A DNA stretch of 64,000 nucleotides, from the NCBI GenBank assembly GCA_007988785.1, contig BJUU01000013.1, positions 1 through 64,000 of the forward strand. Reading direction: 5' to 3'. This document shows, piece by piece, positions 1 through 64,000 of this stretch; position 1 is the stretch's first letter, and every line of letters starts with the position of its first letter. The position numbers and the translations under genes were made by a program. Source of the stretch: Agrococcus baldri (GTDB lineage Bacteria > Actinomycetota > Actinomycetes > Actinomycetales > Microbacteriaceae). Under the pieces are notes generated by a model, which was given only the letters and a program-made list of their open reading frames with translations, was not told where the DNA came from and ran no database searches.

Positions 1-1617
1 GAGTCGGGTACGACGCCCGAGCCCAGCACCACCCCGGAGCTGGATCCCTCGCCGGTGCCAGAGCGACCGGTGCCCGACCAGGAGGTCGACGTGCCGGCGT
101 CCGAAGCGCCCGGTCCGCGCACGCCGTTCGCGGCGCGCACCGACCTCGAGCCCAACACGCTGTACCACGTGGAGGGGCGCGGCGACTTCTACACCAACGC
201 CGACGGTCGAGTCACGCGTGTCGAGGTCGAGTACGGCGGCAGGGGCAGCCTCAACGCCGATCTGCAGCGACTGCAGCCCGACGCGACCTACGTCATCCGC
301 CCGGATGTCGAGAACCCGATCCCGGGTGCGAACCACGAGCACGTGCTCACGACGGATGCTGAGGGCCGGGTGGTGCAGGCGCACACCGATGACCTCGCGT
401 TCGGCAACGCGGATCGCTCCGAGAGCGTGCAGAGCCGCGTGGGCGATGAGGGCGGCACCGGCTACGACGGCGGACACCTCTTCGGCAACCAGTTCGGCGG
501 CGGAGGCGAGTACGGCAACCTCGTCGCCATGCTCGAGAGCGTCAACCGCGGCGCGGGCGACAGCTTCTTCAACCTGGAGAACCACTGGGCTTCGCTGCTC
601 GACGCGAACCCGCCCGTGAGGGTGAGCGTCGACATCATGCCCGAGTTCGTGCCCGGTTCGCGGGTGCCGGAGGCGATCGTCGTGCGCTGGACCGAGAACG
701 GCGTGCCCTTCGAGCGCATCTTCGACAACATCCCGGACGAGGTCGCGAACGCGATGGATGCGCCGAACGCGTCGGTCGTCCCCGATGTCGCGCCCCGCAC
801 GGATGCGGCGCCGGGCACCGGCCCTCAGGTCGCCGATGACGCGGCACGTGGTGCCGAGCCCTCTGGAGCCGCTGAGACGGCTCCCGCAGCCGGCAGCGCC
901 GCTGACGCGGCTCCCGCCGCCGATGGCACCGCCGGCGCGGACCCGTCGGCCGAAGGTGCCGTCGAGCCCGAGGCGACCGGCGATGGCGCACCCGCGGCCG
1001 AAGAGGCCGGGTCCTCCTGGCCGACGTCGGGAGACGCGTCTCCTGCGCTCGCAGAGGTGCAGGTGGGCGACCGGCTTGACGCCGACGCACGGGCTGCGCT
1101 CGCAGGGGACGGGAACCACGGCGTCGTGTTCTTCAACGAGGCGGCGAACCAGCGGTTCTACAGCAACCCGAGCGCGACGCTCGGCGCGCCAGGGCGGCCG
1201 TTCTTCACCATGCCGCTCGCTGATGGAGCGCACGTGAGCGACGCCGGCAGTGCGGCACGCGTGACCGGCATGTCGCCCGCGACCGCCGAGGCCTACACCG
1301 GCTACCGCATGGACGGCGCGACGGCGGAGCCCGACCTGAGCCGGCCCGTGCCGGAGTGGGAGCGCGACATCGTCGGCATCGTCTTCAACCCGAGCGAGGC
1401 GAACCTGCCGCAGGTGCCGACGGCCGCGGACGCCGGAGGCTATGCGCACTACCTCGAGGGCGGCAACACGGCGGTCCGAACCGGTGACGGTCCGAACGCC
1501 GGATACCTGATGAACGACGCCCGCGAGTTCGTCATCCGCGGCGGCGACGCCGTTCCTCCGGGCTCGGTGCTGTTCCGGATCGTCGACGGCGACTGGGTCG
1601 TCGAACGCGTCTTCTGA
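1..1617 (+). CDS. Polymorphic nuclease toxin, C-terminal part (5' end outside window)
   Basis: The reading frame is open from base 1, so the N-terminal delivery part lies upstream; 538 codons are visible. Numbering from the GTG at 55, a Pro/Thr-rich linker is followed by a pre-nuclease stretch (LEPNTLYHVEGRGDF, about 31-45) and a DNA/RNA non-specific endonuclease domain of the Endonuclease_NS_2 type (about 90-225) with YDGGHLFGNQFGG (His141 as likely catalytic base), NLVAM and the later Asn164. A 100-residue Ala/Glu/Pro linker then leads to an unrecognised C-terminal domain (about 330-520) containing GRPFFTMP and a closing VPPGSVLFRI. The nuclease type matches Bacillus YeeF, whose immunity protein is YezG; YezG-like genes follow at 2585 and 3066. 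Secreted or contact-delivered action is inferred. It is unclear whether the last domain is a second toxin. Confidence 0.8.
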   Translation, partial: ESGTTPEPSTTPELDPSPVPERPVPDQEVDVPASEAPGPRTPFAARTDLEPNTLYHVEGRGDFYTNADGRVTRVEVEYGGRGSLNADLQRLQPDATYVIRPDVENPIPGANHEHVLTTDAEGRVVQAHTDDLAFGNADRSESVQSRVGDEGGTGYDGGHLFGNQFGGGGEYGNLVAMLESVNRGAGDSFFNLENHWASLLDANPPVRVSVDIMPEFVPGSRVPEAIVVRWTENGVPFERIFDNIPDEVANAMDAPNASVVPDVAPRTDAAPGTGPQVADDAARGAEPSGAAETAPAAGSAADAAPAADGTAGADPSAEGAVEPEATGDGAPAAEEAGSSWPTSGDASPALAEVQVGDRLDADARAALAGDGNHGVVFFNEAANQRFYSNPSATLGAPGRPFFTMPLADGAHVSDAGSAARVTGMSPATAEAYTGYRMDGATAEPDLSRPVPEWERDIVGIVFNPSEANLPQVPTAADAGGYAHYLEGGNTAVRTGDGPNAGYLMNDAREFVIRGGDAVPPGSVLFRIVDGDWVVERVF

Positions 1618-2111
1618 TGGGGCTGATCGTCCTCGAGAGCTCGTGGCAGTGGGCGCGGCTCTGGTGGTACGCGGATGACGGTTGGCTGGCGGTCATGGAC
1701 CGGGTCCGGGAGCGCCTCGACGATGCCACCGTGGATCAGCGCTTCGGCAGCGAGGCGTTCCGGCGACGGGATGCGCTCGTGGCTCGCGGCCTGCCGGCCG
1801 GTGAGTTCGAGCCGCTCGGCGTGCCGCTGGTCGGCCGCGCTGTCACCGAGAAGCTGCGGGAGCACGGCTGGCAGGTTGATGACGCGCTGCACTATCGCTG
1901 GGTCGCCGAGCGGAGCCACGACAGTGCCCGCGTCGAGCTGCTGGACGGGCGTCTGCAGGTCGCGGTGGAGATCAGCGACGTGACAGTCGAAGGTGAGACC
2001 ATGGATCTCGGCGCGCTCGAGCGCGCTGTCCTCGCAGTGACGATCGATGGCAAGCCGCCGGCCGCTGCGTTCGGGGGAGTGGTGCAGGAAGCCGCAGAGG
2101 GAGACGGATGA
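1617..2111 (+). CDS. Hypothetical protein, candidate immunity protein
   Basis: 164 residues, starting at an ATG that overlaps the toxin stop by one base (TGATG), so the two are translationally coupled. No family recognised. The N-terminus is rich in Trp and Leu (ESSWQWARLWWY), the rest looks like a soluble alpha/beta protein with no signal peptide or membrane segment. Position directly behind a polymorphic toxin and tight coupling suggest cytoplasmic immunity, possibly against the unrecognised C-terminal domain. That role is inference from context only. Confidence 0.7.
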   Translation: MGLIVLESSWQWARLWWYADDGWLAVMDRVRERLDDATVDQRFGSEAFRRRDALVARGLPAGEFEPLGVPLVGRAVTEKLREHGWQVDDALHYRWVAERSHDSARVELLDGRLQVAVEISDVTVEGETMDLGALERAVLAVTIDGKPPAAAFGGVVQEAAEGDG

Positions 2112-2524
2112 CGAACGACGCAACAGGCGGTGCAGGAACCGCCCGCACCGTGACCGTGGCGGAGCGTGCGATCGCTGCCGGCCAATCGGGCGAGCTCGAC
2201 GGCAACGCCGTGCTGTGGATCATCGCCGCGGCCGAAGTGTGGTTCGCCGCCGAGGACGAGCCGGTCGACGGTTCGCTCCCGAACTCACCGATGTCGGTGT
2301 CGAGGGAGGGCGGGTCGCCGGCGTTGGCGATCTTCACCGGTGCCGACTTGCTCGAGCCATGGCGGGAGCATCGCGTGAGCATCCGCATCCCCGGGTTCGA
2401 GCTGCTGCGTCGCATCCCCGCGGGCACCGGTGTCGTGCTGAATCCGGGCCACGCGGCGGGCCTCGAGCTGCCGGCAGAAGGTGTGGCCAGCATCGTTGCA
2501 GCGATCGAACGCCATGGCGCCTGA
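2108..2524 (+). CDS. SseB-like protein, toxin-cassette member
   Basis: 138 residues with an ATGA overlap to the preceding gene. The pattern SPALAIFTGADLLEPW followed by GTGVVLNPGHAAGLEL and PAEGVASIV is that of the SseB N-terminal domain family (PF07179-like), which is common among accessory genes beside polymorphic toxins and type VII or type III secretion substrates. It has no signal peptide, so it is expected in the cytoplasm. An immunity or chaperone role is inferred from position. Recognition rests on motif pattern, not a profile search. Confidence 0.75.
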   Translation: MTNDATGGAGTARTVTVAERAIAAGQSGELDGNAVLWIIAAAEVWFAAEDEPVDGSLPNSPMSVSREGGSPALAIFTGADLLEPWREHRVSIRIPGFELLRRIPAGTGVVLNPGHAAGLELPAEGVASIVAAIERHGA

Positions 2525-2584
2525 CAGCGCCGCGACCATCGCAGCCGGCCGACCGGCCACCGCCGACCAGAACGGAGCGGAAGC

Positions 2585-3025
2585 ATGACAGACACAACCA
2601 GCGCACAGGGCCTCCCGGGCCCGCTGCAGCAGGCACAGCTCATGGCGGCGATCGGAGAAGCCGTCGGCAGCTCCCTCCCCGCAGGGTGGACGGGCGCACG
2701 GTTCGTCGCGACGATGACGGCGGGCGTGAGCGACTTCGCCGTCTGGGTCACCAGGGACGGAGCGGAGACGAAGGCGCTCGCGCCTCGCCCGGCGTCGAAG
2801 GCGGCGAAGCAGCTGCGTGAGCTCATGTACGAGCCCGGCAAGGGAACGTGGTACACGATGTCGATGACGCTGCAGCCTCAGGGAAGCGCCGATACGGCGT
2901 TCGACTACGATTCCGAGCCTGACTTCTCGCCCGCGCCGATCGACGATGCAGCGTTCGCCTCTGACCTGCAGCGCTTCCCGCGTGACGCCGATCACACCCC
3001 GGACTGGCTGCGGGCGAAGCTCTGA
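2585..3025 (+). CDS. YezG-like immunity protein (DUF600), copy 1
   Basis: 146 residues. The C-terminal half carries the YezG/DUF600 signature ELMYEPGKGTWYTM, then FDYDSEP and FPRDADHTPDWLRAKL. In Bacillus, YezG neutralises the YeeF nuclease toxin, which fits the endonuclease domain encoded upstream at 1-1617. A ribosome site (GGAGCGGAAGC) precedes the ATG. It is a tandem paralogue of the next gene: both start near GLPGPLQQAQLM / PPGPLRQAQLM and keep the same C-terminal motif, but differ in the middle, as expected if the pair covers more than one toxin variant. Confidence 0.85.
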   Translation: MTDTTSAQGLPGPLQQAQLMAAIGEAVGSSLPAGWTGARFVATMTAGVSDFAVWVTRDGAETKALAPRPASKAAKQLRELMYEPGKGTWYTMSMTLQPQGSADTAFDYDSEPDFSPAPIDDAAFASDLQRFPRDADHTPDWLRAKL

Positions 3026-3065
3026 GCCAGAGACTGCTGCCGCCGGAGCCGACGGAGCGAGCGCG

Positions 3066-3509
3066 ATGACGACGAACGGTCAGGAACCGCCTGGACCCCT
3101 CCGGCAGGCCCAGCTCATGCGGCAGATCGCAGAGGCGGTCGGCACGGAAGCCAGGGGCGACTGGAGCAGCGCTCGCCTCGTGACGGCGATGACCGCCGGC
3201 GTCATCGGAGCGACGAACTTCGTGACGGTCGATGGCCAGGAGACGGAGACCTTCCCCTCCACGACCGCAGTGGAGAACGCTGCGAAGCTCCGTGACCTCA
3301 TGTACGAGCCGGGCAAGGGCACCTGGTACACCATGACGATGGTCGTCACGCGCGAGGGCACGGCCGACACGGACTTCGACTACGACTCCGAGCCGACGTT
3401 CGTGTCGATCCCGGTCGGCGACCAGGCGTTCGTCGATGACGCGAGGATCTTCCCGCGCGACGACGACCACACCCCTGACTGGCTCCGCGGCAAGCTCCAG
3501 GGCCGCTGA
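3066..3509 (+). CDS. YezG-like immunity protein (DUF600), copy 2
   Basis: 147 residues from the ATG at 3066, preceded by GGAG; longer in-frame starts would run into the previous gene and lack similarity. It repeats the architecture of copy 1: PGPLRQAQLMRQIAEAVG, LRDLMYEPGKGTWYTM, FDYDSEPTF and FPRDDDHTPDWLRGKL. Tandem paralogous immunity genes are typical of toxin cassettes that have exchanged toxin tips over time. Same strand and 40 bp after copy 1, so probably one transcript with the toxin. Confidence 0.85.
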   Translation: MTTNGQEPPGPLRQAQLMRQIAEAVGTEARGDWSSARLVTAMTAGVIGATNFVTVDGQETETFPSTTAVENAAKLRDLMYEPGKGTWYTMTMVVTREGTADTDFDYDSEPTFVSIPVGDQAFVDDARIFPRDDDHTPDWLRGKLQGR

Positions 3510-3566
3510 GCACCCTGACCGACAAGCGACCGAGGTCGTGGACTGCTGACGAGCTCGCGGACCCGA

Positions 3567-4049
3567 CTACCGCAGCGAGAGCAGCTCGGCGCCGCCGAGC
3601 GCCAGCAGGCCGAAGGCGACACCCCAGACGACGATCGAGATGCACTGCCACAGCAGCACCGCGTTGCGCGAGGCGCCGAACGACACCATGGCGCCAGAGG
3701 TGATCTGGCTCGGCAGCAACGTCTGCCCGAGCAGGCTCACGCCCGGCACGCCGAACCGGTCGAACATGCGCTTGAGGCGCTCACGGCGCGGCGACGGCTC
3801 CTTCGCGGTCTCGCGGCCCTCCACGACCTTCTTGCGCGCCACATCCGCCGCGAAGACGAAGGCGAACATCGAGATGGCGTTGCCGATGATCGCCGCGACG
3901 ATCGCGACCGCGGGGTGCAGGCCCACCAGGATGCCGATCACCGCGCCGAAGTAGCTCTCGACGAAGGGGATCGCGCTGATGAGCATGATGCCCAGCCACT
4001 GCGCCCATGCGGGCAGGCCGGCGGTGAAGTCGGAGAGGGCTTCCAGCAC
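3567..4049 (-). CDS. Small multidrug-export type membrane protein
   Basis: 160 residues from the GTG at 4049, chosen because AAGGA lies seven bases upstream; upstream in-frame codons run through the operator region. Four hydrophobic segments (around LGIMLISAIPFVESYFGAVI, AVAIVAAIIGNAISMFAFVF, and two near the C-terminus) and the ESYFGAVIG pattern match the small multidrug export family (PF06695). A charged cytoplasmic loop (VARKKVVEGRETAKEPSPRRERLKR) separates the pairs. Despite the family name, transport of drugs is not established. It is divergent from an XRE regulator and shares its operator-rich promoter region. Confidence 0.8.
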   Translation of the reverse strand: MLEALSDFTAGLPAWAQWLGIMLISAIPFVESYFGAVIGILVGLHPAVAIVAAIIGNAISMFAFVFAADVARKKVVEGRETAKEPSPRRERLKRMFDRFGVPGVSLLGQTLLPSQITSGAMVSFGASRNAVLLWQCISIVVWGVAFGLLALGGAELLSLR

Positions 4050-4082
4050 AGGAGGGTCCTTCGGTTCGGAGTGGATGCGACC

Positions 4083-4144
4083 GTCAAGCGTGCTTGACAT
4101 GTCAAGTCTGCTTGTCATGCCTGCCACTGTCAAGTACGCTTTCC
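4083..4144. promoter_or_regulatory. Three GTCAAG-n4-CTTG operator-like repeats between divergent genes
   Basis: Three 16-bp elements at 4083-4098 (GTCAAGCGTGCTTGAC), 4101-4116 (GTCAAGTCTGCTTGTC) and 4129-4144 (GTCAAGTACGCTTTCC) lie between the small-export gene and the XRE gene. The first has perfect 6-bp inverted arms; the other two decay on the right arm. The third overlaps TACGCT (4135-4140), a good -10 six bases before the regulator GTG at 4147, so a bound repressor would block it. Autoregulation by the XRE protein is inferred. Confidence 0.7.
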
Positions 4145-4146
4145 AC

Positions 4147-4341
4147 GTGCACAGCCGTGTCCGTGAGCTTCGCCTGCAGCAGACGCTGTCGCAGCAGGCG
4201 CTCGCGCAGGCGCTGGGGGTCTCGCGCCAGACGATCAACGCCATCGAGACCGGGCGGTACGACCCCTCCCTGACGCTCGCGGTGCACCTGGCACGGCACT
4301 TCGGGACGACGGTGGAGGAGCTGTTCGATGTCGACGCGTAA
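4147..4341 (+). CDS. XRE-family helix-turn-helix regulator
   Basis: 64 residues from GTG 4147. A single Cro/CI-type HTH fills the protein: RVRELRLQQTLSQQALAQAL, GVSRQTINAIETGRYDPSL, then ARHFGTTVEELF. This compact type (YozG-like) normally represses its own operon with a small membrane protein, here the next gene, with which it overlaps by 14 bases. A -10 (TACGCT 4135-4140) ends six bases before the GTG, so translation is probably leaderless; longer starts would lie inside the operator repeats. Confidence 0.88.
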   Translation: MHSRVRELRLQQTLSQQALAQALGVSRQTINAIETGRYDPSLTLAVHLARHFGTTVEELFDVDA

Positions 4342-4738
4342 GTGGCTGCGGATGTCGTGGTGGAACGCGGTGATGGTCGTGGTCGTGCTCATCGCGGCCG
4401 TCATCATGGCCGTGCTCGATCGCTGGGGTGTCGCGGGCATCTTCGTGATCGTGGGGGTCGGCCTCGCTGCCAGCGCGATCTACGCCCGATCGGGCAGAGC
4501 AAGCGATCTGACGCGGCTCAACGCGACCGAGTACATCGATGAGCGCGACCGGACAGTCGGCACGCACGCCCTCGCCATCGTCGGCGTCGTCGCCCTCGTG
4601 CTGACGATGGTCGTCTTCGTCGTCGGCACGGTGCTGCTCGATCCCGGCAGCCCGATGTTCTTCGTGCTCTGGGCGCAGGTCATCCTGCTGGTGATCGCCT
4701 GGATGATCGCCAACTTCGTCGCGCTGCGGCGGTCGTAG
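4328..4738 (+). CDS. XRE-partner integral membrane protein (DUF2178-like)
   Basis: 136 residues, four transmembrane helices in two pairs separated by a loop with NATEYIDERDRTVGTHALAI. That DERD loop is characteristic of membrane proteins encoded directly after YozG-type XRE regulators. It starts inside the regulator gene behind GGAGGAG (about 4314-4320), so the two are translationally coupled. The molecular role of the family is unknown; control of the regulator or a membrane stress function is speculation. Confidence 0.8.
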   Translation: MSTRKWLRMSWWNAVMVVVVLIAAVIMAVLDRWGVAGIFVIVGVGLAASAIYARSGRASDLTRLNATEYIDERDRTVGTHALAIVGVVALVLTMVVFVVGTVLLDPGSPMFFVLWAQVILLVIAWMIANFVALRRS

Positions 4739-4750
4739 CCGCCACGCACG

Positions 4751-4784
4751 GCGAAGGCCGGGCCCGTCGGGACCCGGCCTTCGC
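4751..4784. terminator. Bidirectional terminator hairpin
   Basis: A perfect 12-bp stem (GCGAAGGCCGGG at 4751-4762 with CCCGGCCTTCGC at 4773-4784) and 10-base loop lies between the convergent ends of the membrane protein gene and sdhB. No long T-tract follows, as is common at this G+C. Confidence 0.8.
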
Positions 4785-4798
4785 GATGCTGCAGCAGC

Positions 4799-5658
4799 CT
4801 AGAGCTTGACGCCCGTCATCATCGCCTGCTTGACCTCGGCGATCGCCTTGGTGACCTGGATGCCGCGCGGGCACGCATCCGTGCAGTTGAACGTCGTGCG
4901 GCAGCGCCAGACGCCCTCGCGGTCGTTGAGGATGTCGAGGCGCACCTGGCTCGCCTCGTCGCGCGAGTCGAAGATGAAGCGGTGCGCGTTCACGATCGCG
5001 GCCGGCCCGAAGTACTGGCCGTCGGTCCAGAACACCGGGCACGAGGTCGTGCACGCGGCGCAGAGGATGCACTTCGTGGTGTCGTCGAAGCGCTCGCGCT
5101 GCGCGATGGTCTGGTGGCGCTCCTTCTCGGGCTTCGAGGAGGCCTGCAGGAAGGGCTGGATCTCGCGGAAGGAGTCGAAGAACGGCTCCATGTTCACGAT
5201 CAGGTCCTTCTCGAGCGGCAGTCCCTTGATGGCCTCGACGTAGATGGGCTTCGAGGTGTCGAAGTCCTTCACGAGCGCCTTGCAGGCGAGCCGGTTCTTG
5301 CCGTTGATGCGCATCGCGTCCGAGCCGCACACGCCGTGCGCGCACGAGCGGCGGAATGCGAGCGACGGGTCCTGCTCCCACTTGATGCGGTGTAGGGCGT
5401 CGAGGATGCGCTCGGTGGCGAACATCTGCACGTCGTAGTCGACCCAGCGCGGCTCGTCGTCGACCTCGGGGTCGTAGCGGCGCACGATGACGGTGACGGG
5501 GAAGCTCTGCGGCTCCTCGACGGCCTCGCCCGCCTCGAGCGGGCGGTCGTGCCCCTCCTGCGCCGAGTCGACCTCGGCGGGCGCGGTGCCGCCCTCGGTC
5601 TGCGCAGCCTGGGCGGCCGTCTCCTCGCCGGGCGTTCCGGTCACCTGCGTGGCGGCCA

Positions 5659-5659
<1 letters not shown>
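4799..5659 (-). CDS. sdhB: Succinate dehydrogenase iron-sulfur subunit
   Basis: 286 residues. Carries electrons from the flavoprotein to the membrane subunits of complex II. The cysteine sets are all present: [2Fe-2S] in RRSCAHGVCGSDAM plus the later RLAC, and the two cubane-type clusters in CILCAACTTSCP and CRTTFNCTDACPRG. A 45-residue acidic, Ala/Glu-rich N-terminal extension precedes the usual start of the family (about SFPVTVIVRRYDP) and is probably dispensable. The ATG overlaps the sdhA stop by one base, so it is last in a sdhCDAB operon. Confidence 0.97.
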
Positions 5660-7446
<1,787 letters not shown>

Positions 7447-7471
7447 GTACCTGGGGATCTCCGAATCGTGC

Positions 7472-7930
7472 TTAGAGCTCTGCGCAGAACGAAGGCAGCA
7501 GCGAGGGGTCCGCGCCCTCAGGGCACGGGTTGAACGTGAAGGTGATGAGCGTGCCGAGGATGATCAGGATCGCGGCGGCGATGCCGATCGCCCAGAGGGC
7601 GACGGCGCGGATGGTCGGCTTGTGCACGTAGTCGTTCACGATCGTGCGCATGCCGTTGGAGCCGTGCAGGATCGCCAGCCACAGCATCAGCACGTCCCAC
7701 CACTGCCAGAACGGCTGGGCGAGCTTGCCGCCCACGAAGCCGAAGTCGACCGCGTGGATGCCGCCGGGCGTCCAGAGCAGGTTGTAGGCGAGGTGGCCGA
7801 AGATCAGCACGACCAGCACGACGCCGGAGGCGCGCATGAAGATCCAGCCGGCCTTCTCGAGGTTCGGGCCGCGGCGGCCGGCAGAGCGCGCCGGGTAGGC
7901 GTAGTTCGGGTTCTCGATCGTGGTGGTCAT
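7472..7930 (-). CDS. sdhD: Succinate dehydrogenase membrane anchor, SdhD-type
   Basis: 152 residues from ATG 7930, which overlaps the sdhC stop by one base. Three transmembrane helices (about [36 protein letters not shown], and [20 protein letters not shown]). The His in [15 protein letters not shown] is the typical haem or quinone-site residue of this subunit. The longer upstream reading is inside sdhC and rejected. The Cys-containing tail [19 protein letters not shown] is periplasmic-side in prediction and unusual but unexplained. Confidence 0.93.
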
Positions 7931-8367
7931 CAGTGGCCCCCCTCGATGGGCGAGAACACGTTGATGAGGTGCGTCGGCGTGAAGTAGAGCATCAGCGCGG
8001 CGACGAGCCCCATGACGATCCAGAACAGCAGCCGCTGGTGCTTGGTGGCCCAGGGCCACGCGTCGACCAGGATGATGCGCAGGCCGTTCATGGCGTGCAG
8101 CACCACGGCGCCGACGAGCACGACCTCGCCGAGCCCCATGACCGGGTTCTTGTAGGTCGCCATCACCGCGTTGTACGCCTCGGGACTCACGCGGATGAGC
8201 GCGGTGTCGAGCACGTGCACGAGCAGGAAGAAGTAGATCGCCACACCGGTGATGCGGTGGAGCACCCACGACCACATGCCCTCGTTGCCGCGATACAGCG
8301 TGCCGCTGAACGTGGTCTTGCGAGGGGTGGGGTCGGGGAGGGTGAGGCTGCTCGATGTCTCAGACAC
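7930..8367 (-). CDS. sdhC: Succinate dehydrogenase cytochrome b556 subunit
   Basis: 145 residues from GTG 8367, selected because GGAGGG lies seven bases upstream; an earlier in-frame codon would add MPGRTTEGTR without a ribosome site. Three helices with the SdhC signature WSWVLHRITGVAIYFFLLVHVLDT, where the HRITG histidine region binds quinone/haem, and VLHAMNGLRIILVD. First gene of the sdhCDAB operon; its promoter should lie in 8368-8448. Confidence 0.93.
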   Translation of the reverse strand: MSETSSSLTLPDPTPRKTTFSGTLYRGNEGMWSWVLHRITGVAIYFFLLVHVLDTALIRVSPEAYNAVMATYKNPVMGLGEVVLVGAVVLHAMNGLRIILVDAWPWATKHQRLLFWIVMGLVAALMLYFTPTHLINVFSPIEGGH

Positions 8368-8448
8368 GCGCGTTCCCTCCGTAGTTCGACCGGGCAAGGT
8401 ACGACCATCCTATGCCTCCGGCGAACCCGGTCCGGGCCGCCCGGCGCG

Positions 8449-9600
8449 TTATGCGCCGACGAGCCCGTCCACGCCGCGCAGCGCACGACGCGCGGCTGCC
8501 TCGTAATGGCCGATCAGCTGATCGACCACCGCGGGCCAGGATCTGCCGAGCACGCGACGGCGGCCGGCCTCGCCCATCCGCGCCCGCATGTCGGGCTCGG
8601 CGACGAGCTGCCCGACCGCTGCACGCAGCTCGGATGCATCGTCGGGCTCGAAGAGGAAGCCGGTCGTGCCGTGGTCCACGAGGTCGATCGGCCCGCCGGC
8701 GCGCGGCGCCACGACGGGCAGGCCGCTCGCCGCCGCCTCCTGCAGCGTCTGGCCGAAGGTCTCCTCGGCGCCGGTGTGCACGAAGACGTCCATCGCCGCG
8801 TAGGCGGCGCGCAGCGCGCTGCCCGAGAGCTGGCCGAGGAAGACCGGGCGCAGGGCTGCGAGCTGCCTGCGCGTGTCGTCCATGCCGGGCCCGTCGCCGA
8901 CCACGACGAGGCGGATGCCCGGCTGCCCCGCGAGCGCGCGCAGCCGGTCGAGGCCCTTCTCGGGGGCGACGCGGCCGACGTACCCGACCACGGTCTCGCC
9001 GTCGGGCGCGATGCGGCGGCGCAGGTTCGTCGCGGCGGGGCCGCGCCGGTTGTCGGGGTGGAAGCCGTCGAGGTCGACACCGCGGGTCCAGCGGTGCACC
9101 CGCTTGACGCCGGCGCCCTCGAGGTCGTCGATCGCCGCGCTCGAGGGCGCGAGCGTGCGGTCGGCGCTGTTGTGGATCAGGCGGATGACCTGCCAAGCGA
9201 AGGCGGCGCCGGCGCCGAGCCGGTTGCGGCGGGCGAAGCCGGCGACATCCGTCTGGTAGATCGCGACGCTCGGCAGGCCGATGCGGCTCGCCTCGGCGAT
9301 CGCCTGCCCGCCGAGCATGAAGGGGCTCGCGGCGTGCAGCACGTCGGGCTGGAAGCGGGCGAGCAGGGCGGCGACCTGCGGGCTGGGCAGGCCCACGGGG
9401 AACTGCCGGTAGGCGAACGAGGGCACCTCGTGCACGGGCACGCCGCGGTAGTGCACCGGCGCGCCGCAGCGCGGGGTGATGACGATGGCCTCGCGGCCCG
9501 TGTCGACGAGATGGTCGAGCACGCGGCAGACCGAGGTGGTCACGCCGTTGACGGTCGGCAGGAAGCTCTCGGTCACGATGGCAACTCGCTCGATGCTCAC
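8449..9600 (-). CDS. GT4 glycosyltransferase, GDP-mannose-dependent mannosyltransferase type
   Basis: 383 residues. N-terminal GT-B half begins IERVAIVTESFLPTVNGVTTSV and has the acceptor-site pattern HAASPFMLGGQAI; the C-terminal half has YVGRVAPEKGLDRL and the GT4 E-x7-E motif in GAEETFGQTLQEAAASG. This matches actinobacterial MgtA/PimB-like mannosyltransferases, which use GDP-mannose to build membrane mannolipids. It is divergent from manC, which makes GDP-mannose, supporting that donor. The start is the GTG at 9600, six bases after TACCGT (9612-9607, minus strand), so probably leaderless. Acceptor is not determined. Confidence 0.85.
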   Translation of the reverse strand: MSIERVAIVTESFLPTVNGVTTSVCRVLDHLVDTGREAIVITPRCGAPVHYRGVPVHEVPSFAYRQFPVGLPSPQVAALLARFQPDVLHAASPFMLGGQAIAEASRIGLPSVAIYQTDVAGFARRNRLGAGAAFAWQVIRLIHNSADRTLAPSSAAIDDLEGAGVKRVHRWTRGVDLDGFHPDNRRGPAATNLRRRIAPDGETVVGYVGRVAPEKGLDRLRALAGQPGIRLVVVGDGPGMDDTRRQLAALRPVFLGQLSGSALRAAYAAMDVFVHTGAEETFGQTLQEAAASGLPVVAPRAGGPIDLVDHGTTGFLFEPDDASELRAAVGQLVAEPDMRARMGEAGRRRVLGRSWPAVVDQLIGHYEAAARRALRGVDGLVGA

Positions 9601-9705
9601 GACCTCACGGTAGGACGGGCGGATGGCCCGCACGGGGAGGAGGCGGTGAACGGGCGGTGAACGGGTCGTGGGCATCCGCTGGGAGCGGGTGGCTAGGCTC
9701 GGCTC

Positions 9706-10818
9706 GTGGCCACGATCGACGACTTCTACAGCATCATCCCCGCCGGCGGCGTCGGCTCGCGGCTCTGGCCGCTCTCGCGTGCGGACGCGCCGAAGTTCCT
9801 GCACGACCTGACCGGCAGCGGCAAGACGCTGCTGCGCGCCACCTACGACCGGTTGACGCCGCTGAGCGGCGCAGGCCGCACGATGGTGGTCACCGGGCGC
9901 GCCCACCGCGCGGCCGTCGAGCAGCAGATCCCCGAGCTGGACGACGCCAACATCGTGCTCGAGGCCGATCCGCGCGACTCGACCGTCGCGGTGGCGCTCG
10001 CAGCCGCGATCCTGCGGCGCCGCGAGCCCGACGTGATCGTCGGCTCGTTCGCCGCAGACCACGTCATCGACGACGAGCGCGCCTTCCGGCGGGTCACCAC
10101 CGAGGCCGTAGCCGCCGCCCGCGCCGGCTACATCGCCACGATCGGCATCACCCCCACCGAGCCGGCCATCGCCTTCGGCTACATCCGCGCGGGCGAGCCC
10201 GTCGGCGTCGAGCACGCCCCGCACGCCGCACTCGTCGAGCAGTTCGTCGAGAAGCCCTCGGCGCCCGTCGCCAAGCGCTACGTCGAGGACGGCGACTACC
10301 TCTGGAACGCCGGCATGTTCATCGCGCGGGCCGACGTGCTGCTCGAGGAGCTCGCGAAGGAGGAGCCGGAGCTCGCCGCGCAGGTCGAGGAGCTCGCCGA
10401 GGCGTGGGACGAGCCCGCCCGCCGCGGGCCCGCCGTCGACCGCCTCTGGCCGCAGCTGAAGAAGGTCGCGATCGACTACTCCGTGGCGGAGCCCGCCGCC
10501 GCGCGCGGCCGCATGGTCGTCGTGCCCGGCGACTTCGACTGGGACGACGTCGGCGACTTCTCGGCGGTCGCGAAGCTGCACAACAACGGGCGGCGCGGCC
10601 GACTGGCGATCCTCGGCTCGGAGGGCACGGTGCTCGCCGACTCCGCGAGCGGCATCGTCGTCTCGCAGTCGAAGCGCATCGTCTCGGTGGTCGGCATCCA
10701 CGACGTGGTCGTCGTCGACACCCCGGACGCGCTGCTGGTCACGACGACCGACAACGCGCAGCGGGTGAAGCAGGTCGTCGACGCGGTGCGCCGCAGCGGC
10801 AACACCGACGCGCTCTGA
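9706..10818 (+). CDS. manC: Mannose-1-phosphate guanylyltransferase
   Basis: 370 residues. Makes GDP-mannose from mannose 1-phosphate and GTP. The nucleotide-binding signature IIPAGGVGSRLWPLSR with downstream PKFL is at the N-terminus, FVEKPSAPVAKRYVEDGDYLWNAGMF in the middle and a GDFDWDDVGDF sugar-site motif near residue 280. It is the short, monofunctional form without the C-terminal isomerase domain. TAGGCT (9694-9699) ends six bases before the GTG, so translation is probably leaderless. Divergent from the mannosyltransferase at 8449. Confidence 0.93.
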   Translation: MATIDDFYSIIPAGGVGSRLWPLSRADAPKFLHDLTGSGKTLLRATYDRLTPLSGAGRTMVVTGRAHRAAVEQQIPELDDANIVLEADPRDSTVAVALAAAILRRREPDVIVGSFAADHVIDDERAFRRVTTEAVAAARAGYIATIGITPTEPAIAFGYIRAGEPVGVEHAPHAALVEQFVEKPSAPVAKRYVEDGDYLWNAGMFIARADVLLEELAKEEPELAAQVEELAEAWDEPARRGPAVDRLWPQLKKVAIDYSVAEPAAARGRMVVVPGDFDWDDVGDFSAVAKLHNNGRRGRLAILGSEGTVLADSASGIVVSQSKRIVSVVGIHDVVVVDTPDALLVTTTDNAQRVKQVVDAVRRSGNTDAL

Positions 10819-10828
10819 GGCGACGGCA

Positions 10829-10897
10829 CGGAACCCCCGCGAGAGCGCAGCAGCGGTCGCGCTATGCGGCTGAGGGTTCGCTGTCGCGGGGCTTGCG
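10829..10897. repeat. Imperfect 69-bp palindrome at the 3' end of the first DUF559 gene
   Basis: Arms at 10829-10847 (CGGAACCCCCGCGAGAGCG) and 10879-10897 match in 16 of 19 positions when one is reverse-complemented. A nested stem GAACCC (10831-10836) / GGGTTC (10874-10879) with inner AGCGC/GCGCT is an alternative fold. The element overlaps the DUF559 stop codon (10862-10864) and may simply be a terminator between the convergent manC and DUF559 genes. Confidence 0.5.
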
Positions 10898-11770
10898 TCG
10901 CGGCCAGCGATGGTCGCCCCGCCGGATGACCGCGAGGATGTCGCGCTCGACGGCAGGCCAGTCATCGTGGATCTGCTGCCAGGTGAGCCGGATCACCAGA
11001 TACCCCTGGGCCACGTGCATGCGGTCGTAGCGGCGATCGCGCTCATAGGCCTCGAGGTCGGTGTGATGGGCGACCGAATCGCATTCGATGATGAGCCGGT
11101 CGCCGACGAGGATGTCGACGCGACGCCCGCGCCACATCCGCACCTGGATGCTCACCGCCACCCCCAGCGCGCGCAGCCGCAGCCGCACCATGGACTCCGT
11201 GCCCGACTCGGCCTCGCCGCGCACGAGGTCGAGCCAGCCCCGCCCGCTGCTCGGAGCGTCTGCCGCCCAGGACCGCAGCTGCTCGAGCGTGGCGAGCTCC
11301 CGGTGGACGAGCGAGTCCGCGATCGCGACGAGCTGCTCTCGATCGGCGCACCGCAGCGCGCAGCGGAACGCGATCTCCAGGTCATCGAGCGCCGCGGCCA
11401 CTGGCGGGTTCGCGCCGTACGGGCGGCATCGCGTGTGCCTGGGGCGTTGGCGCGGCGTGCCGACTCGTGCTCGGCCGCGCGAGCCGCGCGTACGACGGCG
11501 CTCCTCGCTGACGCGAACGTGCTCGCGCTTGTCTCGGGGGCGCCACGCGCCGTGATGCTGAAGCGCGTCCATGCAGCTGACGCAGCCGCCCAGCGCGATC
11601 GCGCGGATCGCATCCGGGTGCGGCTGCTGCCCGTACCATCCCCGGCGCAACCGCTGCACGCGACCGGCAGCGAGCGCTCGCCTGATCGCGGAGCGCGTGA
11701 TGCCGGTGTGCAGCAGCTGCGCGGTGCTGAGCACGCCGAGGCAGGCGCGGAAGAGCTCGATCTGGTCCAT
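10862..11770 (-). CDS. AbiEi-like N-terminal domain plus DUF559 (Vsr-like nuclease fold) protein
   Basis: 302 residues from ATG 11770 (MDQIELF). The first 50 residues (GVLSTAQLLHTGITRSAIRR to RRGWY) resemble the winged-helix AbiEi antitoxin N-terminus. The C-terminal 110 residues are DUF559: GTESMVRLRLRALG, RVDILVGDRLIIECDSVAHH and ERDRRYDRMHVAQGYLVIRL, a PD-(D/E)xK arrangement like Vsr mismatch endonuclease. The Asp of RVDIL and the Glu/Asp of IIECD would be metal ligands. Such proteins are widespread in actinobacteria with no proven role. A paralogous architecture is at 48894-49871. Palindromes lie on both sides, and the middle segment (about 85-125) is unusually basic. Confidence 0.85.
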   Translation of the reverse strand: MDQIELFRACLGVLSTAQLLHTGITRSAIRRALAAGRVQRLRRGWYGQQPHPDAIRAIALGGCVSCMDALQHHGAWRPRDKREHVRVSEERRRTRGSRGRARVGTPRQRPRHTRCRPYGANPPVAAALDDLEIAFRCALRCADREQLVAIADSLVHRELATLEQLRSWAADAPSSGRGWLDLVRGEAESGTESMVRLRLRALGVAVSIQVRMWRGRRVDILVGDRLIIECDSVAHHTDLEAYERDRRYDRMHVAQGYLVIRLTWQQIHDDWPAVERDILAVIRRGDHRWPRRKPRDSEPSAA

Positions 11771-11821
11771 CCGCGGATGGTGACGGATGGGCTGGCGCGG
11801 CATCGGCGCGTGCGCGCCGCA

Positions 11822-11833
11822 TGTGGAGAGACG
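11822..11833 (-). promoter_or_regulatory. CGTCTCTCCACA element upstream of DUF559 gene 1
   Basis: On the minus strand this reads CGTCTCTCCACA, 52 bp upstream of the ATG at 11770. The identical 12-mer occurs 54 bp upstream of the other DUF559 gene (49925-49936). Same spacing and orientation suggest a shared promoter element or binding site. Confidence 0.5.
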
Positions 11834-11885
11834 TCTGCCGGCGCGGGCAGTGCACGTGCGCGCCCACGCCCGAGTCCCCGGCAGA
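11834..11885. repeat. Inverted repeat upstream of DUF559 gene 1
   Basis: Arms TCTGCCGG (11834-11841) and CCGGCAGA enclose a G+C-rich interior with a weaker second stem (CGGGC with GCCCG). It starts right after the shared CGTCTCTCCACA element, much as a hairpin pair follows the same element at the second DUF559 gene. It is not the same sequence family as the 58-bp hairpins. Confidence 0.45.
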
Positions 11886-11910
11886 GCCGCCCGTCGACTG
11901 CGCAGTGCGG

Positions 11911-11939
11911 CCGAACCCCCGCTCTCGCGGGGACTTCGG
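11911..11939. repeat. 29-bp hairpin upstream of DUF559 gene 1 and bmpA1
   Basis: CCGAA (11911-11915) pairs with TTCGG (11935-11939) and CCCCGC (11917-11922) with GCGGGG (11927-11932) around a TCTC loop, with a small bulge. It shares GAACCCCCGC with the palindrome at the other end of the gene (10831-10840). Confidence 0.5.
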
Positions 11940-12018
11940 CGCGAGACGCCGTCGAGCGACGCGCCACCGCGAGCACACGGCGCCGGTTACGATTGCGCCA
12001 CCGCACGAAGGAGTCGCC

Positions 12019-13089
12019 TTGTCCCGCACGCTCGCCGTCCCCGCGCTCGCCGCGCTCATCCTGCTCGCCGGCTGCGCCACCGCGCCGCCCGCGGCGACCG
12101 ACGCGCCGGAGGAGTCGGGCGGCGAGCAGTCGCTCGAGTGCGCGCAGATGGTCACCAACTCCGGCGGCCTCAACGACCGCTCCTTCAACGAGACCAGCTG
12201 GGCGGGCATGGAGCGCGCGCAGGAGGAGCTCGGCGTCGAGGCCAACGTGCTCGTCTCCACCACCGAGAGCGACCTGGCGCCCAACGTGCAGGCCGCGGTC
12301 GACACCGGCTGCGGCTTCGTGCTCACGGTCGGCTACGAGCTCGCCGCGGCGACGGGCGAGCAGGCCGCCGCCAACCCCGACGTGCAGTTCGCCATCGTCG
12401 ACGAGTTCGTCGATGGCCCGAACGTGCGCTCGATCGTCTTCGACACCGCACAGGCGGCCTTCCTCGCCGGATACACCGCCGCATCCGTCTCCGAGACCGG
12501 CACGGTCGCGACCTTCGGCGGCGGCAACCAGCCGCCCGTCACGCTCTTCATGGACGGCTTCGCCGCCGGCATCGACGCCTACAACGAGGCGAAGGGCGCG
12601 GAGGTCGCGCTGCTCGGCTGGGATCCGGAGTCGCAGGACGGCACCTTCACCGGCGACTTCGAGAACGTCAGCCTCGGCCAGTCGCAGACGCAGGCGTTCA
12701 TCGCGCAGGGCGCCGACGTCATCCTGCCGGTCGCCGGCCAGGTGGGGGAGGGCGCCTTCCGCGCGTCGCTCGACGCGGGCGGCGAGGCGCTGGTGATCTG
12801 GGTCGACAACGACGGCTACGACACGCTGCCGGCCGAGTTCCAGCCGCTGCTGCTCACGAGCATCCTGAAGAACACCGAGGATGCGGTGGTCACCGCCGTC
12901 GGCGAGGCCGCGGCCGGCGAGATCTCCGACGAGCCCATCATCGGCACGCTCGAGAACGGCGGCGTCGACATCGCGCCCTTCCACGATCTCGAGAGCCGCG
13001 TGAGCGACGAGACGAAGGCTGAGCTCGAGGCGCTGCGGCAGCAGATCATCGCCGGCGAGATCACGATCGAGTCGCCCTCCAGCCCCTGA
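12019..13089 (+). CDS. BmpA-family nucleoside-binding lipoprotein 1
   Basis: 356 residues. TTG start at 12019 behind GAAGGAG; signal peptide ending in the lipobox LLAGC, so membrane-anchored outside the cell. Mature protein is a BMP/PnrA-type solute-binding domain: GGLNDRSFNETSWAGMERAQ, the LTVGYELAAATGEQAAANPDVQFAIVD stretch, AFLAGYTAAS and LFMDGFAAGIDAYN. Family members bind purine nucleosides. It heads the importer operon and is about 60% similar to the next gene. A candidate -10 TACGAT is at 11988-11993. Confidence 0.9.
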   Translation: MSRTLAVPALAALILLAGCATAPPAATDAPEESGGEQSLECAQMVTNSGGLNDRSFNETSWAGMERAQEELGVEANVLVSTTESDLAPNVQAAVDTGCGFVLTVGYELAAATGEQAAANPDVQFAIVDEFVDGPNVRSIVFDTAQAAFLAGYTAASVSETGTVATFGGGNQPPVTLFMDGFAAGIDAYNEAKGAEVALLGWDPESQDGTFTGDFENVSLGQSQTQAFIAQGADVILPVAGQVGEGAFRASLDAGGEALVIWVDNDGYDTLPAEFQPLLLTSILKNTEDAVVTAVGEAAAGEISDEPIIGTLENGGVDIAPFHDLESRVSDETKAELEALRQQIIAGEITIESPSSP

Positions 13090-13102
13090 CCTCCCGCCCG
13101 TT

Positions 13103-13120
13103 TGCAACGATTGGGTTGCA
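13103..13120. promoter_or_regulatory. TGCAAC-n6-GTTGCA palindrome upstream of the second bmpA gene
   Basis: Perfect 6-bp arms TGCAAC (13103-13108) and GTTGCA (13115-13120) with a 6-bp spacer in the gap between the two binding-protein genes. TATGCT at 13159-13164 is a candidate -10, putting the palindrome about 50-70 bp upstream of a start site. A LacI- or GntR-type operator for nucleoside response is possible. Confidence 0.45.
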
Positions 13121-13221
13121 GTGCACCGGGATGGGCGGGCGGGCCGCTCACGCGGCCCTATGCTCGTCCCAACATGCGCTCAGCCGCGTCGCGGCGAGCA
13201 TCCTTTGCACTGGAGGATCCC

Positions 13222-14316
13222 TTGAGGAAGTTCACCCGTTCCGCCGCGCGCGGCGGCGCCATCGCCGTCGGCGCTGCGCTGCTGCTCGTCGGCTGCGCCG
13301 CCGCACCTGAGGCGCCCTCGGGCTCCGAGCCCGCAGCCGAAGAGCCCACCGTCGACATCCAGCCCTGCATCGTCTCCGACGAGGGCGGCTTCGACGACCG
13401 CTCGTTCAACCAGCTCGGCGCAGAGGGCCTCCGTGCCGCTGCCGAGACGCTGGGCGTCGAGCCGATGGAGGTCGAGTCCGCCTCGCCGTCGGACTACGCA
13501 CCCAACCTCGACAGCGTCATCGCCCAGGGCTGCAACATGGTCGTCTCGGTCGGCTTCTCGCTCGCGGAGGCCACCGGCGCCGCTGCGGAGGCCAACCCCG
13601 ACGTCAACTTCGCCATCATCGACGACAACTCGATCACGGCCGACAACGTGCAGCCGATCGTCTACAACACGGCCGAGGCCGCGTTCCTCGCCGGCTACGC
13701 CGCCGCCTCGTACACCGAGACGGGCGTCATCGCCACGTGGGGCGGCATCCAGATCCCGCCGGTGACGATCTTCATGGACGGCTTCGTCGAGGGCGCCGAG
13801 TACTACAACGAGCAGAACGGCGAGGACGTGCAGATCCTCGGCTGGGACGCCGAGGCGCAGTCGGGCTCGTTCACGGGCGGCTTCGCCGCCGGTGTCGAGG
13901 CGAAGGCGATGGCGCAGACGTACATCGACCAGAACGCCGACGTGCTGATGCCGGTCGGCGGCCCGATCTTCCTGTCGGCCGTCGAGGCGATCCGCGACGC
14001 GGGCGACGACTCGGGCATCTCGATGGTCGGCGTCGACGCCGACCTCGTCGAGACCTCGCCGGAGAACGCCGACATCTTCCTCACCTCGGTGCTGAAGGGC
14101 ATGTCGACGGGTGTGCAGACCGTCGTCGAGCAGGCTGCCGCAGGCGAGTTCTCGAACGAGCCCTACGTCGGCACGCTCGAGAACGAGGGTGTCGGCCTCG
14201 CGCCGTTCCACGAGTTCGAGGACGCGGTCGACCCCGAGCTGCAGGCCCAGCTCGACGAGATCGAGGCGGCGATCATCGCCGGCGAGATCACGGTCGAGTC
14301 GCCCGCCAGCCCGTAG
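13222..14316 (+). CDS. BmpA-family nucleoside-binding lipoprotein 2
   Basis: 364 residues from TTG 13222 behind GGAGGA; lipobox LLLVGC. Same domain as its neighbour with GGFDDRSFNQLGAEGLRAAA, SVGFSLAEATGAAAEANPDV, FLAGYAAASYTETG and FMDGFVEGAEYYNEQ. Tandem duplication of the binding protein before one ATPase/permease set suggests two ligands or affinities served by one transporter. It has its own upstream palindrome and candidate promoter. Confidence 0.92.
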   Translation: MRKFTRSAARGGAIAVGAALLLVGCAAAPEAPSGSEPAAEEPTVDIQPCIVSDEGGFDDRSFNQLGAEGLRAAAETLGVEPMEVESASPSDYAPNLDSVIAQGCNMVVSVGFSLAEATGAAAEANPDVNFAIIDDNSITADNVQPIVYNTAEAAFLAGYAAASYTETGVIATWGGIQIPPVTIFMDGFVEGAEYYNEQNGEDVQILGWDAEAQSGSFTGGFAAGVEAKAMAQTYIDQNADVLMPVGGPIFLSAVEAIRDAGDDSGISMVGVDADLVETSPENADIFLTSVLKGMSTGVQTVVEQAAAGEFSNEPYVGTLENEGVGLAPFHEFEDAVDPELQAQLDEIEAAIIAGEITVESPASP

Positions 14317-14332
14317 CAGCACCGGGCGCGCA

Positions 14333-14362
14333 CGTGGGGGTCGGCTCCGGTCGGCCCCCACG
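14333..14362 (+). terminator. Hairpin between binding-protein and ABC transporter genes
   Basis: CGTGGGGG (14333-14340) pairs perfectly with CCCCCACG (14355-14362). No T-tract. It may attenuate transcription so that the lipoprotein is made in excess over ATPase and permeases, a common arrangement; this function is inferred. Confidence 0.5.
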
Positions 14363-14452
14363 CGCGTGCACGGCATCCGTGCCGCCCGTGCGCGGCGGCG
14401 GCCGAGAACCACTAGATTCGCTTGCGTCGTCAGCGTCGTCGAAGGAAGGCAC

Positions 14453-17399
<2,947 letters not shown>

Positions 17400-17403
<4 letters not shown>

Positions 17404-18695
17404 CCACGCAGCAGCCCGTCGACGCGCAGGCGCCGACTCCCGTCGAGACGATCGAGCTCGAGCGCGCCGTCGTCAAGCACTGGAAGGCGCCGATCTCCTA
17501 CGCGGTGCTGACCCTCGTCGCCCTCATCCTGATGGTGGTGCTCGGCCGCGACGGCGACGCCACCCTGCGCCTCGCCTCGCGCGGCGACCTCTTCGCGCTG
17601 CCCGACGCCGTGCTGCCCGCCCGGCCCACCGGCATCGTCGTCGTCATCCTGCTCGCGGCGCTCACGGCGCTCTCGTTCTGGGCAGCGGCGACCGTGCGCC
17701 GACTGGGCATCTGGCTGCCGATCGTGTTCGGCCTGCTGTTCGTGATCGGTTTCCTGAGCTGGTCGGGCGCCGGTGCGATGATCCCGATCGCCGGCCTGCT
17801 GTTCGCGACCGTGGGGCTCTCGGTGCCGCTGATCTTCGGCGCCATGGGCGGCGTCATCTCCGAGCGCGCCGGCGTCGTCAACATCGCCATCGAGGCGCAG
17901 CTGCTCGGCGGCGCGTTCACGGGCGCCGTCGTCGCGTCGACCACCGGCAGCACCATCGTCGGCGTGCTCGCCGCGATGGTCGCCGCGGCGCTCGTCTCGA
18001 TGGTGCTCGCGGTCTTCGCGATCCGCTACTTCGTCGAGCAGGTGATCGTCGGCGTGGTGCTCAACGTGCTCATCACGGGCCTGACGAACTTCCTCTACTC
18101 CTCGGTGCTCACCGACAACCCGGCGCTCAACTCTCCCGAGCGGCTGCCGAAGCTCCCCATCCCGATCCTGGAGGGCATCCCGCTCCTCGGGCCGGCCCTG
18201 TTCCGGCAGTCGATCATCGTGTACGCGATGTACATCATCGTGCCGCTCATCGCCTGGGGCCTGTTCAAGACCACCTGGGGCCTGCGGCTGCGCGCGATCG
18301 GCGAGCACCCGCTCGCCGCCGACACCGTCGGCATCAAGGTGACGCGGCTGCGCTTCTGGAACGTCACCCTCGCCGGCGCGGTCGCCGGCCTCGGCGGCGC
18401 GTACTTCACGCTCGACTCCAACGGCGCCTTCACGCGGGAGATGACCGCGGGCCTGGGCTACATCGCGCTCGCGGCCGTCATCTTCGGCCAGTGGCATCCG
18501 ATCAAGGCGATGGCGGCCGCGCTGCTGTTCGGCTTCGCCTCCGCGCTGCAGCAGACGCTCGGCGCCATCGGCTCCCCGGTGCCGAGCGAGTTCATGCTGA
18601 TGCTGCCGTACATCATCACCATCCTCGCGGTGGCCGGCTTCATCGGGCAGTCCAGGGCGCCCGCCGCCAGCGGCAAGCCCTACATCAAGCAGTAG
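17400..18695 (+). CDS. Nucleoside ABC transporter permease 2 (YufQ-like)
   Basis: 431 residues in an ATGA overlap with permease 1. Extra N-terminal helices precede the BPD_transp_2 core: MGGVISERAGVVNIAIEAQL, FVEQVIVGVVLNVLITGLTN, LRLRAIGEHPLAADTVGIKV and AAVIFGQWHPIKAMAAALLF. It completes a two-permease nucleoside importer of the BmpA-YufOPQ kind and is followed three bases later by cytidine deaminase. Confidence 0.94.
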
Positions 18696-18697
18696 CC

Positions 18698-19111
18698 GTG
18701 GCCGAGATCGACTGGGACGGGCTGCGCGCGACCGCGATCGAGGCCGCGACGAAGGCGTACGTGCCCTACTCGCGGTTCCCGGTGGGCGCCGCGGCGATCG
18801 TCGACGACGGCCGCGTCGTCTCGGGCGCCAACATCGAGAACGCCGCGTACGGCGTGACCCTGTGCGCCGAGTGCTCGCTCGTGAGCGAGATGATCATGGG
18901 CGGCGGCGGCAGGATCGTCGCCTTTGCGTGCGTCAACGGCGCGGGCGAGCGGCTGATGCCGTGCGGCCGCTGCCGGCAGCTGCTCTCGGAGCACGCGGCG
19001 CCGGGCATGCTGCTCGACACGGTCAGCGGCATCCGCACCATGCACGAGGTGCTTCCGGATGCCTTCGGCCCGGCAGCGCTGGACGACTACGCACAGCAGC
19101 AGGGGGAGTGA
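18698..19111 (+). CDS. cdd: Cytidine deaminase
   Basis: 137 residues from GTG 18698. Deaminates cytidine and deoxycytidine to uridines. The zinc site is complete: Cys55 and catalytic Glu57 in YGVTLCAECS, Cys89 and Cys92 in PCGRCRQLL; the substrate motif SGANIENAAYG is intact. This is the Cys-ligand, tetrameric type. Its product feeds the phosphorylase encoded next. Confidence 0.96.
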   Translation: MAEIDWDGLRATAIEAATKAYVPYSRFPVGAAAIVDDGRVVSGANIENAAYGVTLCAECSLVSEMIMGGGGRIVAFACVNGAGERLMPCGRCRQLLSEHAAPGMLLDTVSGIRTMHEVLPDAFGPAALDDYAQQQGE

Positions 19112-19114
19112 ACC

Positions 19115-20404
19115 GTGGCTGAGGCCTTCGACGCCGTCGACATCATCCGCACCAAGCGCGACAGGGGCGCGCTGACGACCGAGCAGATCGACTGGCTCGT
19201 CGACGCCTACACGCGCGGCTACGTCGACGACCCGCAGATGGCGGCGCTCGCGATGGCGATCCTGCTCAACGGCATGGAGCGGCGCGAGATCCACGACCTG
19301 ACGATGGCGATGATCGCCTCCGGCGAGCGGATGGACTTCTCCTCGCTCGAGGCGCCGACGGTCGACAAGCACTCCACCGGCGGCGTCGGCGACAAGATCA
19401 CGCTGCCGCTCATGCCGCTCGTCGCGGCCTTCGGCGCCGCCGTCCCGCAGCTGAGCGGCCGCGGCCTCGGCCACACCGGCGGCACGCTCGACAAGCTCGA
19501 GTCGATCCCCGGCTGGCGGGCGGAGCTGACGAACGAGGCGATGCTCGAGCAGCTGCGCACCGTCGGCGGGGTCGTGTGCGCGGCAGGCGCCGGGCTCGCG
19601 CCGGCCGACAAGCGGCTCTACGCGCTGCGCGACATCACCGGCACCGTCGAGGCCATCCCGCTCATCGCATCCTCGATCATGTCGAAGAAGATCGCAGAGG
19701 GCACCGGCGCGCTCGTGCTCGACGTGAAGTTCGGCTCCGGTGCGTTCATGCAGGAGTTCGAGCGGGCGCGCGAGCTGGCGCTCACGATGGTCGAGCTCGG
19801 CCGCGACGCGGGCGTCGAGACGCGCGCGCTGCTCACCACGATGGACACCCCGCTCGGCCTCGCGATCGGCAACGCCAACGAGGTGCGGGAGTCGGTCGAG
19901 GTGCTCGCCGGCGGCGGCCCCTCCGACGTGGTGGAGCTCACCGTCGCCCTGGCGCGGGAGATGCTGGATGCGGTGGGGCAGCCGGATGCGGATGTCGAGG
20001 CCGCGCTCGCCGACGGCCGGGCGATGGACGTGTGGCGCAGGTTCGTCACCGCCCAGGGCGGCGACCCCGACGCGCCGCTGCCGACGCCCAACGAGACGCA
20101 CACGGTGGTCGCCGAGGCCGACGGCGTGCTGGCCCGCCAGGAGGCGCTGCCGTTCGGCATCGCCGCGTGGCGCCTCGGCGCCGGCCGCGCCCGGGCGAGC
20201 GACCCGGTCGTGCACGCCGCGGGCATCGACCTGCACGTCAAGCCCGGCGACGCCGTGCGCGCCGGCGATCCGCTCTGGACGATCTCGGCCGATGACGCCA
20301 GCCGCATCCCGCGCGCGCTCGAGGCGCTCGAGGGGGCATGGGAGCTCGCGGCGCCGGGCACCGCCGTCGACGTGCCGCCCATCGTGCGGGAGCGCATCGG
20401 CTAA
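19115..20404 (+). CDS. deoA: Thymidine/pyrimidine-nucleoside phosphorylase
   Basis: 429 residues from GTG 19115. Splits thymidine or uridine-type nucleosides with phosphate to base and (deoxy)ribose 1-phosphate. The phosphate-binding signature DKHSTGGVGDK begins at about residue 83, followed by SGRGLGHTGGTLDKLESIPG. N-terminal helical domain, central alpha/beta domain and a C-terminal beta domain (about 345-429) are all present. Three bases after cdd. Confidence 0.95.
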   Translation: MAEAFDAVDIIRTKRDRGALTTEQIDWLVDAYTRGYVDDPQMAALAMAILLNGMERREIHDLTMAMIASGERMDFSSLEAPTVDKHSTGGVGDKITLPLMPLVAAFGAAVPQLSGRGLGHTGGTLDKLESIPGWRAELTNEAMLEQLRTVGGVVCAAGAGLAPADKRLYALRDITGTVEAIPLIASSIMSKKIAEGTGALVLDVKFGSGAFMQEFERARELALTMVELGRDAGVETRALLTTMDTPLGLAIGNANEVRESVEVLAGGGPSDVVELTVALAREMLDAVGQPDADVEAALADGRAMDVWRRFVTAQGGDPDAPLPTPNETHTVVAEADGVLARQEALPFGIAAWRLGAGRARASDPVVHAAGIDLHVKPGDAVRAGDPLWTISADDASRIPRALEALEGAWELAAPGTAVDVPPIVRERIG

Positions 20405-20495
20405 CGCCGCCGCGCGCAGCCGGCGCCCAGTGCGCGTTCAGGTTCGCGGTCGCTCGCGATGGTTGCCTGGCTGCCATCCCACCGAAGGAGCCGTC

Positions 20496-20822
20496 ATGAC
20501 CGAGCAGACCCCGAACCCCTCCTCCACCTCCGCCGCGCAGCAGTGGCACGGCGGCTCCGCGCCCGCCGACACCAAGGCGCTCAGCATCACGAGCCTCGTG
20601 CTCGGCCTCGCATCCGTCTTCCTCGGCCTGACGTTCCTCGTGCCGATCGCCGGCATCGTCACCGGCGCGATGGCGCGCAAGCGCGAGCCCGCCGGCCGCA
20701 CGATCGCCCTCTGGGGCATCTGGCTCTCGATCGTGATGCTGGTGCTCGGGATCCTGCTCTGGATCCTCGTCGGCGGCTTCATCCTCGCCTCGCTGGGCCT
20801 CGCTGCGGCCTCCGGCTCCTGA
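20496..20822 (+). CDS. DUF4190-type small membrane protein
   Basis: 108 residues. A polar N-terminus is followed by two hydrophobic hairpins (LSITSLVLGLASVFLGLTFL with VPIAGIVTGAMARKREPAGR, then IALWGIWLSIVMLVLGILLW). The pattern ITSLVLGLAS ... GIVTGAMARK is typical of DUF4190. GAAGGAG precedes the ATG. Function unknown; it sits inside the nucleoside salvage cluster but may be unrelated to it. Confidence 0.8.
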   Translation: MTEQTPNPSSTSAAQQWHGGSAPADTKALSITSLVLGLASVFLGLTFLVPIAGIVTGAMARKREPAGRTIALWGIWLSIVMLVLGILLWILVGGFILASLGLAAASGS

Positions 20823-20898
20823 TCGGCCCGGCCGTGCCGTGTCGGCCGCCGCGGGCAGATACGATCGAAGCCCCAGGCACCCGGACGACGGAGGCGGA

Positions 20899-22005
20899 AT
20901 GAGCCGGTACGAGGTCGACGGCGTCGACATCCAGACGCTGCCCAAGGTCAGCCTCCACGACCACCTCGATGGCGGGCTGCGGCCGCAGACCATCCTCGAG
21001 CTCGGCGACGAGATCGGCCTCGAGCTGCCCGCGAGCGACGCGGCGTCGCTCGGCGCGTGGTTCGCGGCGCAGTCGAACTCCGGCTCGCTGCCCGAGTACC
21101 TGAAGACGTTCGACATCACGACCGCCGTGATGCAGACCGAGCACGGCCTGCACCGGGTGGCGAAGGAGTTCGTGCTCGACCTCGCCGAGGACGGCGTGAT
21201 CTACGGCGAGATCCGCTGGGCGCCCGAGCAGCACCTGCAGCGCGGGCTCACGCTCGACGCGGCCGTGGAGGCCGTGCAGGCTGGCGTCGAGGAGGCGATC
21301 GGCCTGGTCGCGAGCCACGGCGGGCGCATCCGCATCGGGCAGCTCGTCAGCGCCATGCGGCACCTCGACCGCGCCGACGAGATCGCGCAGCTCGCGCTGC
21401 GCCACCGCGACAGGGGCGCCGTCGGCTTCGACATCGCCGGCCCCGAGGACGGCTTCCCCGCCTCGCGCCTGCAGAGCGCGTTCGACACGCTCGCCAAGGC
21501 GCACTTCCCGGCCACCGTGCACGCCGGCGAGGGCGCCGGCATCGACTCCATCGCCGACGCCCTCTACAGCGCCCGCGCGCTGCGACTCGGCCACGGCACC
21601 CGCATCGCCGAGGACATCGTCGTCGAGGAGGAGACCGACGAGGCCATCGTCGTGCGCCTCGGCCAGCTCGCCGAATGGGTCAAGGATCGGCAGATCACCC
21701 TCGAGGTGAGCCCCTCCTCCAACCTGCAGACCGGCACGATCGCCCAGTGGGGCACGGCGCTCACCGACCACCCCGTCGACCTGCTGCACCAGCTGGGCTT
21801 CTGCGTCACCGTCAACCCCGACAACCGGCTGCAGTCGGGCACCACGCTCACGCGCGAGCTCGGGCTGCTCGTCGAGGCCTTCGAGTGGGATCTCGACGAC
21901 CTCGAGCAGGTGACGCAGAACGCCGCGGCGGGCGCCTTCTGCTCGTTCGACGAGTACGAGGAGCTCGCCGACGAGATCGCCGACGGGTTCGACGACCTCC
22001 GATGA
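20899..22005 (+). CDS. add: Adenosine deaminase
   Basis: 368 residues. Converts adenosine to inosine. The metal-binding SLHDHLDGG (His20, His22), HAGEGAG, LRLGHGTRI and the late NPDNR motif of the family are present. Preceded by GGAGG. A candidate -10 TACGAT lies about 35 bp upstream, so it may have its own promoter in addition to read-through. Overlaps the PTS EIIA gene by four bases. Confidence 0.95.
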   Translation: MSRYEVDGVDIQTLPKVSLHDHLDGGLRPQTILELGDEIGLELPASDAASLGAWFAAQSNSGSLPEYLKTFDITTAVMQTEHGLHRVAKEFVLDLAEDGVIYGEIRWAPEQHLQRGLTLDAAVEAVQAGVEEAIGLVASHGGRIRIGQLVSAMRHLDRADEIAQLALRHRDRGAVGFDIAGPEDGFPASRLQSAFDTLAKAHFPATVHAGEGAGIDSIADALYSARALRLGHGTRIAEDIVVEEETDEAIVVRLGQLAEWVKDRQITLEVSPSSNLQTGTIAQWGTALTDHPVDLLHQLGFCVTVNPDNRLQSGTTLTRELGLLVEAFEWDLDDLEQVTQNAAAGAFCSFDEYEELADEIADGFDDLR

Positions 22006-22439
22006 CGCTGCCGCTCGACCGGGCCACCTTCGCGCTCGGGGTGCACGCCGCCGACTGGCGCGCCGCCGTGCGCGCGGCGGGCGTCGACCTGGTGACCGCC
22101 GGCGCGGTCGGCCGCGCCTACGTCGACGAGCTCGTGCAGCAGATCGAGCAGGCCGGCCCCTACTGCGTCGTCGCGCCCGGCGTCGCCGTGCCGCACGCGA
22201 AGGCGAGCGGCGTGGTGCGCCGCGACGCGCTCGCGATCGTGGTGCTCGACGAGCCGGTCGCGTTCGGGCACGCGCACCACGACCCGGTGCGCGTCGTGAT
22301 CGGGCTCGCCGCGACGAGCCCGCGCGGCCACCTGCGCATGCTCGCCGAGCTCGCCAACGCCCTCGACGCATCCGGCGTCGCCGACCGGCTCGCCGCGGCG
22401 CGCACGCGCGACGAGGCCGTCGAGGCGCTGCGCGTCTGA
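22002..22439 (+). CDS. Lone PTS EIIA domain protein (fructose/mannitol/ascorbate type)
   Basis: 145 residues, ATGA overlap with add. The phospho-acceptor motif is VVAPGVAVPHAKASG with His65, followed by the fold-typical LDEPVAFGHAHHDPVRVVIGLAA. No EIIB or EIIC gene is in the window. A stand-alone EIIA in a nucleoside operon could act as a phosphorylation-dependent regulator or serve a permease encoded elsewhere. Stop lies 15 bp from the convergent mutase gene. Confidence 0.88.
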   Translation: MTLPLDRATFALGVHAADWRAAVRAAGVDLVTAGAVGRAYVDELVQQIEQAGPYCVVAPGVAVPHAKASGVVRRDALAIVVLDEPVAFGHAHHDPVRVVIGLAATSPRGHLRMLAELANALDASGVADRLAAARTRDEAVEALRV

Positions 22440-22454
22440 GTCGTCGGGCGGCGC

Positions 22455-24122
22455 TCACGCCTCCAGCAGGGGTGCGACCGCCTCGGCGATCGCCGCGACC
22501 CGCGCACGGGCGGCGCGGATGCGCGCGGCCGGCGGGCCGTCGGTCGACGTCGCGTCGATGTAGACCTTCACCTTCGGCTCGGTGCCGCTCGGGCGCACCA
22601 TCACGCGCGAGCCGTCGTCGAGGGTGAAGCGCAGGATGTCGCCGATCGCGCCGTGCTCGGGCAGCGCGAGGTCGTCGGCGGCGAGCACGGCGGCCCCCGC
22701 CAGCTCGCTCGGCGGCTGGGCGCGCAGCGCGGCCATCGTCGCCGGTATGCGCGCGAGCTCGGTGACGCGCACGCTCACCTGGCCCGACTCGAAGGCGCCG
22801 AACTCGCCGGCGAGCGCGAGCAGCTCCTCCGAGAGCGAGGAGCCGCGCTCGTGCAGCTCGCTCGCGAGCGTCAGCAGCCGCACGAGCGCCGAGATGCCGT
22901 CCTTGTCGCGCACCGTGCCGGGGTTCACGAGGTAGCCGAGCGCCTCCTCGTAGCCGTACACGAGGCCCGGCACGCGCGAGACCCACTTGAAGCCGGTGAG
23001 CGTCTGCACGAACTCGAGCCCGTGCGCCTCGGCGATGACGCCCAGGCCGGGGGAGGAGACGATGGATGCGGCGAGCACGCCGTGCCCGCGGGCAGAGCGG
23101 GCGGCGTCCCAGCCCAGCAGCAGGCCCACCTCGTTGCCGGTGAGCATGCGCCAGCCGGACGGCGCGGTCGCGTCGGGCACCGCGACGGCGAGCCGGTCGG
23201 CGTCGGGATCGTTGGCGACGATCAGCTCTGCGCCCTCGGCGGTCGCGAGCGCCATCGCCAGGTCGAGCGCGCCCGGCTCCTCCGGGTTCGGGAAGTCGAC
23301 GGTCGGGAAGGCGCCGTCGGGCCGCGCCTGCTCGGGCACGGGGATGAGCGCCGGGAAGCCCGCCTCGGCGAGCACCGCCTCGACGGTCTCGAGGCCCACG
23401 CCGTGCAGCGGCGTGTAGACGGCCCTGGGGCCCGTGGCGCCCTGCATGCCCTGATCGGCCTGCCCGATGGCGGCGGTCGCCTCGACGTAGGCCCGCCAGA
23501 CGCCCTCGCCGGCCGTCTCGGGTTCGCCGCGCGGGTACTCGGCGACGGGGGTCGCCGCGGCCTGCTCGATCAGCGCGGCGATCTCGCCGTCCACCGGCGG
23601 CACGATCTGGCTGCCCTCGTCGTCGCCGCCCAGGTAGACCTTGTAGCCGTTGTCGGCCGGCGGGTTGTGGCTCGCCGTCACCATGACGCCGGCGCTCGTG
23701 CCGAGGTGGCGCACCGCGAAGGCGGTCACCGGCGTCGGCAGCAGCCGCGGCAGCAGGATCGCCCGCACCCCGCGGCCGGCGAACACCGCCGCCGCATCGC
23801 GCGCGAACTGCTCCGAGCCGCGCCGGCCGTCCCAGCCGATCACGACCGAGGGATGCGGCTCGCGGCCGAGCAGGAAATCGGCGAGCCCGGCGGATGCCTG
23901 CTGCACGACCACGCGGTTCATGCGGTTGGGGCCCGGCCCGATGCGGCCGCGCAGCCCGGCCGTGCCGAACTGCAGGCGCCCGCTGAACGCATCCGTCACC
24001 GATGTCAGGGCGGCGGCGTCGCCGCCCTCGGCGGCTGCGATGCTCGCCTCGAGCTCGGCCCGGGTCTCGGCGTCGGGGTCGGCGGCGGCCCAGGCGCGCG
24101 CCGCGTCGAGCACGTCGCTCAT
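22455..24122 (-). CDS. pmmB: Phosphohexomutase-family enzyme (PmmB/PGM2-like), probable phosphopentomutase
   Basis: 555 residues. Alpha-D-phosphohexomutase family: QFGTAGLRGRIGPG, the phosphoserine loop VMVTASHNPPADNGYK (Ser151), the metal site NDPDADRLAV, and the C-terminal phosphate site MVRPSGTEPKVKVY. Length and the N-terminal extension fit the PmmB/PGM2 subgroup. Human PGM2 in this group is a phosphopentomutase, and here the gene is coupled to PNP, whose product is ribose 1-phosphate, so conversion to ribose 5-phosphate is the likely job. This substrate call is inference. Confidence 0.88.
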   Translation of the reverse strand: MSDVLDAARAWAAADPDAETRAELEASIAAAEGGDAAALTSVTDAFSGRLQFGTAGLRGRIGPGPNRMNRVVVQQASAGLADFLLGREPHPSVVIGWDGRRGSEQFARDAAAVFAGRGVRAILLPRLLPTPVTAFAVRHLGTSAGVMVTASHNPPADNGYKVYLGGDDEGSQIVPPVDGEIAALIEQAAATPVAEYPRGEPETAGEGVWRAYVEATAAIGQADQGMQGATGPRAVYTPLHGVGLETVEAVLAEAGFPALIPVPEQARPDGAFPTVDFPNPEEPGALDLAMALATAEGAELIVANDPDADRLAVAVPDATAPSGWRMLTGNEVGLLLGWDAARSARGHGVLAASIVSSPGLGVIAEAHGLEFVQTLTGFKWVSRVPGLVYGYEEALGYLVNPGTVRDKDGISALVRLLTLASELHERGSSLSEELLALAGEFGAFESGQVSVRVTELARIPATMAALRAQPPSELAGAAVLAADDLALPEHGAIGDILRFTLDDGSRVMVRPSGTEPKVKVYIDATSTDGPPAARIRAARARVAAIAEAVAPLLEA

Positions 24123-24949
24123 GCCTCGTTGCCGATCGCCGCGACGACGTCGGCCAGCAGCCGGCCGAGGCGCCCCTCGGCCTCGCGGCCCGCGTCGATG
24201 ACCTCCTGGTGCGAGAGCGGCGTCGTCTGGATGCCTGCCGCGAGGTTGGTGATGAGGCTCAGCCCCAGCACCTCCATGCCGGCCTCGCGGGCGGCGATCG
24301 CCTCGAGCGCCGTCGACATGCCGCAGATGTGGCCGCCGATGGCCTTCGCCATCTGCACCTCGGCGGGCGTCTCGTAGTGGGGACCGCGGAACTGCACGTA
24401 CACGCCCTCGTCGAGCGAGGCATCCACCGTCCTGGCCACGTCGCGCAGCCGCGGCGAGTAGAGGTCGGTGAGGTCGACGAAGGTGGCGCCCTCGAGCGGC
24501 GAGTCGGCCGTGAGGTTGAGGTGGTCGCTGATGAGCACCGGCTGGCCGGGCTTCCAGTGCGGCTTGATGCCGCCGGCGCCGTTCGTGAGCACCATGATGG
24601 ATGCGCCTGCCGCGGCCGCGGTGCGCACCGAGTGCACCACGCGGCGCACGCCGTGCCCCTCGTAGTAGTGGGTGCGGGCGCCGATGACGAGCGCGCGGCG
24701 GCCGTCATCGGTGAGCACCGAGCGGATCGTGCCGACGTGGCCCTCCAGCGCCGGCTTCGAGAAGCCCGTCACCTCGGTGGCGGGGATGGTGTGGGTGGTC
24801 TCGCCGATCAGGTCGGCGGCCCTGGCCCAGCCGGAGCCCAGGGTGAGGGCGATGTCGTGCTGGTCGACGCCGGTGATGCGGCGGATGTCGTCGGCGGCCT
24901 GCTGGGCCACCTCGCGCGGGTCTGCTGGCGGGTCGAGCGGGTGCGTCAT
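24119..24949 (-). CDS. Purine nucleoside phosphorylase
   Basis: 276 residues from ATG 24949, seven bases after TAGAGT (minus strand 24962-24957), so probably leaderless. Trimeric class I PNP: ALTLGSGWARAADLIG, RTHYYEGHG, LTNGAGGIKPHWKPGQPVLISDHLN with ligand-binding residues, FRGPHYETPAEVQM and MSTALEAIAAREAG; the Asn in LITNLAAG selects 6-oxopurines. Phosphorolyses inosine and guanosine. First gene of a two-gene unit with pmmB (ATGA overlap). Confidence 0.95.
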   Translation of the reverse strand: MTHPLDPPADPREVAQQAADDIRRITGVDQHDIALTLGSGWARAADLIGETTHTIPATEVTGFSKPALEGHVGTIRSVLTDDGRRALVIGARTHYYEGHGVRRVVHSVRTAAAAGASIMVLTNGAGGIKPHWKPGQPVLISDHLNLTADSPLEGATFVDLTDLYSPRLRDVARTVDASLDEGVYVQFRGPHYETPAEVQMAKAIGGHICGMSTALEAIAAREAGMEVLGLSLITNLAAGIQTTPLSHQEVIDAGREAEGRLGRLLADVVAAIGNEA

Positions 24950-24982
24950 GGCGCCCACTCTAGGGCGCATAGGCTCGATCCC

Positions 24983-25522
24983 ATGGCCATCGGCGCGACG
25001 ATCCACACCTTCGAGGTGCAGCTGTCGGACGTCGATCGCGGCGTCTACGAGCAGCTCACGCTCAAGGTGGCGCAGCACGCCTCCGAGACGCTGCAGTTCA
25101 TGGTCGTGCGGGTGCTGGCGCTGTGCCTCGAGCACGAGGAGGGCATCGCCTTCGGCGACGGGGTCTCCGGCGGCGACGAGCCCGCGGTGCTCGTGCGCGA
25201 CCTCACCGGCGCGCTGCTCGCGTGGATCGAGGTGGGCGCGCCGGAGGCCGAGCGCGTGCACCGCGGCAGCATGGCCGCCGAGCGCACGGCCGTCTACACG
25301 CACCGCGACCCCGAGCGCGTCGCCGGTCGCTGGGCGGGCAAGCGCATCCACCGGGCCGAGGACGTGCGGCTGGTGTCATTCGATGCGGGCTTCGTCGACG
25401 ACGTGGCGGATGCTGTGGCGCGGCGCACGAGCATGTCGGTGTCGGTGATGGAGGGCCAGCTCTACCTCGAGGTGAACGGCACCGCGCTCAGCTCGGCGAT
25501 CCACGAGCGCTGCGCGGCCTGA
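24983..25522 (+). CDS. YaeQ family protein
   Basis: 179 residues. IGATIHTFEVQLSDVDRGVY, the HASETLQFMVVRVLALCLEH helix, EEGIAFGDGVSGGDEPAVLV-type motif, DLTGALLAWIEVG and the C-terminal MSVSVMEGQLYLEV follow the YaeQ family throughout its length. The fold is related to PD-(D/E)xK nucleases, but biochemical function is unproven. TAGGCT (24970-24975) is seven bases before the ATG, so leaderless and back-to-back with the leaderless PNP gene. Confidence 0.9.
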   Translation: MAIGATIHTFEVQLSDVDRGVYEQLTLKVAQHASETLQFMVVRVLALCLEHEEGIAFGDGVSGGDEPAVLVRDLTGALLAWIEVGAPEAERVHRGSMAAERTAVYTHRDPERVAGRWAGKRIHRAEDVRLVSFDAGFVDDVADAVARRTSMSVSVMEGQLYLEVNGTALSSAIHERCAA

Positions 25523-25534
25523 GATGATGGGCGC

Positions 25535-26968
25535 GTGAGTGCATTCGAGCGCAAGCAGCGCGTGGTGATCATCGGCGGCGGACCGGGCGGCTACGAGGCC
25601 GCCCTGGCGGGAGCGCAGCTCGGTGCGGTCGTGACCCTCGTCGAGCGGACGGGCGTCGGCGGCAGCGCCATCCTGACGGACGTGGTGCCCTCCAAGTCGC
25701 TCATCGCCACCGCCGAGTCGGCCGCCGCCATCCGCGATGCCCATCAGCTGGGCGTGCAGTTCTCGGTGCGCGGGGAGTCGGGCCGCCCGCAGAAGCCCGA
25801 GGTGGCCGTCAACCTGCGCGCGGTCAACCGGCGGCTGCTCTCGCTCGCCGCGAAGCAGTCGCTCGACATGAAGGCCGACCTCGAGAGAGCCGGCGTCACC
25901 ATCGTGCAGGGGGAGGGCCGTCTCGACGGGGCGGGCCGGGTGGTCGTCTCCACCGGCAAGCAGGGCGCCGACTTCGACGAGTTCGAGGCCGACACGATCG
26001 TGGTCTCGGTGGGCGCGACGCCGCGCCAGCTGCCCGAGGCCGCGCCGGACGGCGAGCGCATCCTCACCTGGACCCAGCTCTACGGCCTCGAGGAGGTGCC
26101 CGAGCACCTGATCGTCGTCGGCTCGGGCGTCACCGGCGCCGAGTTCGCGAGCGCCTACAGCCACATCGGCGCCGAGGTCTCGCTCGTCTCCAGCCGCGAG
26201 CGGGTGCTGCCCGGCGAGGACGCCGACGCCGCCACCGTGATCGAGGACGTCTTCCGGCGCCAGGGCATGCACGTGCTGTCGAAGTCGCGGGCCGCGAAGG
26301 TCGAGCGCACCGATGCCGGCGTGATCGTCACGCTCACCGACGGGCGCACCGTGGAGGGCTCGCACTGCCTGATGGCGGTCGGCTCGGTGCCCAACACGGC
26401 GGGCATCGGCCTCGAGGAGGCCGGGCTCGAGATGGCCGAGTCGGGCCACATCCTGGTCAACCGCGTCGCCCGCACCAACCTGCCGAACGTCTACGCGGTC
26501 GGCGACTGCGCCGACGCCATGCCGCTCGCATCCGTCGCCTCCATGCAGGGCCGCACCGCGATGTTCCACGCGCTCGGCGACGCCGTGCACCCGATCTCGA
26601 TGCGCACGGTCGCCTCGAACATCTTCACGCAGCCGGAGATCGCCACGGTCGGCTGGACGCAGAAGCAGATCGAGGAGGGCGTCGCGCAGGGCGAGATCTA
26701 CCAGATCGACCTCTCGACCAACGCGCGCGCGAAGATGATGGGCATCGAGGACGGCTTCGTGAAGCTGTTCGCGCGCACCGGATCGGGCACGGTGATCGGC
26801 GGCGTGATCGTCGCGCCCAAGGCCTCGGAGCTGATCTTCCCCGTCACGATGGCGATGGAGCATCGGCTCACCGTCGACCAGCTGGCGCGCGTCTTCCCCG
26901 TCTTCCCATCGCTCACGTCGTCGATCTCCGACGCCGCCCGCGCGATGCACCGGGTCGACGCGGGCTGA
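25535..26968 (+). CDS. lpdA: LpdA-like NAD(P)H:quinone oxidoreductase (no redox disulfide)
   Basis: 477 residues from GTG 25535. Disulfide-reductase superfamily fold: FAD-binding VVIIGGGPGGYEAALAGAQL, NAD-binding LIVVGSGVTGAEFASAYSHI, the second FAD site NVYAVGDCAD and a C-terminal dimerisation domain. The usual CxxxxC redox pair after the first fold is replaced by GVGGSAILTDVVPSKSL, with no cysteines. This is the feature of M. tuberculosis LpdA (Rv3303c), which acts as a quinone reductase. It should not be annotated as dihydrolipoamide dehydrogenase. The gene lies 12 bp after yaeQ. Confidence 0.9.
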   Translation: MSAFERKQRVVIIGGGPGGYEAALAGAQLGAVVTLVERTGVGGSAILTDVVPSKSLIATAESAAAIRDAHQLGVQFSVRGESGRPQKPEVAVNLRAVNRRLLSLAAKQSLDMKADLERAGVTIVQGEGRLDGAGRVVVSTGKQGADFDEFEADTIVVSVGATPRQLPEAAPDGERILTWTQLYGLEEVPEHLIVVGSGVTGAEFASAYSHIGAEVSLVSSRERVLPGEDADAATVIEDVFRRQGMHVLSKSRAAKVERTDAGVIVTLTDGRTVEGSHCLMAVGSVPNTAGIGLEEAGLEMAESGHILVNRVARTNLPNVYAVGDCADAMPLASVASMQGRTAMFHALGDAVHPISMRTVASNIFTQPEIATVGWTQKQIEEGVAQGEIYQIDLSTNARAKMMGIEDGFVKLFARTGSGTVIGGVIVAPKASELIFPVTMAMEHRLTVDQLARVFPVFPSLTSSISDAARAMHRVDAG

Positions 26969-26993
26969 GCCTCCCGGCTGAGCCGGCGTACGC

Positions 26994-28757
26994 CTACGCG
27001 TCGGGCGTGATCGTCACCAGGTGGTGGCCCGAGGGCACCGTCTTGCCGATCGGGGCGTCGATCGCGGCGACCGTGCCGTCGACGGGGGAGGAGAGCGGCT
27101 GCTCCATCTTCATCGCTTCGAGCACCACGAGCAGGTCGCCCGCGACCACCCGGTCGCCGACGCCCACCGCCGCCTTCACGACCGTCGCCTGCATGGGCGA
27201 GACGATCGAGCCCGAGCCGGCGCCGCCGTCGAGCGCGCGGCGGGTGCGGCGGGGTGCGGGGCCCTTCGCATCCTTGGCGTCGGAGAAGAGCCGCTTGGGC
27301 ATCGACACCGCGATGCGCTTGCCCTCTGCCTCGACCACGACGGTGCGGCGCGACTCCGGCCCGCCCAGCTCGCCCGGCTCGCCGGCCCACGCGGGGATGT
27401 CGTTCTCGAACTCGGTCTCGATCCACGAGGTGTAGATCGAGAACGGCTCGTCGCCCGTGGGCGCGAAGGCCTCGGTGTCGACGATCGCGCGATGGAAGGG
27501 CAGCACGGTCGGCAGCCCCTCGACCTCGAACTCGGCCAGCGCGCGGCGCGAGCGCTCGAGCGCCTCGGCGCGGTCGCGGCCCGTGACGATGAGCTTCGCG
27601 AGCATCGAGTCGAAGTTGCCGCCGATCGCGTCGCCGGCGACGACGCCGGAGTCGACGCGCACGCCGGGACCGGTCGGGGCGCGGAAGATGCGCACCGGGC
27701 CGGGCTGCGGCATGAAGCCCGCACCCGCATCCTCGCCGTTGATGCGGAACTCGATCGAGTGGCCGCGCACCTCGGGGTCGTCGTAGCCGAGGGCCTCGCC
27801 CTCGGCGATGCGGAACTGCTCGCGGACGAGGTCGATGCCCGTGACCTCCTCCGAGACCGGGTGCTCGACCTGCAGCCGGGTGTTGACCTCGAGGAACGAG
27901 ATCGTGCCGTCGGCGCCGATGAGGAACTCGCAGGTGCCCGCGCCGACGTACTCCGCCGCCCGCAGGATCGCCTTCGAGGCGCGGCGCAGCTCGGCGTCCT
28001 GCGCTGCGGTGATGAAGGGCGCCGGTGCCTCCTCGACGAGCTTCTGGTGGCGGCGCTGCAGCGAGCAGTCGCGGGTCGAGACGACCACGACGTTGCCGTG
28101 CGCGTCGGCGAGGCACTGGGTCTCGACGTGGCGCGGCTTGTCGAGGTACTTCTCGACGAAGCACTCGCCGCGCCCGAAGGCGGCGACCGCCTCGCGGGTG
28201 GCGGAGTCGAACTGCTGCTCGACCTCGTCGCGCGTGAAGGCCACCTTGAGCCCGCGCCCGCCGCCGCCGAAGGCCGCCTTGATGGCGACGGGCAGGCCGT
28301 GCTCGTCGACGAACTCGAGCACCTCGGCGGCGCCGGAGACCGGCTCGATGGTGCCCGGCGCGAGCGGCGCGCCGACCGACTCGGCGATGTGGCGCGCCGA
28401 GACCTTGTCGCCGAGCTGCTCGATCGCCTCGGGGCTCGGGCCGATCCAGGTCAGGCCCGCGTCGATGACGGCGCGCGCGAAGTCTGCGTTCTCCGCCAGG
28501 AACCCGTAGCCCGGGTGCACCGCATCCGCCCCCGAGCGCCGTGCGACCGAGAGGATCTTCTCGATCACGAGGTAGCTCTCCGCGCTCGTCGAGCCGTTCA
28601 GCGCGTAGGCCTCGTCGGCCAGCTGCGCGTGCTGCGCATCGCGATCGGGATCGGCGTACACGGCGACCGAGCCGAGGCCCGCGTCGCGCGCGGCGCGGAT
28701 GATGCGGACGGCGATCTCACCGCGGTTGGCGATCAGGACCTTCGTGATGCGGGGCAT
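26994..28757 (-). CDS. accA3: Acyl-CoA carboxylase alpha subunit (biotin carboxylase + BCCP)
   Basis: 587 residues. Biotin carboxylase domain: [17 protein letters not shown], the ATP-grasp loop [14 protein letters not shown], and [21 protein letters not shown]-terminal biotinyl domain has [11 protein letters not shown] with the biotinylated Lys. Together with AccD (43166-44797) and AccE (42946-43155) it should form an acetyl/propionyl-CoA carboxylase that supplies malonyl-CoA; BirA at 44924 would biotinylate it. Upstream is a palindrome also found before accD. TAGGCT lies eight bases before the ATG. Confidence 0.94.
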
Positions 28758-28825
28758 GGTTCCTCAGCCTAAGCGGCGAAGCATGACGGATGCGTGCACT
28801 CGGCACACAGGACTGGGCGCATCCG

Positions 28826-28841
28826 TTGCGGAATCCCACAG
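28826..28841. promoter_or_regulatory. TTGCGGAATCCCACAG operator-like palindrome upstream of accA3
   Basis: Near-palindrome TGCGG-AATC-CCACA, 69 bp upstream of the accA3 start. A 14-of-16 match (TTGTGGACTCCCACAG) is upstream of accD at 44833-44848. The two genes encode partner subunits 16 kb apart, so a shared regulator is plausible. Confidence 0.5.
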
Positions 28842-28907
28842 TCGCGATCGCGCGCGAGCGGGTGCGCACCCTCCCGCTCGCGCGCCGCGGCGGCCTAGCA
28901 TGAAGGG

Positions 28908-29720
28908 GTGGAACCGCTGCTGCTGCTCGCTGCCGAGTGGTGGTGGGTCGCCCCTGCCGGCGCGGGAGTCGGCACGCTCGGCGCGATCGGGGTGCGGCGC
29001 CGGCAGCGCTCCGGCCGACTGCTCGAGCTCACCGCGGCGCGGCAGGACGTGCGTGAGGCGCACCGCGAGGTGGCGCGCACCCGCGCGCACCTGAAGGTCG
29101 CGCAGGCCGAGCTGCTGCGAGCGCGGGCGGAGCAGCCCGCGGCGAGCGCGTTCGGCGCCGGGAGCGAGGCGAAGCGCCGCGTGCAGCTCGCGGATCGCGC
29201 CGCGAAGGCCGCGGTCGCCGACCTGCGCGTGCGGCGGGCATCGGTGCAGGCGGCGCGCGCGACGATGCCGCCCACCGGCGCCCCGATCGAGGCGATGCCG
29301 CTCGCCAGGCTCCGATCGGAGCACGATGCGCTCACGGCGCGCTGGATCGCCTACGAGACCGACCCCGCGCTCGCGATCGACGTGCCGGCGATGAGCGACG
29401 CCTCCTCGCCTGCGCTGCAGGCCTTCCTGCGGGCCCAGCAGGAGGCGACGCGGCTGCGGCCCGCCGACCGGAGCGTGCGCATGTCGCCGCAGGAGTTCGC
29501 GGCCTATCGCGATGCGGTGCGGGAGGCGACGCGCGCGTTCGAGGCCGCGGAGCGCGACGCCCTGGGCCGGGCCGGGCGCGGCGAGCCGGCCGGCGAGCGC
29601 TCGGACTGGGGCGCGCTCGCGCAGGGGCTGCTCGACACGGCGCAGCAGGCGCTCGAGCGCTCGGCGCAGGTGTGGGAGCGGGCGGAGCGCGATCGCCGGC
29701 GCAGGCGTCGGGAGGACTGA
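28908..29720 (+). CDS. Hypothetical membrane-anchored coiled-coil protein
   Basis: 270 residues from GTG 28908, six bases after TAGCAT (28896-28901), so probably leaderless. One N-terminal hydrophobic segment (LLLLAAEWWWVAPAGAGVGTL) is followed by a basic stop-transfer RRRQR and long Ala/Arg/Glu-rich helices (about 38-105 and 195-265) that look like coiled coil. No enzymatic motif. The organisation suggests a single-pass protein with a cytoplasmic helical body; function unknown. Confidence 0.75.
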   Translation: MEPLLLLAAEWWWVAPAGAGVGTLGAIGVRRRQRSGRLLELTAARQDVREAHREVARTRAHLKVAQAELLRARAEQPAASAFGAGSEAKRRVQLADRAAKAAVADLRVRRASVQAARATMPPTGAPIEAMPLARLRSEHDALTARWIAYETDPALAIDVPAMSDASSPALQAFLRAQQEATRLRPADRSVRMSPQEFAAYRDAVREATRAFEAAERDALGRAGRGEPAGERSDWGALAQGLLDTAQQALERSAQVWERAERDRRRRRRED

Positions 29721-29764
29721 GCGCCGGCGGCCCTGGCCGCGACGCGCCGTGCATCCCGACTTGG

Positions 29765-29790
29765 TAAGTGAGCGCTCACTCACTTAAGAT
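29765..29790. promoter_or_regulatory. TetR operator overlapping a leaderless -10
   Basis: TAAGTGAG-CGCTCA-CTCACTTA (29765-29786) is a perfect 8-bp-arm inverted repeat, containing the smaller perfect palindrome AGTGAGC-GCTCACT (29767-29780). It overlaps TAAGAT (29785-29790), which ends six bases before the GTG at 29797. Binding here would block the promoter, giving autoregulation of the TetR gene and the exporter behind it. Confidence 0.8.
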
Positions 29791-29796
29791 TCCGCT

Positions 29797-30423
29797 GTGA
29801 CCCCCAGCGCTCGACTCAGCGGCGACGATCGTCGCGCCCAGATCATCGAGGCCGTGACGCCCGCGGTGCTCGAGCACGGCGGTGCGATCACCAGCAGGCA
29901 GCTCGCCGAGGCGGCGGGGGTCGCCGAGGGCACGCTGTTCAAGGCGTTCGGCGACAAGGAGTCGCTGCTCACCGCGCTCACCGAGCACCACATGACCAAC
30001 GACGACGCGGTCGCGGAGTTCACGAGCGACTCGCTCGAGGAGCTCGTGGCGACGCTCGTCGCCGTGCTGGTCGAGCGGATGCGCTTCATGTTCCAGCTGG
30101 TCGTGGCGCTCGGCCCGATCGCGCAGCGCGTCGCCGAGGGGCGCCGCGAGGCCTTCGACGAGTCGAAGCTCTGGATCGCCGCTCGCTTCGAGCCCTTCGA
30201 GTCGCAGCTCCGGGTGCCGCCGCTGGTGGCGGCCGAGGTGCTCCGTACGCTAGCCTGGTCGGCTGCCTCAGGCTGGGGCGAGCACAGCGCCGTGTCATCG
30301 GTCGATGACATCCTGCAGGTCCTGCTGCACGGCATCGTCCGCGCCGAGACCGCACCCGACCCATCTGCACCCCAACACCCCGCCGTGACCACGGCATCCG
30401 CACCCGGGACCCAGAAGGCCTGA
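29797..30423 (+). CDS. TetR-family regulator of the ABC exporter
   Basis: 208 residues. N-terminal HTH: RRAQIIEAVTPAVLEHGG, SRQLAEAAGVAEGTLFKAFG, DKESLLTAL. The C-terminal ligand domain is divergent, as usual. It lies immediately before two ABC exporter subunits (three-base gap), so induction of efflux by a substrate is likely. A strong operator sits over its own promoter at 29765-29786. Confidence 0.92.
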   Translation: MTPSARLSGDDRRAQIIEAVTPAVLEHGGAITSRQLAEAAGVAEGTLFKAFGDKESLLTALTEHHMTNDDAVAEFTSDSLEELVATLVAVLVERMRFMFQLVVALGPIAQRVAEGRREAFDESKLWIAARFEPFESQLRVPPLVAAEVLRTLAWSAASGWGEHSAVSSVDDILQVLLHGIVRAETAPDPSAPQHPAVTTASAPGTQKA

Positions 30424-30426
30424 ACC

Positions 30427-32151
30427 ATGCTCTGGAAGCTCATCGTCCGCTACGTGAAGCCCTCCTGGCTTCCCCTCATCCTCGTCGTGCTGTTCCAGTT
30501 CACGCAGTCTGTGCTCTCGCTCATGCTGCCGACGATCAACGCCGACATCATCAACGACGGCGTGCTCGCCGGCGACACCGACACCATCTGGCGGCTCGGC
30601 TTCCTGATGCTGGGCCTGAGCCTCGGCCAGGTGACCGCGAACATCCTCGCGATCCTGTTCGGCGCCCGCCTGGCGATGCGCGCCGGCCGCGATCTGCGCG
30701 GCGACATCTTCCGCTCGGTGAGCGACTACAGCGAGCAGGACGTGCAGCGCTTCGGCGCCGCGAGCCTCATCACGCGCAACACGAACGACGTGCAGCAGGT
30801 GCAGATGCTCATCCTGATGAGCTGCACGATGCTGCTGTCGGCCCCCATGCTCGCGATCGGCGGCGTCATCATGGCCATCCGCGCCGACGCGACGCTCTCG
30901 TGGCTGATCGCGGTCGCCGTGCCGCTCATGCTCGTCGTGCTCGGCATCATCGTCTCGCGCATGGTGCCGATCTTCCGGCAGCTGCAGGAGCGCATCGACG
31001 GCATCAACAAGGTGCTGCGCGAGCAGCTCACGGGCATCCGCGTCGTGCGCGCCTTCGTGCAGGAGCGCCGCGAGAAGGCGCGCTTCGCGGTCGCGAACGA
31101 CAAGGTCACCGACGCCATGCTGCGCACCGGCAACCTGTTCGTGCTGATGTTCCCCATCATCATGCTGATCGTCGAGCTCTCGTCGATCTCGGTCGTGTGG
31201 TTCGGCGCCGGCCTGGTCGATCAGGGCGAGCTCGAGATCGGCACGATGATGGCCTTCCTGCAGTACCTGATGCAGATCCTGATGGGCGTCATGATGGCGA
31301 CCTTCATGACGATCATGATCCCCAGGGCGGCCGTCTCGGCGAAGCGCATCGGCGAGGTGCTCGACACCGAGCCGTCGATCGAGCGGGTGGCCCGCGGCGA
31401 GGCGATGCCGACGCCCGGCACCGTCGAGCTGCAGGATGTCGTCTTCCGGTACCCGGGCGCCGAGACCCCCGTGCTCGACGGCGTCTCGTTCAGGGCCGAG
31501 CCCGGCGAGACGCTCGCGATCATCGGCTCGACCGGTGCCGGCAAGACCACGCTCGTCAACCTCATCCCGCGCCTGTTCGACGCCACGGGCGGCCGCGTGC
31601 TGGTCGGCGGCGCCGACGTGCGGGACGTCGACGCCGAGACGCTCTGGCGCGGCATCTCGATCGTGCCGCAGCGGCCCTACCTCTTCGGCGGCACCGTCGC
31701 GAGCAACCTGCGCTACGGCAACGAGGAGGCCACCGACGAGCAGCTCTGGCGGGCGCTCGAGATCGCCCAGGCGGCCGGCTTCGTGCAGCAGATGGACGGG
31801 CAGCTCGAGGCGCGCATCGCGCAGGGCGGCACCAACGTCTCCGGCGGCCAGCGCCAGCGGCTGTCGATCGCGCGAGCGCTCGTGGCCGAGCCCGACGTGC
31901 TCGTCTTCGACGACTCGTTCTCGGCGCTCGACCTGACGACGGATGCGCGCCTGCGGGCGGCGCTGACCGAGGCGGTGGGCGCGACCACGCAGATCGTCGT
32001 CGCGCAGCGGGTGTCGACGATCATCGACGCCGACCGCATCATCGTGCTCGAGGCCGGCAGGGTCGTCGGCACGGGCACCCATGACCAGTTGCTCGAGAGC
32101 AACGAGACGTACCGCGAGATCGTCGAATCGCAGATGGCTGTGGAGGCCTGA
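30427..32151 (+). CDS. ABC exporter half-transporter with degenerate ATP site
   Basis: 574 residues: six transmembrane helices (about 15-310) then an ATPase domain with Walker A GSTGAGKTT, signature NVSGGQRQRLSIARAL, and VLVFDDSFSALD. The catalytic Glu after Walker B is Asp and the H-loop His is Gln (VVAQRVSTI), both hallmarks of the degenerate site in heterodimeric exporters such as BmrCD/TmrAB. Its partner follows one base later. Likely exports hydrophobic compounds under TetR control. Confidence 0.94.
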   Translation: MLWKLIVRYVKPSWLPLILVVLFQFTQSVLSLMLPTINADIINDGVLAGDTDTIWRLGFLMLGLSLGQVTANILAILFGARLAMRAGRDLRGDIFRSVSDYSEQDVQRFGAASLITRNTNDVQQVQMLILMSCTMLLSAPMLAIGGVIMAIRADATLSWLIAVAVPLMLVVLGIIVSRMVPIFRQLQERIDGINKVLREQLTGIRVVRAFVQERREKARFAVANDKVTDAMLRTGNLFVLMFPIIMLIVELSSISVVWFGAGLVDQGELEIGTMMAFLQYLMQILMGVMMATFMTIMIPRAAVSAKRIGEVLDTEPSIERVARGEAMPTPGTVELQDVVFRYPGAETPVLDGVSFRAEPGETLAIIGSTGAGKTTLVNLIPRLFDATGGRVLVGGADVRDVDAETLWRGISIVPQRPYLFGGTVASNLRYGNEEATDEQLWRALEIAQAAGFVQQMDGQLEARIAQGGTNVSGGQRQRLSIARALVAEPDVLVFDDSFSALDLTTDARLRAALTEAVGATTQIVVAQRVSTIIDADRIIVLEAGRVVGTGTHDQLLESNETYREIVESQMAVEA

Positions 32152-32152
32152 G

Positions 32153-34240
32153 ATGGCGGAGAACAAGAAGCTGACCCGCGAGGAGAAGATCGCGGCGCGC
32201 AAGGCACGCTTCGCGAAGCCCGAGGTCGAGCTGACCGAGGAGGAGCGCCTCGACGAGGAGCTCGCCGAGGCCGCGCGCCTGGGCGCCGGCGACTGGGAGG
32301 CCCCTCCCGGCAAGCCGAAGTCGTTCTGGTCCTCGGGGCGCCGCCTGCTCGGCATGATGCACCCCTACCGCTGGTGGCTCGCGCTGGTGTTCGTGCTCGG
32401 CGCGATCGGCGTCGTGCTGGTCGTGCTCGGGCCGAAGATCCTGGGCGAGGCGACGAACGTCATCGTGCAGGGCTTCATCCAGCAGCAGATGCCGGCCGGC
32501 GCCACACAGGAGCAGATCGTCGAGGGCCTGCGGCAGTCCGGCCAGACCGACTTCGCCAACATGATCGAGCGCATGCCCGATCTGCAGCCAGGGCAGGGCA
32601 TCGACTTCGAGGCGCTCGGCGGCATCCTGCTGCTCGTGCTCGGCGTCTACCTCGCCGGCGCGCTGTTCCAGTGGCTGCAGGGCTTCGTCGTGAACCAGGT
32701 CGTGCAGCGCACGGTGCAGCGCCTGCGCCACGACGTCGAGGAGAAGATCCACCGCCTGCCGCTGTCGTACTACGACCGCACGCAGCGCGGCGAGCTGCTC
32801 TCGCGCGTGACGAACGATCTCGACAACGTCTCGCAGTCGGTCTCGCAGACCCTGTCGCAGATCGTCACCGGCCTGCTGACGGTGATCGGCGTGCTCGTGA
32901 TGATGCTGTCGATCAACGTCTGGCTCGCGCTCATCGCGCTCATCGCGGTGCCGCTCACCGGCGTCATCCTCGGCCTCGTGATGGGGCCGGCGCAGGGCCT
33001 GTTCAAGGAGCAGTGGAAGCGCACCGGCAAGCTGAACGCGATCGTCGAGGAGGCCTTCACCGGCCACGCCCTCGTCAAGGTGTTCGGCCGCGAGGAGGCC
33101 GTGCGCGCCCGCTTCGCCGAGCAGAACGATGCGGTGTTCGCCGCCTCGTTCAAGGCGCAGTTCATCTCCGGCCTGGTCTTCCCGCTGATGACCTTCGTCG
33201 GCAACATCGGCTACGTGCTCGTCGCCGTCGCCGGCGGGCTGTTCGTCGCGGCCGGGCAGATCCTGGTCGGCGACGTGCAGGCGTTCATCCAGTACTCGCA
33301 GCAGTTCTCGCAGAACCTGGGCCAGATCGGCCAGACGGTCACGATGGTGCAGTCGGGCGTCGCCAGCGCCGAGCGCGTCTTCGAGCTGCTCGACGCCGAC
33401 GAGGAGGAGTCGGATGCGGGCGGCGTCGTGCCCGAGGCCGGCACCGGTCGCGTCACCTTCGAGCACGTGCGCTTCTCGTACACGCCCGAGAAGCCGCTCA
33501 TCGAGGATCTCTCGCTCGAGGTCGAGCCCGGGCAGACGGTCGCGATCGTCGGCCCGACCGGCGCCGGCAAGACGACGCTCGTGAACCTGCTGATGCGCTT
33601 CTACGAGCTCGACGGCGGCCGCATCACGCTCGACGGCCTCGACACCGCGACGATGACGAGGGATGCGCTGCGTGCGCAGACGGGCATGGTGCTGCAGGAC
33701 ACGTGGCTGTTCGGCGGCACGATCCGCGAGAACATCGCCTACGGCAGGCCGGATGCCTCCGAGGAGGAGATCCTGGCCGCCGCCGAGGCGACCTACGTCG
33801 ACCGCTTCGTGCACGCGCTGCCGGACGGCTACGACACCGTCATCGACGAGGAGGCCTCGAACCTCTCGGCCGGCGAGAAGCAGCTCGTCACCATCGCCCG
33901 CGCCTTCCTGGCGCAGCCGAGCGTGCTCATCCTCGACGAGGCGACCTCCTCGGTCGACACCCGCACCGAGCTGCTGCTGCAGCAGGCGATGGCAGCGCTG
34001 CGCACCGACCGCACCTCGTTCGTGATCGCGCACCGGCTCTCGACGATCCGCGACGCCGACCTCATCCTCGTGATGGAGGCGGGGCGCATCGTCGAGCAGG
34101 GCACGCACGACGAGCTCGTGGCGGCCGAGGGCGCCTACTGGCGGCTGCTCAACGCGCAGTTCGAGCAGGCGGCGACCGATCTCGACCTCGAGGACGAGCT
34201 GGAGCAGACCGGCACGATCCCGGTGCAGCAGACCACCTAG
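32153..34240 (+). CDS. ABC exporter half-transporter with canonical ATP site
   Basis: 695 residues from ATG 32153. A 70-residue charged cytoplasmic N-terminus (KKLTREEKIAARKARFAKPE) precedes six helices, with an unusually long loop after helix 1 (VIVQGFIQQQMPAGATQEQI to QPGQGIDFEALGG) that should face outside. The ATPase has GPTGAGKTT, LSAGEKQLVTIARAF, LILDEATSSVD and an intact H-loop FVIAHRLSTI. It supplies the hydrolytic site for the degenerate partner encoded upstream. Confidence 0.94.
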   Translation: MAENKKLTREEKIAARKARFAKPEVELTEEERLDEELAEAARLGAGDWEAPPGKPKSFWSSGRRLLGMMHPYRWWLALVFVLGAIGVVLVVLGPKILGEATNVIVQGFIQQQMPAGATQEQIVEGLRQSGQTDFANMIERMPDLQPGQGIDFEALGGILLLVLGVYLAGALFQWLQGFVVNQVVQRTVQRLRHDVEEKIHRLPLSYYDRTQRGELLSRVTNDLDNVSQSVSQTLSQIVTGLLTVIGVLVMMLSINVWLALIALIAVPLTGVILGLVMGPAQGLFKEQWKRTGKLNAIVEEAFTGHALVKVFGREEAVRARFAEQNDAVFAASFKAQFISGLVFPLMTFVGNIGYVLVAVAGGLFVAAGQILVGDVQAFIQYSQQFSQNLGQIGQTVTMVQSGVASAERVFELLDADEEESDAGGVVPEAGTGRVTFEHVRFSYTPEKPLIEDLSLEVEPGQTVAIVGPTGAGKTTLVNLLMRFYELDGGRITLDGLDTATMTRDALRAQTGMVLQDTWLFGGTIRENIAYGRPDASEEEILAAAEATYVDRFVHALPDGYDTVIDEEASNLSAGEKQLVTIARAFLAQPSVLILDEATSSVDTRTELLLQQAMAALRTDRTSFVIAHRLSTIRDADLILVMEAGRIVEQGTHDELVAAEGAYWRLLNAQFEQAATDLDLEDELEQTGTIPVQQTT

Positions 34241-34261
34241 GCCAGCACGGCCAGGTGCTCC

Positions 34262-34307
34262 GCTGGTCGAGGAGCGCCTGGCCGCAGGCCAGACGCGTCA
34301 CGAGACC
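34262..34307. repeat. Palindromic repeat, family 1 copy A
   Basis: Begins GCTGGTCGAGGAGCGC and ends ACGCGTCACGAGACC around a perfect CTGGCC-GCA-GGCCAG stem. Lies between the convergent exporter and maf genes. Related elements are at 52051-52098 and 62493-62533; all sit at convergent gene ends, so they may double as terminators. Confidence 0.75.
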
Positions 34308-34319
34308 ACCGCGCGGCGA

Positions 34320-34952
34320 TCAGCCCGTCAGCGCCGGCCATGCGACGCCCAGCTCGCGCGCGAGCCGCCGCACGGCGGGGATGCTCATCCCCACGACCGT
34401 GGAGGGATCGCCCTCGATGCGGTCGATGAAGGCGGCGCCGCGGCCGTCGATCGTGAAGGCGCCGGCGACCTCCAGCGGCTCGCCGGTGGCGATGTAGGCG
34501 TCGATCTCGGCCTCGTCGATGTCGGGCGAGAAGTCGAGGTGCGTCGCCGTCGACGTGCCCGCGGAGTCCTGGATCCGCCCGTCGCGCACCCGCAGCATCC
34601 AGTGCCCGGAATGCAGGGTCGCCGAGCGGCCGCGCTGGGCGAGCCAGCGCTCGCGGGCGCGCTCGGGCGTGTGCGGCTTGCCGAGCATCCGGCCGCCCAG
34701 ATCGAGCGATGAGTCGCCGCCGAGCACCAGGCCGTCGAAGCCGGTGAGCGCATCCTGGTCGAGCAGCGCCTCGGCCTTCGCGCGGGCCAGCAGCAGCACG
34801 TAGTCGGCGGGGGCGAGCGGGCCGTGCTCGGCCTCGTGCGAGGCGATCAGGACCTCCTCGTCGAGGTCGGTCGGCCGGACGAGCGGTTCGATGCCGGCCT
34901 GGCGCAGCAGCGCGAGCCGGGCGGGGGAGGCGGAGGCGAGGATGAGCTGCAC
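34320..34952 (-). CDS. maf: Maf-type nucleotide pyrophosphatase
   Basis: 210 residues from GTG 34952. Family pattern LILASASPARLALLRQAGI, then FDGLVLGGDSSLDLGGRMLGKP and RIEGDPSTVVGMS. Hydrolyses non-canonical or modified nucleoside triphosphates and in Bacillus is linked to septum control. The usual GADT motif reads GGDSS here, but the Asp base is retained. In many actinobacteria maf lies beside accD/accE genes; here it is about 8 kb away. Confidence 0.9.
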   Translation of the reverse strand: MQLILASASPARLALLRQAGIEPLVRPTDLDEEVLIASHEAEHGPLAPADYVLLLARAKAEALLDQDALTGFDGLVLGGDSSLDLGGRMLGKPHTPERARERWLAQRGRSATLHSGHWMLRVRDGRIQDSAGTSTATHLDFSPDIDEAEIDAYIATGEPLEVAGAFTIDGRGAAFIDRIEGDPSTVVGMSIPAVRRLARELGVAWPALTG

Positions 34953-34987
34953 TCGACGATCCTCGCATCCGCTACGCCCCGGTCGGC

Positions 34988-35542
34988 TCAGCCCTCGGCG
35001 ACCACCTGCGGCACATGCGGGGCGAGGCCGGCCAGCATGGTCAGCACCGCCTCGAGGTCGGCGCGCGTCGCGACCGTCGAGGCGCTCGCGCCGATCATCG
35101 CCAGCAGCGGCACGAGCGCGGCGGTGCGAGCGTGCGGCTCCGGCACCGCCTGCCGCCACAGCGCCTCGAGCGCCTCGAGCCGGGCGGCGTCGATGCGCTG
35201 CTGCACGGCGGCGGCCTCGGCGTCGGTCGCCGCCCACGCCCGCACCGCGCGCTCCAGCCCGTCCTCCGGCAGGTGGGCGATGAGCGTGCCCAGCTGCGCG
35301 ATGGCGGCGGATGCCTCGAGCTCGCCGGTCTCGGCCGTCACGGTCGCGACGAGCTCGAGCTGCGCCCCCTCGTGGGCCTCGAGCACGCCGCGGCGCAGAT
35401 CCCCGGCGCCGCGGAAGTGGTGGTGGAAGGAGCCCTTCGTGACCCCCAGGGCCGCGGCCAGCGGATCGATGCGCACGGCGCGCTCGCCGCCATCGGCCAG
35501 CGCGGCCAGGCCCGCCGCGATCCAGTCGTTCCTGCTCGGCAT
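34988..35542 (-). CDS. TetR-family regulator
   Basis: 184 residues from ATG 35542 with GGGAG upstream. HTH: NDWIAAGLAALADGGERAVR, PLAAALGVTKGSFHHHFRGA, GDLRRGVLEAHE. C-terminal part has Trp and Ala-rich helices. Divergent from a DoxX-like gene; a perfect inverted repeat lies between the two starts and overlaps the DoxX -10, so this protein very probably represses that gene. Confidence 0.9.
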   Translation of the reverse strand: MPSRNDWIAAGLAALADGGERAVRIDPLAAALGVTKGSFHHHFRGAGDLRRGVLEAHEGAQLELVATVTAETGELEASAAIAQLGTLIAHLPEDGLERAVRAWAATDAEAAAVQQRIDAARLEALEALWRQAVPEPHARTAALVPLLAMIGASASTVATRADLEAVLTMLAGLAPHVPQVVAEG

Positions 35543-35572
35543 CCCGCTCCCATCGTCCTCAGCGCTCTCGTT

Positions 35573-35595
35573 CCATACCGTACCGCATGGTATGG
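35573..35595. promoter_or_regulatory. TetR operator between divergent tetR and doxX
   Basis: CCATACC (35573-35579) and GGTATGG (35589-35595) are perfect inverted arms nine bases apart. The right arm overlaps TATGGT (35591-35596), which ends six bases before the ATG at 35603. One bound regulator could therefore control both directions. Confidence 0.8.
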
Positions 35596-35602
35596 TCGCG
35601 TC

Positions 35603-35965
35603 ATGTCCCCGCTGCTCCCGGATCCCGTCTGGCCGGTCGTCGTGCTGGCGGCCACCACCCTCGGCGATGCCGCCATCTCGTGGAAGCCGGTCGCGTTCAT
35701 CGCGCAGTGCTGGGAGGACGTGCGCGTGCCGCGCCGCCACTGGCGGCTGCTCGCCTGGCTGAAGATCGCCGCCGGCGCGGGCCTCATCGCGGGGCTCTGG
35801 ATCCCGGTGCTGGGCCTCGTGACCACCGTGTGCCTCGTCGCCTACTTCATCGGCGCGATCACCTTCCACATCCGCGCGCGCGACTTCGGCCGCAACCTCT
35901 TCGTCAACGCCACCGGCATGCTCATCATCTGCATCGCCGTGCTGCTCTGGTCGTTCCTGCTCTGA
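35603..35965 (+). CDS. DoxX-like membrane protein
   Basis: 120 residues with four hydrophobic segments. WKPVAFIAQCWEDVRVPRRHWRLLAWLKIAAGAGLIAG and FHIRARDFGRNLFVNATGML resemble the DoxX_2 family. Function is unclear; relatives are linked to redox stress or small-molecule resistance. The TetR gene is divergent and the operator overlaps its promoter. Leaderless start is likely. Confidence 0.8.
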   Translation: MSPLLPDPVWPVVVLAATTLGDAAISWKPVAFIAQCWEDVRVPRRHWRLLAWLKIAAGAGLIAGLWIPVLGLVTTVCLVAYFIGAITFHIRARDFGRNLFVNATGMLIICIAVLLWSFLL

Positions 35966-36002
35966 GTGCAGGCGACGGCGCCGCATGCGGGAGGATGGAG
36001 GC

Positions 36003-37271
36003 ATGCCTGCCGCAGAGATCCGCCCCGGTCAGATCGTCGAGCTCACCATCGACAACGTCGCCCACGGCGGCCGCTTCGTCGGCCGCTACGGCGCCACCGA
36101 GACCGAGCGCGGCCGCGTCGTCTTCGTGCCCGACACCATGCCGGGCGAGACCGTGCGCGCGCAGGTGGTGGAGGTGAAGAAGTCCTTCGCCAGCGCCGTC
36201 GCGCTCGAGGTGCTCGACGCATCCGCCGACCGCGTCGAGCACGTCTGGCGCGAGGCCGCCATCGGTCGCGCGCCCGCCGAGCGCGCCGGGGGTGCCGAGT
36301 TCGGGCACATCCGGCTCGCCCGCCAGCGCGAGCTCAAGCAGCGCGTCATCGAGGACGCCCTGCAGCGCACCGGCGGCATCACGCGCGAGGTGGCAGTGCA
36401 GGCCGCACCCGGCGACGACGCGCGCGGCGGCCTCGGCTGGCGCACCCGCACCCGGCTGCACGTCGACGACCGCGGCCGCCAGGGGCCGTTCGCGCCCCGC
36501 AGCCACGAGGTCGTGCCGGTCACGAGCCTGCCGCTCGCGACCCAGGGCATCCAGCGCTCCGCGCAGCTCGACCAGCGCCTGCCCGGCGTCACCGCCGTCG
36601 ACTACGTCGCGTGGGGTGAGGGCGAGGTCGACGTGATCGCGATGGAGGGCGCTCCCGAGCGCGGCCGCACCGACACGATCGTCGAGACCGTCGGCGAGCG
36701 CGAGTTCCAGCTCGACCGCTCGGGCTTCTGGCAGGTGCACCGCGAGGCCGCCGGCGTGCTGACGGATGCGGTGCGGCGCGTCATCGACACGACGCGCGTC
36801 GATCCCGCCGGCTGGTCGCTCGACCTCTACGGCGGCGTCGGCCTGTTCGCGGCGACGATCGCCGAGACGCTCGGGGAGCGCACGCGCGTGACGAGCGTCG
36901 AGGGCGACGAGGTGGCGACCGACCACGCGAGCGAGAACCTCGCCGAATGGCTGGGCGCGAACGCCGAGACCGGCCGCGTCGACCGCTGGCTGCGCGAGCT
37001 GGCAGGGCGCGCGAGCCAGGCCGAGCGCGAGCGGCTCGCGCACGGGCTCATCGTGCTCGACCCGCCGCGCGCCGGTGCCGGCCTCGAGGTGGTCGAGCAG
37101 ATCGCGGGGCTCGAGCCGGCGCAGATCGTCTACGTCGCGTGCGACCCGGTGGCGCTCGCACGCGACGCGAAGCTGCTCGGCGAGCGCGGCTGGCAGCTCG
37201 ACACGCTCGAGGCGTTCGATCTGTTCCCGCATACGCATCACGTCGAAGCGGTTGCCTCCTTCCGCCGCTGA
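36003..37271 (+). CDS. TrmA/RlmCD-type RNA (uracil-5-)methyltransferase
   Basis: 422 residues from ATG 36003 behind GGAGG. N-terminal TRAM domain (QIVELTIDNVAHGGRFVGRY to about residue 60) for RNA binding, then a Rossmann methyltransferase: LDLYGGVGLFAATIAE (SAM site), LIVLDPPRAGAG, and VYVACDPVALARD with the catalytic Cys. It lacks the N-terminal Cys cluster of RlmD, as most actinobacterial forms do. Target uridine (tRNA or 23S rRNA) cannot be decided from sequence. Confidence 0.9.
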   Translation: MPAAEIRPGQIVELTIDNVAHGGRFVGRYGATETERGRVVFVPDTMPGETVRAQVVEVKKSFASAVALEVLDASADRVEHVWREAAIGRAPAERAGGAEFGHIRLARQRELKQRVIEDALQRTGGITREVAVQAAPGDDARGGLGWRTRTRLHVDDRGRQGPFAPRSHEVVPVTSLPLATQGIQRSAQLDQRLPGVTAVDYVAWGEGEVDVIAMEGAPERGRTDTIVETVGEREFQLDRSGFWQVHREAAGVLTDAVRRVIDTTRVDPAGWSLDLYGGVGLFAATIAETLGERTRVTSVEGDEVATDHASENLAEWLGANAETGRVDRWLRELAGRASQAERERLAHGLIVLDPPRAGAGLEVVEQIAGLEPAQIVYVACDPVALARDAKLLGERGWQLDTLEAFDLFPHTHHVEAVASFRR

Positions 37272-37413
37272 CGGTTCCGCTGAGCGGCGTCCGGCGCCTG
37301 TCTCCCGTGTGACATCCGTCCCGCCGGAGACGGGACGTCGCGCCCTGGGGCGCATCCCGCGCGGTTCCTAACGTCGTAGTCGACCCATTGGAACCGCCCC
37401 AGGGAGGCACCGA

Positions 37414-37866
37414 ATGACCACCGACTTCGACATCACCGCAGAGCGCACCCCAGGCACCGAGGTCGCTCGCCTCGCCACCCGCAGCCGTCGCGTCCGACGG
37501 CTCCTCACCGTGATCGCGGGCGCGCTGCTCGCACTCGTCGTGTGGGCGATCGCCGTGCCCGTCGCGGGCCTCGAGCTCGTGGTCGGATCCGGCCAGAGCA
37601 TGCAGCTCGTCGGCCCCGACGGCGTCGCGCTCTCGTCGCTGCTGCTCGGCTTCGGCGCCTGGGCGCTGCTGGCGCTGCTCGAGAGGCTGGGCGAGCGCGG
37701 CCGCCGCTTCTGGCAGGTGACCGGCTGGCTCGTGCTCGCGCTCTCGCTCGCCGGTCCCATCGCGATGGGCGGCGCCCCCGCCGTGCTCGTCGCGCTGCTG
37801 GCGATGCACCTGGTGGTGGGCGTGACCGTCATCCTCGGCCTCGCGCACCGCCGGGCCGGTGCGTAG
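37414..37866 (+). CDS. DUF6069-like membrane protein
   Basis: 150 residues, four transmembrane segments (LLTVIAGALLALVVWAIAVP, VALSSLLLGFGAWALLALLE, FWQVTGWLVLALSLAGPIAM, PAVLVALLAMHLVVGVTVIL). This matches the actinobacterial DUF6069 family, which lacks a known function and often sits near two-component systems, as here. GGGAGG is seven bases before the ATG. Confidence 0.78.
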   Translation: MTTDFDITAERTPGTEVARLATRSRRVRRLLTVIAGALLALVVWAIAVPVAGLELVVGSGQSMQLVGPDGVALSSLLLGFGAWALLALLERLGERGRRFWQVTGWLVLALSLAGPIAMGGAPAVLVALLAMHLVVGVTVILGLAHRRAGA

Positions 37867-37888
37867 CGTGGGCGGCACGGAGGTGCCC

Positions 37889-39064
37889 ATGCAGCGCGAC
37901 GCCACCAGCGTCATGCCCCACCAGCAGCGCGCCCTCGGCCTCGAGCGCATCGCTCGCTGGCCGGGGGCGTGGTTCGCCATCCTGTGGCTGCCGATCCTGC
38001 TGGCCGGCCCCGTCGTCGAGGCGGCGCTCGACGCCGACTGGCTGCGCGGCCTCGCGCTGCTCGCCTTCGGCGGCGCGTTCGCCGTCACGGTGCAGCTGCC
38101 CTTCCGCGACCGCCGGCGGTGGCTCGCCGAGCTCGCCTTCGCCATCGTGGTCGTGCTGTTCGTCGCCTACTTCGCGATCTGGCAGCGCGACAGCGCATTC
38201 CTGCATCCGCTCATGTCGATCGGCGCCGCCGTCGCCGTGCGGCCGCGCGTCGCCCTCGGCATCGTCGTCGGGCTCACGATCAGCGGCGCATCCGCGCTCG
38301 GCATCGAGCGCGGCTCGCTCGAGGACGCCATGCTGCTCGCCTTCGCCACACTGATGGCGGGCGTCGCGAGCTTCCTGGTGCAGCAGCTGATCGAGCTCGC
38401 CCGGCGCCTGCGCGCCGCGCAGCGGCGGCTCGCGCAGACCGCGGTCGCAGAGGAGCGCCAGCGATTCTCGCGCGACCTGCACGACCTGCTCGGCCACACG
38501 CTCTCGGTGATCGTCGTGAAGGCAGAGGCCGTGCGCCGGCTCGCCGAGCGCGAGCCGCGAGCCGCGGCCGAGCACGCCGCCGAGATCGAGACGGTGGGCC
38601 GCCACGCCCTCGCCGAGGTGCGGCAGGTGGTCTCCGGCTACCGCGCCGCCGGCCTCGCCGACGCGATCGAGACCGCCCGCTCCGCGCTCGCGCCCCGCGG
38701 CATCTCGGTGCGGGCGCGGCTGCCGGAGGCCGAGCTCGACGACGAGACGGATGCGCTGCTCGGCTGGATCGTGCGGGAGGGCACCACGAACGTCCTCCGC
38801 CACGCCCGCGCCGCCACGACCTGCCGGGTGCAGGTCACCGCGAGGGGCGAGACGGTGCGCATCGAGATCCGCGACGACGGCCGCGCCGGCGCCCTCGATA
38901 GCCGCGGCGACGGCAGCGGCATCGCCGGCCTGCGCGAGCGCATCGACCGGGTGGGCGGCGTGCTCACCGCCGGGCCGACGCCCGACGGCTACCGCCTGGC
39001 CGCCACGGTGCCGGCCCGGCCCGGCGAGCGGGGCGGGCCCGCGCATCCGGAGGCCGCGTCGTGA
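37889..39064 (+). CDS. Sensor histidine kinase, NarL/DesK type
   Basis: 391 residues from ATG 37889 behind GGAGG; earlier in-frame GTG codons lack a ribosome site. Several N-terminal transmembrane helices with very short loops (sensing probably in the membrane), then HisKA_3 with EERQRFSRDLHDLLGHTLSV (phosphorylated His about 198) and a HATPase_c domain (EGTTNVLRHARA, DGSGIAGLRERI). Overlaps its response regulator by four bases. Confidence 0.94.
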   Translation: MQRDATSVMPHQQRALGLERIARWPGAWFAILWLPILLAGPVVEAALDADWLRGLALLAFGGAFAVTVQLPFRDRRRWLAELAFAIVVVLFVAYFAIWQRDSAFLHPLMSIGAAVAVRPRVALGIVVGLTISGASALGIERGSLEDAMLLAFATLMAGVASFLVQQLIELARRLRAAQRRLAQTAVAEERQRFSRDLHDLLGHTLSVIVVKAEAVRRLAEREPRAAAEHAAEIETVGRHALAEVRQVVSGYRAAGLADAIETARSALAPRGISVRARLPEAELDDETDALLGWIVREGTTNVLRHARAATTCRVQVTARGETVRIEIRDDGRAGALDSRGDGSGIAGLRERIDRVGGVLTAGPTPDGYRLAATVPARPGERGGPAHPEAAS

Positions 39065-39675
39065 GCGAGCAGATCGGCATCCTGATCGCCGAGGACCAGG
39101 GCATGATGCGCTCGGCGCTCGCGAGCCTGCTCGAGCTCGAAGACGACCTGCGCGTGGTCGAGCAGGTCGCGCGCGGCGACGAGGTGATCGCCGCCGCCGA
39201 GCGGGTGCGGCCCGACGTGGTGCTGCTCGACATCGAGCTGCCCGGTCGCAGCGGCCTCGACCTGATCGACGAGCTGCTGCGCGCCGTCCCGGGCGTGCGC
39301 GTGGTGGTGGTGACGACCTTCGGCCGACCCGGCTACCTGCGGCGCGCGATGGCGGCGGGGGCGAGCGGCTTCCTGGTGAAGGACGACCCGGTCGAGCAGC
39401 TCGCCAGGGCGATCCGCGACGTGATGGCGGGCGGCATCGTCGTCGACCCGGCGCTGTCGGCGCGAGCGCTCGCCTCCGGCCCCGACCCGCTCAGCGAGCG
39501 GGAGCGCGAGGTGCTCGTGCGGGGCGCCGACGGTGCGACCATCGCCGACATCGCCGCCGCGCTGCACCTCTCGGAGAGCACCGTGCGCAACTACCTCTCG
39601 GCCGCGATCGGCAAGCTCGGCGCCCGCAACCGCGGCGAGGCGCTCAGCATCGCCCGCCGCAACGGCTGGGCGTAG
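39061..39675 (+). CDS. NarL/DesR-type response regulator
   Basis: 204 residues from GTG 39061. Receiver domain with acidic pocket AEDQGM, phospho-acceptor Asp57 in VVLLDIELPG, and Lys in FLVKDDPVEQ; LuxR-type HTH from about residue 143 (SEREREVLVRGADGATIADI, ESTVRNYLSAAIGKLG). Pairs with the kinase encoded before it. Overall layout is close to Bacillus DesKR, which adjusts membrane lipids; the target here is unknown, and the DUF6069 gene upstream is a candidate. Confidence 0.94.
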   Translation: MSEQIGILIAEDQGMMRSALASLLELEDDLRVVEQVARGDEVIAAAERVRPDVVLLDIELPGRSGLDLIDELLRAVPGVRVVVVTTFGRPGYLRRAMAAGASGFLVKDDPVEQLARAIRDVMAGGIVVDPALSARALASGPDPLSEREREVLVRGADGATIADIAAALHLSESTVRNYLSAAIGKLGARNRGEALSIARRNGWA

Positions 39676-39721
39676 CCGTCCGAGCCTCGCAGCGGTCACG
39701 CGCCGGCGATACGGTTGCGAC

Positions 39722-40744
39722 GTGAGGGCAGCGGTGAGCACGCGCTACGGCGCGCCCGAGGTGGTGGCGGTGCGCGACGTCGCCGCGCCCGAGCCGGGGG
39801 AGGACGAGCTGCTCATCCGCGTGGACGCGACGACCGTCAACCGCACGGACTGCGCCTACCGGGCCGCGCATCCGTTCTTCGTGCGCTCCTTCACCGGGCT
39901 GCGACGGCCCAGGCGCACGGTGCTCGGCACCGAGTTCGCCGGCGAGGTCGTCGGCGCGGGCGGCGCGGTCGACCGGTTCGCGGTGGGCGACCGCGTGTTC
40001 GGCTACTGCGAGGGCCGCTTCGGCGCGCACGCCGAGTTGCTGGTCGTGCAGCAGGACTCGATGGTGGCGACCGTGCCGGAGGGCATCGACCAGGCGTCGG
40101 CCGCCGCCGCCTCGGAGGGCAGCCACTACGCCGCCTCGACGATCCGACGCGCCGGTGTGCGCCCGGGCGACCGCGTGCTCGTGAACGGGGCGACCGGCGC
40201 CATCGGCTCGGCCGCCGTGCAGCTGCTCGCGGCGATGGGCGCCGACGTCACCGCCGTCTGCCACCGCGAGCACGTCGAGCTCGTGCGCGGCCTCGGCGCC
40301 TCCCGCGTGATCGCGCTCGAGGACGAGGAGGTCACGCGGGGATCGCAGCGCTTCGAGGTCGTGATCGACGCGGTCGGCAAGAGCACCTTCTGGCGCTGCC
40401 GGCGCATCCTCGCGCCGAACGGCGTCTACACCTCCACCGAGCTCGGACCGGGCTGGCAGAACCTGCCGCTCGCGCTGCTCGGGCTCGCGCGCCGCAGCGG
40501 GCGACGGGTGGTCTTCGCGCCGCCCGACGAGGGCCGGCCGATGATCGAGCGCATCCGCGAGCAGCTCGCGACGGGCGAGCTGCGGCCCGTCATCGACCGC
40601 AGCTACCCGCTCGAGCGGATCGTCGACGCCTACCGCTACGTCGAGCGCGGGCAGAAGCTCGGCAGCGTGATCATCGCGGTGCGCCCGGATGCGCTGCGCC
40701 TCGACGCGGGGCAGGCCGAGGCGGGCGACGAGCCGCGCGCCTGA
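39722..40744 (+). CDS. MDR-superfamily NAD(P)-dependent oxidoreductase (quinone reductase-like)
   Basis: 340 residues from GTG 39722, six bases after TACGGT (39710-39715), so leaderless. GroES-like half with PEPGEDELLIRVDATTVNRTD and GTEFAGEVVGAG; Rossmann half with VLVNGATGAIGSAAVQLLAA. The structural-zinc cysteines of alcohol dehydrogenases are missing, so a zinc-free quinone or enoyl reductase role is more likely. The substrate is unknown. Its stop codon begins a short tandem repeat. Confidence 0.88.
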   Translation: MRAAVSTRYGAPEVVAVRDVAAPEPGEDELLIRVDATTVNRTDCAYRAAHPFFVRSFTGLRRPRRTVLGTEFAGEVVGAGGAVDRFAVGDRVFGYCEGRFGAHAELLVVQQDSMVATVPEGIDQASAAAASEGSHYAASTIRRAGVRPGDRVLVNGATGAIGSAAVQLLAAMGADVTAVCHREHVELVRGLGASRVIALEDEEVTRGSQRFEVVIDAVGKSTFWRCRRILAPNGVYTSTELGPGWQNLPLALLGLARRSGRRVVFAPPDEGRPMIERIREQLATGELRPVIDRSYPLERIVDAYRYVERGQKLGSVIIAVRPDALRLDAGQAEAGDEPRA

Positions 40745-40790
40745 GCCTCAGCGCGCCTGAGCCTCAGCGAGCCTGAGCCTCAGCGCGCCT
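40743..40790. repeat. Three tandem 16-bp repeats
   Basis: GAGCCTCAGCGCGCCT, GAGCCTCAGCGAGCCT, GAGCCTCAGCGCGCCT at 40743-40758, 40759-40774 and 40775-40790. The array spans the gap between convergent genes and supplies both stop regions (TGA at 40742-40744 on plus, TCA at 40780-40782 for minus). Copy-number change would alter the C-terminus of the minus-strand flavoprotein only slightly. Confidence 0.9.
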
Positions 40791-41910
40791 TCGTCACGCC
40801 GCCCGCGGCGCGCGCGACCAGCTGCGCGACGCCGGGCAGCGCCGCCGCCCGCCAGACGGCCCGCTGCGCCTCGAGCTCGAGCCGCGTGTGGGGAGCGAAG
40901 GTCGCCTGCGCGCGCCGCCCGCGCGCCTGCTCGCGCTCGATCACCGGCCGCCAGTCGCGCTCGTACGCCGCGAGCCCGGCCGTCACGTCGGAGGGATGCC
41001 GCGCGAACGCGAGCTCCTCGGCGAGCCGCTCCGCCCCCGCGATCGCGAGCGAAGCACCCTGGCCGGCGAGCAGCGAGACCGCCGCGCACGCGTCGCCCAG
41101 CAGCACGACGCGGCCGCGCACCCACGGCTCCACGACGGTCTGGGCGACGTCGTCGATGTAGGGGTCGCGCACGCCGCGCACGGCTCGGCGGCCGAGCACG
41201 CCCAGCTCGCTGATCGCCCGCCGGGCGCCCGCGGCGCCGACGCCGCGCAGCACCGCGAAGCCCGTCTCGCCCAGCGGTGCGACCACGAGCTGCCGGTCGA
41301 GCTCCAGCTGCATCGCGACCCTGCCATCGAGGTCGGCGCTGAGGCCCGCGTCCTCGCCGATCCAGGCGACGGCGATGAGGTCGGCGACCGGCCGCACGAA
41401 GCGCTCGGGCGGCCCCCAGACGAGCTGCCGCACGCGCGATCCGACCCCGTCGGCGCCCACGAGCAGGTCGGCCTCCACCCGCTCGCCGTCCGAGAGCAGC
41501 ACGTGCACGTGCACGCCGTCGTCATGCGCCGTCTCCACCTGCGTGCCCCAGCGCATCCGCACGCCCTCCGGCAGCGCCGCCTGCAGCGCGTCGACGATCT
41601 GCGGCCGCAGGATCGTCATGTAGCGACCGGCGACGGCCTGCTCGACGAGCGAGATCGGCAGCCGTGCGCGCACCCGCCCCGAGGCATCCACCGACCGCAG
41701 CTCGTCGAACGCCTCGGCGCGCGCCCGCAGCGCCGGCAGCAGGCCCAGCCGCTCCGCCGCGTCGAAGCCGGGCCCGAAGAAGTCGATCAGGTACCCGGAT
41801 GCGCGCGGCGCCCTGGCGCGCTCGACGACGTCGACGCTCCACCCGTCGAGCGCCAGCCGGCCGGCGAGCGCGAGACCGGCGACTCCGGCGCCCGAGACGA
41901 TCGCATGCAT
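40780..41910 (-). CDS. FAD-dependent monooxygenase (PHBH-type)
   Basis: 376 residues from ATG 41910. FAD-binding Rossmann motif AIVSGAGVAGLALAGRLAL, then the DLLVGADGVGSRVRQ motif and the second FAD motif GRVVLLGDACAAVSLLAGQG. These match class A flavoprotein hydroxylases such as TetX-like and PHBH-like enzymes. Substrate is unknown; no catabolic neighbours are present. TAGCCT lies seven bases before the ATG on the minus strand, so leaderless. Confidence 0.88.
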   Translation of the reverse strand: MHAIVSGAGVAGLALAGRLALDGWSVDVVERARAPRASGYLIDFFGPGFDAAERLGLLPALRARAEAFDELRSVDASGRVRARLPISLVEQAVAGRYMTILRPQIVDALQAALPEGVRMRWGTQVETAHDDGVHVHVLLSDGERVEADLLVGADGVGSRVRQLVWGPPERFVRPVADLIAVAWIGEDAGLSADLDGRVAMQLELDRQLVVAPLGETGFAVLRGVGAAGARRAISELGVLGRRAVRGVRDPYIDDVAQTVVEPWVRGRVVLLGDACAAVSLLAGQGASLAIAGAERLAEELAFARHPSDVTAGLAAYERDWRPVIEREQARGRRAQATFAPHTRLELEAQRAVWRAAALPGVAQLVARAAGGVTKAR

Positions 41911-41956
41911 ACCGGCGAGGCTACGCGCACCCGGCGCCGCCAGGCTCGGAGCCCGC

Positions 41957-42919
41957 TCAGCGCAGCAGCGCCAGCAGCGCCCGCTCCCGAGACCCCCGCA
42001 GGCCGATCGTCGCGCCCGCCTCGAAGCGCACGAGCACCTCGGGGTCGATGTAGCTCGAGCGCGCCACGGCCGGCGTGTTGCCGAGCGCCTCGGCGACCTC
42101 CTCGACCGCGGCACGCACCGCGCGCGCCCTCGCGGCCTTCGTGCCGGTCTCGCGGGCGCGGGCCAGCGCGACCGCCGCGACGATCGTGCCGTGCAGCGTC
42201 CGGAAGTCCTTGGCGGTGAACTCGCCGCCCGTCGCCGCCCGCACGGCCTCGTTGAGGTCGGCGTCGCGCAGCGCGTGCGCACCCTCGTCGTCGCGCCAGG
42301 CGAGCAGCCGCGAGCGCCCGGAGCGACCCTGGCGCAGCGCCGCCACGCAGCGTGCGAGCGCCCCGTCGTCGAGCGCCGTGTCGAAGCGCTGTCCCGACTT
42401 GCCGGGGAATCGCAGCCGCACCTCGTCGCCCGCCACGCTCGCGTGCCTGCACAGCAGCGTCATGAGCCCGCGCGAGCCGTGCTCCTCGGCGTAGGTGTCG
42501 CCGCCCGCCCGGATCGCCACCGCGTCCAGCAGCCGCAGCGCAGCCGCCAGCACGCGCTCGCGCGGCAGCCCCGGCAGCGCGAGGTCGCGCGTGACCTGGC
42601 GCCGCATCGCCGGCAGCGCCTCGGCCAGGTCGAGCGCCCGCTCGTGCTTGACGCGGTCGCGGCGCGCGCTCCAGTCCGGGTGGTAGCGGTACTGCGTGCG
42701 GCCCGCGTCGTCGACGCCCGTCGCCTGGATGTGCGCGAGCGGGTCGGCCGCGATCCACACCTCGGTCCACGCGGGCGGCAGCACGAGATCCGCGGCGCGC
42801 GCCCGGTCGGCGGCCGAGACCGGCCGGCCGCTGTCGTGCCGGTACGACCAGCCGCGCCCCGACCTGCGTCGCCGGATGCCCGCATCCGACCCCGGGTGCG
42901 CCCTGCGCAGTCTCGCCAT
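41957..42919 (-). CDS. DNA topoisomerase IB (poxvirus type)
   Basis: 320 residues. Relaxes supercoils by a 3'-phosphotyrosyl intermediate. All catalytic residues can be placed: Arg137 in AIRAGGDTYAEE, Lys174 in RFPGKSGQRF, Arg240 in TAKDFRTLHGT and the nucleophile Tyr290 in VARSSYIDPEV. The N-terminal DNA-clamp pattern QYRYHPDWSARRDRVKHER is intact. Such enzymes are scattered in bacteria, often near repair genes; here it is alone beside accE. TAGCAT is six bases before the ATG (minus strand), so leaderless. Confidence 0.94.
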   Translation of the reverse strand: MARLRRAHPGSDAGIRRRRSGRGWSYRHDSGRPVSAADRARAADLVLPPAWTEVWIAADPLAHIQATGVDDAGRTQYRYHPDWSARRDRVKHERALDLAEALPAMRRQVTRDLALPGLPRERVLAAALRLLDAVAIRAGGDTYAEEHGSRGLMTLLCRHASVAGDEVRLRFPGKSGQRFDTALDDGALARCVAALRQGRSGRSRLLAWRDDEGAHALRDADLNEAVRAATGGEFTAKDFRTLHGTIVAAVALARARETGTKAARARAVRAAVEEVAEALGNTPAVARSSYIDPEVLVRFEAGATIGLRGSRERALLALLR

Positions 42920-42945
42920 GGCGAGATGCTAGCGGGGCGCTGGCC

Positions 42946-43155
42946 TCAGTCGCGCTTCCAGCGCACGCCCGTCTCGGAGCGCGACTTCGCCTGCCAGCGG
43001 CTCTCGCTGTCGAGCACGCGGCGGTGCTTCGTCTCGGCCCACTCCTCGGCCATGCCGGTGAGCACGGCCTCGACCGCAGCGGCCTCCTCGGCCGTCGGCG
43101 AGCCGCCCACCACCCGCATGAGGGGTTCGGATGCGTCCCGGTGCTCTGCGCTCAT
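42946..43155 (-). CDS. accE: Acyl-CoA carboxylase epsilon subunit
   Basis: 69 residues. MRVVGGSPTAEEAAAVEAVL is the actinobacterial AccE signature; the C-terminal W-containing tail (SRWQAKSRSETGVRWKRD) completes it. This small subunit holds biotin carboxylase and carboxyltransferase together. It begins 10 bp after the accD stop. Confidence 0.9.
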   Translation of the reverse strand: MSAEHRDASEPLMRVVGGSPTAEEAAAVEAVLTGMAEEWAETKHRRVLDSESRWQAKSRSETGVRWKRD

Positions 43156-43165
43156 CGTGCCCCCG

Positions 43166-44797
43166 TCACATCGGGATGTTGCCGTGCTTGCGCTCGGGGC
43201 GCTGCACGCGCTTGGTGCGCAGGGCGCGGAACGCGCGGGTGATCATGACGCGCGTCTCGGCCGGCTCGATGATGCCGTCGAGCTCGCCCCGCTCCGCCGC
43301 GAGGAAGGGGGAGGCGACGTTGTAGGTGTACTCGTTCGCGAGCCGCTGCCGCACCTCGGCGACGTCGTGCCCGTCGGCCTCCGCCTGCTTGATCTCGTTG
43401 CGGTAGAGGATGTTGACGGCGCCCTGGCCGCCCATGACGGCGATCTCGGCCGTGGGCCAGGCGATGTTGATGTCGGCGCCCAGCTGCTTCGAGCCCATCA
43501 CGATGTAGGCGCCGCCGTAGGCCTTGCGGGTGATGACCGTCACCATCGGCACGGTCGCCTCGGCGTAGGCGTAGAGCAGCTTCGCGCCGCGGCGGATGAC
43601 GCCGGACCACTCCTGGTCGGTGCCCGGCAGGTAGCCTGGCACGTCGACGACCGTGAGGATCGGGATGGAGAAGGCGTCGCAGAAGCGCACGAAGCGCGCC
43701 GCCTTCTCGCCCGCCTCGATGTTCAGCGTGCCGGCCATGGCGTTCGGCTGGTTGGCGATCACGCCCACCGTGCGGCCCTCGAGGCGGCCGAAGCCGATGA
43801 CGATGTTGGGCGCGTAGAGCGGCTGCACCTCGAGGAACTCGCGGTCGTCCATGAGCGTCTCGATGATGGCCAGCACGTCGTAGGGCTGGTTGGGCGAGTC
43901 GGGGACGATCGTGTTCAGCCGCCGGTCGGCGTCGCTGACGACCCGCTCGGCGGTGTGGTCGTAGGCCGGCACCTCCGACTGGTTGTTGTCGGGCAGGTAG
44001 GCCAGCAGCGCGCGCACGTAGTCGAGCGCGTCGTCTTCGTCGGCGGCCAGGTAGTGGCTCACGCCCGAGACGGTGTTGTGGGCGCGGCCGCCGCCGAGCT
44101 CCTCGAAGCCGACCTCCTCGCCCGTGACCGTCTTGATGACATCCGGTCCCGTCACGAACATGTGGCTCGTCTTGTCGACCATGATCACGAAGTCGGTGAG
44201 CGCGGGGGAGTAGACGGCGCCGCCGGCCGCGGGGCCCATGATGATCGAGATCTGCGGGATCACGCCGGAGGCGGCGGTGTTGTTGCGGAAGATCTCGCCG
44301 TACTTGCCGAGCGCGACCACGCCCTCCTGGATGCGCGCGCCGCCCGAGTCGAGCATGCCGACGATGGGCACGCCCACCTTCATCGCGTACTCCTGGATCT
44401 TCGTGATCTTCTCGCCCGCGACCTCGCCGAGCGAGCCGCCGAAGGTCGTGAAGTCCTGCGAGTAGACGGCGACGCGCCGCCCGTGCACCGTGCCGATGCC
44501 GGTGACGACCGAGTCGCCGTAGGGGCGGTTCGCCTCCATGCCGAAGGCGGCCGTGCGATGGCGCACGTAGGCGTCGAACTCGACGAACGAGCCCTGGTCG
44601 ACGAACTCCTCGATGCGCTCGCGCGCGGTCTTCTTGCCCTTGGCGCCCTGGCGCTGCTGCGCGCGCGCCTCCTTGTCGGTCACCGCCTCGCGGTGGCGCT
44701 CGCGCAGGTCGGCGATGCGCTCGGCGGTCGTGGAGATGGGGACTGCGGCCGCCGGGCTCTCGGAGGCGGCGTCGTCGGTCGCGGTGTCGTCGGTCAC
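43166..44797 (-). CDS. accD: Acyl-CoA carboxylase carboxyltransferase (beta) subunit
   Basis: 543 residues from GTG 44797, seven bases after TAGAGT (minus strand), so leaderless. Crotonase-like carboxyltransferase with the N and C halves fused: [31 protein letters not shown] with [18 protein letters not shown] forming the first oxyanion hole, and [20 protein letters not shown] the second. It resembles AccD5 (propionyl/acetyl-CoA). Works with AccE downstream and the biotinylated AccA3 at 26994-28757. A candidate operator shared with accA3 is 36-51 bp upstream. Confidence 0.95.
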
Positions 44798-44832
44798 GGA
44801 TGCCACTCTAGACGCCGCCGCATGCGGGGCCT

Positions 44833-44848
44833 TTGTGGACTCCCACAG
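44833..44848. promoter_or_regulatory. TTGTGGACTCCCACAG operator-like palindrome between accD and birA
   Basis: TGTGG-ACTC-CCACA has perfect 5-bp arms. It lies between the divergent accD and birA starts and matches 14 of 16 bases of the element before accA3 (28826-28841). Candidate common site for a lipid- or biotin-responsive regulator. Confidence 0.55.
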
Positions 44849-44923
44849 CGTCTGCGCGGGAATCGGTGGCGATCCTCTCCATCGAATGCGCCGCAGGGGG
44901 CCGCGGCGTCCTAGCCTGGGGCC

Positions 44924-45649
44924 ATGCTCTTCCCCGGCGCCGCCCGCATCGCGAAGGTCGTCGAGCTCGACTCGGTCGGCTCGACCTTCGACGCGGTCGA
45001 CGAGCGCGCCGCGCACCTGACGACCTGGGCGACGCTCGACCAGCGCGCCGGCCGCGGCCGCCTCGGCAGGGAGTGGGTGAGCCCGGCCGGCAAGTGCCTC
45101 TCGGCGACGGTGCTCGTGCACACCCGGCGGATGCGCGACGACGCGATCGGCTGGATGCCGCTCGCCGCCGGCCTGGCGCTCGCCGACGCCCTCGACACGC
45201 TCGTGGGCGACCGGGCGGGGCTGAAGTGGCCGAACGACGTGCTGGTCGACGGCAGGAAGATCGCCGGCGTGCTGTGCGAGCGGCGCGGCAGCGCGGTCGC
45301 GGTGGGCTTCGGCGTGAACCTCACCCTCGAGCGCGAGGAGCTGCCGACGCCGCACGCGACCTCGCTGACGCTCGAGGGCGCGGAGGGCACCGCGCCGGTG
45401 CTCGCCGACGCCGTGCTGTGGCACATGCTGCGATCGCTCGACGCGCTGCTGCCGGCGCTCGGCGGCGAGGGCCTGCGCGCCGCGGTGCTCGCCTCGCTCA
45501 CCACCATCGGCCGCGACGTGCGCGTCGAGCTGCCCGACGGCGAGCTGCTCGGGCGGGCCGTCGGGCTCGGCAGCGGGGGCGAGCTGCAGGTGCAGCGCGG
45601 CGACGAAATCGTCGACGTGCGGGCCGGTGACGTCGTCCACGTGCGCTGA
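44924..45649 (+). CDS. birA: Biotin-protein ligase (no HTH domain)
   Basis: 241 residues. Activates biotin as biotinyl-AMP and attaches it to BCCP, here most likely the AccA3 protein. GRGRLGREW (about 44-52) is the biotinyl-AMP loop and [21 protein letters not shown] contains the catalytic Lys; a C-terminal SH3-like domain follows. No N-terminal DNA-binding domain, so it cannot act as the classical biotin repressor. TAGCCT (44912-44917) is six bases before the ATG, giving a leaderless start. Confidence 0.95.
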
Positions 45650-46149
45650 TGCGAGAGAATCGTCGGGTGCCAGCCGGCGAGGAGCGAGTCATCGCGCGCA
45701 TGCGACCGCATGGGCGCGTGCTCGTCGTGCCCGTGCTCGTGCTGTGGCTGAGCGTCGGGCTGGCCGTGCTGCTGCTCGATCAGGTGGAGTGGGCGTTCTG
45801 GAACATCGCGGTGCTCACGGTCGCGGCGATCGTGGTCGTGCTGCTCACCGTCGTGCCGACGCTCGCCTGGCTCTCGCGCGGCTTCACCTTCACGACCGAG
45901 CGGGTCATCATCCGCACCGGCTTCGGCGGCACCCGCCGCGAGACGATGCTCTCGCGCGTGCACGACGTGACCGTGCGGCGGCGCGGCCTGCAGGCGGTGT
46001 TCGGCGCCGGCGACGTGCTGCTGTCCACCGGCGGCGACCGGGCCGTGATCCTCTCGGACGTGCCGGCTGCGCCGCTCGTGCAGCGCATGCTCTCCGAGCA
46101 GCTCGGCGCGCGCGGCATCGTCGCCCCCGAGGGCGGCGACGGCCCCTGA
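45649..46149 (+). CDS. Bacterial PH-domain (YdbS-like) membrane protein
   Basis: 166 residues, start overlapping the birA stop by one base. Two transmembrane helices ([40 protein letters not shown]) precede a bPH2 domain with [14 protein letters not shown] and [17 protein letters not shown]. The same gene sits next to birA in mycobacteria (Rv3278c). Its function is not established. Confidence 0.85.
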
Positions 46150-46207
46150 TGCCTCACCACCGAACCACCACCCGGCGCCGGCAGGCGCCACGCGAAGAGG
46201 AGCTCAC

Positions 46208-47524
46208 ATGAAGATCGCCGTGATCGGATGCGGTTACCTGGGTGCCGTGCACGCGGCCGCGATGGCCTCGCTCGGCTACGAGACCGTGGGCGTCGACGTC
46301 GACGAGGCGAAGATCGAGCGGCTGCGCCGCGGCGAGCCGCCCTTCTACGAGCCCGGCCTGCCGGAGCTGCTGAAGGCCGGCGTCGACGCCGGCACGCTGC
46401 GCTTCACGACCGACGTGAGCGAGGTCGCGGGCAGCGACGTCGTCTTCATCGCGGTGGGCACGCCGCAGCGCGCCGGCTCCGACGCCGCAGACCTCACCTA
46501 CGTCGACGCCTCGATCGAGTCGCTGCTGCCGCACATCGGCGAGGGCACGCTCGTGGCGGGCAAGTCGACCGTCCCGGTCGGCACCGCGCAGCGGCTCGCC
46601 GACATCGTCGCGCCCACCGGCGCCGCGCTCGCCTGGAACCCCGAGTTCCTGCGCGAGGGCTTCGCCGTCGAGGACACCCTCACCCCCGACCGCCTGGTGT
46701 ACGGCGTCGCCGACGGGGACGACGCATCCGTCGCCAGGCTCGACGAGGTGTACGCGGGCATCCTGGCGCGCGGCACCGACCGCCTGGTGGTGAACTTCGC
46801 CACCGCCGAGCTCGTGAAGGTGAGCGCCAACGCCTTCCTGGCGACGAAGATCTCGTTCATCAACGCCATGGCCGAGCTGTCGGAGACGGTCGGCGCCGAC
46901 GTCACCCAGCTCGCCGACGCCATCGGCCTCGACGCGCGCATCGGCCGCCGCTTCCTGAACGCCGGGCTCGGCTTCGGCGGCGGCTGCCTGCCGAAGGACA
47001 TCCGCGCCTTCCAGGCCCGCGCCGACGAGCTCGGGCACGGGCAGACGCTCGGCTTCCTGCGCGAGGTCGACCAGATCAACCTGCGCCGCCGCGACCGCAT
47101 GGTCGCGCTCATCGACGGCGAGCTCGCGGCCGTCGGCGGCGACCGCGTGGCGATGCTGGGCCTCGCGTTCAAGCCCAACAGCGACGACGTGCGCGACTCG
47201 CCGGCGCTGGATGTCTCGCGCACGCTGCAGGAGCGGGGCCGCGTCGTGAAGGCGTACGACCCCGAGGCATCCGAGACCGCGCGCCGCTCGGTGCCGACGC
47301 TCGAGATCGTCGGCTCGGTCGACGAGGCCATCCGCAACGCCGACGTGCTCGCGCTCGGCACCGAGTGGCAGCAGTTCCGCGACCTCGACCCGGCGGAGGT
47401 CGCCACCAAGACCGCCGCGCGCGTGATCGTCGACGGCCGCAACACGCTCGACGCTCGGGCGTGGGCCGCCGTCGGATTCAAGGTCATCGGGCTCGGCCGT
47501 CCCGACACCGCGCCCGCAGCATGA
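46208..47524 (+). CDS. ugd: UDP-glucose 6-dehydrogenase
   Basis: 438 residues. Oxidises UDP-glucose to UDP-glucuronate with two NAD+. NAD-binding MKIAVIGCGYLGAVHAAAMA at the N-terminus, the PVGTAQRL and EFLREGFAVEDT sugar-binding motifs, and the catalytic Cys in GFGGGCLPKD near residue 261. C-terminal UDP-binding domain present. GAAGAGGAGC precedes the ATG. It overlaps purK by four bases although the pathways differ; UDP-glucuronate probably feeds surface polysaccharide made by downstream glycosyltransferases. Confidence 0.95.
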   Translation: MKIAVIGCGYLGAVHAAAMASLGYETVGVDVDEAKIERLRRGEPPFYEPGLPELLKAGVDAGTLRFTTDVSEVAGSDVVFIAVGTPQRAGSDAADLTYVDASIESLLPHIGEGTLVAGKSTVPVGTAQRLADIVAPTGAALAWNPEFLREGFAVEDTLTPDRLVYGVADGDDASVARLDEVYAGILARGTDRLVVNFATAELVKVSANAFLATKISFINAMAELSETVGADVTQLADAIGLDARIGRRFLNAGLGFGGGCLPKDIRAFQARADELGHGQTLGFLREVDQINLRRRDRMVALIDGELAAVGGDRVAMLGLAFKPNSDDVRDSPALDVSRTLQERGRVVKAYDPEASETARRSVPTLEIVGSVDEAIRNADVLALGTEWQQFRDLDPAEVATKTAARVIVDGRNTLDARAWAAVGFKVIGLGRPDTAPAA

Positions 47525-48642
47525 TCGTCGGCGTCGTCGGCGGCGGGCAGCTCGCCCGCATGATGATCCCCGCCGCGGTCGAGCTGGGCGTCGAGATCCG
47601 CGTGCTGGCCGAGAGCGAGGGCATGTCGGCCTCGCTCGCGGCCACCGCCGTCGGCGACTATCGCGACGCATCCGTCGTGCTCGCCTTCGCGGAGGGCGTC
47701 GACGTCGTCACCTTCGACCACGAGCACGTGCCGCAGCCGGTGCTGCGCGCGCTCGTCGACGCCGGGCACGCCGTGCACCCGGGGCCGGATGCGCTGCGCT
47801 TCGCGCAGGACAAGCGCGAGATGCGGGCCAAGATGGCCGAGCTCGGCGCGCCGCAGCCCGACTGGGCGCCGGTGGATGAGCCGGCCGACCTCGAGCGGTT
47901 CCTCGCCGACCACGGCGGCGTCGGCGTCGTGAAGACCGCCACCGGCGGCTACGACGGCAAGGGCGTGCGGGTGGTGCGCTCGGTCGAGGAGGCGCGCGAC
48001 TGGCTCGAGGGCGCCGCGAGCGGCGGCCCGCGGCTGCTGGTGGAGGAGCTCGTGCCCTTCCGCCGCGAGCTCGCGCAGCTCATCGCGCGCCGTCCCTCGG
48101 GCGAGGCGGTCGTGTGGCCGCTCGTGCAGACGGTGCAGCGGGAGGGCATCTGCGTCGAGGTGCTGGCGCCCGCGCCGCACGCGGCGAGCATCCAGCCGGT
48201 CGTCGACGACGTGGCGCGCACGGTCGCGGAGGGCATCGGCGTCACGGGCGTGCTGGCGATCGAGATGTTCGAGACGAGCGACGGCCGGGTGCTCGTGAAC
48301 GAGCTGGCGATGCGGCCGCACAACTCCGGCCACTGGAGCATCGACGGCTCGGTGACCAGCCAGTTCGAGCAGCACCTGCGGGCCGTGCTCGACCTGCCGC
48401 TGGGATCGACCGCGCTGCTGGCGCCCGCGAGCGTGATGGTGAACGTGATCGGCGGGCCGGCCTCCGGCTCGATGACCGACCGCTACCCGGGCGCGCTCGC
48501 CGCGCATCCGGATGTGAAGGTGCACTCCTACGCCAAGTCGGCGCGCCCCGGCCGCAAGGTCGGCCACGTCACCGCGGTCGGCGACGACATGGACGAGGTC
48601 GCCTACCGCGCCCGCGCGGCCGCCGCCCACTTCGACGCCTGA
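47521..48642 (+). CDS. purK: N5-carboxyaminoimidazole ribonucleotide synthase
   Basis: 373 residues. ATP-grasp enzyme that carboxylates AIR in purine synthesis. VGVVGGGQLARMMIPAAVEL at the N-terminus, the ATP-binding VVKTATGGYDGKGVRVV, and NELAMRPHNSGHWSIDG are diagnostic. Its product goes to PurE, whose gene is usually adjacent; here the two are separated by 1.5 kb holding a DUF559 gene and four hairpins. Confidence 0.95.
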   Translation: MIVGVVGGGQLARMMIPAAVELGVEIRVLAESEGMSASLAATAVGDYRDASVVLAFAEGVDVVTFDHEHVPQPVLRALVDAGHAVHPGPDALRFAQDKREMRAKMAELGAPQPDWAPVDEPADLERFLADHGGVGVVKTATGGYDGKGVRVVRSVEEARDWLEGAASGGPRLLVEELVPFRRELAQLIARRPSGEAVVWPLVQTVQREGICVEVLAPAPHAASIQPVVDDVARTVAEGIGVTGVLAIEMFETSDGRVLVNELAMRPHNSGHWSIDGSVTSQFEQHLRAVLDLPLGSTALLAPASVMVNVIGGPASGSMTDRYPGALAAHPDVKVHSYAKSARPGRKVGHVTAVGDDMDEVAYRARAAAAHFDA

Positions 48643-48738
48643 GCCGCCGCGCGCCCGCGCCCCGCTCCGCCCGGCCCTCGCCGCCCCGCCAGCCGTCGCC
48701 GCCTCGCGCCGTCGCCGCCGCGAACCGTCGACCTGTCG

Positions 48739-48796
48739 GCGAGCTTCCCCAAATGGTGCGGTTGCGCGCCAAACCGCCCCATTCGGGGAAGCTCGC
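48739..48796. repeat. 58-bp hairpin unit 1 (left pair)
   Basis: Starts GCGAGCTTCCCC and ends GGGGAAGCTCGC. The 25-base arms differ at two positions and enclose an 8-base loop (GCGCGCCA). One of four units of identical length around the DUF559 gene. Confidence 0.92.
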
Positions 48797-48810
48797 GGGC
48801 GGCGTGCTTG

Positions 48811-48868
48811 GCGAGCTTCCCCGAATGGTGCGGATGGAGGCGAATCCGCGCTGTTTGGGGAAGCTCGC
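48811..48868. repeat. 58-bp hairpin unit 2 (left pair)
   Basis: Same ends as unit 1 (GCGAGCTTCCCC / GGGGAAGCTCGC) with arms of 25 and loop GGAGGCGA. The four differences between arms are all changes that keep G-T wobble pairing when the plus strand folds. Separated from unit 1 by exactly 14 bp. Confidence 0.92.
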
Positions 48869-48893
48869 CGGAGGGCGCGTTGGCGCGCGAGCG

Positions 48894-49871
48894 TCAGTCT
48901 GCGAGCAGCCAGCCGTCTTCGACGGTCGGCGGTTCGTCGCACCAGTCGGCGATGGGCGGAGGACGCCGCTCCGGGTCCCAGCGCTGGCGGACGCGATCGA
49001 GGATCGCTCGGAGCCGCTCGCGGGTCTCAGCGCGGGTGGTGACCAGCAGCCGATGCGGTTCGAGGTCGAGCCGCTGGTACAGGTTGTAGCGATCGATGTC
49101 GGTGACCCACTGCTCGCGATCGACACGGTGATGGTCGCCCTCGACCTCGATGACGAGTCCTGCCGGCCAGATGGCGGCATCGGGAGCGAGCTCGATGCCG
49201 TCGAGCACCACCGGGACGTTCCACCAGACGGGTGGATCGCCGAGCGCCCGCAGCTCGAGCCTCGCGATCGTCTCGGACGCGGAACGGGACTGCGGGCTCA
49301 CGAGCTGTGCGGCCGCGAGCAGGCGGCGATGGCCGCGGCGACCGCGATGCGCGTCGATCGCCTCCCGCAGCTCGCCGGCAGCCGCTCTCGGCTGCCGCTG
49401 CTGGACGACCGAGTCGCCCAGCGCGACGAGATCGGCGAGAGAGAGGACGTCGGTCGCATCCACGAAGGTCTGGGCGGGCGTGGTGACGCGGATGCCGTCC
49501 AGCAGCATCAGCTGCGTCTCGTCCTGGACGCGCTGCCGGCCGCGCAGACCTGAGCCGCGCGGGGCGTGCATGGGTGCGGGCATCGTTGCGTCGATGCGAT
49601 CGAGCTCCCGCAGCCGCGGGGGCAACCAGAGCTCGTGCAGATGGGCGGCCGTTGCATGGCTGATCCACGCGTCCGGACCGACCGCGAGCAGCGCGGCGCG
49701 GGACCGATCGACGATGCCGAGCTCCGCGCTCGCGTCTGCCCACACCCCGTGGTGCAGCTGCTCGACGCGATCGCTGCGCAGTCGCCGGGCGCCGACGCCG
49801 AGCTCCGCGGCATCGGTCGCGGTGAAGACGCCGCCCTGCAAGGCGGCCGGCAGGGCCCATCCGTCGCTCAT
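48894..49871 (-). CDS. AbiEi-like/DUF559-type nuclease-fold protein inside a hairpin-bracketed island
   Basis: 325 residues from ATG 49871 ([11 protein letters not shown]); no clear ribosome site. N-terminal 50 residues ([20 protein letters not shown]) look like the AbiEi winged helix; the middle has [20 protein letters not shown] as in AbiEi-type antitoxin proteins; the C-terminal 90 residues are a PD-(D/E)xK-like unit: [46 protein letters not shown]. The Asp of PDAAIW and Glu pair of VIEVEGDHH would bind metal. Two 58-bp hairpins lie 25 bp past its stop and two start 75 bp before its start codon. Function unknown; a DNA-processing role on the hairpins is speculation. Confidence 0.85.
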
Positions 49872-49924
49872 GAGCGGGAGGATCGCATGCCGCCGCGCAC
49901 CGACTCGATGCTCGCGCGATGGCT

Positions 49925-49936
49925 TGTGGAGAGACG
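49925..49936 (-). promoter_or_regulatory. CGTCTCTCCACA element upstream of DUF559 gene 2
   Basis: Minus strand reads CGTCTCTCCACA, 54 bp upstream of the ATG at 49871 and identical to the element 52 bp upstream of DUF559 gene 1 (11822-11833). The right hairpin pair begins ten bases beyond it. Confidence 0.5.
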
Positions 49937-49945
49937 ACGCGTTCG

Positions 49946-50003
49946 GCGAGCTTCCCCGAATCGTGCGCCTGCGCCGCGAATCGCACCATCTGGGGAAGCT
50001 CGG
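49946..50003. repeat. 58-bp hairpin unit 3 (right pair)
   Basis: Starts GCGAGCTTCCCC, ends GGGGAAGCTCGG. Outer 12-base arms pair nearly perfectly; inner arms are more diverged than in the left pair. Same length as the other units. Confidence 0.88.
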
Positions 50004-50017
50004 GGCCGCGGGTGGCG

Positions 50018-50075
50018 GCGAGCTTCCCGAGATGGAGCGGTTGGGCGAGGAAACGCGCGATTCAGGGAAGCTGGG
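50018..50075. repeat. 58-bp hairpin unit 4 (right pair)
   Basis: Starts GCGAGCTTCCCG and ends GGGAAGCTGGG; most diverged of the four but again 58 bp, and again exactly 14 bp from its partner. It lies upstream of purE, where a terminator would not be expected. Confidence 0.82.
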
Positions 50076-50136
50076 CGGATGGGTGCGCGGCGAGGCGCGT
50101 CGGCCGGCGGTCGGGAGCGCGGCTACCCTTGAGCCC

Positions 50137-50640
50137 ATGCCTGCGCAGGTCAGCATCATCATGGGATCGGACTCCGACTGGCGGGTCATGGAGGCGGCGA
50201 GGGCCGTGCTCGATGAGCTCGGCGTCAGCTCGGAGGTCGACGTCGTCTCGGCGCACCGCACGCCGCAGAAGATGGTCGACTTCGCGCGCGGTGCCGCCGA
50301 CCGCGGTGTGCGCGTCATCATCGCCGGCGCCGGCGGCGCAGCCCACCTGCCCGGCATGGTCGCGTCGATGACGCGGCTGCCGGTGATCGGCGTGCCCGTG
50401 CCGCTCGAGAAGCTCGACGGCCTCGACAGCCTGCTCTCGATCGTGCAGATGCCCGCCGGCATCCCGGTCGCGACCGTCTCGATCGGCGGCGCCCGCAACG
50501 CCGGCATCCTCGCCGCCCGCATGCTGGGCGCCTTCGACGCCGAGCTGGGCGCACGCCTCGACGCCTTCGCCGCCGAGCTCGAGCGGCAGGTGGGCGACAA
50601 GGCGCAGGCGCTGCGCGACCGCGTGGAAGCTGGCGCATGA
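50137..50640 (+). CDS. purE: N5-carboxyaminoimidazole ribonucleotide mutase
   Basis: 167 residues from ATG 50137. Class I Pur[31 protein letters not shown] (catalytic His) and [21 protein letters not shown] (50124-50129) lies seven bases before the ATG, so it now has its own leaderless promoter, as needed after separation from purK by the hairpin island. Overlaps the LCP gene by four bases. Confidence 0.95.
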
Positions 50641-52004
50641 CGCTCCTGCAGACCGGCACGCCCATCCGCCACCCGGATGCGCGCCGCCCCGAGGTCATGC
50701 AGCGGCGCGGCTGGTGGCTCGTCGCGCTCGGCTTCGTGCTGCCGGGCAGCGCCCAGGTGCTCGCCGGCAGCAAGCGCCTCGGGCGCATCGGCATCGTGGC
50801 CACCATCGTGCTGCTCGTGCTGGCAGCGATCGCCGCCGTGATGTGGTTCGCCGCCCGCGGTGCGCTGCTCACCATCGTCGGCAACTCGATCGGTCTGCTC
50901 GTGGTCGAGGTGCTGCTGATCGCCTACGCCGTGCTCTGGCTCGTGCTCGGCCTCGACACGCTGCGGCTCGCCAGGCTGCCGAAGGTGCAGGGCAGGGCGC
51001 GCGCCGGCATCGCGATCGTCGCCGTGCTCGCCACCGTCGCGCCCGCGGCGCTCGCGGGCTACGGCGCCACCCTCGTCGACGCCACCCGCGGCCTGGTCGG
51101 CAACGTCTTCGACTTCGCGCGCCCGGCCGTCGAGCCGGTCGATGGCCGGTACACCTTCCTGCTGCTGGGCGGCGACGCCGGCGACGACCGGGTCGGGCTG
51201 CGCGCCGACTCGATGACCGCCGTCACCGTCAACGCCGAGACCGGCGCGGCGACCATGATCGGCGTGCCCCGCAACATGCGCAACGCTCCCTTCAGCGAGG
51301 GCTCGCCCATGTGGGGCCCGTGGCCGAACGGCTTCGACTGCGAGACGAGCGACTGCCTGCTCAACGGCACCTACACCTACGGTGAGGCGCACCCCGAGCT
51401 GTATCCCGACGCATCCGCCAACGGGTCGAGCCCCGGCATCGAGGCGACCCGCGACGCGGTCGAGGGCGTCACCGGCCTCGAGCTGCAGTTCTACGTGCTC
51501 GTCGACATGCACGGCTTCGAGGACCTCGTGGATGCGCTCGGCGGCCTGCAGCTCGAGGTCACCCAGCGGGTGCCGATCGCGATCGAGGGCGAGCCGGTGC
51601 GTGAGTGGATCGAGCCCGGCACGCATACCCTCGACGGCCACGATGCGCTCTGGTACGCCCGCAGTCGCGCCGGCACGAGCGACTACGACCGGATGGCGCG
51701 GCAGCGGCAGGTGCAGGAGGCGATCATCCGGCAGTTCACGCCGCAGACGCTGCTGACCAAGTACACGGGGCTCGCGCAGGCGGGGCAGGACATGGTGCAG
51801 TCGGATGTGCCGCAGTCGATGATCGGCTCGCTGTCAGAGCTGGCGCTGCGCACCCGTGAGCTGCCGATCACCAATCTCGAGCTCGTGCCCGACTCGGGCG
51901 TCACCACGGGCGACCCCGACTTCGAGCAGATCCACGCCATGGTGCAGCAGGCGCTGGCCGAGGCGGATGCGATCACGCCGCCGACCGAGTCGCCGGCGCC
52001 GTAG
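50637..52004 (+). CDS. LytR-CpsA-Psr (LCP) family glycopolymer transferase
   Basis: 455 residues, ATGA overlap with purE. Several N-terminal transmembrane segments (more than the usual one) precede an extracellular LCP domain: [45 protein letters not shown] with the conserved Arg, and the late [23 protein letters not shown] enzymes attach wall polysaccharides to peptidoglycan from lipid-linked precursors, in line with the rhamnose and glycosyltransferase genes downstream. Confidence 0.93.
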
Positions 52005-52054
52005 CGTCCGGAGGGAGCAATGCCGCGCAGCGGCGTTGATGCCGGAGGACGCTA
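52002..52054. terminator. 53-bp imperfect hairpin at the LCP stop codon
   Basis: TAGCGTCC (52002-52009, including the stop TAG) pairs with GGACGCTA (52047-52054); the inner CAATGCCGC-GCA-GCGGCGTTG stem has one wobble. A mismatched zone lies between. Possible terminator or REP-like element; abuts the palindrome at 52051-52098. Confidence 0.65.
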
Positions 52055-52098
52055 GATCGAGGAGCGCGCGGCGAAGCCGCACGCGTCGCGAGATCTCG
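52051..52098. repeat. Palindromic repeat, family 1 copy B
   Basis: GATCGAGGAGCGC on the left and ACGCGTCGCGAGATC on the right around a GCGGC-GAA-GCCGC stem. Same layout as 34262-34307. Located between the convergent LCP and glycosyltransferase genes. Confidence 0.72.
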
Positions 52099-52104
52099 CG
52101 CGCG

Positions 52105-53211
52105 CTACAGCTCCGCGTGCAGCTGCCACACCTGGTGGGCGGCCGCATCCCAGGTGAAGGCCTGCGCGCGGTCCTGCGCGTGCAGCCGCAGCCGGGCGCG
52201 CTCGTCCTCGTCGCCGAGCAGCGTGCCCAGCGCCGCCGCGAGCTCGTGCGTGCCGCCGGCGACGGCGACGCTCGTGCCGCCGGCGATCTCGTCGAGGGAG
52301 CGCGTCGAGGGGTGCACCGTCGGGGTGCCGAGCGCTGCGGCCTCGAGCAGCGACAGGCCCAGCGCATCCTGCTCGTTCGTGTGCAGGTGCGCGAGCGCCT
52401 GCCGATAGGCGGTCGCGAGGTCGGCATCCGACAGGTCGCCCAGCATCACCAGCCGCCCCGCGGGGATGCCGGCCTCCACGGCCATGCCGGCGAGGGTGGT
52501 CTCCTCCCAGCCGACCGGCCCCGCGACGACGACCCGGACATCCGGCATCTGCGCGCTCGCGACGGTCTCGATCAGGCGCTCCGCCTGGCCGCGACCGCTC
52601 GGCTGCGTGATCGCGAACACGTACTCGTCGGGCAGGCTCAGCTCGCGCGCCGGGGGAGCGGCGGCGGCCGCGAGCAGCGCCGCGGACGGCGCGGGCGGCA
52701 CCACCCGCACGCGGCCGTCGACGTCGTCGAGCAGCGCGAGATCCTCGGCGACCGCCGTGGTCGGCACGACGATGCCGTGCGCGCGCACGAGCGCCCGCTT
52801 GAGCGCCCGGTCGAACCAGCGCTGCTTGCGCTCGGAGCGGTCGGAGAACGACTGCAGGCCGTGCACCGTGACGGTCACCTGGTCGCCCGGCTCGGGCTCG
52901 CGCACGAGCGGCGCCATCAGGCTCGTCGCATGCACGAAGCCGTGCAGCGGGATGGTCGTGATCGTGTGCAGCCACGCCTCGCGCAGCTCGCGCGCCGGTA
53001 CGGCGGTCTGCTTGAGCTCCGCGAGCTCCGGCAGCAGCTCGCGCAGCCGCTCCTCGCGCGAGTCGGTGATCTTGGCCGACAGCCCGGCGACCTCGAAGCC
53101 CTCGGGCGCGGCAGCGCTCAGCGCCCGCGCCATCTCGGCCGAGTAGCGGCCGACCATCGTCGTCGAGCGCTCGGCGACCTCGTCGAGCACCACCGTCAGC
53201 CGACCCGTCAT
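52105..53211 (-). CDS. GT4/GT1-type glycosyltransferase
   Basis: 368 residues from ATG 53211, which overlaps the rmlD stop. N-terminal half with LPELAELKQTAVPARELREA and FVHATSLMAPLV; C-terminal nucleotide-sugar half with YVFAITQPSGRGQAERLIET, VVVAGPVGWEE, LGDLSDADLATAYRQALAHL and NEQDALGLSLLEAAALGTPT, the GT-B acid motif. It is the last gene of rmlB-rmlD-GT, so a rhamnosyltransferase is a fair inference, but donor and acceptor are not shown. Confidence 0.85.
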   Translation of the reverse strand: MTGRLTVVLDEVAERSTTMVGRYSAEMARALSAAAPEGFEVAGLSAKITDSREERLRELLPELAELKQTAVPARELREAWLHTITTIPLHGFVHATSLMAPLVREPEPGDQVTVTVHGLQSFSDRSERKQRWFDRALKRALVRAHGIVVPTTAVAEDLALLDDVDGRVRVVPPAPSAALLAAAAAPPARELSLPDEYVFAITQPSGRGQAERLIETVASAQMPDVRVVVAGPVGWEETTLAGMAVEAGIPAGRLVMLGDLSDADLATAYRQALAHLHTNEQDALGLSLLEAAALGTPTVHPSTRSLDEIAGGTSVAVAGGTHELAAALGTLLGDEDERARLRLHAQDRAQAFTWDAAAHQVWQLHAEL

Positions 53212-54071
53212 GCCGCCGTCACCTCTCCGCGCGCGAACGCCTCGTGCAGGGCCTCGCGCCAGTCGCGCATGGGGGTCAGGCCCGCCGCCGCCCAGCCGTC
53301 GTGGCCCAGCACCGACCAGGCCGGTCGCGGCGCCGGCCGCACGAACCCGGCGGAGTCGGTCGGCTGCACCCGCTCGGGGTCGAGGCCCGCCTCGGCGAAC
53401 ACGGCGCGCGCGAAGTCGAACCAGGTGGCCTGCCCGGCGTTCGTGCCGTGGAAGACGCCGCGCCGCACATCCGCCTCGAGCAGCGCCCGGATCTGCGCGG
53501 CGAGATCGCGCGTCCAGGTGGGCTGGCCGCGCTGGTCGTCGACGACCGTGAGCGTCTCGCGCTCGCCCGCCAGCCGCAGCATGGTGCGCGGGAAGCTGGT
53601 TCCGCCCGCGCCGTAGAGCCAGGCGGTGCGCACGATCACCGTGTCGGGGTTCGCCTCGCGCGCCAGCCGCTCGCCCTCGGCCTTCGTGCGGCCGTAGGCC
53701 GAGACCGGGGCGACCGGCGCATCCTCGGGGTAGGGGGCGGATGCGTCGCCGCCGAAGACGTAGTCGGTCGAGACCTGCACGTGCACGGCCCCCACCTCGG
53801 CCGCGGCGGCCGCCAGGCTGGCGGCGCCGCCCGCGTTCAGCGCGAAGGCGGCGTCCTCGTCGGTCTCGGCGTCGTCGACGCGCGTGTAGGCGGCGCAGTT
53901 GACGATCGCGTCGGCGGGGCCGCCGGCCACGTCGCGCGCGGCGGCGAGGCACGCGGCGGCGTCGCGGATGTCGAGCGCGGCTGAGCCCACCGCCACCACC
54001 TCGTGACCGGCGAGGGCGTCGACGACGTCGACGCCCAGCATGCCCGTCCCGCCCGTGACGAGGATGCGCAT
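53208..54071 (-). CDS. rmlD: dTDP-4-dehydrorhamnose reductase
   Basis: 287 residues. Last step of dTDP-L-rhamnose synthesis. NAD(P)-binding ILVTGGTGMLGVDVVDAL, VQVSTDYVFGG and the catalytic YGRTKAEGE. Five bases after rmlB. Not fused to an epimerase domain, and no rmlC gene is in the window, so the 3,5-epimerase must be encoded elsewhere. Confidence 0.93.
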   Translation of the reverse strand: MRILVTGGTGMLGVDVVDALAGHEVVAVGSAALDIRDAAACLAAARDVAGGPADAIVNCAAYTRVDDAETDEDAAFALNAGGAASLAAAAAEVGAVHVQVSTDYVFGGDASAPYPEDAPVAPVSAYGRTKAEGERLAREANPDTVIVRTAWLYGAGGTSFPRTMLRLAGERETLTVVDDQRGQPTWTRDLAAQIRALLEADVRRGVFHGTNAGQATWFDFARAVFAEAGLDPERVQPTDSAGFVRPAPRPAWSVLGHDGWAAAGLTPMRDWREALHEAFARGEVTAA

Positions 54072-54076
54072 CCGCC

Positions 54077-55063
54077 TCACTGCAGCGCCGCCCGCTCCTT
54101 GAGCGGCTCCCACCAGGAGCGGTGGTCGCGGTACCACTGCACGACGTCGGCGAGGCCCTGCGCGAACGGCACCTGCGGGGCGTAGCCCAGCTCGGCCGAG
54201 ATCTTGCCGATGTCGACCGAATAGCGCAGGTCGTGCCCCTTGCGATCCTCGACGTGCTGCACGGCCGACCAGTCGCGGCCGGTGGCCTCGAGCAGCAGCT
54301 CGGTGAGCTCGCGGTTGGTCAGCTCGGTGCCGCCGCCGATGTTGTAGACCTCGCCCGGGCGGCCGCCGGTCAGCACGAGCGCGATGCCGCGGCAGTGGTC
54401 GTCGACGTGCAGCCAGTCGCGCACGTTCGCGCCGTCGCCGTAGAGCGGCACGTCGAGGCCGTCGATGAGGTTCGTGACGAACAGCGGGATGACCTTCTCG
54501 GGGAAGTGGTACGGCCCGTAGTTGTTCGAGCAGCGGGTGATGCGCACGTCGAGGTTGTGGGTGCGGTGGTAGCTGCGGGCCAGCAGGTCGCTGCCGGCCT
54601 TCGACGCCGAGTAGGGGCTGTTGGGCTCGAGCGGGCGATCCTCGGCCCACGAGCCCTCGGCGATCGAGCCGTACACCTCGTCGGTCGAGACGTGCACGAA
54701 GCGGCGCACGTCGTGGCGGAGCGCCGCGTCGAGCAGCCGCTGCGTGCCCACCACATTGGTCTCGACGAAGATCGAGGCGTCGCGCACCGAGCGGTCGACG
54801 TGGCTCTCGGCGGCGAAGTGCACGATGGCGTCGACGCCCGGCAGCAGCCGGTCGAGCAGGCCGGTGTCGCGGATGTCGCCGTGCACGAAGCTGTAGTGCG
54901 GATGCTCGGCGACGGGGGCGAGGTTGGCGAGGTTGCCGGAGTAGGTGAGGGCGTCGAGCACAGTGACCGAGGCGCCCTCCAGGCCCGGCAGGCGGTCGGT
55001 CAGCGCCATGCGGACGAAGTTCGAGCCGATGAAGCCGGCGCCGCCGGTCACGAGGATCTGCAC
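54077..55063 (-). CDS. rmlB: dTDP-glucose 4,6-dehydratase
   Basis: 328 residues from GTG 55063 with GAAGGG upstream. [32 protein letters not shown], the STDEVYGS and [11 protein letters not shown] active-site motifs and [17 protein letters not shown] are diagnostic for RmlB. Divergent from rmlA, which makes its substrate. Confidence 0.95.
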
Positions 55064-55194
55064 GCGTCGTTCCCTTCCTGGCGCCGGCTCGCCGGCGCGT
55101 GAAGCCCACAGTCTACGTGCGCCGGCCCTGTGGCCGGCCTGCCTCACCGGCCCGTCGCCGCACCGTAGACTCACGGCTGACGAGAGGGGGCCGG

Positions 55195-56061
55195 ATGCGC
55201 GGCATCATCCTGGCGGGCGGGTCCGGCACGAGGCTGTGGCCGATCACACGCGGCATCTCGAAGCAGCTCGTGCCGATCTTCGACAAGCCGATGATCTACT
55301 ACCCGCTGTCGACGCTCATGATGGCCGGCATCCGCGAGGTGCTCGTGATCACGACGCCCGAGCACGCCGACCAGTTCGAGCGGCTGCTGGGCGACGGCTC
55401 GGAGCTCGGCATGCGCATCGAGTACGCGCAGCAGCCGAAGCCCGAGGGCCTGGCCCAGGCCTTCCTGATCGGTGAGGAGTTCATCGGCGACGAGCCGGTG
55501 GCGCTCGTGCTGGGCGACAACATCTTCCACGGCTCGGGGCTCGGCTCGAGCCTGCGCGCGCACCGCGAGATCGACGGCGGCCTGATCTTCGCCTACCGGG
55601 TCTCGAACCCGCGCGCCTACGGCGTGGTCGAGTTCGACGAGGCGGGCACGGCGGTGTCGATCGAGGAGAAGCCCGAGGAGCCGAAGTCGCACTTCGCGGT
55701 GCCGGGCCTCTACTTCTACGAGTCCGGCGTCGTCGACGTCGCCCGCGGCATCCGCCCCTCTGCCCGCGGCGAGCTCGAGATCACCGCCGTCAACGAGCAC
55801 TACCTGCGCGAGGGGCGGCTGCAGGTGCAGACGCTCGACCGGGGTGTCGCATGGCTCGACACCGGCACCTTCGAGTCGATGATGGCCGCGAGCGAGTACG
55901 TGCGCGTGATCGAGCAGCGGCAGGGCACGAAGATCGGCTGCATCGAGGAGATCGCCTGGCGCGCCGGCTGGATCGACGACGCGCAGCTCGCGACGCTCGC
56001 GGCCCCGCTGCTCAAGAGCGGCTACGGGCGCTACCTCGAGCAGCTGCCCGCGATGCGCTGA
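55195..56061 (+). CDS. rmlA: Glucose-1-phosphate thymidylyltransferase
   Basis: 288 residues. Makes dTDP-glucose. Nucleotide motif [54 protein letters not shown] and [26 protein letters not shown] (55166-55171) may be its -10, and GAGAGGGGG precedes the ATG. Divergent from rmlB; a strong terminator follows. Confidence 0.96.
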
Positions 56062-56111
56062 GGCAGCCGGCGATGCTGCTCGATCGCCCGATCGTGCGTG
56101 CTTCGCCTGCG

Positions 56112-56150
56112 ACGCGAATGGGCCCGGACGAGATCCGGGCCCATTCGCGT
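56112..56150. terminator. Perfect 17-bp terminator stem
   Basis: ACGCGAATGGGCCCGGA (56112-56128) pairs without mismatch with 56134-56150 around a CGAGA loop. It lies between the convergent rmlA and lipoprotein genes and can act in both directions. Confidence 0.88.
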
Positions 56151-56212
56151 TCCGAGGGGCTATGCGCTCGGTGATGGAAGCGACGACTCGCGAGCTCCAC
56201 GACGCCCGATGG

Positions 56213-56644
56213 CTAACCCGTGACTTCGAGTTCGAGTGTCGCTTCGTCGACGATGACGATTGCGGATCCGGGCGCTGCGTCGTCGGGGACTGCGAGCTCA
56301 AACTCCACGGGGTCGCCGTTGGACGAGATTTCGCCGACGGCGACTTCAGCGCCGGACTGCGTCCAGAGCACGTCGAAGTCCGCGGAGGTTAGTGCGGGCG
56401 GCTCTGCGTCGGGATTCGGCTGCGGACACTCGTAGTCCACCACGTCTTGTGCGATGAGAGTCACTGAATCACCAGGGCTGACCGAGAGGCTCTGCCCGTC
56501 AGCGGGGCGCAAGCTAGGGGCCGCGCAGCTGCTATCAGCCGACCCGCTCGTGTCTGAGGACTCGTTGCCCACGGAGCTGGCGCATCCCGTTGCGGCGACT
56601 GCCGCTAGTGCTAGGACGCTGAGCGTCGCCAAGCTCTTGTTCAT
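56213..56644 (-). CDS. Hypothetical lipoprotein
   Basis: 143 residues. Signal peptide MNKSLATLSVLALAAVAATG ending in a lipobox Cys (position 21), then a Ser-rich linker and a small all-beta-looking domain (DGQSLSVSPGDSVTLIAQDV, VEFELAVPDDAAPGSAIVIV). No family recognised. Codon use and G+C are lower than in neighbours, and it is probably co-transcribed with the protease 16 bp upstream. Confidence 0.75.
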   Translation of the reverse strand: MNKSLATLSVLALAAVAATGCASSVGNESSDTSGSADSSCAAPSLRPADGQSLSVSPGDSVTLIAQDVVDYECPQPNPDAEPPALTSADFDVLWTQSGAEVAVGEISSNGDPVEFELAVPDDAAPGSAIVIVDEATLELEVTG

Positions 56645-56660
56645 TGGTTGCTCTTTCCGT

Positions 56661-57647
56661 CTAGTAGTGGTGGCGAAGGGAGACGAGGTCGCCGTAGCCC
56701 AGCTGGCGCTGGATCACCTCGCAGTTGCGCATGGTGGGGCTCATCGTGAGATCGCCGTGCCCGTATTCGCCTTGATGAGAGAGCCCCACGGCGTGCCCCA
56801 GTTCGTGAGTCGCGACCGTACGCAGATCCATAGCTTGCGAACAAGACGCGCTTGAGGCAGACCAGCGCCGATTGCTGTTGTCCATCCGGATGTCGGCCTC
56901 AAGGAGTCGGGTCGAGGACCTCCATGTACAAGTTGCTCCGACGATGCCGCCGTCGATTGGTCCGAAGCCGATCGAACTGTAGCCATCACGCTCTCCGCAG
57001 CCCATGTCCGGGCCAACCTGCTCTGTCCGATCGGAGCCAAGGACGAGAGCGATGTCCAGGACGAAGCCGTTGGAGAAGGAACAACTCGTGATGCCCCGGT
57101 CGATCGTCCACTGGGCCTTGTCGACGATGTCGTTCCAGGCGGTGAGGCTGACGCCCGACGGCAGACCCCAGTCGCGAACGTTCAGCGTGAACCCGCGGGT
57201 GGGCTGCCACTTCCAGCCGTTTACCCAGGTACCTCCTTGGCCGCATCGGTCATAGCTCGCCGCGGGCGTGTCACCAGACCCCTCTTGGGACGAGGTCTCC
57301 ACTGTGGGAGCAAGGTCTCCCTCGGTCACCGCCACGATGCCATCGGCATCTACCGCGATTGAATACCCTACGGGTTGGTCCGTTCCAGGTCCGGCTGCGG
57401 CCTCCATCGTGACAGTGACGCCTGGCTCCGGCACGACGGAAACGCTGCCGTCGACATCGATTCGCAGGTCTTCGAACCCGCAGTCGAGAACGTTGATTCC
57501 CTCGGCGTCCGCCGCCTCGAGCACGCCGGCGACAGGCGTGGGGCACGCGGGGTCGTCTGGCTCAGCGGTCGCGGCGAGGGGAGCGGCGGCGAGCAGCATC
57601 GTCGCTGCCGCAATCGCTCCGCTCACTGCATGAGCGTGTCTCCTCAT
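56661..57647 (-). CDS. Secreted matrixin-like zinc metalloprotease
   Basis: 328 residues from ATG 57647 behind AAGGAG. Signal peptide cleaving near ATAEP (28-30), a 100-residue N-terminal beta region that could be a propeptide, then a metzincin catalytic domain with HELGHAVGLSH (281-291; three His ligands and catalytic Glu) and a Met-turn in TMSPTM. Substrate unknown; the presence of a pro-region and paired lipoprotein suggests an exported system. Lower G+C than flanking genes suggests acquisition. Confidence 0.9.
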   Translation of the reverse strand: MRRHAHAVSGAIAAATMLLAAAPLAATAEPDDPACPTPVAGVLEAADAEGINVLDCGFEDLRIDVDGSVSVVPEPGVTVTMEAAAGPGTDQPVGYSIAVDADGIVAVTEGDLAPTVETSSQEGSGDTPAASYDRCGQGGTWVNGWKWQPTRGFTLNVRDWGLPSGVSLTAWNDIVDKAQWTIDRGITSCSFSNGFVLDIALVLGSDRTEQVGPDMGCGERDGYSSIGFGPIDGGIVGATCTWRSSTRLLEADIRMDNSNRRWSASSASCSQAMDLRTVATHELGHAVGLSHQGEYGHGDLTMSPTMRNCEVIQRQLGYGDLVSLRHHY

Positions 57648-58014
57648 TGATTCTCCTTGTCGTTATCGCAAAAATAGATGCGGGACAGGCTTGCAGAAGG
57701 GGCAGCGTGAAAATGATTCGGAATCGTTATGCGATCGAATCGCCATTCTCGGCGTCATTGAGCGCGGCACATCCCCTCGGTATACCTGCCTGGGCTGGCC
57801 GACGCACTCAGGAGGCGCTCGTCGCATCGCGGCCGCAGCCACGAGTCATCGGTTGTCAACCCATCGACTCGCGAGCAGAGATCCCGGCGGCCGTGAGTCC
57901 CAGAGCGAGCCTTGGTTACGAATCCTCTGCATCGTCCTCCTCGAACCGGAGTCCGGCACGATGCGACCCGTGCGTCGATCTCCGAGAAGGCAGCAGCGCT
58001 TGCCACCCGGCCTG
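57648..58014. other. Gene-free stretch in the lower-G+C island
   Basis: No convincing gene. 57650-57740 is A+T-rich for this genome and contains a 17-bp near-palindrome (57712-57728). The rest (57740-58014) has higher G+C and several short open frames with no codon bias or ribosome site; it may be decayed sequence belonging to the disrupted lipoprotein gene that follows. Confidence 0.6.
57712..57728. promoter_or_regulatory. 17-bp near-palindrome upstream of the metalloprotease
   Basis: AATGATTC-G-GAATCGTT, one wobble pair; extended on the left to TGAAAATGATT, which resembles half of actinobacterial Zur boxes. It lies 65-81 bp upstream of the protease start. Metal control of a zinc protease is possible but speculative. 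Confidence 0.4.
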
Positions 58015-58542
58015 ATGGACGATCGTCGTCATCGCGATCGCCGGCGCGCTCCTCACGGGCTGCGCCACCGCCGCGGCCCCTGCAATCGCGCGACGGTCGT
58101 CGCGCGCGGCACGATCCTCGACCCGCGCGAAGCGATGTGCGAGCCCGACGCTCTCGAACGGGCCTCCGAATTCGAGGCGACCGAGTATGCCGAGGCGGCA
58201 TCCTTCCCCATCACCGTCTACACCTTCGAGCTGTCCGAGGTGTACCAGGGGTCAGCAATCACGAAGCCAGTGATGGAAGTGATGCAGATCGGCACGCCTG
58301 CCGACATCAGCGAGCTGGAGCAGACACTCGAAACGGGATCCGAGCACGTGCTGTTCCTGCCCGATGACCCAGAGATTCCCCACCCCGTCGGCATCGTCGG
58401 CGGCCCGACCGGCACGTTCGCGGTGCAGGGAGACCAGCTCGTCTCCCAGGCGGCCGCGCGCTCCGGCCGACTCAGCGCCGGTCACGAGCATCCCGTCGTG
58501 CCACTGACCTGGGACGAGCTCGCGGGCCTCCCCGCGGAGTGA
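58015..58542 (+). pseudogene. Frame-disrupted lipoprotein gene
   Basis: The C-terminal part from about 58090 to the TGA at 58540-58542 reads well in one frame (RATVVARGTILDPREAMCEP to LTWDELAGLPAE, about 150 residues, no family recognised). A clear lipoprotein signal, IVVIAIAGALLTGCATA, lies in another frame at 58022-58072, directly after an in-frame TGA and with no start codon. The ATG at 58015 is in the first frame. Two small compensating indels (about 58018-58021 and 58075-58093) would restore one intact lipoprotein. Real decay or sequencing error cannot be told apart here. Confidence 0.65.
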
Positions 58543-58550
58543 GGTAGCGG

Positions 58551-59501
58551 TTACCAGAGCCCGAGGCGCAGCACCAGGTCGAGCCAGCGGCGCTCCGCCG
58601 GCTCGCGGCGCAGCTCGGGCACGAGCCGGCGCAGCGCCGCTCGGGAGGCGAAGTCGCTGCGCTGGAACAGGGGAGCGATGCGCTCGAGCCGCGACTTCGT
58701 CTCGCCGGTCGCGAGCGAGGCGGCGAGGGTCGCGATCGACGCGCACTGCTTGCGGTAGTCGCCGCTCGCGAGCCTGCGGGCGCGTCGCAGCGCGGGCCGC
58801 AGCCCCGTGTTGGCCCCGGTGGCGTTGCTGTCGTGCTGGCGGTAGTCGATGGTCGGCGTCGGGTCGATGCGCCAGCGGTGGTCGGTGGCGCGGGCGATCG
58901 CGTAGACGATCCAGTCGTGCGGCACCGTCTCGTCGACGAGCGGGTGCGCCTCGATCACCTCCCGAACCGCGGCGAACAGCTGGGGCGTGAGCACGAAGGT
59001 GCAGCCGGGCCCGGCCGACTCGAGCAGGTAGTCGAGCTCGGTCTGCGGCTGCGACTTCTCGAGGTACTCGCTGCGCTCCGAGCCGTCGGGCCGCACCCAG
59101 TAGGCGGTGACGGAGGAGGAGATGGCGTCGAGCTCGTGCTCGGCCATCAGTGCCAGCTGCCGCTGGTAGCGGTCGAGGTGCCAGCGGTCGTCCTGGTCGG
59201 CGAGCGCCACGGCCGCCGCGCCGCTCACGTCGGCGTCGCGCACCAGGCGCAGGAAGTTGGCCTGCGGCGTGCCGAAGCGGCCGGGCGGCAGGATGACGAT
59301 GCGCTCGTCGCCGAACCCGCGCAGGATCTCGAGCGTCGCATCCGTCGACGCATCGTCAGAGACCACCAGCCGCACCTCGACGCCCTGCTGGCCGAGGATC
59401 GTGCGGGTCTGCTCCTCGACGAACTCGGCGCCGTTGTGGGTCGCCATGAGCACGACGACGAGCGGCAGCGCAGGGGCGCTCTCGGCGTGCTCGTCAGTCA
59501 T
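58551..59501 (-). CDS. GT2-family glycosyltransferase
   Basis: 316 residues from ATG 59501 behind GGAGGG. GT-A fold: PLVVVLMATHNGAEFVEEQT, VSDDASTDATLEIL, ALADQDDRWHLDRYQRQLAL with the metal-binding DQDDRW motif, and a later YRQHDSNATG. This pattern is typical of RgpB/WfgD-like rhamnosyl- or glucosyltransferases for O-antigen and rhamnan. It is divergent from an RgpF-like gene, supporting a role in rhamnose-containing wall glycan. Confidence 0.9.
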   Translation of the reverse strand: MTDEHAESAPALPLVVVLMATHNGAEFVEEQTRTILGQQGVEVRLVVSDDASTDATLEILRGFGDERIVILPPGRFGTPQANFLRLVRDADVSGAAAVALADQDDRWHLDRYQRQLALMAEHELDAISSSVTAYWVRPDGSERSEYLEKSQPQTELDYLLESAGPGCTFVLTPQLFAAVREVIEAHPLVDETVPHDWIVYAIARATDHRWRIDPTPTIDYRQHDSNATGANTGLRPALRRARRLASGDYRKQCASIATLAASLATGETKSRLERIAPLFQRSDFASRAALRRLVPELRREPAERRWLDLVLRLGLW

Positions 59502-59630
59502 GTGGATGCCCTCCGTGGCGTCGGCGCGCGGGGCGCGATCCGATTGCCAAGCGTACCGCCGCATGGGCCTGCCTCGCCTCGGTGGTTCCTCTGAGACAGC
59601 AATGCGCGGCGGGTCGCTAGCCTTGGCCCG

Positions 59631-61442
59631 ATGACTGCCGCGCCGCTGAGACTCGCCATCGTCGCCCACCGGGATCCCCGCGGCGAGGTGGGCGAGCGCG
59701 TCGACCTGCTGGTCGAGGGCCTGCGCACGATCGTCGACCGCGTCGTGCTGGTGGCGGATGGGTTGAGTGCGGCCGGGCGGGAACGCGCAGACGCGCTCGC
59801 CGACCGGGTCGTCGAGGCGCCAGCGAAGTCGGCGATCGCGCTGCTCGCCGCCGGCCTCGCGGCGGTCGACGACGAGGTGCGCGCGGCGGCCGCCGTGCTC
59901 GTGACCGACACGGAGCGGTATGGCCCGCTGCCCGGCGAGCACCAGCAGCTCGCGGCGTTCATCGCCGAGCAGGCGCCCGATGCGGCGGCATGGACGTGGG
60001 CACCGACCGCGCCAAGGCAGGCGCTCGAGCCCTCCCCGTGGCTCTGGGCTGATCGTGCAATGCTGGACACGGAGCCCTGGCGAACCTGGTGGCGGGAGTC
60101 GCGCGACGACGACGGTCGGCTCGGGATGCACGACCTCGTGGATGCGTTGCGTCAGCCGGGCTTCTCCGTCGGTGCGCTCCAGGGCTCCGGCGACGACCGG
60201 GTGCAGCGGGCGACGCTCGAGCTGCCTGCGAGCGCTGTCCCGTTCGTCGAACGCGCGCTGCTCGTTGCCGACCCGCTCGTGATCGAGGAGCAGGCGCTCG
60301 ACCCGGGACTCGCCTGGCGCCTGCTGCAAGGCTCCGGCTACCCGATGGGCATCGTCGCGCGAGATCTGCGGCATGCCGCGCCCCCTCGGCAGATCGCCAC
60401 GAACGTCGGCGCCATGCGCATCCTGCAGGGCGTGGGTGAGCTCTTCGGCACGCCACCGCGCGTCGCGGTGCTCGCGCATGTCTTCTACCCCGAGGCGATC
60501 GTCGAGCTGCAGCTGAAGCTGCAGCATCTGCCGCCCGGCTGGCGCCTGTTCGTCACCACCGGCGATGAGGCGTCGAGGACCGAGCTTGAGCGGATGATCC
60601 CGATCCACTTCCGTCGCCACGTGCCCGAGTTCGAGGTGCGCGTCGTCGAGTCCAACCGTGGGCGGGACATCTCGGCCTTCCTGATCGGGTTCGCAGACAT
60701 CCTCCGACCGAGACCGGATGGCTCCACCGAGTTCGATGTCGTGCTCAAGGTGCATTCCAAGCGATCGCCGCAGGATCCGTACCCCCGCGCAGCGCGCTTC
60801 CAGCGCCACGTGCTCGACAGCATGCTCGCCGACCGCGACGCGGGGTCCGCGCTCCTCCAGCTGTTCATCGACGAGCCCGAGCTCGGCATGGCGATGCCGC
60901 CGCAGATCCACGTCGGCTACCCGACGCTCGGCCGCGCCTGGTTCGGCAACCGTCCACTCGCCGAGCGGCTCGCGAGCCGGCTCGGCATCGACGTGCCCTT
61001 CGACGACGGCTCGCCGCTCGCGCCCTTCGGCTCGATGTTCGCCGCCCGACCACAGGCCCTGCGGCCGCTCGTCGACAGCCTCGGCTGGCACGACTTCCCC
61101 GACGAGTCGGGCTACCGCGATGGCGGCGTCGCCCACGCCGTCGAGCGCCTGTTCGCCTACGCCGCCATCAGCGAGGGCTACACGGTGCGCACCGTGACGA
61201 CGCCCGAGATCGCCGCCGAGTCGCACCAGATGCTCGAGTGGAAGCTGCAGGCGATCCTCGAGGACGTGCCCGGCACCTCCCGCCAGCAGGTGCAGCTCGC
61301 CAGGGCGGCGACGCGCGCCGCCGCCCTCTCCGCCGGCGCCGTCGTGCGCAGCGCGCGCGAGGCCGGCAGGCTCGGCGGTCGCGTCGCGCAGGGCGCGAAG
61401 GGCGCCCTCGGCCGGCTTCGCCGCCGGGGCGAGCGCGACTGA
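59631..61442 (+). CDS. Rhamnan synthesis protein F-like (RgpF)
   Basis: 603 residues, leaderless start (TAGCCT 59618-59623, seven bases before ATG). A diverged N-terminal half (1-270) is followed by the RgpF region: RVAVLAHVFYPEAIVELQLK, RVVESNRGRDISAFLIGF, FDVVLKVHSKRSPQ and FGSMFAARPQALRPLVDSLG. RgpF proteins act in assembly of rhamnose-rich cell wall polysaccharides. A 50-residue basic/Ala-rich C-terminal tail could bind the membrane. One-base overlap with the next glycosyltransferase. Confidence 0.9.
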   Translation: MTAAPLRLAIVAHRDPRGEVGERVDLLVEGLRTIVDRVVLVADGLSAAGRERADALADRVVEAPAKSAIALLAAGLAAVDDEVRAAAAVLVTDTERYGPLPGEHQQLAAFIAEQAPDAAAWTWAPTAPRQALEPSPWLWADRAMLDTEPWRTWWRESRDDDGRLGMHDLVDALRQPGFSVGALQGSGDDRVQRATLELPASAVPFVERALLVADPLVIEEQALDPGLAWRLLQGSGYPMGIVARDLRHAAPPRQIATNVGAMRILQGVGELFGTPPRVAVLAHVFYPEAIVELQLKLQHLPPGWRLFVTTGDEASRTELERMIPIHFRRHVPEFEVRVVESNRGRDISAFLIGFADILRPRPDGSTEFDVVLKVHSKRSPQDPYPRAARFQRHVLDSMLADRDAGSALLQLFIDEPELGMAMPPQIHVGYPTLGRAWFGNRPLAERLASRLGIDVPFDDGSPLAPFGSMFAARPQALRPLVDSLGWHDFPDESGYRDGGVAHAVERLFAYAAISEGYTVRTVTTPEIAAESHQMLEWKLQAILEDVPGTSRQQVQLARAATRAAALSAGAVVRSAREAGRLGGRVAQGAKGALGRLRRRGERD

Positions 61443-62497
61443 TGCGCATCGTCGTCTTCCCCGCCTACCGCGAGAACCCGTTCCTCGGCATGCTGCTGGG
61501 CGCGGCTGAGCGCGCCGGCGCCGAGATCGTCGACACCCGCACGCTCGACGAGCTCGAGGCCGCCCTCGCCGAGCGCCCCGCCGAGACGGTGCTGCACGTG
61601 CACTGGACCAACCCGATCGCCCAGTCCACGAACAACCCCGTGGTCGCGGCGCGGAACGCCGGCCGGTTCCGTCGCATGATCCGCCGTGCGCAGCAGCAGG
61701 GCGCCCACCTCGTCTGGACGGTGCACAACGTGCTGCCCCACGGCGCCAAGCACGCCCGCGTCGAGCGCGGCATCCACCGCTTCCTCGCAGGCGCGGCCGA
61801 CCGCATCCACGTCATGCACCCCGACACCGCGGCGCTCGCCGCCCCCCACTACGCCCTGCCCGCCGATCGCGTGCGCCACATCCCGCATCCGAGCTACGTC
61901 GGCGCGGTGCCGCCGGCGGCCGACCGCACCGCCGCCCGTGAGCGGCTCGGCATCGCCGAGGGCGCGCTCGCGGTGCTCTTCCTGGGCCAGATGCGCGCCT
62001 ACAAGGGCGTGCTCGAGCTCATCCACGCTGCGGGAGAGGCGGCGGAGCACCGCCCGCTCGTGCTGCTGCTGGCCGGCAACGCGACCGCCGACGAGACTGC
62101 CGCGATCGACGCGGCGCTCGCGGCGCATCCGCGGCTCACCGCCGTGCGGCACCTGCGCTTCGTCGACGACGCCGAGCTGCCCGGCTGGTTCGCCGCCGCC
62201 GACCTCGTCGCGCTGCCGTACCGCGACATCCTCAACTCGGGCAGCGTGCTGCTCGCGGCGACCTACGGCGCGCCCGTGCTGCTGCCCGCCGTGCCGCACC
62301 TCGCGCGCGAGCACGCCGGCCGAGACTGGGTGACGCTGTTCGAAGGGGCGGATGGGCTGCGCCGCGCCCTCGGGCAAGCACGCGTCGACGACGCCGCGGC
62401 CCGGGCCGCCGCCCTGGCCGACGCCGAGGCGTGGACGGCCGACGACGCATCCGCCGCGTTCCTGGCGGTGCTGGAGGAGCTGGCGCCGCCGAGCTGA
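61442..62497 (+). CDS. GT4-like glycosyltransferase
   Basis: 351 residues. VVFPAYRENPFLGMLLGAAE at the N-terminus, VLHVHWTNPIAQSTNN, VWTVHNVLPHGAKHARVERG, then VLFLGQMRAYKGVLELIHAA and WFAAADLVALPYRDILNSGS with SVLLAATYGAPVLLP. It is a paralogue of the convergent gene at 62556, sharing the HWT(N/S)P, WTVHNVLPH, FFGQMR-YKG and LPYR-ILNSGS motifs. This subfamily (PssI/GumK-like GT-B) is linked to exopolysaccharide synthesis; sugar not determinable. Confidence 0.88.
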   Translation: MRIVVFPAYRENPFLGMLLGAAERAGAEIVDTRTLDELEAALAERPAETVLHVHWTNPIAQSTNNPVVAARNAGRFRRMIRRAQQQGAHLVWTVHNVLPHGAKHARVERGIHRFLAGAADRIHVMHPDTAALAAPHYALPADRVRHIPHPSYVGAVPPAADRTAARERLGIAEGALAVLFLGQMRAYKGVLELIHAAGEAAEHRPLVLLLAGNATADETAAIDAALAAHPRLTAVRHLRFVDDAELPGWFAAADLVALPYRDILNSGSVLLAATYGAPVLLPAVPHLAREHAGRDWVTLFEGADGLRRALGQARVDDAAARAAALADAEAWTADDASAAFLAVLEELAPPS

Positions 62498-62533
62498 TCT
62501 CGATACGGCGGCTGCGCCGCCTACTCGATCAGC
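62493..62533. repeat. Palindromic repeat, family 1 copy C
   Basis: Perfect outer arms GCTGATC / GATCAGC and inner GGCGGC-TGC-GCCGCC, with unpaired TCGATAC / TACTC between. A second half copy, GGCGCCGCCTCCTCGATCAGC without the left arm, is at 62540-62560 and runs into the next gene's 3' end. Lies between two convergent glycosyltransferases. Confidence 0.8.
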
Positions 62534-62555
62534 GAAAGGGGCGCCGCCTCCTCGA

Positions 62556-64000
62556 TCAGCGAGCGTCGCGGGCGGCGATCGCCTCGACCTCGTCGAGCAG
62601 CTCCAGGAAGCCCATCGCCATCGCGTAGGGGGAGCGCTCCTGCGCATAGGCGAGCGCCGCCTGCCGCACCGCCGGGTCGCGGTACCAGGGCTCGCGCAGC
62701 AGTGCCGCGATCGATGCCTGCGCGTCGGCCGGATCGAAGAAGCGGATCCACGCCTGGTCGCCGTAGTCGGCGGTGATGGTGTGCTCGTCGGGCAGGATCA
62801 CCGGCAGCCCGTAGGTCGCCGCGAGGTGCATCGAGCCCGAGTTGAGGATGTGCCGGTAGGGCAGCACCGCCACGTCCGCCGCCGAGAACCAGTCGGCCAC
62901 CTCGTCGTCCTCGATGAACCGCAGCGCGCTCGTGACCTGCACCTCGGTGGCGTCCAGCTGCTCGATCTCCGCCCGCACCGAGGGGGTGGGGTTGCCCGCC
63001 AGCAGCAGCTCGACGGGGTGCTCGTCCTGCAGCGCGGCAGCCGCCCCGAACAGGTGCTCGAGGCCCTTGTAGGGGCGCATCTGGCCGAAGAAGAGCACCT
63101 GCGTGCTCTCGGCCCCCGAGCCGATCGCGGCGCGCGCATCGGCCTGCGGCACGCCCGCGCCGTAGATGCCGGCGTACGACGAGTGCGGCAGCACGCGCAG
63201 CTTCTCTACCGGCAGCTCGTACAGCCCGCCGATCGCCTCCTGGGTGGTCGAGCCGAGCACGTGGATGAGGTGCGAGAGGTCGGCGAAGCCCTGGTGCAGG
63301 CGGATGGCCGCGTCGCGGAAGCGGGTGTCGTGCGGCAGCACGTTGTGCACCGTCCAGATGATGGGCCGCCCGGCCTCGCGCGCTCGGGCGAGCGCCTCGA
63401 GCACCTCGTCGACGATCTCCTCGGCATGGGCCGCATCCCTGGCCTTCTCCGTCACCGGGCTCGTCCACTGCAGGTGCACGACGCCCTCGTGGCTCGAGCG
63501 CAGCTCGCTCACGAGCGCGCGCGGGTCGACGGTGCCGTCGAAGCGGGTGCCCTGGGCGCGGGCCGCGGTCTGCAGCATCGTCACGTAGGGGTTCGACATC
63601 CAGTTCGGGTACGCGTAGATGCGGCGATCCGCCGCGGCCGCGGGCGCTGCGGCGATGGGCGTGCCGTGCCGGCGCTCGGCGCGCAGCGTGACGGGGGAGG
63701 CCGACTCGAAGGCGAGGTGCAGCGCCGTCTCGCCCTGGCCGTGCAGCTGCTCGGGCAGCGAGCGGGCGACGACCGGCACCTCGAGCGGGCCCCGGCCGCG
63801 ACGCTCGCGCCGCAGCGTCACGGCGATCGAGCGGCCGGTCGCGGCGGTGCCGAGCACGAACCGCGCGCTCCAGCTGGTGGTCGCGCCGTCGGTGGCGCGC
63901 GCCCAGGCGGCCGCCACCCGCTGGAAGCGGCCGTCGGTCGACCGCAGCACGATCGAGAGCCGGTCGGCGACGTGCAGCGGATTCGAGAGCTCGATCTCGC
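62556..64000 (-). CDS. GT4-like glycosyltransferase with N-terminal accessory domain (5' end outside window)
   Basis: Open to the window edge (481 codons visible, continuing as EIELSNPLHVADRLSIVLRS). The first about 130 visible residues form a beta-rich accessory domain (FVLGTAATGRSIAVTLRRER, LEVPVVARSLPEQLHG) seen before some polysaccharide glycosyltransferases. The catalytic part matches its convergent paralogue: IYAYPNWMSNPYVTMLQTAA, VHLQWTSPVTEK, IIWTVHNVLPHDTRFRDAAI, VLFFGQMRPYKGLEHLFGAA and DVAVLPYRHILNSGSMHLAA. The true start lies beyond 64000. Confidence 0.87.
   Translation of the reverse strand, partial: EIELSNPLHVADRLSIVLRSTDGRFQRVAAAWARATDGATTSWSARFVLGTAATGRSIAVTLRRERRGRGPLEVPVVARSLPEQLHGQGETALHLAFESASPVTLRAERRHGTPIAAAPAAAADRRIYAYPNWMSNPYVTMLQTAARAQGTRFDGTVDPRALVSELRSSHEGVVHLQWTSPVTEKARDAAHAEEIVDEVLEALARAREAGRPIIWTVHNVLPHDTRFRDAAIRLHQGFADLSHLIHVLGSTTQEAIGGLYELPVEKLRVLPHSSYAGIYGAGVPQADARAAIGSGAESTQVLFFGQMRPYKGLEHLFGAAAALQDEHPVELLLAGNPTPSVRAEIEQLDATEVQVTSALRFIEDDEVADWFSAADVAVLPYRHILNSGSMHLAATYGLPVILPDEHTITADYGDQAWIRFFDPADAQASIAALLREPWYRDPAVRQAALAYAQERSPYAMAMGFLELLDEVEAIAARDAR

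Follow-up and report, generated by a model that had tools for sequence, protein, structure and literature searches.

The stretch of DNA analysed here (the window, 64,000 nucleotides of contig BJUU01000013.1 of Agrococcus baldri) carries a nuclease-family gene that lies between two cognate palindromic units, and dispersed intergenic copies of the palindrome are found mainly in gene-carrying genomes. On the basis of sequence comparison, we consider it somewhat probable that the gene and its palindromes form a resident gene-plus-repeat unit with a REPIN/RAYT-like way of working and an unrelated enzyme.

The purK-purE locus and its palindromes

The features of the locus are as follows.

47521..48642, + strand: purK, the left neighbour (Pfam ATP-grasp and PurK_C)
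48739..48796, no strand: palindrome 1a, 58 bp, on the 3' side of the nuclease gene (23/25 arm positions pair)
48811..48868, no strand: palindrome 1b, 58 bp, 14 bp from 1a (21/25 arm positions pair)
48894..49871, - strand: 325-aa nuclease-family gene, its product AbiEi-like in the N-terminal part and with a Vsr/DUF559/MTES_1575-like nuclease domain
48993..49274, - strand: predicted nuclease core, residues 200-293 (39-sequence alignment, MTES_1575/DUF559 family matches, and PDB 3hrl)
49737..49847, - strand: AbiEi_4-like N-terminal segment, residues 9-45 (Pfam AbiEi_4, E 2.7e-5)
49946..50003, no strand: palindrome 2a, 58 bp, on the 5' side of the nuclease gene (19/25 arm positions pair)
50018..50075, no strand: palindrome 2b, 58 bp, 14 bp from 2a and the most degenerate of the four (17/25 arm positions pair)
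50137..50640, + strand: purE, the right neighbour (Pfam AIRC)

A first-pass annotation had described four 58-bp hairpins, starting at 48739, 48811, 49946, and 50018, with exactly 14 bp within each pair. All of these positions were reproduced, and the 14-bp gap in pairs 1a/1b and 2a/2b gives a 72-bp period. The gene does lie between the two pairs, as described, and its reading frame ends in a stop codon and has no internal stops. However, the DUF559 label given to it did not hold for the window protein, which matched neither the curated Pfam DUF559 model nor the REase_MTES_1575 model.

When folded as single-stranded DNA, palindromes 1a, 1b, 2a, and 2b gave z-scores of -7.4, -7.8, -3.9, and -2.5, respectively, and 0, 0, 0, and 4 of 200 shuffles each folded as well. 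The half-site of the palindrome is CGAGCTTCCC...GnGCG. The arm motif GAGCTTCCCC is enriched in the window, with 14 sites at ≤1 mismatch compared to 5.4 expected, and 0/100 shuffles reached 14. The palindromes called hairpins are real, but in most sets the arms resemble conserved inverted half-sites rather than hairpins maintained by compensating changes. In the window's own genome (G000), 82.2% of cells were paired compared to 81.9% in shuffles, with no compensatory excess. Across six sets, compensation was clearly above shuffles in G008 (5 copies) and slightly above in G010, not above in G000 and G001, and below in G002 and G017, and a hairpin kept for its structure was rejected. A known RNA was also rejected. 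The six Rfam matches in 48500-50300 (E ≤ 0.5) were all to miRNA models and were taken as hairpin artefacts, as they fell well below the gathering scores.

Palindromes in Agrococcus genomes and around distant homologues

Palindromes of the 58-bp type and of a 57-bp type were counted at ≤1 mismatch in 24 Agrococcus genomes, with carriers defined by an orthologue at E ≤ 1e-30 (6 carriers, A. terreus among them, and 18 non-carriers). The carriers contained 24 (G000), 26 (G002), 8+1 (G008), 4+15 (G001), 20 (G010), and 11 (G017) copies (58-bp + 57-bp types), a range of 9 to 26 with at least 9 in 6/6; a separate count for G000 gave 26 palindromes. Among the non-carriers, G014 contained five copies, G004, G015, and G022 one each, and the other 14 none. 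More than one copy was thus present in 1/18, and the other 17 had one copy or none. The five palindromes in G014, all of the 57-bp type and in a genome with no orthologue, count against the gene-repeat link. Fisher tests, uncorrected for ancestry, gave 0.0016 for ≥1 copy and 5.2e-5 for ≥2 copies, the latter threshold being picked after the counts had been seen. Outside the genus, the 58-bp pattern (≤2 mismatches) was found once in 1/16 relatives (G029), with its interior unpaired by eye.

The 13 dispersed loci of G000 sit between called genes (the gene calling is crude), apart from a 34-bp overlap with a short ORF at one of them. At least 10 of the 13 have counterparts among the loci retrieved from other species, mostly palindrome loci; many sites are common to several species, indicating that many copies are old and that spread is slow or old. 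Tandem 70-72-bp arrays were present at 8/13 dispersed loci in G000 and 8/11 retrieved dispersed loci in G002, and the gene flanks are paired in both genomes. In G008, G010, and G017, no two copies among those listed were <100 bp apart, and the gene flanks are single. The dispersed copies follow the layout of the unit beside the gene, with paired flanks accompanied by tandem arrays and single flanks by solitary copies.

Palindromes bracket each of the six orthologues. Among 95 distant homologues, strong palindromes lay within 300 bp of 69, flanking 39 of them on both sides and 30 on one side. The remaining 26 had no strong flanking palindrome, which counts against the partnership reading. Three of the weak paralogues in the host genome were covered (a fourth, at C19, was outside), and two of these three, L039 and L040, had no strong flanking palindrome. 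Among the distant homologues, the left palindrome matches the right one within a locus, and the sequence differs between loci; left-right similarity exceeded the 99th cross-locus percentile in 34/39 two-sided loci. Over all 101 loci, palindrome density was 2.01/kb within 300 bp compared to 0.076/kb beyond 500 bp, and 3/199 shuffled flanks scored as palindromic. In the purE-flank negative control, 6/20 loci had a one-sided palindrome. Three of these six are purK-purE intervals with another unit (G006, G008, and G018), and the other three (G001, G004, and G005) contain other palindromes. Because this control is unclean, the shuffled flanks and the comparison by distance serve as the controls here. 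The organisation proposed in the first-pass annotation, similar to that of REPIN/RAYT, was supported, in that dispersed copies track the gene, every orthologue is bracketed, and many distant homologues are cognately bracketed. Although the palindromes are found genome-wide, their occurrence goes with that of the gene, and they persist in the relatives that have retained it.

A second palindrome type (GGTACCGA..., GGTACC) was present in 6/6 genomes in which its gene was predicted, a result that stood when the flanking copies used to derive the pattern were excluded. Three genomes predicted to be free of the GGTACC type contained 0 (G000), 2 (G008), and 1 (G010) copies, and two of the three negative predictions (G008 and G010) therefore failed. 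Palindromes were shared in 8/8 pairs at ≥80% protein identity, 18% of 56 pairs at 60-80%, 5% of 65 pairs at 50-60%, and 0-1% of pairs below 50%, so that a palindrome is common to near relatives only. Co-divergence of protein and palindrome was tested over the 73 loci that had one palindrome or more and was unsupported (Mantel 0.107, permutation maximum 0.143).

The palindromes could in principle be ordinary terminators or unrelated REP-like repeats, with the gene as a chance passenger among them. The position of the dispersed G000 loci is in line with this, as 11/13 lie ≤70 bp from the 3' end of some called gene. However, there were no terminator-like sites in 48600-50200, copy number follows the gene, and the palindromes match left to right within a locus and not between loci. 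We regard this explanation as highly improbable.

The protein and the sites of its gene

The window protein scored 24.6 bits against Pfam AbiEi_4 (E 2.7e-5), for which the curated cut-off is 25. A PADLOC AbiEi model matched its residues 9-142 at E 8.2e-13, and PADLOC AbiEi models also matched the N-terminal half in two orthologues. Since only 2/39 aligned family members match AbiEi_4 at E ≤ 0.01, the label AbiEi is a weak one for homologues other than the orthologues. For the C-terminal domain, REase_MTES_1575 (PF18741) matched 30/39 and DUF559 (PF04480) 20/39 aligned family members at E ≤ 0.01, and the G002 orthologue matched MTES_1575 at E 0.029, below the cut-off. The family profile matched PDB 3hrl (E 7.6e-4) and, weakly, the mobile-intron protein PDB 3r3p (E 0.15), which we take to be Vsr-like. 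E200, R204, D231, H248, and D258 are invariant across the 39 aligned sequences, and E242, G245, and Q254 are present in ≥90%. The conserved acidic residues fit a PD-(D/E)XK core, and knowledge of this fold suggests a catalytic role for them. No Y1 (HUH) transposase model matched the window protein and two orthologues (Pfam, E ≤ 10) or the 39 homologues (Pfam, E ≤ 0.01). Homologues at E ≤ 1e-25 were present in 223/398 genomes of the host family.

The PADLOC matches to the window protein and two orthologues would also fit an anti-phage or toxin-antitoxin gene of the AbiE kind, with the palindromes as operators or self-marks. This is very unlikely, as the partner gene is absent: the neighbours are purK and purE, with no adjacent gene for an AbiEii (nucleotidyltransferase-like) toxin. 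Moreover, an operator model gives no role to the dispersed copies or to the palindromes on the 3' side.

Among 23 purE-containing genomes, the unit was seen between purK and purE only in G000 and G002. In 16 relatives, the purK-purE gap is 36-331 bp and free of the gene, which agrees with the earlier view that an inserted unit splits the two genes. These gene-free intervals are too variable between relatives for a target-site duplication to be defined. In G006, G008, and G018, the interval is occupied by a different homologue with different palindromes. The orthologues of G001, G008, G010, and G017 share one other site. The gene and its flanking palindromes co-occur at these two different sites and appear to have been swapped together. 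Between G001 and G010, the four neighbouring genes are 90.5-96.1% identical, the nuclease is 60.5% identical, and the palindrome type has changed. In G001, the gene and flanks look to have been swapped as a cassette, with old-type dispersed repeats left behind. No matching gene was found in G001 between the 57-bp palindromes at 828772 and 830411. Carriage by mobile replicons was rejected, as the window protein was found in 1/72,556 plasmid records (E ≤ 1e-8), and L143 in 3/72,556 plasmid records (E ≤ 1e-10) and 1/50,697 phage records (E ≤ 1e-8).

Replacement in G001, occupation of purK-purE by different homologues, and the weak kinship with 3r3p are what would be expected of a selfish homing-type cassette, which would cut unit-free or other-type alleles so that recombination copies the whole unit, with solo palindromes as leftovers of lost units. 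The same holds for G008, where a homologue with other palindromes follows a lyase-family gene; in G000, solo palindromes follow the same gene. However, G000 and G002 each have about 13-14 palindrome loci and one orthologue, and it takes fewer assumptions for the palindrome itself to have spread directly than for serial gene loss to have left clean 72-bp tandems. Such a cassette is therefore rather improbable.

It is also unlikely, though less so, that the protein is a DNA-binding factor serving the host, with the dispersed palindromes as regulon or chromosome-organising sites, the flanking ones as autoregulatory sites, and the nuclease rarely or otherwise used. The uncompensated half-sites in most sets would suit such a factor, as would the modest copy number (26 in G000) and the intergenic position of the dispersed sites, with the same interval often occupied in several species. 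An AbiEi antitoxin is reported to bind inverted repeats and to regulate its own expression (PMC7319586). On the other hand, the gene is missing from 18/24 Agrococcus genomes, and 17 of these non-carriers have at most one repeat copy. Palindromes are often present at both ends of the gene, beyond the promoter side, the gene occupies two sites with an apparent cassette swap, and the predicted catalytic residues show little or no variation across 39 sequences.

Proposed unit and comparison with known systems

For the resident gene-plus-repeat unit, the N-terminal part of the protein is predicted to bind both inverted half-sites as double-stranded DNA, and the nuclease domain may then nick or cut at or beside the palindrome. 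Repair or recombination would, rarely, copy the palindrome into intergenic sites or, alternatively, replace a palindrome already at the site. The gene and repeats would mostly be passed on as part of the chromosome, with rapid turnover of the recognition sequence. The conserved, uncompensated arms in most sets speak for this unit, as does the reported binding of inverted repeats by an AbiEi antitoxin (PMC7319586). We give even chances to the broader proposal of a new, Actinomycetota-wide class in which each AbiEi-Vsr-like nuclease would own a private palindrome of ~50-70 bp at both ends, spread or replace it across intergenic sites, and change specificity quickly, with rival units displacing each other where they share a site, as at purK-purE.

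REPIN/RAYT, the known example of a resident bacterial enzyme linked to dispersed short chromosomal palindromes, is described as a chromosomal gene with dispersed extragenic palindromes, in pairs or tandem clusters and with mostly vertical inheritance (PMC3116915 and PMC8049555). The Agrococcus system is similar in its flanking by an associated palindrome, the extragenic copies in all 6 carriers, the paired or tandem units, and the probably mostly vertical inheritance. However, the enzyme is AbiEi-like and Vsr/DUF559-like, whereas that of REPIN/RAYT is a Y1 tyrosine transposase. The system would work like REPIN-RAYT but is not a member, as it lacks a Y1 transposase. It also differs in having 9-26 copies per carrier rather than hundreds, in a palindrome sequence that varies from homologue to homologue, and in compensatory changes, which are described as common in REPINs (PMC3116915) and were not seen in most sets here.

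The aligned family shares its C-terminal domain with the Vsr-like DUF559 and REase_MTES_1575 nucleases but differs from those described in its association with palindromic repeats; no such link turned up in the open full-text literature searched. Like the antitoxins of type IV AbiE systems, the window protein resembles AbiEi models in its N-terminal half, with a score just under the curated cut-off for AbiEi_4. Unlike in AbiE systems, there is no toxin gene beside it, a nuclease-like domain is fused, and palindromes are both dispersed and on both sides. With Vsr-like homing endonucleases (3r3p), the family has in common a weak profile kinship (E 0.15) and cassette-like replacement. In contrast to these, the gene is intergenic, outside any intron, intein, or coding sequence, and its cognate palindromes also stand alone.

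A nuclease gene with its own palindromes looks like an undescribed gene-plus-repeat partnership. If true, the genome signature of REPIN/RAYT would also belong to another enzyme class unrelated to the first, and this way of life would have arisen more than once. Many actinobacterial genes of obscure role would gain a function. Because the palindrome sequence differs among homologues, the family would also lend itself to work on changes in the DNA sequence that a nuclease recognises.

The purK-purE locus and its nuclease-family protein

One gene of a nuclease family lies between purK and purE, bracketed by two pairs of palindromes:

47521-48642, + strand: purK, left neighbour
48739, 48811, 49946 and 50018 (starts): four palindromes bracketing the nuclease gene, each exactly 58 bp, with 14 bp within each pair
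48894-49871, - strand: nuclease-family gene, 325 aa plus stop; sole gene between purK and purE
50137-50640, + strand: purE, right neighbour

The first-pass annotation had described the same four 58-bp hairpins, 14-bp spacing and gene position, and re-measurement reproduced them. The arms pair at 23 of 25 positions at best and at 17 of 25 at worst, and single-strand folding gave z-scores of -7.4 to -2.5. Another strong palindrome in the window (58586-58641, 56 bp) has a different sequence.

The N-terminal part of the window protein matched PADLOC AbiEi (E 8.2e-13) and Pfam AbiEi_4 (E 2.7e-5, slightly below the curated cut-off). Among 39 aligned family members, REase_MTES_1575 was matched at E ≤0.01 by 30, DUF559 by 20 and AbiEi_4 by only 2, so the nuclease label is firmer than the AbiEi label for the family as a whole. 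The first-pass annotation had called the gene DUF559-type; the window protein on its own did not match the DUF559 model. In searches of the PDB, the family profile found the endonuclease-like protein 3hrl (E 7.6e-4), PvuRts1I (8e-3) and the mobile-intron protein 3r3p (0.15). L148, E200, R204, D231, H248 and D258 are invariant across the 39 sequences, and E242, G245 and Q254 are conserved in at least 90% of them; we take these residues to be the active site of a Vsr-type PD-(D/E)XK nuclease. A defence gene is one reading of a protein with these matches, and a less serious rival. In the orthologue of G017 (L064, near 2442-2475), the N-terminus apparently runs on in another frame, so that the start is possibly shifted or misplaced.

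Dispersed palindromes and their link to the gene in Agrococcus

The 3.16-Mb genome of the window (G000) contains 26 copies of GAGCTTCCCC-N34-GGGGAAGCTC with up to 3 mismatches, against 1 for the reversed-pattern control. Orthologues of the window protein (E ≤1e-30) occur in 6 of 24 Agrococcus genomes, and all six are bracketed by palindromes of a 58-bp or a 57-bp type. With up to 1 mismatch, the counts of the two types (58-bp/57-bp) were 24/0 in G000, 26/0 in G002, 8/1 in G008, 4/15 in G001, 0/20 in G010 and 0/11 in G017; a lone 57-length match in G000 was excluded as chance because its interior is unpaired. The first-pass annotation had suggested searching for the 58-bp unit and asking whether genomes without the gene lack it. 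Copies are genome-wide in G000 and tied to the gene across the 24 genomes, and among the 18 genomes without an orthologue (a few incomplete) 14 had none, G004, G015 and G022 had 1 each, and G014 had 5. The association was significant for at least two copies (Fisher's test, 5.2e-5, at a threshold picked after the counts were seen) and for at least one copy (0.0016), both uncorrected for shared ancestry. Outside the genus, the 58-bp pattern was matched once, unpaired, in 1 of 16 relatives. The five palindromes of G014 are of the 57-bp type, with the orthologue absent at E ≤1e-30; this genome has possibly lost the gene. The reading with the best support is that a resident nuclease is partnered with a palindrome of its own, and the serious rival is that the palindromes belong to a host regulon or a chromosome-organising factor.

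The dispersed copies mirror the arrangement of the palindromes flanking the gene. Where these flanks are paired, in G000 and G002, the copies form 70- to 72-bp tandem arrays at 8 of the 13 dispersed loci in G000 and at 8 of the 11 that were fetched from G002. Where they are single, in G008, G010 and G017, no two listed copies lie less than 100 bp apart. In G010 and G017, the 3' palindrome reaches into the final codons of the orthologue's open frame. By crude gene calling, the 13 dispersed loci of G000 all lie between called genes (one overlaps a short open reading frame by 34 bp), and at 11 of them a called gene has its 3' end no more than 70 bp away. Plain terminators are a less serious rival account of palindromes so placed; in the window, no terminator-like sites were found at 48600-50200, and Rfam matches over 48500-50300 all stayed below their gathering scores.

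A second palindrome type (GGTACCGA) behaves like the first, with exceptions. From the flanks of other homologues, it was predicted to be present in G001, G002, G014, G015, G017 and G022 and absent from G000, G008 and G010. Each of the six genomes predicted to have it did so (7, 8, 1, 3, 3 and 3 copies, respectively); the flanking copies that gave the pattern were one or two in five of the six, and at least one copy was left in each without them. Only one of the three absence predictions held (none in G000), as G008 had 2 copies and G010 had 1. In addition, G004, which carries a gene with a related type, had 5 copies, and G012, which was outside the paralogue search, had 1. No copies were found in the 13 other genomes or with the reversed control.

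Distant homologues and probable replacement at shared sites

We examined 95 distant homologues, comprising 37 from Agrococcus (all 34 non-orthologues of nine genomes and 3 of G000) and 58 from other genera of Microbacteriaceae, which were picked among the best-scoring matches and are not a random sample. A strong palindrome (45 to 85 bp) was present within 300 bp on both sides of 39, on one side of 30 and on neither side of 26. Over these and the six orthologue loci (101 in total), palindrome density fell from 2.01 per kb close to the genes to 0.076 per kb at distances above 500 bp. Of 199 shuffled flanks used as a control, 3 scored. The palindrome type varies between loci, yet left matches right within a locus (median similarity of 31 versus 6.5 for random locus pairs; 34 of 39 exceed the 99th percentile). 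The flanks of purE, first taken as a negative control, had a one-sided palindrome in 6 of 20 cases, but this control is compromised by other units and palindromes that reside at purK-purE itself.

A phylum-wide search found homologues (E ≤1e-20) in 76 of 296 genomes. Under a laxer rule (40 to 90 bp, within about 600 bp), at least one palindrome was present at 9 of 26 loci outside Microbacteriaceae and both sides were occupied at 3, versus 3 of 4 loci inside the family. Outside the family, AL755_RS00945 of Arthrobacter sp. ERGS1:01 (NZ_CP012477.1; WP_054009319.1, annotated "hypothetical protein") has matching palindromes, one 49 bp before the start and the other overlapping the stop. A further homologue of the window's own genome lies at G000:C19:32696-33562, and the unannotated 6.7-kb phage record MT837503.1 holds one at 5022-5984 with 33.7% identity to locus L143.

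The proposed insertion between purK and purE was supported by empty sites: the interval is gene-less and 36 to 331 bp long in 16 relatives. Three of these intervals, in G001 (L099), G004 (L088) and G005 (L087), hold palindromes of other kinds, which would make purK-purE a possible landing site of a general sort. In G006, G008 and G018, the interval is occupied by another homologue, which has other palindromes, and half of such a unit lies at a contig end of G010. In G023 (L258), about 2.1 kb containing something other than a family homologue separates purK from purE; purE was not found in G003.

Orthologues have two locations. Those of G000 and G002 sit at purK-purE; the other four (G001, G008, G010 and G017) share a site with an acetyl-CoA synthetase gene on one side and a RidA-like gene on the other. 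Between G001 and G010, four neighbors are 90.5 to 96.1% identical and the nuclease only 60.5%. The flanking palindromes of G001 are of the 58-bp type and 15 dispersed ones of the 57-bp type (e.g., L261, L263, L268 and L269). The simplest reading is that gene and flanks were replaced as a cassette in G001, with the dispersed 57-bp copies as relics of the former resident. A homing-type cassette is a less serious rival here. In the pair G010 and G017, whose palindromes are of one type, the nuclease (78% identity) has diverged about as much as its neighbors (80 to 90%). After the same lyase-family gene, solo palindromes are present in G000 (L028) and a homologue carrying GTGCACCG palindromes of its own in G008 (L166). 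The sequences to the left of L028 and to the right of L029 (G000 C4, about 25.9 to 37.1 kb) adjoin each other in G002 (L047) and G008 (L166). These two genomes therefore lack a palindrome-bounded stretch of about 11 kb that G000 has, and recombination may take place at palindromes.

Palindrome arms, proposed mechanism and known systems

Several results argue against simple, active transposition of the palindromes. Of the 13 dispersed G000 loci, at least 10 could be matched to fetched loci of other species (9 of them by alignment of both flanks), although these were fetched mostly for carrying palindromes and the count is not a census. The counterparts sometimes bear another type at the same interval, indicating that sites are long-lived or preferred while their sequence can change type. 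Copies within one genome are mostly divergent, and only close homologues have a palindrome sequence in common (all 8 pairs with ≥80% protein identity and 18% of the 56 pairs with 60 to 80%); a Mantel test over 73 loci was not significant. Compensatory change was not in excess in G000, with 82.2% of cells paired versus 81.9% in shuffles. Among six sets, pairing was clearly above shuffles in G008 (5 copies), slightly above in G010, not above in G000 and G001, and below in G002 and G017. The arms thus resemble a pair of inverted half-sites for a protein, not a hairpin maintained through compensatory change. The half-site blocks are an outer CGARCTTCCC and, in G000, an inner G-n-GCG. In the alignment of G000 palindromes (A5), columns 13 and 46 form a G-T apposition in the folded form of 11 of the 26 copies. 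T-G mismatches are the substrate of Vsr enzymes, and the correspondence may be a coincidence.

If a resident nuclease is indeed partnered with a palindrome of its own, we propose that the AbiEi-like part would bind the inverted half-sites, by analogy with an AbiEi antitoxin that is reported to bind inverted repeats (PMC7319586). The nuclease part would cut at or near them. Judging from the site and cassette comparisons, repair or recombination could then copy or replace palindromes elsewhere, and could exchange the whole gene-plus-palindrome cassette.

An AbiE system was ruled out, with no AbiEii neighbor, as was a homing endonuclease in a gene for this locus. The likeness to REPIN/RAYT, drawn at first pass from the organization, lies in the way of working, as described in PMC3116915 and PMC8049555. 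However, the window protein and its family failed the enzyme test that defines REPIN/RAYT, and the compensatory changes reported for it are absent here in most sets. No description of a nuclease-family gene tied to palindromic repeats was found in full-text searches of open papers. We rate the link between gene and palindrome as new in kind; it would be less so if the mechanism were plain REPIN-like transposition.
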